The notes under the pieces were generated by a model that saw only the letters and a list, made by a program, of their open reading frames with translations, made no database searches and was not told the DNA's origin. Both the position numbers and the translations under genes were made by a program. Positions 1 through 64,000 of a stretch of 64,000 nt of DNA are shown in pieces (the first letter of the stretch is position 1; every line of letters begins with the position of its first letter). The DNA is taken from NCBI GenBank assembly GCA_903813345.2, contig CAIIXF020000012.1, forward strand, positions 33,988,572 to 34,052,571, given 5' to 3'. This DNA comes from Owenia fusiformis. Its lineage: Eukaryota > Annelida > Polychaeta > Sabellida > Oweniidae.

Positions 1-97
1 TCATTACTTGCTGGTCACAACCTTACGTAAGTAGAAACTTCCTTAAGTTTAAATAATTTAAACCAGCAATTGGTACTAGAGAAATTATGCTTGTCTC

Positions 98-795
98 TAG
101 GCTTTTACTTCAGATACGCTCCATCTTGACGCTTGACTTGGTGTTGAATTATACTGGCATTTTTAGGCTTGACTTGGATGTGACATTTCTCAATCTTAAG
201 ACTTGTATTGGTATTACATTGCTTATCATGAGTTTTGACTTGATACGATATCGCTCAACTTCATTTAATTAGTCTTGTGGCACTAACCGATCTCAACTTT
301 GACTGGGCGTGACATGGATCGATCATGAGGCTTGACTAGGATGTGACATTTTTCAATTTTTATGCTTGACTTGGTGTGATATTACTCGATCTTTATGCTT
401 GACTTGGTGTGATATTACTCGATCTTTAGGCTTGACTTGGTGTGATATTACTCGATCTTTAGGCTTGACTTGGTGTGATATTACTCGATCTATGCTTGAC
501 TTGGTGTGATATTACTCGATCTTTAGGCTTGACTTGGTGTGATATTACTCGATCTTTATGCTTGACTTGGTGTGATATTACTCAATCTTTAGGCTTGACT
601 TGGTGTGATATTACTCGATCTTAAGGCTTGACTTGGTGTGATATTACTCGATATTTATGCTTGACTTGGTGTGATATTACTCGATCTTTAGGCTTGACTT
701 AGGGTGAAAAGTCTGACTTGATTAGACACTTTTCAATCCCACGGCTTGACAAGGCGTGACATTCCTCAATTACAAGGCTTGACTTGGATGGAAAT
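98..795. repeat. 33-bp minisatellite
   Basis: A tandem array whose unit contains GGCTTGACTTGGTGTGATAT and then TACTCGATCT. Units between about 355 and 715 are nearly identical and spaced 33 bases apart. The flanks (98-354 and 716-795) hold older, diverged units in which GGTGTGATAT has become GGATGTGACAT. A homogeneous centre with worn edges is typical of an array that turns over by unequal exchange or slippage. The short open frame at 87-272 lies in the degenerate edge and has no coding character. Confidence 0.95.
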
Positions 796-1628
796 TGATC
801 AAATATAGTTTTTGCCAATTATATATTCAAACATTTGTCGTTTTCTCAATTTATGAAAGTTACGAAAGTACAAAGTTACTGTAAAACTTCTAAATATGCT
901 TCATCAGGTCAGTATGACATCTGTGTTGGCGTATTTAAGTCACTACCTACACAATTGCTCATTTGAGTGGGATACACATCATTTTTTCTTAACAATCGCT
1001 AAAATTATGAATAACGATACTTGTACTTGTATAGATCAAACATGATTGGGGTCCGTATCTCTCTCAGAAGTATATTTTAGAAAGTACACTAAAACCTTTT
1101 CTGAAGAAACAAGTATGCCGAAAACAATCAAGGCATTTAAAAAGCTTTAACGTGCTTATAAACTTGGGTGTTGGGTTTGCAAACCTTTTTGGGGAGTGTA
1201 GAAAAGTCGTCTAAATAAAACGTTACAGACGGAATCCTTAAAAAGTGATTTTTAATAATTTTAACTTCAGATGTGACAAATCATCAATGATAAGAATGTC
1301 TGATCATTTTATTTTGCTGGGTTCATTTTATTACAATAAATCTAACTTACTTTTGAACTCTTATTTTGTTTTCAAAAAGAAATTAATGTCCACTATTCTA
1401 TACTTATGTTTGTGATTTATGAATAGAAAATGATAACTGAATAACGGCTATAACAGACGATGTATGTAAGTATTGAGTTCAAATATGTTTGCGCGCCTTC
1501 CCATATATAGGATTGGACTTCTTGATGCTATACTACACTCCCCTTCATAAGTATGACAATCGAAACTTTCCATGAATACCATACTAAAGTCTATCAATGT
1601 ATGAATCTTTTAATTTTGCTCCTTTGTT
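796..1628. other. Intergenic, no feature seen
   Basis: AT-rich unique sequence. I see no exon, hairpin or repeat that I can support here. Confidence 0.5.
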
Positions 1629-2141
1629 ATATTAGAGAGATTTTGCAGCTCACTTATAGCATTTTTATTTTTCACGTGTATAACGTATGAAGCGTTTGAT
1701 TATATCCTCATATTATATTGCGCAATCCTATACGTCCATAAGCTTGATATTCTTAGAGTGTCGACTTTTGGCTTGCAACCGAAGATATCTCAAGAAAAGC
1801 CGGAGTTTGCCGAAGATTTTCTTTGCAAACGAAGTTGAATGAGGGTACCACGAATGTGAAGAGGACGTCTCTAATTGGTCAAAAAGAGAGGCTTGGCATT
1901 CTCCGTCAGATTGAATCGGCAAAATTCGGCTGTATGGCTTACATTCGGTTGTATGGCTTAGCTTCGGCTGCATGACCAAACCTCGATTGAATGGAAAAGA
2001 TGCTGTCCCGATATTCTTATAGATCTTCGTCCATACGTAGAGTTGGACAATAAATGATGACGTAATCAAACGCTCCATACGTTATACGTTATACTGGAAT
2101 AATAAACAATTTACAAGTGAGTTGCGAAATCTCTCTAATAT
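1629..2141. mobile_element. Palindromic element with arms of about 80 bp
   Basis: The left end (from ATATTAGAGAGATTT at 1629) reappears in reverse complement at 2057-2141 (ending CTCTCTAATAT). The arms also share a block around GTATAACGTATG and GCGTTTGATTA. The 350-base centre is built from variants of CTTCGGCTGTATGG. The minus-strand open frame inside (1728-2078) is low-complexity and resembles no known transposase. This looks like a non-autonomous inverted-repeat transposon (MITE or foldback). I could not define a target-site duplication, so the superfamily is open. Confidence 0.75.
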
Positions 2142-3096
2142 TTCTGAAATTTATGACTTTGTAGATAAACATTTAAACATAAACAGGTTTTAATAGGTGA
2201 TTCAAAATGTGACTCCCGGTTTTCGAAATAACATAGGAGTGAGGAGAGTGTATATTTTAAAAGTAAAATATATTTTACCAGACTTATGTAAGGGAGTTTA
2301 ATATTGTATTCAATTATGAAATAATTTCTTGAAAGACAGGAACTAATAAGCACTCTGCCCGGTGAAAGCAACAAATAAACAAGTAATGTATAAATATGAA
2401 TCTGAAAAATATTTGCATTTCACCTGGAGACCATATGGAGCAATTAATAACTATTAACAGCTTCCCAAGCACATTACCAGGGGTGGTTCTAAAAATCAAC
2501 AAGGGGGGGGGATTTCAAGAATGAAAAAATATTTTCCATTTTGGGCCCCTTATAAATTGGGCCCAAATTTAGTAAATTTAAGGTATATTTTTAAAAGGCC
2601 TAGAAATAGAGAACAAGGTCCTAAAAGGCCCAGTAATCCCCAAAGAGGCCCGCTTATTTGTACCCTAAAAAACTGAGCCAAAATATTCTTGGGCACAAAT
2701 TTTTTCTGGGTTAAATGATGCCCTCAATGCTGCTAACAATAATTAAATTGATAAACGCTTCATGAAGAGAACAAACAGAAATAACAATTAAGATGCTCGT
2801 GTATTAGAGACCAAGTATACTGAAAGCTCCCTACCGCCGACGCTCCCCCCCCCCCAATCCGCCAGCCAGTGCACACATTCACAGGAAACTTGCTAAGACA
2901 TTAAACAAGAACTTAGTGTACACATATGCGTAACATATTGCAACTATTAAAGACATTGATTGGTTTACATGACAGCTATTGCATTGAAATATATGTACAG
3001 TTTAACCTATAAAGTTCAACACCTCTAAAGTAGCACACCTCCTTTGGTGGAACACGCAGTGAACATCTCCAAACTGGAACACTAGGTTTTATTGTA
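2142..3096. other. Intergenic, homopolymer C and G tracts
   Basis: No gene seen. There are G and C runs near 2506 and 2850. The short open frames are not supported by motifs or plausible splice sites. Confidence 0.5.
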
Positions 3097-3702
3097 TACA
3101 AGGTGTCAAATAAGTCCCCCCCCCTGCTACAGCCAAAACCTTAATATATGGTACCTAGTGTGATATACCATTGGAAAGAGCATCCAAAGTTAAGTTAACT
3201 CACAAACCCTCAAGTATTTTGGATAAAATTTACCTATATTTTCACTATGTCTTTTATAGTTAGTTTACCCTCCTTAAGAAGCTTTTATTGCATCAAAATG
3301 AGAAGGATATGACCTCAGAAATATGTCAAAAAGTTAACCTTTTTTCGCATTCCACTTGTAACAAAAAGGTTTCACAACTTTCCTTGCATCTCTATATTTT
3401 ACACATCTAACCCGATCCAGAAATTGGTTTAATCCATTACCATATACATATGGTGTCATTTTTAGGTCCTTTGACTTTTCTTATACCCGATTCTTAAGAC
3501 CCTGCCAAATACTCCAAATTGCCATGTTTCTAGGCCTATAGTCACCTCGCTTGATACAATGTAAAATTTTGTCAGGTTGATGTCAGATATATGCGAACCA
3601 ATGTAACTTTTGAAGACCTTTCCAATGATATATCACACTTGGTACCATATATGTTGTTTTTTTTGCTGTAGAGGGGGGACGGGACTTATTTGACACCCTG
3701 TA
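3097..3702. mobile_element. Inverted-repeat DNA element, 606 bp
   Basis: Begins TACAAGGTGTCAAATAAG and ends in the reverse complement CTTATTTGACACCCTGTA. The arms continue inward: a C-run, TGCTACAG, then TGGTACC and TGATATACCATTGGAAAG are mirrored at 3600-3690. Flanking TA and the CAGGGTG-like tip match Tc1/mariner-type MITEs, several of which occur in this window with related tips. No coding capacity remains. Confidence 0.8.
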
Positions 3703-3837
3703 GATAAAAATACAGATCGCTGCCATGTGATCAGTTCTAACTCAAATAATCCTTACTAAAAAATTTATTTCAGTGATAAAATTCAATGTACAAATGAGCA
3801 AATTCTGAGGTTATTTATGTATCGGTAGAGCATCGAT

Positions 3838-4500
3838 GTACTCGAAGATGCTTATATCACGAAGATGGCCGAAGATGTTTATATCATGAAGATGGCCAAA
3901 GATGCTTATATCACGAAGATGGCCGAGGATGTTCATATCACGAAGATGGCCGAAAATGCTTATATCACGAAGATGGCCGAAGATGTTTATATCACGAAGA
4001 TGGCCGAAGATGTTTATATCACAAAGATGGCCGAAGATGCTTATATCACGAAGATGGCCGAAGATGCTTATATCACGAAGATGGCCGAAGATGCTTATAT
4101 CACGAAGATGGCCGAAGATGCTTATATCACGATGATGGCCGAAGATGTTTATATCACGAAGATGGCCAAAGATGCTTATATCACGAAGATGGCCGAAGAT
4201 GTCTATATCACGAAGATGGCCAAAAATACTTATATCACGAAGATGGCCGAAGATGTTTATGTCACGAAAATGGCCGAGGATGTTAATATCACGAAGATGG
4301 CCGAAGAGGTTTATATCACGAAGATGGCCAAAAATGCTTATATCACGAAGATGGCCGAAGATGTTTATGTCACGAAAATGGCCGAGGATGTTCATATCAC
4401 GAAGATGGCCGAAAATGCTTATATCACGAAGATGGCCGAAGATGTTTATATCACGAAGATGGCCGAAGATTTTGTTATCACGAAAATAGCCTAAGATTCT
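3838..4500. repeat. 27-bp minisatellite open in several frames
   Basis: About 24 tandem copies of a 27-base unit (ATGGCCGAAGATG, then CTTATATCACGAAG). Because 27 is a multiple of three and the unit lacks stops in several frames, open frames of 209 codons (+) and 233 codons (-) arise, each encoding a 9-residue repeat such as KMAEDAYIT. I see no flanking splice signals, signal peptide or non-repeat coding sequence, so I call it a minisatellite. Point variants (AAAGATG, CGAGGATG, GTCACGAAAATG) recur in the same order at two places, which indicates duplication of multi-unit blocks. Confidence 0.9.
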
Positions 4501-5590
4501 CCAAGGAACCAATCAAATTCTTTGAAAGGGTAGGGCTTGATATTCGGCCATCTTCGGTCGTAGCCAAAAATCGTCACCCTTTACGTTTCAACACTTTCTT
4601 CTTATATTGCTGTTCATTCCGCCTTTTGCAGTTTAATTTCATAAGGCCGGTTGGTGCCTTAGTAAATATTAATTGTAATGAAGTGAATGATTTGATGGGG
4701 GACCTATCAGTCCCATATCAGTAATTGATTTATGTCATAATATTTGCCTTTATCGAGTTCTACTTTAACGAGGCAATATTTATGTGATAACGGAAATATG
4801 GGAAAACTTACCACAGAATTGCATCAAAACCTTCGCTGCGTTTCTTTAGTTAACTTCACTTGACTTGTGGTTCTAAAATTTGCTTTCTGATTTAAATTCA
4901 TTAAATTTTAAAGGCCCCATATAAAGTTTAAACAACTTTAGGTTTTTTAAAGCTAGTGAATGACTTTTCCAAGAATAAACATGGTATGGGGCAAGAAGAA
5001 ATAAATCTCAGTTGGCCGTGATAACAAATGAAATAATATCCATGCAAAACAATTAATTAGTAATACAGTTATCATCCAAGAAAGTAAGATAAATATTCCG
5101 GGAGATTATTCGGGGTCAAAGCAGTGAAGTAAATCAAGTTTAGGATGAAGTAATGAATTGGATTACGTGATCTCGAAGATAACAGTCTCGCGTCTCCCCG
5201 TCCCCTGTGTATGTTTTGCAATGAATTGTAAAGCAACGATTTGAATATACATGTTCTGCATAACTGAACTCCCAATGGTATTGATACTATTCCCGGAATT
5301 GATATTTATGCATTTTGTAATTTGTGCAAAATATTTCCCATTTTGTTTTATAACAACAGGTTGATATAATTTACAATTTTCCTCAGTCCCTCGGCGTGTT
5401 CTTCTATATAAATCCTAATCAGTGAAATATCTATAGAAGCTCAGAACATTTTGACATAATGATTATGTCGACTCAAGATTTAAGAGATTTTGCATACTGA
5501 CAACCTGTTGACAATGGTTGCACGGGAACACACAAAAGGTTTTTGAAAAACAAAAGCAATCAAATAAATCATTCTTAAAACTTCTTGTAA
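4501..5590. other. Intergenic, no feature seen
   Basis: AT-rich sequence without recognised exons or repeats. A short ATTCGGCCATCTTCGG near 4541 echoes the neighbouring minisatellite unit. Confidence 0.5.
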
Positions 5591-6000
5591 AGGCTTTGTC
5601 CCCTTTCGGTTTTGTCTCTGCTTAATTGTCTGCGGTTGTCCCGTGGACATCATCGGACAATGTCCGACGTTGTCCTATTTTGTCCGGCGATGTCTGGATT
5701 GCAGCGCCATTTTGTCAGAAAATGGTCATATGATCGTCACGTAATAAAATGGCCCTCATTTGTCCGGTAATGTCCATTGAAAAGAATTAACATGTTCATT
5801 CTTTTCGTGGGACAAAAATGGACATAAAGCTAGCCGTACACCAATGGGACACGATGAGACATCAGGGGAGCTTTAGAGTAAAATATTTTCATGGGACATG
5901 AACGGACAAGCTCGGACATTTACATGGGACATTGTCCCTCGTTGTCCCCTTTTGTCCCGTATTGTCCGCGAGACATTGTCTCTTTATGCGTAATTGTGTA
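5590..6000. repeat. GTCC-word element A with ACATGTTCATTC core
   Basis: A 400-base stretch saturated with short words of the type TGTCC, GTCCC, GGACA and GGGACA on both strands, so it can fold back on itself in many registers. Near its middle are three non-repetitive anchors: GGTCATATGATCGTCA (about 5724), AATTAACATGTTCATTCTTT (about 5785) and TACACCAATGGGAC (about 5838). The same anchors, with different words between them, occur at 58110-58545. The structure suggests a foldback or MITE family that evolves by amplifying short words; the class is unknown to me. Confidence 0.7.
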
Positions 6001-6907
6001 ATTCCTTCAAACTTCAAACATTATCCATATGAAATATGATGCCAAAAGAATAAAAATTGATGATATGAGAGCAAGAGTTTAAAGACTTTTTGGACAATCC
6101 TCGTATGTGGATACCAATACGAGTACTACATATAAATTCATGTTTTCGATACAAGTATACTTTAATCTATAAACACTAGTTACGTTGCCATTAATATAGG
6201 CCTACAATAGTTTATGCAAAACAAATAATGGTAGGAAATGAAAGAGCTTGGGAACCCGTAGTATTAGTTGTGGAATTATTTTATTGAAACAGATGGCTGC
6301 TGCCGTTATTCTAATGACCCTTGCTTATATTTGTTTACGAAACACTTATGCTATCTGAGAACCATGTATCATAATTTTCTTTTTCTTGGACTTTATTCTC
6401 CCATTTCTCTTACTACTCACAAATTCCACGGCACGAATAGCTGGGTTTATTTTGTACGTCATTTTGCATCGAGACCCTAAAATCTCATGGATGGGGAAAG
6501 CCAATAACATATAAAATAATATACTTATAACAAATTGCGTTCTTTATTGTTGCAATTATAATGTTAACATAATCATATGGTTTATGCCATGGTCTAGGTA
6601 TTAATAAATTAATGAGATAATCAACAGAAGTTTAATCTTCGTTTGATTCATTCTGATGGAGCTTAACGAGTTACCCTCAAAGGAGTTCCGACTGATAAAA
6701 TATGTTTTATAAGTTCGTTTGACAACATAGATTTCGAATTCAGGTCTGGTTAATTTAATGTTATCATGTTGCCCTAATTATTTCCTAAACATTTCCATTT
6801 CTTTGTGTAACAAACATGAGCGAACAAATGCTAATCGATTTTACAGCGAAATACCAAATATTGGTGAGGTATTCCACACGGTGTTCTATAAGAAGTAATT
6901 TTTATAT
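6001..6907. other. Intergenic, no feature seen
   Basis: AT-rich sequence. The 70-codon open frame at 6268-6480 has no recognisable motif and no convincing splice context. Confidence 0.5.
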
Positions 6908-7037
6908 AGCCTAATTTTTGCCAGGTTCGGAAAATGTAATGTCGGAAATATTATCTATATAATGCTATCCTATGGGAAGTTTTGTCATTAGGAAAATTAA
7001 AATTAGGAACATGATGACATTTGACCATTGGGAAGTA
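6908..7037. mobile_element. Truncated copy of the ACTGTATAAGTGG MITE
   Basis: Contains the family core TTTTTGCCAGGTTCGGAAAA, followed by ATGTCGGAAATA and GTCATTAGGAAAATTAAAA. It matches the longer copies at 11588-11796, 32162-32353 and 48209-48415. Both outer ends are missing or badly diverged. Confidence 0.75.
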
Positions 7038-8895
7038 TTTAGGCCTAAGTACGCAGTTAGATCCCTCCGCTAAGTGGAGTGGACAAAATTCATGTTTAAA
7101 ACTGTGAATATAGTTCCTGAAAGTACTCTGCAGCGCCATCTTGAATTAAAATGTGACAGTGATGCATGTTGAATTGTTGAAATAACGTGTATTATGATCA
7201 AAATTATCATGGAAAATGAACATATTTATATTGTAACATTGTGACATGCACTGTTTGATCAGATTCATACGCCAATTTCTAAGAAATTTGTATAGATGGC
7301 GGGAACAGCAGGTCAGAACTTTTGCTTTCTATAACTAAATCTTTTTTAATTTTTTTTCACTGGCCTGGAACTTATTGTTCTTAGAAATGGTATACGTGGT
7401 TGATCTTCTAAATCTTGGAATCGTACGATGACCGATAGCTATTGGATAACAATGTCTGTTTTAAATGTGCACTTCCAACTTAATCCGCTTGCTTCACATA
7501 GCATATTCTACATTGTCTACATTCTACATCCATGGTCATACATTGACATGATATACATAGAAACATAGAAATAGTCTAGACAATAATTTAGACAGTATCG
7601 ATACGTTATCGTTTCGCTATAGCTGGAGGAAACAAACGTCACTGCTCGAAGATCCTTCAAAATAGTCTACAACAAAACAAGAATCAGTCAATCAATTTGA
7701 TTCATCCCCGAAACATTATATGAACGATTAGCTCATTTTGACCATGTTACGTTGACGTTCGTCGCCTTCACGTACCAGTCGACCCAGTACAATGAACACA
7801 AGTAATAAGTGTATGGAGTGGTTCCTGTTTCCATAGGGTTGACCTTCAATAATTCCAATAATACTGGCATGGGTATCAGATAAAGCAGGCCAATCCTTCA
7901 ACAACGCCAGACAAATTATGCAATTTCTGGGCAAATGAAATGTCACAATTGTTTGTTTTAAACTATCAGTCAAAAGCGCTCTACGCAATCGAACTAGAAT
8001 CTTGATAGTTTGCTACAAGCGGAAGCCCCTGGCCAGAATTTTTTTCAAAATCATGCAATGCCAAAAAGCCCCCCCCCCCACCCCCCGGGAAAAAGCTCCG
8101 TGTCATCCTGTATGAATAACAATCTGGATTGTGTTAATGAACGATCGAGATAAATGGCGGTATAAATTACTTTTACAGATGGAAATCATTACTCAGACAT
8201 TTTTCTACATTTTTCTCTATAAACCATAATTTCTGATGTCTAGTGTGGTTAATTTTGGGAATTTGCTAGTTGATACAAGGCATGTGTATTGTTGAGAAAA
8301 ACATCGGCATGGAAAACTATTTTTCATGCTCTCAATATATCTTTCATACTCATAACTTTATAAAAGTTTCTGTTCACGTTTCTACAAAATTGTTGTGCTA
8401 GTTTCTGGCCATATCAGGGTGTAGTGAGATGTAATTTTCCACATATTTATCCGAGATTTTTCCATCGCATTTTTTTCACGTGTATACTTGTACTTAATCT
8501 ATCTTCTAAAGGCTGAATATGACATATAGAGGGCGAAAAATTGCAAGCAACGTGTACAATTGACCTACCAATCTTTTTCAAAGTTATCTATTCAATGTGC
8601 AAAAATGTTTAAATTTTCCACGAATGACAAATATGAATATCTATATATGAATGTAAAAAACTGGAACACAGAATAAATTCATTATGGGATCTTTGAAGAA
8701 AAGACACGATAAGGAATGCAATAAAAATATTTTCAAAAGAAAATGATTTTTGAAAAAGTCATTCGCTAGAACATAAAACATTTCTGGTCATTTTACCTGT
8801 TCGTTACCCTATTCTCATTGTGATTTATAAGTGTGTTCGAGCACTCGATTACCAGTGATACATTATCATTACGGACAATTAGCTGAAATTCCGAG
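7038..8895. other. Intergenic; worn CCCGTAGCC-type repeat at about 8020-8080
   Basis: Mostly featureless. At 8020-8080, CCCCTGGCCAGAATTTTTTTC followed by a long C run resembles the repeat at 39024-39210. A minus-strand open frame of 86 codons at 7728-7988 has fairly protein-like composition, but I recognise no family and could not extend it by splicing. Confidence 0.4.
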
Positions 8896-9450
8896 TCAAA
8901 CATGACCGTGCTCTATTCGAATTTCTCAACCAATCAGAATGCAGCATAGCCAATATAGAACGTTCTCTAATTCTCCATAGATGCACGACCATGCTCTATT
9001 CAATCCGCAATTTGCATTGTTTTGAGTGACGTCACATCTCAGCTGCACATCTAGGGCTCTGTCCGGGGATAGCTGTTCTTTTTTACTCCCTTATTTATTT
9101 TTATTTTATCAACACCCCATGTTTGCATAGGCCTACACCGTATAAAATCTAAAACGGGGAGTAAAATAGAACAACCCAAACAAATTCTAAAATTTTTCCG
9201 GCCGACTTCAGAATCTTGACAGCATGGGTATTCTTCCTTCATGCCCGTTCCACAGACACGGCTTTTACTAATTTTTATGTTTGAATCGGAATAAATAATG
9301 ATAGGCCATTCAATATGGTGAAATTCAGCACTCGTTGGACAGAATGTTAGTACAAATGCACTCACCTTCGGTTCGTGCTTTGTACAACATTCTGTCCAAC
9401 TCGTGCTGAATTTCACCATATTGAATGGCCTATCATTATTTATTCCTTAA
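8896..9450. mobile_element. Two-copy 540-bp element, copy 1
   Basis: The whole segment recurs in opposite orientation at 43921-44463. Both copies share the outer AACCAATCAGAATGCAGCAT block, a GTGACGTCACATCTCAGCTG block and a hairpin made of TGATAGGCCATTCAATATGG and its complement, with a loop around CACCTTCGGTTCGTG (here about 9297-9440). The hairpin at only one end and the lack of coding sequence suggest a non-autonomous transposon of a class I cannot name. The inner blocks differ between copies by short indels. Confidence 0.8.
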
Positions 9451-9777
9451 GTCAAATCTGTCATTTTAATATAATTTCGAGGACCTTGTTAAGTATAAGT
9501 ACTTTCTAGATATACATTAGCAAATCAGCACTTATTTGAAAAGTCATTAATCAAAAATGGATGCTAATGAATTTGATAATTGTACGTTGAGATTGATTTA
9601 TTTCCTTTTGAGCAAATATTTTCCGGAGGCAATTAAGCAATATTTGTGAGTACAATTTTCATTTACGCGTTGTAATAAGGTATGTTGACATTGTATTTGT
9701 TAATGCTTGGCATAAAATATAAATAGTATCCCATACCTACTAAAGTTCTAGGTACATTACGTGCGGGGGTTTATAGT

Positions 9778-10286
9778 ACAGGGTGGTCAAAAATGGAAAC
9801 CCTTACACCATTTTTCTTATATCTTTTGTCATTTTAAGAAATAACTTCCTGATATTTTACACATTTGTATGTATCAATTTCCTACCAGTCTACTTTATTT
9901 CATGACCATCGAAAAACCTGCACTCGTCGTCCAAAATGTCCCTACCTTGTGGGGATATATGGAAAAGATAGAGTGTATGAGAATGACCTCAGGACAATTG
10001 CAAACCTCAAAAGTGAGATCATCCGTGTCATGAGGCCATACCTAATAAGGAATGCATCCGGGCCATTGACAACTGTGCAGGTTTGCCTACAGCGCGATGA
10101 TGGCCAAACCTGAAGCATGTTATTCAAAGTGCTGTAAAATTGTGACTATCAGTCTGATTGTCATGAAATATGGCAGGGTGGTATGAAGTTGATGATCTAC
10201 AAATGTGTTAAATACCATTCAATAAATTTTCAAAATGAAAAAGATATAAGGAAATTGCAGGGTTTCCATTTTTTGACCACCCTGTA
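9778..10286. mobile_element. Tc1/mariner-type MITE, CAGGGTGGTCAAAAA family, copy 1
   Basis: Starts TACAGGGTGGTCAAAAATGG and ends CCATTTTTTGACCACCCTGTA. The terminal repeats are long: inner blocks such as CTTATATCTTTTGTCATTTT and ACACATTTGTA also reappear inverted near the right end. TA flanks and the CAGGGTG tip point to Tc1/mariner. A second copy lies at 27802-28318. No transposase remains. Confidence 0.85.
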
Positions 10287-11443
10287 TATTTTAGTATATA
10301 GGGAGAGGGATGGCTATTCCTTATAAGCTAGTACTCCGCTATCGACGAGGTCCGGAAAATATACCTTTGGATTTCTCTGATATCAAATTCAAAACTTTAA
10401 ATTAAATTTTTAACGATCTTAAAAAGGTATATAAAGCTTGTATTTTGCATCTTAATTTTGTTCCTTAATTATAAAACTTTGGACATTTGCACAAATTTAA
10501 TGATATCTTGAACCGCCAATCATAAATAGAGTTTGATACATGTACGTGATTTAAAGGGGAATTCCTATTGCTAAACTTATGGAGGGGAGTGTATATTTGT
10601 TTAATTGTAGCTATCAGCTTATAAAATGATAATAAGAACAGTCGAATAATAAGCCATAATTGTTTGATTCTATTTTGGTACTTAGAAACATTGCAGATTA
10701 CCATAGAAACCGTGGAAATATTTATCTTATGCTAAAGTAGCCTTTCGTGTACGGCTTAAAGGCGTCATTGACCATATCTATAAATTTCAAATGTAAAAAT
10801 GAAATAAAAGTGCAAGATTGCAATTTGTACAAATACCGGACCGGGGATTACTTCTGTTTGGGATCAATAGTCCAAAGCTGCCGCAGATTTTGACGACAGG
10901 TTAATTGGAATGATAGAAGGTCTGTTGATCATCAAATATTACGATCATATTTTATTTCCTGATAACGACGAAGAAGCCAAATATGGTCAGGAAGACTGCT
11001 TAATTAATGGCTATGTATTTTCTTGATTTCAATAAGTACATTTTTACATTGCGAGATAGTATTGGTATATACTAAAATGCCTCTCTGCTTAGACCTAAAG
11101 TGGCCAGATAATATCCCAGAATTGTTTTTTGATATTGCTTTGATCTTTATACAACTTTAATCCAATATATCAGTTGAAATGGTACATTATACCAAAATAC
11201 CAATTTGGCAATATTACTTCAATCTCTAAATAAATGAGTATGTCAAAATAAGTTAAAGTAGAATATACAAAATGTCACTTGCAAACTCATGTCGGATATT
11301 TTTCTACATTATAATCAAAGTATGCGACAAAAGCTATTGCAGGGTACAATTGAATTCCATTCTCCATGATTCAAAAGGAGGCTGACTCGAACATTGAATT
11401 AGGTCTTTTATATAATATTATACTGATACTGATATATTTCCAG
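10287..11443. other. No feature seen (probably upstream intron of the cyclase)
   Basis: AT-rich sequence. The exon just upstream of 11444 should lie in this stretch or further left, but I found no stretch that reads as the first part of an ANF-receptor domain. Confidence 0.4.
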
Positions 11444-37781
<26,338 letters not shown>

Positions 37782-38502
37782 AACAGAAAATTGTAAAATT
37801 GAAAATTGTAAAATGACTTAATATTAACTGATCTCTCATTCATATTGAAATTAAAGTCTCACTTTCTTACATTCTGTCCTGAGGAAGGGGGTGGCTTTGC
37901 TTATTTCCCATATGCGCTCATTTTGGCATTGTGTTATCGTAGCTCTATACCTGACCATATATCTTATGCAAATTTTTACCTCCCTTATGTTAACTCAAAC
38001 TTGCAATTTCCTCAATGGACTCAAAGAATCTCATTTTACTATATGTGATGCTATTTGCTGCAACAGAATGTCGACAAACTGAACTGTATGTGACATGAAA
38101 AATGTAGTAATCCATTTCTGTTGTACAATCTCACAAATATAAGCATATCATTATTAATATATACTACTATAAATATATACTAACGTTTTTGTTCTAATTG
38201 GTGTTTAAACGATAGGATCGACACATTGAATTTAGATTTATATTATTTCCATTATCTAGGCCTGCAGAAGAGAGGTTTGAATCGATCCTATTACAGGTCG
38301 AATTTTCAGCCGACACTTCGGCTTGTTTATGTTTTCATTGGAGAAATGCTGCAATATGTATCTCCATATAGAACCTTTCCAATTTGAAATGTGTGACCTT
38401 GGAATTTCTTTATTACAATAGCATAAATCGGTAATTATTTTTAACATCATTTTATAAACTGTATAAATGGTACGTAAGCATTTGTTCAAATAAAATGTTA
38501 GC
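37782..38502. other. Convergent intergenic region
   Basis: About 720 bases between the cyclase stop and the stop of the minus-strand gene. It should hold both 3' untranslated regions. The only signal I can point to is ATTAAA at 37850 (+). Confidence 0.5.
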
Positions 38503-40206
38503 TCACTTTCTGTATTCCCAGTCAAGTATGAAGAACCAAAAGTATTTCAACAAGACGATAGGAGATTTTCTCTTTTGCGCATGTGTGTTGACCTTGTAAT
38601 TCAGAAGAGTGAAGCAGCTCGATAGAGGCGATTGGTCAACTGCATTTCCGTAATGGTCAGGATTTTTATACGTTCCGTTCCAATTTATTGTACATGTTGC
38701 TGGCATACCAGGACTCTCAGTGTTACTTGAATAAAAAGACACTTCAACCTGAAACAGATGATACAAGAAACCCACATTTTCTAAAACTACCTGTCATCAT
38801 ATTTTAGTATTTTCAATGAAAATAAGACTGAGATATTTCCCTTATAAAATTTAGAGTTCTGACGCTACACCTGCTTCACATCAACAATGAAGCTGCAAGC
38901 TTAGATCGATCAGAAATATTATTCATAGTATTAAAATTATCTTACAGTACCTATATTCATACTTCAATATATACAAATTATATACAATAACACTATCACA
39001 TGAGGATACATATACTGTACATTCATCCCCGTAGCCAGAGGGTAGGGGGGTTCGATGGGTTTGAGCCCCCCCCCCCCCCCTGGCCAAAAATTCTTTCAAA
39101 ATCAGGCAGTTTGTCACCATTCTGAGCACTTTTTTAGTGATTTTGGCCATTTTTGGACCAAAATTGTCAAAAGTGAACCCCCCTTTGGAAAATCCTGGCT
39201 ACGGGCCTGACATTGTACTCACGACTTTATTGAGACCCGTCGCACTCTTTTTGATGGTAAATCTGACTGGTCCTCTATCACATGCACCTATACCAATTGC
39301 ATCGGAATCATTGTACATCACCCCAGGCTTTAATGGTGGAGTCTTCGCTGTACCAATACATCTAGAATATGAATTATAGTCATTTGGTACCATTAAGAAT
39401 TCTTCTTTTAAATCTTGATTAAGTATTTTTGACAGATGCACTGTGTAAAACATCAAAGAGGCACATGGAGGACGTATATGCTTAAATGCTTTGTATATAT
39501 GTTCATATTATTTTCTAACAATGATTTTTGAAAAAGTTTGCATACGAGCAAGCATACGGCAGGGGGGGGGAGAGATTTCCCAAAGATGCCCTATCATATT
39601 AGCACGATTGAAAACAAATTTTATAAACAGGCCTCAATTTGCCATTGAAATGCATCTCCAAATGTTCACTGTAGTTTTATGAGTATTCTCTACAAGTATG
39701 GATCGAGTAACTATAATAGTATTACCGTAGGTTTAAAATGATGATGTTGAACTGATGTAAACGCCATTCCCTCGATTTCAAATTTAACTCTGCACATGCG
39801 CAGCACTGAGAGAGCACGTGCTCATGATTGTTCACGTGATCGAATCGAACAATTTGATTGAAGATGATGCAAGAGATTATGTAATGGGGAATCCCTGAAT
39901 ACGATAGAATATGAAAGAATGGGAGCTACTCACTCCTCCTGAGCATACGGGTACGAAATTCCAGATGAATATGACATTTTGTTCCTTGCTAAAACTACAT
40001 ATTCATTCCTGATCCCATGTGTAAAATATGAAATCGTGCCATAGTTACCCGTCTGGATCCCAAGTGTTATTGACAGAGACGAGAAAACTCATTGACATTA
40101 TGTCTCTAGAGTCGATGACGTCATCGGAAGTCACGTCTTGCGCCTGCGCAGTTAGTTGTAGAAGTAAGATTGATCCGATCAATGCTACAATGATGGCATC
40201 TCTCAT
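38503..40206 (-). CDS. Small secreted protein, unknown family (4 exons)
   Basis: Model: exon 1 40206-40049, exon 2 39988-39934, exon 3 39480-39223, exon 4 38748-38503. Phases agree and give 238 residues ending in TGA. It starts MRDAIIVALIGSILLLQL and TAQAQ, a clear signal peptide with a likely cut after AQA, so the product should be secreted. The mature part contains CSGG, RPPCASL, SRCIGTAK, IGACDRGP, ATCTINWNGTY and SSCFTLL, seven cysteines, an NWNGTY-type N-glycosylation site (NGT) and VNNTWDPDG (NNT), with a hydrophobic LLKYFWFFIL near the end. Exon 2 is the least certain: two acceptors six bases apart (ATGTAG and TTTTAG) both keep frame. I recognise no domain. Confidence 0.65.
39024..39210. 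mobile_element. CCCGTAGCC MITE in intron 3 of the secreted gene
   Basis: Starts CCCCGTAGCCAG and ends CTGGCTACGGGCCTG, an inverted pair. It contains a long C run and CTGGCCAAAAATTCTTTC. The right end stops about 12 bases short of exon 3, next to that exon's splice donor. Relics of the same family lie at 8020-8080 and in cyclase intron 2. Confidence 0.8.
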
Positions 40207-40641
40207 CTCGCGTCACGTTAATATCTGCTTTGTCTTAGGTTGTTATTTTGGGCACTCAGAGACTATAGTACATGTTTACGATCATAGCTCGTTCTCTAGT
40301 CCGGTTTACTGACCTTTCATCGTGATTTATCTTTAAAGATAATGTACTTAACATAATACAGACAATACTATACTATGTAGACTTATAGCACAACACTAAC
40401 TTACGTGATAGTGTTTCCATAATGCTTGTATAGCAAACATATTCATCCCCCTCAAATTTGTCTTTAAATGTTGTTCGTCTCTTCAAAAGTGGCGACACAT
40501 GCAGTTTTTGCATTTCAATTAGCGCAGGCTTTGCGTGTAAAATTCAAAGTTTTATTCAACAAAGCTAAGGTTGTTTTCACGTACCTGTTAATTAAGTTCC
40601 ACTAAAGTGACACAAGTAAAATTCCAATTGTTTGCTATATC

Positions 40642-41770
40642 TACAGGGTGGGCCAAAAAAACCAATACCCAACTTTAAATCAGACTGAAAATAGCTATGT
40701 TCAATATGATACACTGATTTATATATCATTTTAAAGGTTATCCAATTTCGAACAATTTGGTATATAACACTATGTCATGAAATCAATATTAAAGTTTAAT
40801 TATGCTTATTTGGGAGGTCGGGTCAGTATTTAAGGTATCCAGATTTTAGGGAGAAAATAGTAAATCTGCGGAATAATGTTAATTTTTTATTTATAGAATA
40901 TCATTTTGTTAGGTGAATAAATGCTTGTATATTTGCATATTGTGTGACTAAACTTATTGTTTATGAATTTTAGTGTTGTTTATTATCAATAAGTACTCAA
41001 CGGGGGTCTGTTAAAAGACAATAAACGTATATGTGACGAGGATTTTATTTTCCAACAAGACATTGCCCCGTACCATAGATCTCAAGAGACATTGGCATTC
41101 CTTTGCAAACAAGGTGTCAATTTGATTGATCTCGATGCTTGGACACTCAACAGCCCCGATGCTACGTGTAATTTGTTTGATTACGATACATGGAGCCATC
41201 TCGAGGAAATGGTACAATCAAAAGCATCCAATAAACAGCTTTGATGTGCTAAAACGGAATCCTAAAGTGCTGAAATGAATTGCAACAGAAATCTCTCAAT
41301 AATGTTATTGATAGATTACGCTACCACTTGGAGCTTATTGTTGATGCACAGGGGAGGGGGTGGGGGTATATCGAGCAATTGTGAAAATTGTTTAAATAAA
41401 TAAAGTGTAAAATGTTATTAAACAACACTGAAATTCATAAACAATAAATTTAGTCAAACAATGATGAAAATATCAGTATCCAAGCATGTATTCACCTAAC
41501 AAAAGAATGATATTCTATAAATAAAAAATTAACATAATTCCGCAGATTTACTATTTTCTCCCTTAAATCTGGAGACCTTAAATAGTGACCCGGCCTCCCA
41601 AATAAGTATAATAAAACTTTACTATTGCTTTCATGACATAGTGTTATATACCAAATTGTTTGAAATTGTATAACCTTTAAAATGGTATGTAAGTCAATGT
41701 ACCATATTGAATGTAACTATTTTTATCCTGATTTGAAGTTGGGTATTGTTTTTTTTTGGCCCACCCTGTA
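40642..41770. mobile_element. Mariner-like relic with terminal repeats of about 340 bp
   Basis: Tips TACAGGGTGGGCCAAAAAAA and TTTTTTTTTGGCCCACCCTGTA. The arms match for about 340 bases each (for example ATAGTAAATCTGCGGAATAA and its complement; TTTGGGAGGTCGGGTCA and its complement). Between them, about 41030-41370 (+) encodes the end of a mariner transposase: FIFQQDIAPYHRSQETL, then LDAWTLNSPDATCNLFDY and HLEEMVQ, followed after a frame break by RLRYRLELIVDAQG. The Asp of QQD and the Asp of SPDA survive but the first catalytic block is gone, so it is dead. It lies 436 bases upstream of the secreted gene's start codon. Confidence 0.9.
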
Positions 41771-42574
41771 TGTTATCAAAAATAGAGTTCAAATCTCTCA
41801 AGACGTTTAAATGCATTCTCACGTGTTCAAAAATCCTACTAAATCATTGTACTCACCCGAGCATCAACTAATATCGAAACACATTTCGTACAGTGTAGAA
41901 TGCTCATTGCATTTTACGTTTTTATAAATTTCGTCTTGAACATCACTGCAGTGAATTTTAATGTATTCGATTAATTGTTCATCAAGTATACGAAATACAC
42001 AATAATGTGATGACAAATGCTTAAAGGGGTGTGGGGTAAAGTTGAGTCTAGACAACTTGAATTCACGACAGAAATACCTACACTCAATCATATACTAGTA
42101 TCTCCGTTCTCTGCAATCGAAGATATATTATCAAAATGTACCTTGTGGCATAGCTTTCACCAAAATAATGCATCAATAGTGTATATTAATATGGCCGATG
42201 TGTTGGAGGATACAAATATTTAACAAATCGTATACATATAGTCATACTCTATTATGCGACTGAGGCATATCAAACATCCATCTTCCAACAGTTGGTAGCA
42301 CATATATATAAAATATTCCTTAACTGTCTAAAACTCCATCATTAAAGTGATATTTTTTAAAAAGATAAGCAATATTCCAAATAGGTACCCTGTGGCAATG
42401 ATTGCTTAAAGTCTTGTCAACAAAAAATAACACATTGCATGTAAATGAAATCAACATATGTCGCAGTCTCTAGTACAACAACAGAATTCTAAAATATCAA
42501 TTGTCGTAAATTGTCCCATATATGAAAACGTTCGAAGCCTTTCTTTCATAACATGATAGGCTATCGAATGTAGC
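41771..42574. other. Intergenic, no feature seen
   Basis: Probably includes the 3' untranslated region of the sulfotransferase. No exon or repeat that I can support. Confidence 0.4.
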
Positions 42575-43630
42575 TTAATTGATCCAGAACTTTTTAAATT
42601 CTTCTGGTAACGTTTTATTGTTTTCCGTGCAACAGGTCTCGTATCCAAATAATTTTGCCATATCTTTATTGGAATTCATCACCAATGCTTTTCTGCCATC
42701 GCCGAAATAATCCTCACAATTGGAATGTGTGCTTGGATTCTCATTCACCTTTATCTTATGAAATTTCTCCCATTTTACTTTTCCCCCTTGTTCTTCATAT
42801 CGTTTCAAGCAATTCACCAAGTCGTAAATTAACATTTCGGTGTGAATCCAACAGTCCGCATTGCCCAAAGTTGGGTCTGTTTTCCATATGTTATTGTTGA
42901 AATACTTGTGAACAAGTCTATTTGTATATATCTTTTTATTGTCTTGAAGCCACATAGTGAATCTCTGTAGGTCATCTTTGTTATTATACGGAGGCGTATT
43001 CCCATACACACTTTCATCCTTTGTCGAATGGCAAAGCGCGCCTTTTCCGTCCGAGCCAAATGCCCATAATGACAGTAGATAATTACACGGTGAACGTACA
43101 TGCGCAATGACGAAAAAATTTGATTTTTGATATGGCTCCAGTGATACAAATTCTGTTTGAAGAAAGTAGTTATCCTCAAGAATTGTACTGTTATTTTTGT
43201 ACATTCCCCTGTTTTGGTCGACATTTATACTCTCTCCAACTACTGTTGTTAATATATGCCTTATTTCCGACCCACCTGCTTTTGGGAAATGACTGAATAA
43301 CAGTGACTTCTTGCGACTTTTCCGTGCATCGCCCGATGTTAGTAACGGCATGGCTAACTCATTTAAGGGCGTTATCATTTGTTCCCCATCTTCGTTCACA
43401 ATATGGCTAAACTTATCCTTTTGTTTGGAGAACTTAAACCTGATATTTGTCTCTCTTATATGCTGATAGCCTTTGGAATTAATGATGAAACAATACACCG
43501 ATAATACAAGCATTATCGATGCAACCGCTACATTTAACTTCCGCATGATTTCCGTATTGTGAGTAGGCCTAAGACTCTTAATGGTTACTGTATTATTACA
43601 CCCTATACGTAGAGATTGCATCAATTTCAA
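42575..43630 (-). CDS. Golgi-type sulfotransferase, type II membrane protein
   Basis: One uninterrupted frame of 351 codons. It should transfer sulfate from PAPS to a sugar or glycolipid in the Golgi lumen. A single hydrophobic span (about residues 34-50, VAVASIMLVLSVYCFII) near the N-terminus marks a type II protein. The PAPS 5'-phosphosulfate loop is SHFPKAGGSEIRHIL (about 113-127) and the 3'-phosphate motif is VIAHVRSPCNYLLSLW (about 174-189, Arg and Ser kept). Met29 (codon at 43546-43544) gives the short tail MRKLNVA usual for such enzymes and may be the true start. The length suits the galactosylceramide/carbohydrate sulfotransferase group, but the acceptor cannot be predicted. No introns were needed, so the gene may be naturally single-exon or a retrocopy. 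Confidence 0.8.
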   Translation of the reverse strand: MKLMQSLRIGCNNTVTIKSLRPTHNTEIMRKLNVAVASIMLVLSVYCFIINSKGYQHIRETNIRFKFSKQKDKFSHIVNEDGEQMITPLNELAMPLLTSGDARKSRKKSLLFSHFPKAGGSEIRHILTTVVGESINVDQNRGMYKNNSTILEDNYFLQTEFVSLEPYQKSNFFVIAHVRSPCNYLLSLWAFGSDGKGALCHSTKDESVYGNTPPYNNKDDLQRFTMWLQDNKKIYTNRLVHKYFNNNIWKTDPTLGNADCWIHTEMLIYDLVNCLKRYEEQGGKVKWEKFHKIKVNENPSTHSNCEDYFGDGRKALVMNSNKDMAKLFGYETCCTENNKTLPEEFKKFWIN

Positions 43631-43920
43631 TGAACGCCACGACGACTAAAAACCAAAAAAGAATAGTACCACAATTTTTCAAGTCGTATTTCTGGAGCAC
43701 ACGGTGGTGATTATATCAGATTCTATGCTGTTTTAGAAGTTGAAGATATTACATTAGGCATGCCATGTGTTTTTAATACGATCGAACGCAAATAATGATA
43801 AAACAGTCGTTAAAATATACAGTGCAATTTTAATTCACCACAATAAATTATGATCTGATATTGTCAAAATTTCGATAATTCCTGATCGACAACGCATGGA
43901 TGTCCATGGACATGTTTTAT

Positions 43921-44463
43921 TTAAGGAATACATAATGATAGGCCATTCAATATGGTGAAATTCAGCACGAGTTGGACAGAATGTTGTACAAAGCACGAAC
44001 CGAAGGTGAGTGCATTTGTACTAACATTCTGTCCAACGAGTGCTGAATTTCACCATATTGAATGGCCTATCATATATATTCCGATTCAAACATAAAAATT
44101 AGTAAAAGCCGTGTCTGTGGAATGGGCATGAAGGAAGAATACGCATTCTGTCAAGATTCTGAAGTCGGCCGGAAAAATTTTAGAATTTGTTTGGGCTGTT
44201 CTATTTTACTCCCCGTTTTACTCACCGACTGCAAACTTGAAGTCAGCCATAGTTACAGTAGTTACGGAGGGAGTAAAAAAGAACAGCTATCCCCGGACAG
44301 AGCCCCAGATGTGCAGCTGAGATGTGACGTCACTCAAAACAATGCAAATTGCAGATTGAATAGAGCATGGTCGTGCATCTATGGAGAATTAGAGAACGTT
44401 CTATATTGGCTATGCTGCATTCTGATTGGTTGAGAAATTCGAATAGAGCACGGTCATGTTTGA
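43921..44463. mobile_element. Two-copy 540-bp element, copy 2
   Basis: Inverted relative to copy 1 at 8896-9450. Starts TTAAGGAATACATAATGATA, then the hairpin (TGATAGGCCATTCAATATGG and complement, 43935-44072), and ends AACCAATCAGAATGCAGCAT in complement followed by GAATAGAGCACGGTCATGTT. It has an additional segment near 44222-44275 (GACTGCAAACTTGAAGTCAG) absent from copy 1. Confidence 0.8.
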
Positions 44464-45120
44464 ATTCTTCATTCATGTGAAAAACGCGGTCTTTAATCAT
44501 ATACATGTCAAATGCCAGATGCATGTTTACCCGTGATCAGAATTTCGATGACGAGAAATGGCTACATGTGATTAGTGAAGAAAAAATGAGTGACACTCAC
44601 CTATGCTCTAGTTTATGACTGCTAAGCTGGTTCATGAAAAGCCAACTTTAGTCGTCTTGACTCATCTTTACCACTACCATTCGAAATGGTGTGATCTCTT
44701 TGCATAGGGTGATAACCATAAAGGAGTTATAAATTAACCCAAATTATTACCACCTTGCCGGGCCAGTTCTAGGGGTTTTAGTGCTAGTTTAGAAGGCGTT
44801 TATTTTACTTTATTATATACCTCAAATGTATTCTAGATGCTCATTGGCTTATTCATGGTCACATGACATGAAATAGATAAACTAATTCCCTGGAAATGCC
44901 TAAATCCCTGCTTTCAGGGAAGATGAATTGTACTAATCACCAGTTAGGTCATGTGACCAGTCAATAGTACATTTTATCTTCCCCCAAATCTGAGATTATA
45001 GGAGTTGAAAGGTAAAATGCCTTTAAATACCAATAAGAACCTGTGAACATTTGATATTGAAATGAAAAGACTTCTCATTTTGTTTTTGTTTACAGAGTAC
45101 TTATCAGGTATATAATAAAA
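44464..45120. other. Intergenic, no feature seen
   Basis: No exon or repeat that I can support. Confidence 0.4.
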
Positions 45121-45291
45121 CAAATAGTGACTGCCACATTTTCGGGAAATAGTGTAAAAAATTTCCTCTCGGGAATATCCTGTCCACTGACTTGTTCCCT
45201 CGGCCTGCAGCCTCGGGAACATGTCAGTGGACAGGATATTCCCTTGAGGAAAATATTTTGCACTATTTCCCTCAATGGCAGTCACTATTTG
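45121..45291. repeat. Foldback palindrome, arms of about 80 bp
   Basis: CAAATAGTGACTGCCA at 45121 pairs with TGGCAGTCACTATTTG ending at 45291. Inner arms include GGGAATATCCTGTCCACTGA with its complement, closing on GGCCTGCAGCC. Nearly the whole segment is one hairpin. Confidence 0.92.
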
Positions 45292-45458
45292 TACAATATC
45301 GACCTGAGAAATGTGTGACGTCATAGTGGTGGTCCATATGGACCGGTCTAGAATATATTCTGGACCGGCAATTTCCCCCGGGAAATTAGATATCGTTCAA
45401 TGCGTAAGATTTTCTTGCTGTTTCAGTCCTGGTCGTTAACGGTGGTAATAATACTAAT

Positions 45459-45554
45459 AACGTCATTTCTGCGAGCGATATAGTGAAATATTGGACCTTG
45501 GGCCTTCGGCCCTTGGTCCAATATTTCACTATATCGCCCTTAGAAATGACGTTT
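45459..45554. repeat. Second foldback palindrome
   Basis: AACGTCATTTCT pairs with AGAAATGACGTT. The inner arms run through GCGATATAGTGAAATATTGG and its complement to a tight GGGCCTTCGGCCC loop. The small palindromes AGAATATATTCT and TTTCCCCCGGGAAA lie between this and the preceding hairpin. Confidence 0.92.
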
Positions 45555-45879
45555 TTATTGTACTAATACAATAATGTTCCAATAATGAGACATGAAACAA
45601 GAGAACTAAAATTAAACTTAAATTAAATCTATAAACTATTTCATTACGGTACCATATAATACAGAGATCCTCAAGTAACTTTTTATTGTAATTTTCAGTT
45701 CTTCTCTGTGTTATTTTCAAGATCAGACCATTAATTTACAGCTTTTTATCGTTTCGTTTAATTTAAAAATTCAAAATTTACAGTGAACTCCCATGAGAAA
45801 TATCTTCTTTTTTTATTGAATCAAACATGAAATAACACATTTAACAAGGCAAAGATGAAATATTAAACCACTTTCACAC

Positions 45880-46750
45880 CATCTCCATTCATTCAGACAT
45901 TTGCAGCAGTCGTACCCAAAAGCTCTGGTATATATAAAACCATATTATTTTCAAATTGAATCACGTCCAAGTTTGGATTTACCTCATTAAATTTTTTGCA
46001 TATGTATAATATTTGATTGCTAGTGATGGCCTATTTATCAAAATGTTTACATTATTTACAGATCTTCCGAACACCATATCATGGGCATTAAAATCAAGAT
46101 TTACATTAAATAATTTCTCTAAATTCTCTTTATCTGAACCCGCCTACATTCCCATAACTTGTGCTTTAAAGTGTCTCTTAGTGGACAGTTACTACATTTA
46201 GCATCCTGTTTAATTTTTATATGCGTTAAGTAAGCATTTGTGGTACAAATACCATGAAGAATCTTAAATTGGAGTTGTCGAATTTTATTTTGTTTCGTGC
46301 AGCTATAAGCCATTTTAAAGTAGTCTGTTCGTTTTAACTCACGATCATGCTCATCTTTATACAGTGGTTCCAAATATTTGTTTCTATTTATTATTTTTTT
46401 GAGTTGACTTTACTGTTAAACTATTCAATGACACTGGTTTTCCGTCAAGTGTTAAATGCACAAGATCCGTCTGTAGGCTCGGTTCATAGACAGAAGTTAA
46501 GTCTCGCTTCAATAAGCGTTTCCACTCCTTCGGTACAGCTGATATTATAGCATAATAATCAATAAAATTGAGAAATGAGAAATACCTTGAAAATGTGGCA
46601 CGTTGTTCACAGAATTCACAGAATTCTGCTGGTGCCCTGTAATAATAAATGGAAGTTTTTTGCAAGAGGGAGTCACATACGATATACATAATTGTTTTTG
46701 CTACATTGGAATGTGAGGACACATTGGAAACCAACGTATCAAGTGTTTCT
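45880..46750 (-). mobile_element. LINE 3' fragment (L1/Tx1-like ORF2 C-terminus)
   Basis: Minus-strand fragments in order: FSRYFSFLNFIDYYAIISAV followed by PKEWKRLL (about 46590-46510), then QFKILHGICTTNAYLTHIKI and CSNCPLRDTLKHKLWEC (about 46280-46140), then NAHDMVFGRS and LAIKYYTYAKN (about 46080-45980). These match the region after the reverse transcriptase in L1/Tx1-type ORF2 proteins, including the CxxC...H...C finger. The frame is broken at least twice and the 5' part is absent, so this is a dead, 5'-truncated copy. Confidence 0.75.
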
Positions 46751-46979
46751 AATTTTGATCAAGTCAGAAACCGTCAACAAGAGAAAGAATACTTGGGTAG
46801 CCCAAAACACTTGACTGTCCATTAGGAATGAGACAGGTCGAAATTGCATGGTCAAGTCAAGTTACCCAATTACAAAAAATCGATCAATTGCATTGTCAGC
46901 ACATTTCTTCTCACAATAAATTATAAATATAAAATCAATTGTTGTTTCGTGTAATTAACCATCTTTAATGACATTATGC

Positions 46980-47070
46980 TATGTTGAACCAATAAATGCC
47001 CATCATAGGCTACGTTACACCAATAAATGCTCATCATAGGCTATGTTACACCAATAAATGCCTATCATCG
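46980..47070. repeat. 30/31-bp tandem repeat, three units
   Basis: Three copies of CTATGTTACACCAATAAATG followed by CYCATCATAGG. Confidence 0.9.
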
Positions 47071-48208
47071 TTTTTCTATAGCCTCAAATATGAATCTTCA
47101 TTTACAAAGCAGATTTAATTTTCCTTTCCCGACGTGAACATAAAAATGTTGACGGATAAGTAAGAGCAGTTTCTAAGTAAAAACTGAAAATGACGTATAC
47201 CCCGGGACCTACTATCACTAAAATAAAATTTTTATAAGCATTATCACATGTCAACAACTTGTCAAAATTTGGTGTAAAAATACTAAATAGAACTGGAGAT
47301 ATTGTCATTCCATTGACGTATGTAAATAAAAAATAGTGGTGCCAAAAGGAGCCTATCATCCTGAAAGGTATTACATAATAGGGCTTCATATGGAGCCTAT
47401 CGTTGCGAAAGGGTTAAACAAAATAATACGTATGTTATTGTTAGCTAAACCTCTTTTGACATAAATAATTAAATGATAAACATTTTCACCAAAATAGTAC
47501 AAAACCCTTTATCAAGAATGAAAGGAATATAATTTATGATATTTCTATTTTTCTGTTATTCCGTTCTATGTAACTAAAGCAATTGCGATGACTTTGCATT
47601 GAGTTTTATTAGCACATAAACTGCAAATGTATTAAATAATCATGTTATGTTATGACACATTTAAACGATCACACGGATCTACAAACAAGCCATTATATAC
47701 ACAATTGCGTAGATGACATATGAACAGATTTTGTTCTGAGCAAGTTGGTTGAAAAGAAAAAAAATTGGTAATCAAATACAGAATAAATAGTTCAGAGGAA
47801 AGTGCATTTTAAAATGTTCTCATTGACACTTATGGAAAAGATGTATCTATAACATGATAAATATTTCTAGATGCTATAACATTTTATTTAGAAAAACAGC
47901 AACATTGAGTTGCATACTCGACCTACCTAACAATAGATTTATTACACTTTTAATATACGGTTATTTCTTAGTTAGACAAGTTTCGTTTGTGGAAATCCAG
48001 GTTGGTACACTTTTTGTAAATCGCAGGTGAGTATGTTTGTATTTTTTTAGTTATACTTGCAAAAACGTAATGCTCGTTGCATTTGTTTTGTATCGAACAC
48101 AATCATAAATAAATATGACTTCTGATAATTATATCTTTACATTTGTGGAATTATAGAATAATGTTTTTATTCTAATGTTCAAGCGAGAGGGAGTTCTGCA
48201 CATTAGTT
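47071..48208. other. Intergenic, no feature seen
   Basis: AT-rich sequence. The 95-codon minus frame at 47102-47389 has no motif I recognise. Confidence 0.4.
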
Positions 48209-48415
48209 ACTGTATAAGTGGTAATTTTGCCTAATCATTTAATTTGCCTATTTCATAATTTTTGCCAGGTTCGGAAAATTAAATGTCGGAAATACTGTCT
48301 TTATAATGTTATCCAGTGGGAGGTTTCTTGTCATTAGGAAAACTAAAATTAGGAAAATGATGAAATGTGACCATTCGGAAAATTAAACACTCGGATTAAA
48401 TACCACTTATACAGT
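48209..48415. mobile_element. ACTGTATAAGTGG MITE, best-preserved copy
   Basis: Tips ACTGTATAAGTGGTA and TACCACTTATACAGT with TA on both sides; about 205 bases in total. Core TTTTTGCCAGGTTCGGAAAA. It defines the family seen also at 6908, 11588 and 32162. Size, tips and TA flanks fit a Tc1/mariner-type MITE. Confidence 0.88.
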
Positions 48416-48580
48416 ATAGCGTATCTACACACCTGTCTAAGTCATGTGTAAATCGATATGAATTTCAATAAGGAACTAATTGTTTATCCAAATCCCAGCA
48501 CTTGTCAAATAAAGAGGCGGGATAAAGAGCAAATTTTTCCATTTCTAAAATCACTTTATCCCAGTGGAGCAGTGGTTGCG

Positions 48581-48653
48581 GGATAAACGCACTTTCCAAA
48601 ACACTTTATCCCAATCACGCTAGGATAAAATGATTTGGAAAGTGTGTTTATCC
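48581..48653. repeat. Hairpin of GGATAAA words
   Basis: GGATAAACGCACTTTCCAAA pairs with TTTGGAAAGTGTGTTTATCC. Further GGGATAAA and TTTATCCC words lie on both sides (48510-48690). Confidence 0.8.
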
Positions 48654-48972
48654 AAGCGTTACATCAGTATTTTTGCGCCGGGATAAAAAATGTCAAAGCT
48701 AAAGCATTTACTCTCATGTGTTGGCTACATTTGTAAAATCAAAGGAGATGGTATCAGGTAATCACAACTTCTCTATCATGCAATGACATTTTAGCATTTG
48801 ACCCTTACAAAAATTGCCAAGTGTTTTTGATCCGTTATTGATCCTCCCTTGCAAATAAATTGCTCACGGCTTATGATCTATACTTAAGGGGCAAAATAGA
48901 TGTCCTCAATACACTGTCTTTTAATAGGTCTTTCCGATTTAGAACTTAAAACTGTTTGTTAGTAGTATGTAT

Positions 48973-49148
48973 CTAGGTGCAGGCTGGTAAAAGTGTTGAA
49001 CCTCTGCATGGAACAGTTTTTGTTTCCATGGCTTTGCCATATTTACATCGATTTATCTTTCTCACTCCAACCTTTACTCCAATGGCATTTGCACATGTTG
49101 TGCTGCATGACCCATATGTCCAGCGTGTCCATGTAGACCATACACAGT
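48973..49148 (-). CDS. Thrombospondin type-1 exon and stop codon
   Basis: Encodes DCVWSTWTRWTYGSCSTTC, then a basic stretch with RKINRCKYG and TVPCRGSTLLPACT, followed by TAG. The WxxWxxW, CSxTC and C-terminal cysteines identify a thrombospondin type-1 repeat; the usual arginines that stack between the tryptophans are only partly present. It enters in phase 1 after MAM2 and ends the protein. Confidence 0.85.
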
Positions 49149-52100
49149 CTAAAAGAGACAATCCATTTTGCATTAGGCCAAGTTAATTGTGTTCAAGATG
49201 CCAAGTTAGAAAACACCGTCTTTCAAGATTTGTAATACAATTTTGATAACTTCAGATGGAGCTCTTTATGTCAAAGGTTTTATTTGTGTGTCTTTCTTAC
49301 CTTTATGTCAAAGGCTTTATTTGTGTGTCTTTCTTACCTTCGTGTCCTCCACCATTCGACTCCACAAGAGTCACTTTGACGTCATCAATAGCAAAGTCTG
49401 ATGAGTACGAAACCCCGTTAAGGATTACTTGAAAGCGCACTGAGCTAGTTCCTCTAGGTAATAATTCAATGACTTCCATCCACTCGTCCCTACTTTCATC
49501 GGTTCGGCCTGGACAATCAAGAAACGTGGAATATAGATCTCATACAAATTTTATGACAAACATTTGATGGTTTTAACCCTAATGTCTACTGGGTTCAATC
49601 CGTCCCCCCCCCTCTCGATTTTTTCAAGAGTACTTCTTGCAATTTTTGCGCCTCTTTCTTTTGGCACAAAAAAATTATTGTGAAAGAAAACTGACTACTT
49701 ATCACAAAATTTCAAAAATGTACAGCCCCTAGGTCACATTGACCTCGATTTGACCTATGTTGACCTAGTTTTTAAAAACAAAACTTTTCGAAGAGGTTAT
49801 TGACAATACAAACAATAATGAAACCAGACAAATAATAAAAAATATCGCAGAGGGGGGGGGGGGCGACTTAGTGTATAAAAAGTTGCAGACATAAGGGTAA
49901 ATGCACTCAAATTAACATCAAGAATAGCATCTTTAGATTATTGCTTATGTTACTCACTGTCGAACACCACTCACTAACTTTTCAAATAACACCACTCACT
50001 AACTTTTCAAATAACACCACTCACTAACTTATCAAATAACACCACTCACTAACTTTTCAAATAATACCCTAACAAAAAGTCATTAATTCTCGGGTCGGAA
50101 GGTATCGGATCGGGTCACAAACAACTACTTACCAATTTCGGGTCATGTCAAAACAATAGGGAATATCATAAGTTATCGTAAAATTTATTATGTTTCCCGC
50201 AAACTTTTGGCTTGTCTATTTCTTGATTACGTATAAATTACGAAAGGGAAATAGTTTACGGTTCTTCCCGAATGATTAAATGCTTAGTATCCATCATTTC
50301 CCTTTATTAAATTATAATATGCAGGCTTAAACAGCAAGTCAAAAAAAATTTTCTTCTGACTTGACACGGAATGACAGACCCGACCAAAAAAATATCCGAT
50401 ATGTGACACTCCTATAAAACATTTTCAAAATGGTTACTCACTAGTCTAATTGTCATCAGACAATGTAATATGCTTCTAAGTAGGCACATATAAAATTTCA
50501 ACAAAATCGCACACGCATACATGTAAATGGTGGCCATTTTTTCAAAATGGCCGACCACTCCCCAAAGTGGTTTCGCGGTTATCTTAAAAAATGTAAAAAA
50601 GTGTCATTAGACAGTGTACCATGCTTATAGTATTCACATACCGGATATGAACAAAATCGCTCCACTACTTTTCGAGTTACAGCAAAAATCGTAAAATAGC
50701 CATTTCTCAAGATGGCTGCCATGTGCTTCTTACATTATTAATGTCCTATATAATTTTTCACGTATAAAACATATTGCTATTACAGTTTAACATATTGCAC
50801 CTAAAATACTGTAAAATAGGCGCTAAAATGGCCGCCATTTTGAAACGAGCGGTCCTTTTGAAAATTGGCTTTCGAACAGAACTTCTACCCCCCATAGGGC
50901 ATATGTGTACGAAATATGAACAAAATCTGGCCAATGTTATTCGAGTTAACCCAGACAGACGGACGGGGGCATTCCCTATATGCATCAGACCTTCGTTCGA
51001 TTGGATAATTATTTCTGTAAACATTACATTTAAATGTAAGTTATGATGTATGAGTATTTTACTCAAATACTATATGCAAAATGTTTGTAAATTATGTATT
51101 TTAAATCTGTAAAAGAATGTGAGCAATCATTTGAGCAATAACACTGTTACTTCTTTCTCCACGTCATGGATGTCCCTCAATATGTGACATTCTATACATT
51201 ATACGGTCAAGTACATGGTCAAGGATGTTAATGGGTTGTTCATGAGTTTATCAGTTTCGTTGGTTTATATGTAGTTTTCCTCAGTGGCTTCTTATTCGGT
51301 ATTCAATAATGTGGTTAAAACACACACCAATGTGATTATTATATTGCCTTATGTTTTATAAGAACCGTACAATTATCTACAATTATTGAAAATTATTTAC
51401 CATCAAAAATAAAGATTTGGGCGTTGGACGGTTGTGCAGTAACCTTGAGTATCCCTAGTTGTTGTCCAAAGGCATGATAATAGAAGATCAGTGTCTTTTC
51501 ACCGCCGATGGAAAACCTTGGAGTATCTATCGTTGCATTGCCTTGACCCTCTAGCAGGGCTAGGGTGTTATTAGTTGATGCCTCGACAAACATGAATGTA
51601 TCTGCGTATGTGTTAGAACATATTTAATCATTAGATTGTAATCTACATGTATAGACCATGGTATGAAATTCCCAGGACGCCTGATTAAGGAGCTGGTAAC
51701 GCAATATAGTGCGGCGATATTTGACCTGATATTTACATACCAACACATGTCCAGTATTGTTTTCTTATTATATAAGTTTAATATGCTTCGAGCTGTTTGG
51801 CTGAATTATGTGTTAATTTGATGCTGTTTTTCTTTACAAAAAATTACGTAATCAGCAAAACAACATTTAGAATATTTTTTTCAATACTGGTGATGTAAAT
51901 GGTAACGATGATCGTTTTTATATAAGAATGAAATATGCTAAAATTATTGTAATTTTTCGAAAATGGGTCTTAATGCGTTTTGAGATATGGACTGCAACCG
52001 TCAGGGGTCAACTATCAATAAAGGGGGCATATTGTTCTTCATTGTTTAACTGTGGCTTCGGCTAAAATTATTTTGCCCCCAGCTGGATATTACTCAGTTG

Positions 52101-55100
52101 TCTATAAAACAACCACCAAGACCTGGTCAAATTTATGAAAATGGTTTTGATTTTCACCAAAAATCTACTGATAACCAGCAGTTATGTCTAAGAATATATT
52201 ACCATCAGAAAATCTGATGATATGCAGCAGTAACGTCGTGAGAGAAATGTAAGGCGTTTGATTGCATATGACTCCAGGCGATGATAGGTATAAATTCTTT
52301 GAAAAAATTTTGAAATAATAAAACTTATATATTTGAAATTATGATTTTTTGAAAATAATTTACACAATCTGCTTGACCAATATTTGAAAAATGTACATTT
52401 ATACAATTACACCAATTTACTACTAGAAATTACATAGAAATTAGAATTAGGTTTGACACAATGATTTATTTATTTCCAATTTATTGTAAATATGCTTACT
52501 TCAACGTTTTGCGTCTTATAAAATACGTAAAAATTCGAATGAAAGTATTTACGTTTTAGACCCCTTGTAATGAGAGGAATATTTCGACCCAAATTTTTTT
52601 CAGCAAACGGCATTTTAATAGAATCAAGACATATGGATCTCCTAAAATATTGGTTCAAATGTTGCTGCACTATATTGTGTTACGGATTCTTCATATTCCG
52701 GAGTCATACCATGGACTACTTTATGAAGTTTTAGCTGTTATATTTTAGTAGACGTAAAAGATTACCCGCCGAGTATACGATTCATAGAAACTTTTTCAGC
52801 AAACGGCATTTCAATAGAATCAAGACATACGGATCTCCTTAAATATTGGATCAAATGTTGCTGCACTATATTGTGTTACAGATTCTTCATATTCCGGAGT
52901 CATACCATGGACTATGAAGTTTTAGCTGTTATATTTTAGTAGACATATACTATTACCCGCCAAGTATACAATTCATAGAAACTTGTGTTTTGGTTATATT
53001 GTTCATGTGTTTAAATATATTTCTCGCAGCCTTGAATATGAAACCTCTGGTCAAGGTAAGGATTAAAATGTGGATTGGATCGAGTGGTTTGGACTCATGT
53101 AAAAGGTGGTTTGAATTGGGATTCTGCAAAATATGGGATTTCCATAGTTTAAAGCTTGAATTAAATATTATGCTGAACAGATCGTGCATATAAGTAAATT
53201 CATTCTTATGTTTCTTGTGTGAAAGAGTGTAAAATACATGAATATATTGCATCAATAACTGAGATATTAAGAAAGTTTGTCAAGGCATCACTTTAATACG
53301 AAAATATCCATGATTTATTCAAAAGTAAACAATAAATACACCATTTCATACAAGTTTTTCACAAAGTACATACTTTATCTACAAAGGAAATCATAATATT
53401 GTAATAATTGAAAAGAATATACCAAAACTAAATGGTAACATTATTGAGTCACTCGGGTGTATCAACTTCGTTCTGATGCATTCATCTGATGCTGATTATC
53501 TAAAAGTAAACTGAAAATATAATTTCTCAGTATTCCAGTAATCAATATTTTCAAGTTATTTTAGAGGAATATCAATGGAAAAAAAAATATATATATATTT
53601 TGAAGATTCCCGATCCAATCCACCTTTTACATGACTCCAATCCACTCGATGCAATCCATCTTTTAATACTTACCCTGGCCAAATATGAGGTTTCTTGAAT
53701 GTCCCTCTGTCTGTCCTCTATTATTTGCCAATTTGACGTCAGAATTATTTTAATTTGGATAATTCAGAGAACGTTGGCTTAGGGTCCAAAAACGGGAGTT
53801 TAAAAATCACAAAATTATTGATCCGATTTGCGTATGTGTAATTGATCTTTGACAAAAAACAACAAATTCCATTGCTAAATTGTTAAACAAGATCAGTTAC
53901 CTTATCAAATAATCCCAGTTATACTCACCACCACTGTGACCCCCACTTTGAGGCCCTGTCGTAGAAGATGGTGTTGTACCACTATCGCTCCTTTCCCAAT
54001 CTCTTTGGTCGTCGTGCCGTTGTACGAACCCACAGAGGTTTATAGCATCAAAGTTGCAATTTACCAATGTTCTTTCTACAGATGATAATTGACATAATGC
54101 AAATGAGTACTTAAACACACTGAATCACTGGATTTTAAAGTAATATAATTTATAAGTCTTCACATCGTACACCTCTCCCCTTAATAGAAATATTTTGTTT
54201 TAAGCTAGCTTACAAAAGTCATTTACATTATATACAGTGTGTCACAAAAAAAGAAAACCAGCAATAGATTGCTTATTTCTCAAATATAAATAATAATAGG
54301 AACATTTCACAGCTACCATCCTGATAGGTTATGATGTCCTTTTTCTTATGATACCAAAGGCGTTTATTTTTTCACGGACGACTGAGTTCTAAGAGATTTA
54401 AGTGACCATGTCAGAAATTGGTTTGTGCCAAATTTTCTGTCATGAATGGCTGAACAATGAGGGATTAAAATGGCTATGCAAGACCATGTCCTATTCGAAA
54501 TACACATTTCTGAACAAGCATTCAACATAGCAAGTTCATACAGCTGACCCAAGATCAAAGAGTATAGTAAGTGGGAGCCTTCAGCAGGTTGCTGATCAGT
54601 TTAGAGTACGCTTCCCAGATAGAAATGTACCTGCTAAGTCGACAATCTGGAAGAATATCAAGAAGTATCAGAGAGAAGGAACGAGTCTCAATCTCAACAA
54701 GGGACGTTCTGGAAGAAGAAGAACAGCTCGGTCTGATGAACACATCAGGATTGTCCAAGACCAGCTCGAAAGGAACCCCCACATCTCTACCAGAAGAAAT
54801 GGTGTAGGAATTCCACACACTTCGTTTAACAGAACAGACATTAGATGGTACCCATATTAACCTCAAAGGCATCACCAACTTCTTGATGCAGATCTACCAA
54901 GACGACTTCAGTTTTGCCGTTGGCTGATCGTTCAAAATTGCTTGTTTTTGGATAACTTGGTCATCGGGGATGAAGCCTCCTTTTTTATGAATGGGAGAGT
55001 CAACACCCAAAATGTCAGAGAGTATGCACCACTGCATGAACCACCAGCCTTCAACTATGATGTTAACATGAGTAGAGAGAAGATCTCCCTTTGGATCGGG

Positions 55101-58100
55101 CTTTGTGGAAATGGGACACTCATCGGACCATGTTTCTTCAATGGCAACCTAAACGGAGAAGATTTCCTAAGAATGATCAACGATGAAATTGTAACAGAGC
55201 TGCAGGAGCACAACAGCAATGGGGTGGTGTATTCAGAAGACTGTGGTGGGCCCAGGACGGTGCTCCTCCTCATTGTCGGATTATCGTTCGGGACAGATTA
55301 AGGGCGCTGTTCAACGAAAGAGTGATTGCCTTGAACCACGAGATTGAGTGGCCACTGAGATCCCCAGACCTGACACCCTGCGACTTCTTCCTTTGGGGTT
55401 ATCTCAAGGGTAAAGTCTTCACAACACCACCAAGAGACGTTGATGATCTAAGGGCCAGGATTGTCGCAGCAGTGGAGGATCTAAGGGGACAGAGAGACAT
55501 CATCAGGGATGCAGTACGTGCGATGAGATCAAGGGCAGACATTTGCATTGAAAGGAATGGGGGTCATATTGAATCAATATATTGAATGGACATTGGGATT
55601 TAAAAGGGGTGTTAAATATGATATGTTTAATTTTAATTGGAATAAATGAGTAAATGAGTGATATCCTGATGTTTGTTGTTACTTATCACTTTGTTATGAT
55701 GATGAAATTGACTTGGCTGAAGGTGGTACAAACTCATTTCTGACATGGTCACTTAAATCCCTTATAACTCAGTCATCCGTGAAGGAAAATAGACAACTTT
55801 GGTATCATAAGAAAAAGGACATCATAATGTATCAGATGGTAGCTGTATAATGCTGTAACCTGTATAATAGATAAATTATTACAACAAGTCATATTTAAAC
55901 AGTGACATCGCCTCTTTAGTCTTCTATGTACATTAGATGATAAAATGGTAGTTTAAACTGTTCTACAATGAATTGTAAAATACCAAGACCAAAAAAACAG
56001 ACAGTCTCTTGACTCATTTTGAACCTTGAATCATTGTGAGAGTTAAAATCTGTTTTTTCTTACCTTTATCTTCACCGCCTCTATCATCGTTACTGGTCAC
56101 CTTTACATCATCAATCGCAAAGTCTGAAGAGTAACGTTTTAGACCTGCCGAAAGTTTCACTTTAAATAATACTGATGTCGTACCGCTGGGTAATTGTTCT
56201 GTTACTTCAGTCCAGTCGGAGATACTTTGGTCTACTTTACCTTTATAGAATCAAACGAAAATTCATGAAGTATTTAAATTTACATGTTATCACCAAAGGG
56301 CATGATGATGTCAATAGAAAGACATTTGTTTGAGATAGACATTATCAATCTTTTGATTGCCGTTTTCATAAAAATAAGATGGCAAAGAGTCCAAAATAGT
56401 CTCAAAAATTACGTGTAATGGCTACAGACAAATCATTTGTGGATCTAATTACCAAGAAACCATACCCTGCGTGCAGAGTCTAGTTAAACTACGAAGCTCT
56501 CTTTTAAGAAGTGAAGTCAAACGAATGCAAAGGGTAAAGAAACCAAGAATTTAAACAGGCGAGACAGAGACCACGTCATTTCTTTACCATGAAATATGAA
56601 TACTTGGCTGCCAGATGGCTGGGCTGTAACAGTGAAGATTCCCATATTTTCACCCATGGCATGGTAAAGGAAGCGCAGAGTTTTTGTTCCGCTACTATAA
56701 AACTTCGGAGTCTCTATCACTGCCGTGGCATTATCTGGAGCTGGATTCGAAGCTTCCACATAGACGAACGTATCTACAGGTATATTTAAATGACTTTGAT
56801 GTAACATTATTTCAATGTTGCATACACGCATGTAGAGATAGATTCAATATATCCTCTGGGCCAAAATACTGTTCTATGATCAATATATCGTTGTTTTAAT
56901 TGTGTTTAACCTCTTGAATCCCAGGCTCTAAAATCGGTTGAAACCAGAGAATTTTTCATTTTTGCAACCTTTTGAGATTTTCTATCTATTCAACTTTAGA
57001 TGCTCAACCTAGTACAATGAGATGGCAGAGATCATTTCTACACATTTCAAAAAACAATTTTAGGTAAATTTGATGAAAATTGTTCAAATAAGAGCAATTT
57101 TAGTGAAAAGTTTTAAGACAGATTTTCTCGTCAATCTGGGTTTCAAGGTCATTTCTGAGATGACGAGAAATTCGTCACACATGGAAGTCAAGAGGTTAAT
57201 CAAAAATCGATTTCGATCAAGATATTGATTATAATATTTTAGCAAAATATTGAATTGTCCCCTATGTATCTACTTATAACAAGTTAAACATCTTCATCGA
57301 AATACTCATACTCACTTCCACTATTACCCCCATATAAGGGACCAGTTCCAATAGATGGTGTTTTGCCATCCGTGTTCCTTACCCAATCAATGTCGTCGTT
57401 TGAATATTGGAAGAACCCACACAAATCACTAGCAAAATTGCAGTCTAGCAATGTTGTCTCTGAAACCAATCAGAGTGTAAACACAAAAAGTTAAAAATTT
57501 AGACCGGTGGCAAGATATCGCACTGAAAGATGCATTATACCATAGGTTTCTCGGCCAGACAATCAATGATGTCCCTTTGTTATTGCTTATACAATATCTC
57601 ACAAACTATGGATATATCTTATGGGTATAGTATTGCCGAAATATTGAAATAATCAACACTCTACTATATCTAACCCCTAGAAATGCATAAGATATTCTGT
57701 TTGTCTAATTGTATCGTTAAGTATATTTTTGCAAGTACCTTATTAACATCTATCAGTCTTCTGCTCATTAACACTAAATGGTATACTTAGGTGGTTCAAA
57801 AAGTTTTTCAGTTGATGCCATAACTTCAAGGAAAATAGGACTTTTGCAATGAAACTTGGTACACATATCTGTTATATATATTTACACATTATATGGTAAA
57901 ATTTGGGACCTCAATTTTGATTGGTTCTTGAGATATGGTTGCTATGGTAACCAGAGTGGTGGGTACCATGTTCAACCCGAAATTACGTTTTTCCAAATAG
58001 TTTTTTTTAGTTTATTTTGTAAGATTTATAAAGTTCACTTTAACTTTTCCAACTTTTGAATTTGGTGGCAAGAATAGTTTGCAGAATAGTTTGAAGGTCC

Positions 58101-61100
58101 TGCAGATCCTATAGCTCCTTTTGGGATTTTGCCCCATGAAGTCCGTGGGACTCCATGGGACTCCGTGGGATTTTGCCCCATCTTGCCCCACGAGGTCCCA
58201 TGAGGTCCCATGAAGTCCCACGTGGGACTCGGTGGGACTCGATGGGGCAAGATGGGGCAAAATCCCACGGAGTCCCATGGGGTCCCATCGAGAATGAACA
58301 TGTTCATTCTTTCCATGGGGTATCGTGGGATTTTCGATCATATGACGTGTTGTGTGAAGCCCAACATACACCAATGGGGCACGGTGGGATTTGATGGGAC
58401 TCCATGGGGCTTGATGGGACTCCATAGGGCACGATGGGGCAAAGTCATCAAGGTCCCATGGGACTTCGTGGGATTCGATGGGGCAAATTGGGACTCGATG
58501 GGGCAAGTGGGATTTTGCCCCATTGGTGTATACCGGGCTTTAGTAGCCAATTAGAATACCGGAATTTAGGGGTTTGGTCAGCAGAGGCTATCATGAACAA
58601 CATGGAGGATTAGGTTGAATATTTGTGCGGCTAAATTGTCTAAAATGGTGGACTAAAAGTCCAGTTAGGATAGCTATTTTAGGATATATATCTACATGAA
58701 GGTAGCAAGAATGTTATGTTTAGGTAAGAGTATCTTGATGTGAAGGATATTTTCAGTTTCAGCAGCTTAGTTTAACATGTGATTTTCTCGCTAGATAGAT
58801 TTTAAAGATCAATCTGTCACTTCAATTTCTGTTTCTGTGACATGTAAACACCACTTTTTGAGCATTATTTTAGGATCTGTATAGCATCTCAATTTAATAA
58901 CCTGTGAAATATATGGGTTATGATTTGTATTTGAAGTGCAACAGGCATTGTTACTTTTGAGCCTGATTTGAACATAGTTGAAGATAGATGGCATACCAGA
59001 TTGTTATGATTTTGTAAGGTCAGTTAGTACATGTAGCAGATATATGTAGGCCCAGAGAATAAGTATAGTGAGATTGAAAACTGCATAATTGTTATTCAAG
59101 GTAGTGTCTTGTTTGTGTAAGGAAAGATGTACATGTACTTTTAACTAGATATTTGAAGATAGGTGGCAGAGTATTCTGTTGTTGCTATTTGTAAGGCATT
59201 CACATGTAGAGAGTGTTTGCATATATATAAGGTCAAGTTGGTGCATCGTTAATAAGATTGACAACTGTTTTTGAAGTTATTACAGTATCTTATTTGAGAC
59301 AACATGTCTGATACAATTCTGTAGACCTTATTGTAAATATTCATCATTGTACATATTTCATATTATTTTAGTAGTTATAATACAGTTACATAATATATAT
59401 ATAATCAAATCATATTCTTTTGTGCTATCATGTATGGTGTAGGACAATTTGATAATCAGTAAGATTAAAATTCATAACAACCAACACACTTCCTAGTCTA
59501 GGACATACGATACCATAGTATTTTTAACACCTTGTATTTTTATTACGTCACGGCTAGGCGAGTGTGACCCCGGTTCTTACAATTTCAATTAGGTGATAAG
59601 AAATTACTGAAAAATATTGTGGGGATTTCGGAAAAAGTGTGAACATCTGGCGTTTGGTTAATCCCGTCATTACCGGAAGTGGTGATGTTCCTTGTGTGTG
59701 AACTCCGCGGAATCTTAATCAAAGGAGCAATCTCGGGTTAAAACTTAACCATAACTTGAGGAAACCTCCCGTAGTATCAGGCGATCTTGATCATCCCGTT
59801 CAGTACACACTCCAGTGTGGAGCTGAGAGAGCTGGGAATTGAGGAGATCTTCTGAGGCAGAGTTTCCCCAAGAGTGGCAGAGACCTCTTAGTGTGGAGCT
59901 GAGAGAGCCGGGAATTGAGGAGATATTCTGAGGCAGAGTTTCCCCGAGAGTGGCAGAGACATCATGGAGTGGAGACAGTCCTCATAGAGACATAGAGAAG
60001 AATGTGGAGACAGTTTTCCTGGAAAGAGAACCGGAGAGACGATAGCCGGAGTGGAAACGTATCCCGGAGTTGAAGAATCCTCCTGGCGCTGGGGAGAGGC
60101 ATTCCAGAGTTGGAGAATTCGTCATGGAAAGGTAGAGAGAAGAGCGAGCTGAAAGATCAGAAGTAGAAGTAGTAGAAACAGAGAGAAAAAAGAGACACGC
60201 TACCACAGTTAGAGATATGAGGAGAGAGAGAGTTACACTACAACATTTAGAGACCATTAAAAATAATTCAAATACATTTTTATAGTTCAAGATGTGTCAT
60301 TTACTGTAATTTATCTGTAGTTCAATATATGTGCTAAACTGAACCAATGATGTCACATGTAAAATAATTTAAATGCTAATTTCTATATCGGTGGGAGTTC
60401 AGACTCAACTACCTTGGCTAGATGCCAAAAACATGTTACAAACAAATTCCGAAAATATACGATTTTTATAGTGCTACGAGTACTAAGCAATATCATATGT
60501 GCAAATGGAATTCAAACGTTTTTATAAATTTCACAATTTGTTACAAATGCTTTCAAGTATGTTGAGTTAGCAATTGATTTATTATTTCAAAACATAGCTG
60601 CATATCATATTTTAAAAAGAGTTTGTAAAGCCATTGTGTCGTAACTGGGGAATCCAGGACCTCGGCAATGTTGTAGTCTAGAGGGCGTAACGAGCTATTT
60701 AAGAAACCATAAATATAAATCTCACAAATCAAAACACTTTAGAATTACTAAGAAAAAACATCCCGCTTTTGGAAAATTGGGTGTTATCGTCAGTTTTCTA
60801 GACATACACAAAGAAATGTTGTTACAGTTACGCGGTCACCCATTGATTATTTTATATGTACCTTGTGTAATTAACTATAATATTAAGGTATAATTGAATT
60901 GAATTGAAAATGCTATATATTTATGGTATTTGCGATACGGGAGAATATGCCATACTAACCTTACTGCCATACTAAATATGGCATAAACCGCAGGTGAGTA
61001 TGGTATATTCCACAAGTGAATATGCGATACAATGAATTCACCATTATTTTTTCTAATTGAAACCTTTAATACTGACGTGGCTTTACTCATTCCGTTTTTA

Positions 61101-63302
61101 AAGCAAAGCAGGTTCGATTTTCAAAAATGATTTAAGAATATTTTAAAAGAAATCTCTACACAGTATTATAAGTTATTGAATGATTTGAAGTGCAATACAG
61201 GATATATTCTGCTCGAAAAATTCTATATTGGAACGAGACGAAATTTATCTGAAAGATAGGAAAGACGGCCAAATTGTGTTGTTTAAACAATCAAATGATA
61301 TTCATTGTTAAAATTATTTTACCCGTTGATAGCGAGAAAGTGTTCAACAAATATAATTTAAAAAAAGATTTGTCAGTTGCGAATTTTTTTAAAGAAAATC
61401 TCAAACTCTCCCGATGGTCTAAACATTTTCAAGGAATATGTTTACGTGACGCTATACGTTTCTAAAGATTTACAATATATCCCATGGGCAGAATTCCTTT
61501 GAAACAAAATAATTATTTATCAAAATTAGAATTGAAATAAAAAATAAACACTTGCTTACACACTCAATAACTTTCATGTACTTACATCGATTGACCTGAT
61601 TATAATCAAAATAAGTCAATAATTACAAATGGCCATATTATTTTTTTAGTGGTAACGTGTATAGTAATAGATGGGGAACCTAGAGATTATACAAACCGCT
61701 TGAACCATCATCTCCTTTTTGACCTTTTGGTCCTGTTAGGCCAATTGCTCCCCTTTCACCCGGTTGTCCTTTTACTCCTGGGGGACCAATTGCACCCTTT
61801 TCACCTGGTCTGCCGTTTGATCCACTTACTCCCGATGGGCCAATTGCACCCTTTTCACCTGGTCTGCCGTTTGATCCACTCACTCCCGATGGGCCAATTG
61901 CACCCTTTTCACCTGGTCTGCCGTTTGATCCACTCACTCCCGGTGGGCCAATTGCACCCTTATCACCCGGTCTGCCGTTTGATCCAATTACTCCCGGTGG
62001 GCCAATTGCACCCTTTTCACCTGGTCTGCCGTTCGATCCATTTACTCCTGGTGGGCCAATTGCACCCTTTTCCCCTGGTCTGCCGTTTGATCCACTTACT
62101 CCCGGTGGGCCAATTGCACCCTTTTCACCTGGTCTGCCGTTCGATCCATTTACTCCTGGTGGGCCAATTGCACCCTTTTCCCCTGGTCTGCCGTTTGATC
62201 CACTTACTCCCGGTGGGCCAATTGCACCCTTTTCACCTTGTCTGCCGTTCGATCCATTTACTCCCGGTGGGCCAATTGCACCATTTTCCCCTGGTTTGCC
62301 GTTTGATCCACTTACTCCCGGTGGACCAATTGCACCCTTTTCACCTGGTCTGCCGTTCGATCCATCTACTCCCGTTGGGCCAATTGCACCCTTTTCACCT
62401 GGTCTGCCGTTCGATCCATTTACTCCAGGTGGGCCAATTGCACCATTTTCCCCTGGTCTGCCGTTTGATCCACTTACTCCCGGTGGGCCAATTGCACCCT
62501 TTTCACCTGGTCTGCCGATCGATCCATTTATTCCCGGTGGGCCAATTGCACCCTTTTCACCTGGTCTGCCGATCGATCCATTTATTCCCGGTGGGCCAAT
62601 TGAACCCTTTTCACCTGGATTCCCATTTGATCCATTTACTCCAGAGGAACCAATTGCTCCCTTTTCACCAGGTCTGCCAATCGATCCATTCACTCCAGGT
62701 GGACCAATTTCTCCATTTTCACCTGGTCTTCCAATTGCTCCTTTTTCACCTGGTCTGCCGTTCGATCCGTTTACTCCTGGGGGACCAATTTCTCCATTTT
62801 CACCTGGTCTCCCTATCGATCCATTTATTCCAGGGGAACCAATTTCTCCCTTTTCTCCAGCCGGACCAGGCAATCCTTGACTTCCTTTAAGACCGGGTGG
62901 ACCAGCTTCCCCTCGACTACCATTAAACCCTTGAGCACCGGTTGGTCCCTTTGGTCCTCTTTGTCCCCTGTATCCTCGCACTCCACGTTTTCCTTGTGGT
63001 CCAACTTTTCCTTCACAATTTTTAGTACATGTCTCCTCCAAGCTATGAATATCGGCTTGAGATTTGATGACAAGCTTTTGTAAGGCTGTTATTTCTTCAG
63101 CTTGTTCATTCAGTTTATTTTGCAGTTGAGCCATTTTCTCTTCGAGTTGGTCGACTGAGGTGGAAAGTCGGTCATCATTATCTGACAGTTGTTTACAATC
63201 ACAAGGGGTGCTGGTGACTGTATCAGATTCAGCACAAAACAAATCCAAGCTGATAACTAGTGTCAGAATAAAACAAATGCCCCGTGAATTACAGGAATTC
63301 AT
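48973..63302 (-). CDS. Secreted collagen-MAM-MAM-TSP1 matrix protein (8 exons, joined model)
   Basis: Exons on the minus strand: 63302-61697, 57459-57316, 56773-56588, 56240-56064, 54075-53929, 51601-51401, 49508-49338, 49148-48973. All seven introns are phase 1 and GT-AG, giving 935 residues and a TAG stop. Order: signal peptide, coiled coil, collagen triple helix, MAM1, MAM2, thrombospondin type-1. A secreted trimeric matrix or adhesion protein is the likely role. Joining the collagen exon to the MAM exons is inference: same strand, no other gene between, a donor at 61697/61696 (GCG|gtttgt) that leaves phase 1, and a MAM exon that needs phase 1. The alternative is two genes, a collagen-only protein that reads on to LYNL and a stop, and a MAM-TSP1 gene with an undetected 5' end. 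A possible ATTAAA (minus) lies about 50 bases past the stop. Confidence 0.7.
49267..49340 (-). repeat. 37-bp tandem duplication over a 5' splice site
   Basis: Two direct copies of TATGTCAAAGGYTTTATTTG followed by TGTGTCTTTCTTACCTT, at 49267-49303 and 49304-49340. Read on the minus strand each contains AAG|GTAAGAAAG, so two equal donors stand 37 bases apart. Use of the distal one would add 37 bases, with an in-frame TAA, before the TSP1 exon. Each copy also contains AATAAA on the minus strand. Confidence 0.92.
49338..54075 (-). CDS. MAM domain 2 (three exons)
   Basis: Exons 54075-53929, 51601-51401 and 49508-49338 repeat the exon plan of MAM1: VNCNFDAINLCGFVQRHDD, TPSSTTGPQSGGHSG, TFMFVEASTNNT, GEKTLIFYYHAFG, LGILKVTAQPS and YSSDFAIDDVKVT. 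Domains 1 and 2 are clearly tandem duplicates. The 5' splice site of the third exon is itself duplicated (see 49267-49340). Confidence 0.9.
49964..50066. repeat. 25-bp tandem repeat, four units
   Basis: Unit CACCACTCACTAACTTTTCA followed by AATAA, spaced exactly 25 bases, inside the last MAM2 intron. Confidence 0.93.
50420..51000. repeat. ATGGCCGCCATTTT-type dispersed repeat
   Basis: Three spaced variants of AAATGGCCGCCATTTT (about 50528, 50695, 50826), each followed by sequence resembling ATGAACAAAATCGCTCC, and a closing CAGACAGACGGACGGG. The layout suggests a repeat built from three diverged sub-units of about 150 bases. The open frames on both strands (about 100 codons) are chance. Confidence 0.55.
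52599..52982. repeat. Tandem duplication of about 190 bp in a MAM2 intron
   Basis: CAGCAAACGGCATTTTAATA begins copy 1 and recurs at 52798 with CAGCAAACGGCATTTCAATA. The copies agree closely up to the AATTCATAGAAACTT end; copy 2 lacks five bases of ACTACTTTATG. Confidence 0.92.
54231..55855 (+). mobile_element. Mariner/IS630-type transposon, inactivated
   Basis: Left tip TACAGTGTGTCACAAAAAAA. The arms share ACAGCTACCATC, ATGATGTCCTTTTTCTTATG and TTTAAGTGACCATGTCAGAA in inverted orientation (54310-54425 and 55745-55850). The right tip is missing. The plus strand encodes a transposase: a helix-turn-helix part at 54560-54830 (STIWKNIKKYQREG, NKGRSGRRRTAR), then GDEASFFMNGRVNTQNV, GLCGNGTLIGPCFFNG, WWAQDGAPPHCRIIV and RSPDLTPCDFFLWGYLKGKV, so all three catalytic Asp blocks are still readable. 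Frame breaks lie at about 54830-54890 and about 55225-55245 (before the WWAQDGAPPH block). It sits in the intron between MAM1 and MAM2. Confidence 0.9.
56064..57459 (-). CDS. MAM domain 1 (three exons)
   Basis: Exons 57459-57316, 56773-56588 and 56240-56064. Landmarks: LDCNFASDLCGFFQYSNDDI then DWVR, TPSIGTGPLYGG, TFVYVEASNPAPDNA, FYSSGTKTLRFLYHAMG, MGIFTVTAQPSG and, at the end, YSSDFAIDDVKVT. This is the full MAM fold, an extracellular adhesion module. Phase-1 introns at both borders allow exon shuffling. Confidence 0.9.
57470..58109. other. First intron of the joined matrix gene, no feature seen
   Basis: AT-rich sequence; no additional exon recognised. Confidence 0.4.
58110..58545. repeat. 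GTCCCA-word element B with ACATGTTCATTC core
   Basis: Composed of words such as GGGACTC, GTCCCAT, TGGGGCA and TTTTGCCCCAT on both strands. Anchors: GAATGAACATGTTCATTCTT (58291), TCGATCATATGACG (58334), ATACACCAATGGGGCA (58367) and its echo CCCCATTGGTGTATAC (58518). The anchors match element A at 5590-6000 in reverse order and orientation. Open frames of up to 164 codons arise from the words and are not genes. Confidence 0.75.
58546..59815. other. Intronic or intergenic, no gene seen
   Basis: No exon recognised. The stretch from about 59540 (TATTACGTCACGGCTAGGCG) onward changes to a GC-richer, purine-rich composition. Confidence 0.4.
59816..60260. repeat. 76-bp direct duplication and purine-rich tract
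   Basis: AGTGTGGAGCTGAGAGAGC and about 57 following bases (ending GTGGCAGAGAC) occur twice, at 59816-59891 and 59892-59966. The next 300 bases are rich in GAGA, GGAGAC and AGAGAG on the plus strand. Looks like a worn repeat or a transcribed non-coding region; nothing in it reads as protein. Confidence 0.75.
60261..61679. other. No feature seen
   Basis: AT-rich sequence downstream of the collagen exon. No exon that I can support. Confidence 0.4.
61680..63302 (-). CDS. Collagen exon: signal peptide, coiled coil, 54-bp Gly-X-Y modules
   Basis: Starts MNSCNSRGICFILTLVISLD, a signal peptide ending near FCAES. Residues about 40-92 form a heptad-rich coiled coil (LEEKMAQLQNKLNEQAEEI), likely a trimerisation seed, closed by CTKNC. 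From residue 98 to about 535 the pattern Gly-X-Y is unbroken, about 146 triplets. Most of it is an 18-residue unit, GPPGVNGSNGRPGEKGAI, encoded by 54-base tandem repeats. GEKG and GERG motifs are frequent, and about eleven NGS sequons sit inside the helix. If the donor at 61697 is not used, translation runs five codons more to a TAG at 61680. Confidence 0.9.
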   Translation of the reverse strand: MNSCNSRGICFILTLVISLDLFCAESDTVTSTPCDCKQLSDNDDRLSTSVDQLEEKMAQLQNKLNEQAEEITALQKLVIKSQADIHSLEETCTKNCEGKVGPQGKRGVRGYRGQRGPKGPTGAQGFNGSRGEAGPPGLKGSQGLPGPAGEKGEIGSPGINGSIGRPGENGEIGPPGVNGSNGRPGEKGAIGRPGENGEIGPPGVNGSIGRPGEKGAIGSSGVNGSNGNPGEKGSIGPPGINGSIGRPGEKGAIGPPGINGSIGRPGEKGAIGPPGVSGSNGRPGENGAIGPPGVNGSNGRPGEKGAIGPTGVDGSNGRPGEKGAIGPPGVSGSNGKPGENGAIGPPGVNGSNGRQGEKGAIGPPGVSGSNGRPGEKGAIGPPGVNGSNGRPGEKGAIGPPGVSGSNGRPGEKGAIGPPGVNGSNGRPGEKGAIGPPGVIGSNGRPGDKGAIGPPGVSGSNGRPGEKGAIGPSGVSGSNGRPGEKGAIGPSGVSGSNGRPGEKGAIGPPGVKGQPGERGAIGLTGPKGQKGDDGSSGLYNL

Positions 63303-64000
63303 TGTCTTAGATTTGATTTGATTTCCCGATGCTCAAGGATTAATTGGCCGCCTAGTGAACAGTGTGTGAGATGCGTGCGTGTACTTTAAATGCTATCAGG
63401 CTACTCTAACGACCGTGTTTGTATTTTAACTCTGTTTATTGCATATTAGATTTCATACAAACAACCGTTACGGTAAATGTATTAGGTTAAGGAAGCGATC
63501 AGGAGGGGACAATATGACGGCCCGGATGTGTATTTCTTACAGGTTACTGGAAACGATGGGGAAGCATAATGGTTACAGTGAACGCATCAGAGTCGTAGAG
63601 AAAAAGACGCTTCGTTTGGTCTTGAAATAAAGATTACATAATTTAGTGACTGTTTAATATTTAATGAAACATAGTGTATACACTATTCTGAAAATGCATA
63701 CAAAGTAGCCCAAGAATATCATTAGCAAACTACGAAGGTCTGAAAAAGAGCAGGTAAATGTCACGTGAGTACTTATAACATTATTGTGCTACTTTGTACA
63801 AATGATTAGTGAATTTGGTTCATCAGTGTCTCATTTTGGGACACCCGGTATATTGCTTAAAGTGTACTAAAGTTTATTTAAGTATTAAAGTTTACTAAGT
63901 ATTTGAAAGCAACAAGCAACAGACAAACATGATGCGTTCAGTGCATAGTTTATATGCTTAAAAATCCATTTTAATTTTTATTGTATCTCTTCATTTTTAT
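63303..64000. other. Upstream flank of the collagen gene
   Basis: Should contain the promoter and 5' untranslated region of the minus-strand gene. I see only a weak TATA-like GCATTTAAAG (minus, about 63385-63394). A 63-codon plus frame at 63439-63630 ends in AATAAAG but lacks recognisable content. Confidence 0.35.

Follow-up and report, generated by a model that had tools for sequence, protein, structure and literature searches.

Two MAM units between collagen and a TSP1-like exon in a probable coil-collagen-TSP1 family gene of Owenia fusiformis

Results

Gene model

The window analysed here is a stretch of 64,000 nucleotides of Owenia fusiformis DNA (assembly GCA_903813345.2, contig CAIIXF020000012.1, positions 33,988,572 to 34,052,571); positions without a prefix are window coordinates, and C-prefixed positions give contig and position in the same genome. 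The rebuilt gene model has eight exons on the minus strand, from 63302 to 48973, and their joined frame is open over 935 residues (Table 1). All seven introns are GT-AG and all seven junctions are in phase 1. The predicted protein has, in this order, a signal-like start, a coiled coil, 146 Gly-X-Y triplets, MAM1, MAM2 and a TSP1-like domain. A preliminary description of this DNA had proposed a signal peptide, a coiled coil, about 146 Gly-X-Y triplets, a pair of MAM domains and a TSP1 repeat with phase-1 borders throughout, and the model bears this out.

Table 1. Exons of the rebuilt gene and the intron between collagen and MAM1 (window coordinates).
Feature	Position	Strand	Basis
Exon 1: signal-like start, coiled coil, Gly-X-Y; ends in phase 1	61697..63302	-	Rebuilt model, Pfam, coil alignment
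Phase-1 intron (4.2 kb), collagen to MAM1	57460..61696	-	GT-AG, rebuilt model
MAM1 exon a	57316..57459	-	Rebuilt model, Pfam
MAM1 exon b	56588..56773	-	Rebuilt model, Pfam
MAM1 exon c	56064..56240	-	Rebuilt model, Pfam
MAM2 exon a	53929..54075	-	Rebuilt model, Pfam
MAM2 exon b	51401..51601	-	Rebuilt model, Pfam
MAM2 exon c	49338..49508	-	Rebuilt model, Pfam
Last exon: TSP1-like domain, stop codon	48973..49148	-	Rebuilt model, paralog TSP1 exons, paralog profile

Domains of the predicted protein

Visual inspection alone identified the signal-like start. The coiled coil that follows is flanked by cysteines 34, 36, 92 and 96, of which C92 and C96 are invariant across 16 aligned coil rows and form the C..C motif before the first Gly-X-Y. 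Pfam returned only matches below its cut-offs for the coil, among them the coiled-coil match Fib_alpha; a paralogous coil used as query finds the window coil at E 4.0e-8. The 146 triplets are uninterrupted and largely made of a 54-bp (18-residue) tandem repeat. By this Gly-X-Y run and a Pfam match of 244.4 bits the stalk is a collagen, and as the Pfam result for the protein holds no C-terminal fibrillar propeptide, it is not classed as a fibrillar one.

MAM1 (61.2 bits) and MAM2 (59.2 bits) both lie above the Pfam cut-off of 26.4. Each has only two cysteines, and each is a unit of three exons with phase 1 at both ends. Outside the locus, their nearest kin is a multi-MAM gene at C7:13605788-13610509, in which at least the first MAM unit likewise consists of three exons with phase-1 borders, as read by eye; it shares 59% identity with each of the window MAMs. 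Unlike the window gene, the C7 gene has, in the 12.3 kb read, no Gly-X-Y run that reaches six triplets, and none of the 93 TSP1 matches falls there.

The last exon has a W..W..W motif and six cysteines. Its earlier label as a TSP1 repeat is not upheld by Pfam, which gives the exon alone 14 bits to TSP1_spondin against a cut-off of 41; in the paralogous TSP1 set, eight of ten rows have a TSP_1 match with an E-value of at most 0.1 (the lowest 4.1e-06), and the window row is not among them. The label does stand by way of the paralogs: a profile made from nine of their TSP1 exons, with the window exon left out, finds the window exon at 46.3 bits (E 5.8e-13), while the next of the 2887 window ORFs reaches only E 0.21.

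A coil-collagen-TSP1 family in the same genome

The genome contains 23 loci with this type of coil, and collagen is present in all 20 that were read. With all 93 TSP1 matches used for the pairing, 18 of the 23 coil loci have a same-strand TSP1-like exon no more than 15 kb downstream; random positions on the same contigs gave 0.23 on average and 2 at most. On the opposite strand no locus has a downstream match (0/23); upstream, the counts are 5/23 on the same strand and 0/23 on the opposite strand. Five of the 23 loci have no TSP1 match; among these is C4:21237945, which is one of the two loci nearest by coil and shows none in the 10 kb read there. Separate searches with the coil and with the TSP1 end of the window gene lead to the same family: of the ten matches to the TSP1 part that fall outside the C12:34 Mb locus, eight belong to exons that are paired with a coil of the family. 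Another of the ten, C10:34745313, lies within the C10 family cluster, and C9:13039253 is the exception.

All 14 paralogous collagen exons for which a donor was picked end in a phase-1 donor, and unspliced reading past it meets a stop after 14-179 nt. Twelve family TSP1 exons are open when read in phase 1, the phase in which the last exon of the window gene is also entered. Paralogs such as C12:17130977, C10:34792665 and C9:7521067 share with the window gene the signal-like start, the paired-cysteine coil, the collagen exon and a TSP1-like exon that is entered in phase 1 and runs to the stop; C12:17130977 and C10:34792665 also show a clear phase-1 donor. They differ from it in having no match between collagen and TSP1 in the MAM search listings. 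The window gene, in which two MAM units stand where the TSP1-like exon would directly follow the collagen, is a variant of this family. The stretch from collagen to TSP1 measures about 12.5 kb in the window gene, which exceeds the length in at least 15 of the other 16 paired loci that lie outside this locus; no such stretch among them exceeds 11.3 kb.

As a separate observation, the family is large, partly clustered and varied in stalk length.

Further copies and the intron between collagen and MAM1

A second, nearly identical copy of the gene lies 70.5 kb away; the stretch C12:34037547-34122303 may hold a true tandem copy or an assembly duplicate. A third copy is partial; four of its exons are open, free of indels and 92.5-97.7% identical, whereas the aligned blocks of its region, exons included, are 81-94% identical, a contrast that favours the gene model. 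It carries MAM-TSP1 exons, and no Gly-X-Y run occurs in the 10 kb of upstream sequence that were read.

The 4.2-kb intron had been singled out in the preliminary description as the doubtful link, and its donor is weak. The collagen donor at 61697 (GCG/GTTTGT) scores 0.6, compared to 6.4-14.3 for the 20 donors that define the score; it outscores 88.6% of all minus-strand GT sites in the window, and its phase and place fit the phase-1 collagen donor of the family. Two stronger donors inside the collagen, 61829 and 61883, are both in phase 0, and joining 61829 to the MAM exon leads out of frame to an immediate stop. The phase-1 site 61585 scores still higher but lies beyond the in-frame TAG near 61680 (the "LYNL" stop), 14 nt past donor 61697. 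In a local alignment with C4:21237945, which scores 28 against a shuffle maximum of 24, homology of the donor is not established because the alignment ends before it. Among the 26 minus-strand ORFs of at least 40 residues in the intron, the four checked for a hidden exon with a known domain (58015-58539, 59985-60296, 60878-61120 and 59748-59981; the third longest is not among them) have no Pfam match at E 0.01.

These data could be read as two genes, a short collagen ending at the LYNL stop and a MAM-MAM-TSP1 gene with an unseen first exon, in line with the weak donor and with a third copy whose MAM-TSP1 exons lack a collagen run in the upstream 10 kb that were read. We consider this improbable, given that the 14 paralogs examined also meet an intronic stop just beyond their phase-1 donor, which weakens the case for a separate gene made from the LYNL stop, and that a TSP1-like exon follows 18 of the 23 coil loci in the very family that the window gene matches at its two ends. 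The coil-collagen-TSP1 paralogs in the same genome are an independent line of support for the 4.2-kb link, and we infer that the intron is spliced across.

The weak donor also bears on whether the locus is a decaying duplicate that, with its further copies, is losing function. The dN/dS of 0.81 between copy 1 and copy 3, because of which strong purifying selection is not established, would fit such decay, as would the third copy in which the stretch read lacks a collagen run; but with all eight exons open in copy 1 and four open in copy 3, decay is quite unlikely.

Discussion

The pairing of 18 of 23 coil loci with a TSP1-like exon and the phase-1 collagen donors together argue that the core gene is a coil-collagen-TSP1 gene whose phase-1 intron here harbours the MAM units. 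We consider it likely that the window holds one gene of this family, with two MAM units inserted in that intron, which would encode a secreted linker of the matrix or of adhesion. The weak collagen donor, the long stretch from collagen to TSP1, the five coil loci without a TSP1 match and the dN/dS of 0.81 count against this reading. The simpler collagen-plus-thrombospondin genes in the same genome suggest that two MAMs were slotted into an existing gene, and insertion in the window gene would account for the difference rather than loss of MAMs in its relatives. Because one genome retains both the recipient family and, in the C7 multi-MAM gene, kin of the donor module, the insertion can, in our moderately confident view, be reconstructed step by step as a traceable case of exon shuffling in which a new pair of binding heads was gained. 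The idea of an exon-shuffled matrix or adhesion gene is thus retained in that the model and the paralogs give good support to one phase-1 gene of such a type with a probably secreted product; the domain order is, however, that of a host architecture with added MAMs and not an assembly of loose modules.

The protein is probably secreted; its coil and cysteines could align three chains, and the 146 triplets would make up a rod. Each molecule would thereby carry three MAM-MAM-TSP1 heads at its C-terminal end, which may bind matrix or cell-surface partners, and the most likely role would be that of an extracellular matrix or adhesion linker. Ficolins, collectins and C1q also combine a collagen stalk with C-terminal heads. 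A soluble pattern-recognition protein in the style of ficolins and collectins, acting in immunity and not in structural matrix, is a possible but rather doubtful function for the same gene model: coil, collagen stalk and heads at the C-terminus are arranged alike, and the size, partial clustering and varied stalks of the family would suit it, but the heads of those proteins are fibrinogen-like, C-type lectin or C1q domains, and the Pfam result for the window protein contains none of these.

That phase-1 modules are shuffled as exons is textbook knowledge, but most such inferences draw on old and blurred cases. The present genome contains both a family of hosts that lack the insert and close relatives of the inserted module that share its exon layout. 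If a cDNA confirms the gene, the case shows a matrix protein family gaining new heads; if it does not, the case illustrates how gene prediction can create false domain combinations, against which a publication on lancelets has warned (PMC4967905).

In the literature, as judged by titles and abstract openings, we found no description of a collagen-MAM-MAM-TSP1 architecture. Among proteins with solved structures, the MAMs of MDGA1, an SR-C-like scavenger receptor and enteropeptidase are sequence relatives of the window MAMs (E 2.5e-10 to 9.6e-08). In these proteins, MAM is joined to other partner domains. The type 3 repeats and lectin-like C-terminus of thrombospondins proper are absent from the Pfam result for the window protein. 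TSP1 repeats are common to the thrombospondin superfamily and the window protein. According to an account of that superfamily (PMC6526912), the ConA-like domain of mega-TSP has the same fold as MAM proteins.

Results

The preliminary description had read a coiled coil, about 146 Gly-X-Y triplets and two MAM domains on one strand with phase-1 junctions, and the spliced model bears this out: all borders are GT-AG, all seven junctions lie in phase 1, and Pfam recognizes collagen (244.4 bits) and two MAM domains (61.2 and 59.2 bits; cut-off 26.4). The signal peptide proposed at the start corresponds to a hydrophobic stretch of exon 1, called by eye; the coiled coil and an uninterrupted collagen run of 146 triplets follow. 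The TSP1 repeat at the end held by one route and failed by another. The last exon alone falls below Pfam acceptance, and the window row is not among the 8/10 rows of the TSP1 paralog set matched by Pfam TSP_1 at E <=0.1 (best 4.1e-06), whereas a profile of nine paralogs, with the window row left out, recovers it at E 5.8e-13, the runner-up among 2887 window ORFs having E 0.21.

Features of the window and of related loci (positions without a contig are in the window; C-numbers are contigs and L-numbers loci of the same genome)
Feature	Position	Strand	Observation
Window gene (copy 1)	63302-48973	minus	8 exons; open 935-residue frame
54-bp tandem repeat	61760-62729		18 copies; codes most of the collagen run
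Further phase-1 GT sites near collagen end	61858, 61804, 61723, 61759	minus
Short repeats in 4.2-kb intron	58015-58550	both	units ~10 and ~20 bp; open in both orientations
Element in MAM1-MAM2 intron	54303-55852	plus (ORFs)	presumably Mariner/Tc1-like; inverted ends (arms 18, 50, 60 nt; 89-90% complementary) around ORFs; two ORFs tried, no Pfam match at E 0.01
Repeats FGHLRDINI / ITKMAEDVY	3798-4721	both	tandem; several frames open
ORFs resembling receptor-type guanylate cyclase exons	16653-36787	plus	one or more genes; Pfam ANF receptor and cyclase above cut-off, kinase match below
ORF, 356 residues	42578-43645	minus	no Pfam family above cut-off; FPKAGGSEIR stretch, which may resemble Golgi sulfotransferases
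Copy 2	C12:34108006-34122303		L012, L014, L016, L032; 70.5 kb from window gene
Copy 3, partial	C12:34081629-34086153		L017, L020, L028, L057; MAM2-like and TSP1 exons
MAM gene	C7:13605788-13610509		three MAM units in stretch read
MAM and collagen matches	C10:26411950-26431350	same	two MAM, then collagen in series; possibly a MAM-then-collagen gene, order reversed

Both gene ends, coil and TSP1, were searched separately in the animal's own genome. The window coil gave 23 matches and a paralog coil 25; the 23 coil loci considered here come from the latter, after C4:23159461, which falls in one exon with C4:23159560, and the incomplete match C10:34728949 were dropped, and C2:19813153, found by the window coil alone (E 8.3e-4), stands outside them. 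All 20 coil loci read carry Gly-X-Y repeats, in runs of 15 to 147 triplets; the other three are C10:4699491, C4:23159560 and C10:34730909, the coil match of the last containing a stop. The TSP1 search gave at least 93 TSP1-like matches (150/284 candidates scored). With these, a TSP1-like exon lies within 15 kb downstream on the same strand in 18/23 coil loci, against 0/23 downstream on the opposite strand, 5/23 upstream on the same strand and 0/23 upstream on the opposite strand. Random placement on the same contigs yielded 0.23 pairings on average (maximum 2 in 2000 trials), a control that breaks up clusters, and the upstream matches gauge what clustering alone yields; with the best 41 matches the figures are 18, 0 and 4, and the random mean is 0.19. 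Conversely, each of the best 16 of the at least 93 TSP1 matches lies no more than 15 kb downstream of a family coil, with two of them sharing coil C10:34753936. Coil and TSP1 stand 0.6-5.0 kb apart in 15 of the paired loci and 11.3 kb apart in another; for the window gene and copy 2 the gap is ~13.9 kb. By eye, 12/12 family TSP1 exons read are open in phase 1, with 11 reaching a stop and L045 reaching the end of the stretch read.

Among the at least 93 matches, none lies within 15 kb downstream of C9:6514949, C1:34722644, C7:12494450, C4:23117476 or C4:21237945. The last, one of the two nearest relatives by coil (44%), is the one of these five for which a long downstream stretch was read, and its 10 kb hold neither TSP1 nor MAM. 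Two TSP1 exons (C10:34745316 and C10:34748926) follow coil C10:34753936, either as a second TSP1 within one gene or as a gene with an overlooked coil. The translated TSP1 exons of two family loci, C12:4935817-4937207 and C364:12683-14381, the latter on a small contig, are identical; one locus may be a second haplotype, or an unplaced duplicate, of the other.

Discussion

The preliminary description had feared that the collagen ends at an in-frame stop and belongs to a separate gene. Among 18 loci (the 20 read minus the window gene and copy 2), we picked a collagen-end donor in 14, leaving out L033 (sole site GTACCA, phase 1), L034 (no site close to where the collagen stops), L037 (disrupted frame) and L043 (sharing its tail with L038), and skipping another, weaker phase-1 site in L035, L046 and L047. 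Donors were sought by pattern, so that GTAAGT/GTGAGT in 14/14 is partly by construction; phase and place were not selected, and all 14 are in phase 1 and lie where the collagen finishes. Unspliced reading past them meets a stop after 14-179 nt, compared with 14 nt in the window. Because 14 paralogs likewise meet a stop past a phase-1 donor, a stop right after the collagen is usual in the family and does not speak for a gene end. The link from collagen to MAM1 is favored by the paralog TSP1 pairing, the phase-1 donors and the intronic stops, and the weak window donor counts against it: GCG|GTTTGT scores 0.6, compared with 6.4-14.3 for the 20 donors behind the score (six from the window gene), and outscores 88.6% of window minus-strand GT sites. 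Two higher-scoring sites in the collagen repeat are in phase 0, and the one joined breaks the frame at once. The collagen exon would end in phase 1, at one of several candidate sites, and we consider the locus real and probably a single gene.

From the layout, the coil and cysteines 34, 36, 92 and 96 would set up a trimer, followed by a collagen rod with three MAM-MAM-TSP1 heads at the C-terminus. The rod has Pro in the Y place in 38/146 triplets, 11 N-glycosylation sequons and one GQPGER motif; GxxGER can bind integrins. We regard an extracellular matrix or adhesion linker as the most likely, if modestly favored, function; a soluble recognition protein in the style of ficolins ranks next, as less probable.

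Copies 1 and 2 were compared over eight overlapping locus pairs, with window 58960-61392 outside the comparison. In the MAM stretches, introns included (5/8 pairs), the main block is 99.87-100% identical, compared with 96.7-99.7% for blocks at the TSP1 end and 97.5% for the largest block at the collagen end, where copy 2 has 132 triplets and copy 1, by equal count, 147 (146 to the donor). Copy 2 may reflect gene conversion, recent duplication or an assembly artefact. In copy 3 four exons are open, free of indels and at 92.5-97.7% identity with the window; its MAM2 exon c, with a putative acceptor, aligns only after the initial 9 nt. The 10 kb read upstream of copy 3 hold no Gly-X-Y run. dN/dS is 0.81 between copies 1 and 3 (38 changes) and 0.62 between copies 1 and 2 (9 changes; initial 570 nt of copy 1), both weak data.

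Among the matches listed, no MAM lies between collagen and TSP1 in other family loci; one of the two lists behind this (150/276 candidates scored) lacks the window's own MAM exons, so that divergent MAMs could escape it. MAM1 shares 54% identity with MAM2, and both reach 59% with the first MAM of the C7 gene. A tree of nine rows, three of them long, groups both with copy 3, C7_A and C7_B (98/97) without settling the branching order inside this group. The plain reading of these sequences is that MAM units would have been inserted into a phase-1 intron of a coil-collagen-TSP1 gene; their loss from the other family genes instead is possible but less simple. Unlike the window gene, the C7 gene has no Gly-X-Y run >=6 in the 12.3 kb read and no TSP1 among the at least 93 matches. 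Like the window gene, it has, by eye and at least in its first unit, the three-exon MAM layout with phase-1 borders. The parts are ordinary, and what is unusual is that the host family and the kin of the inserted module are both visible in one genome.
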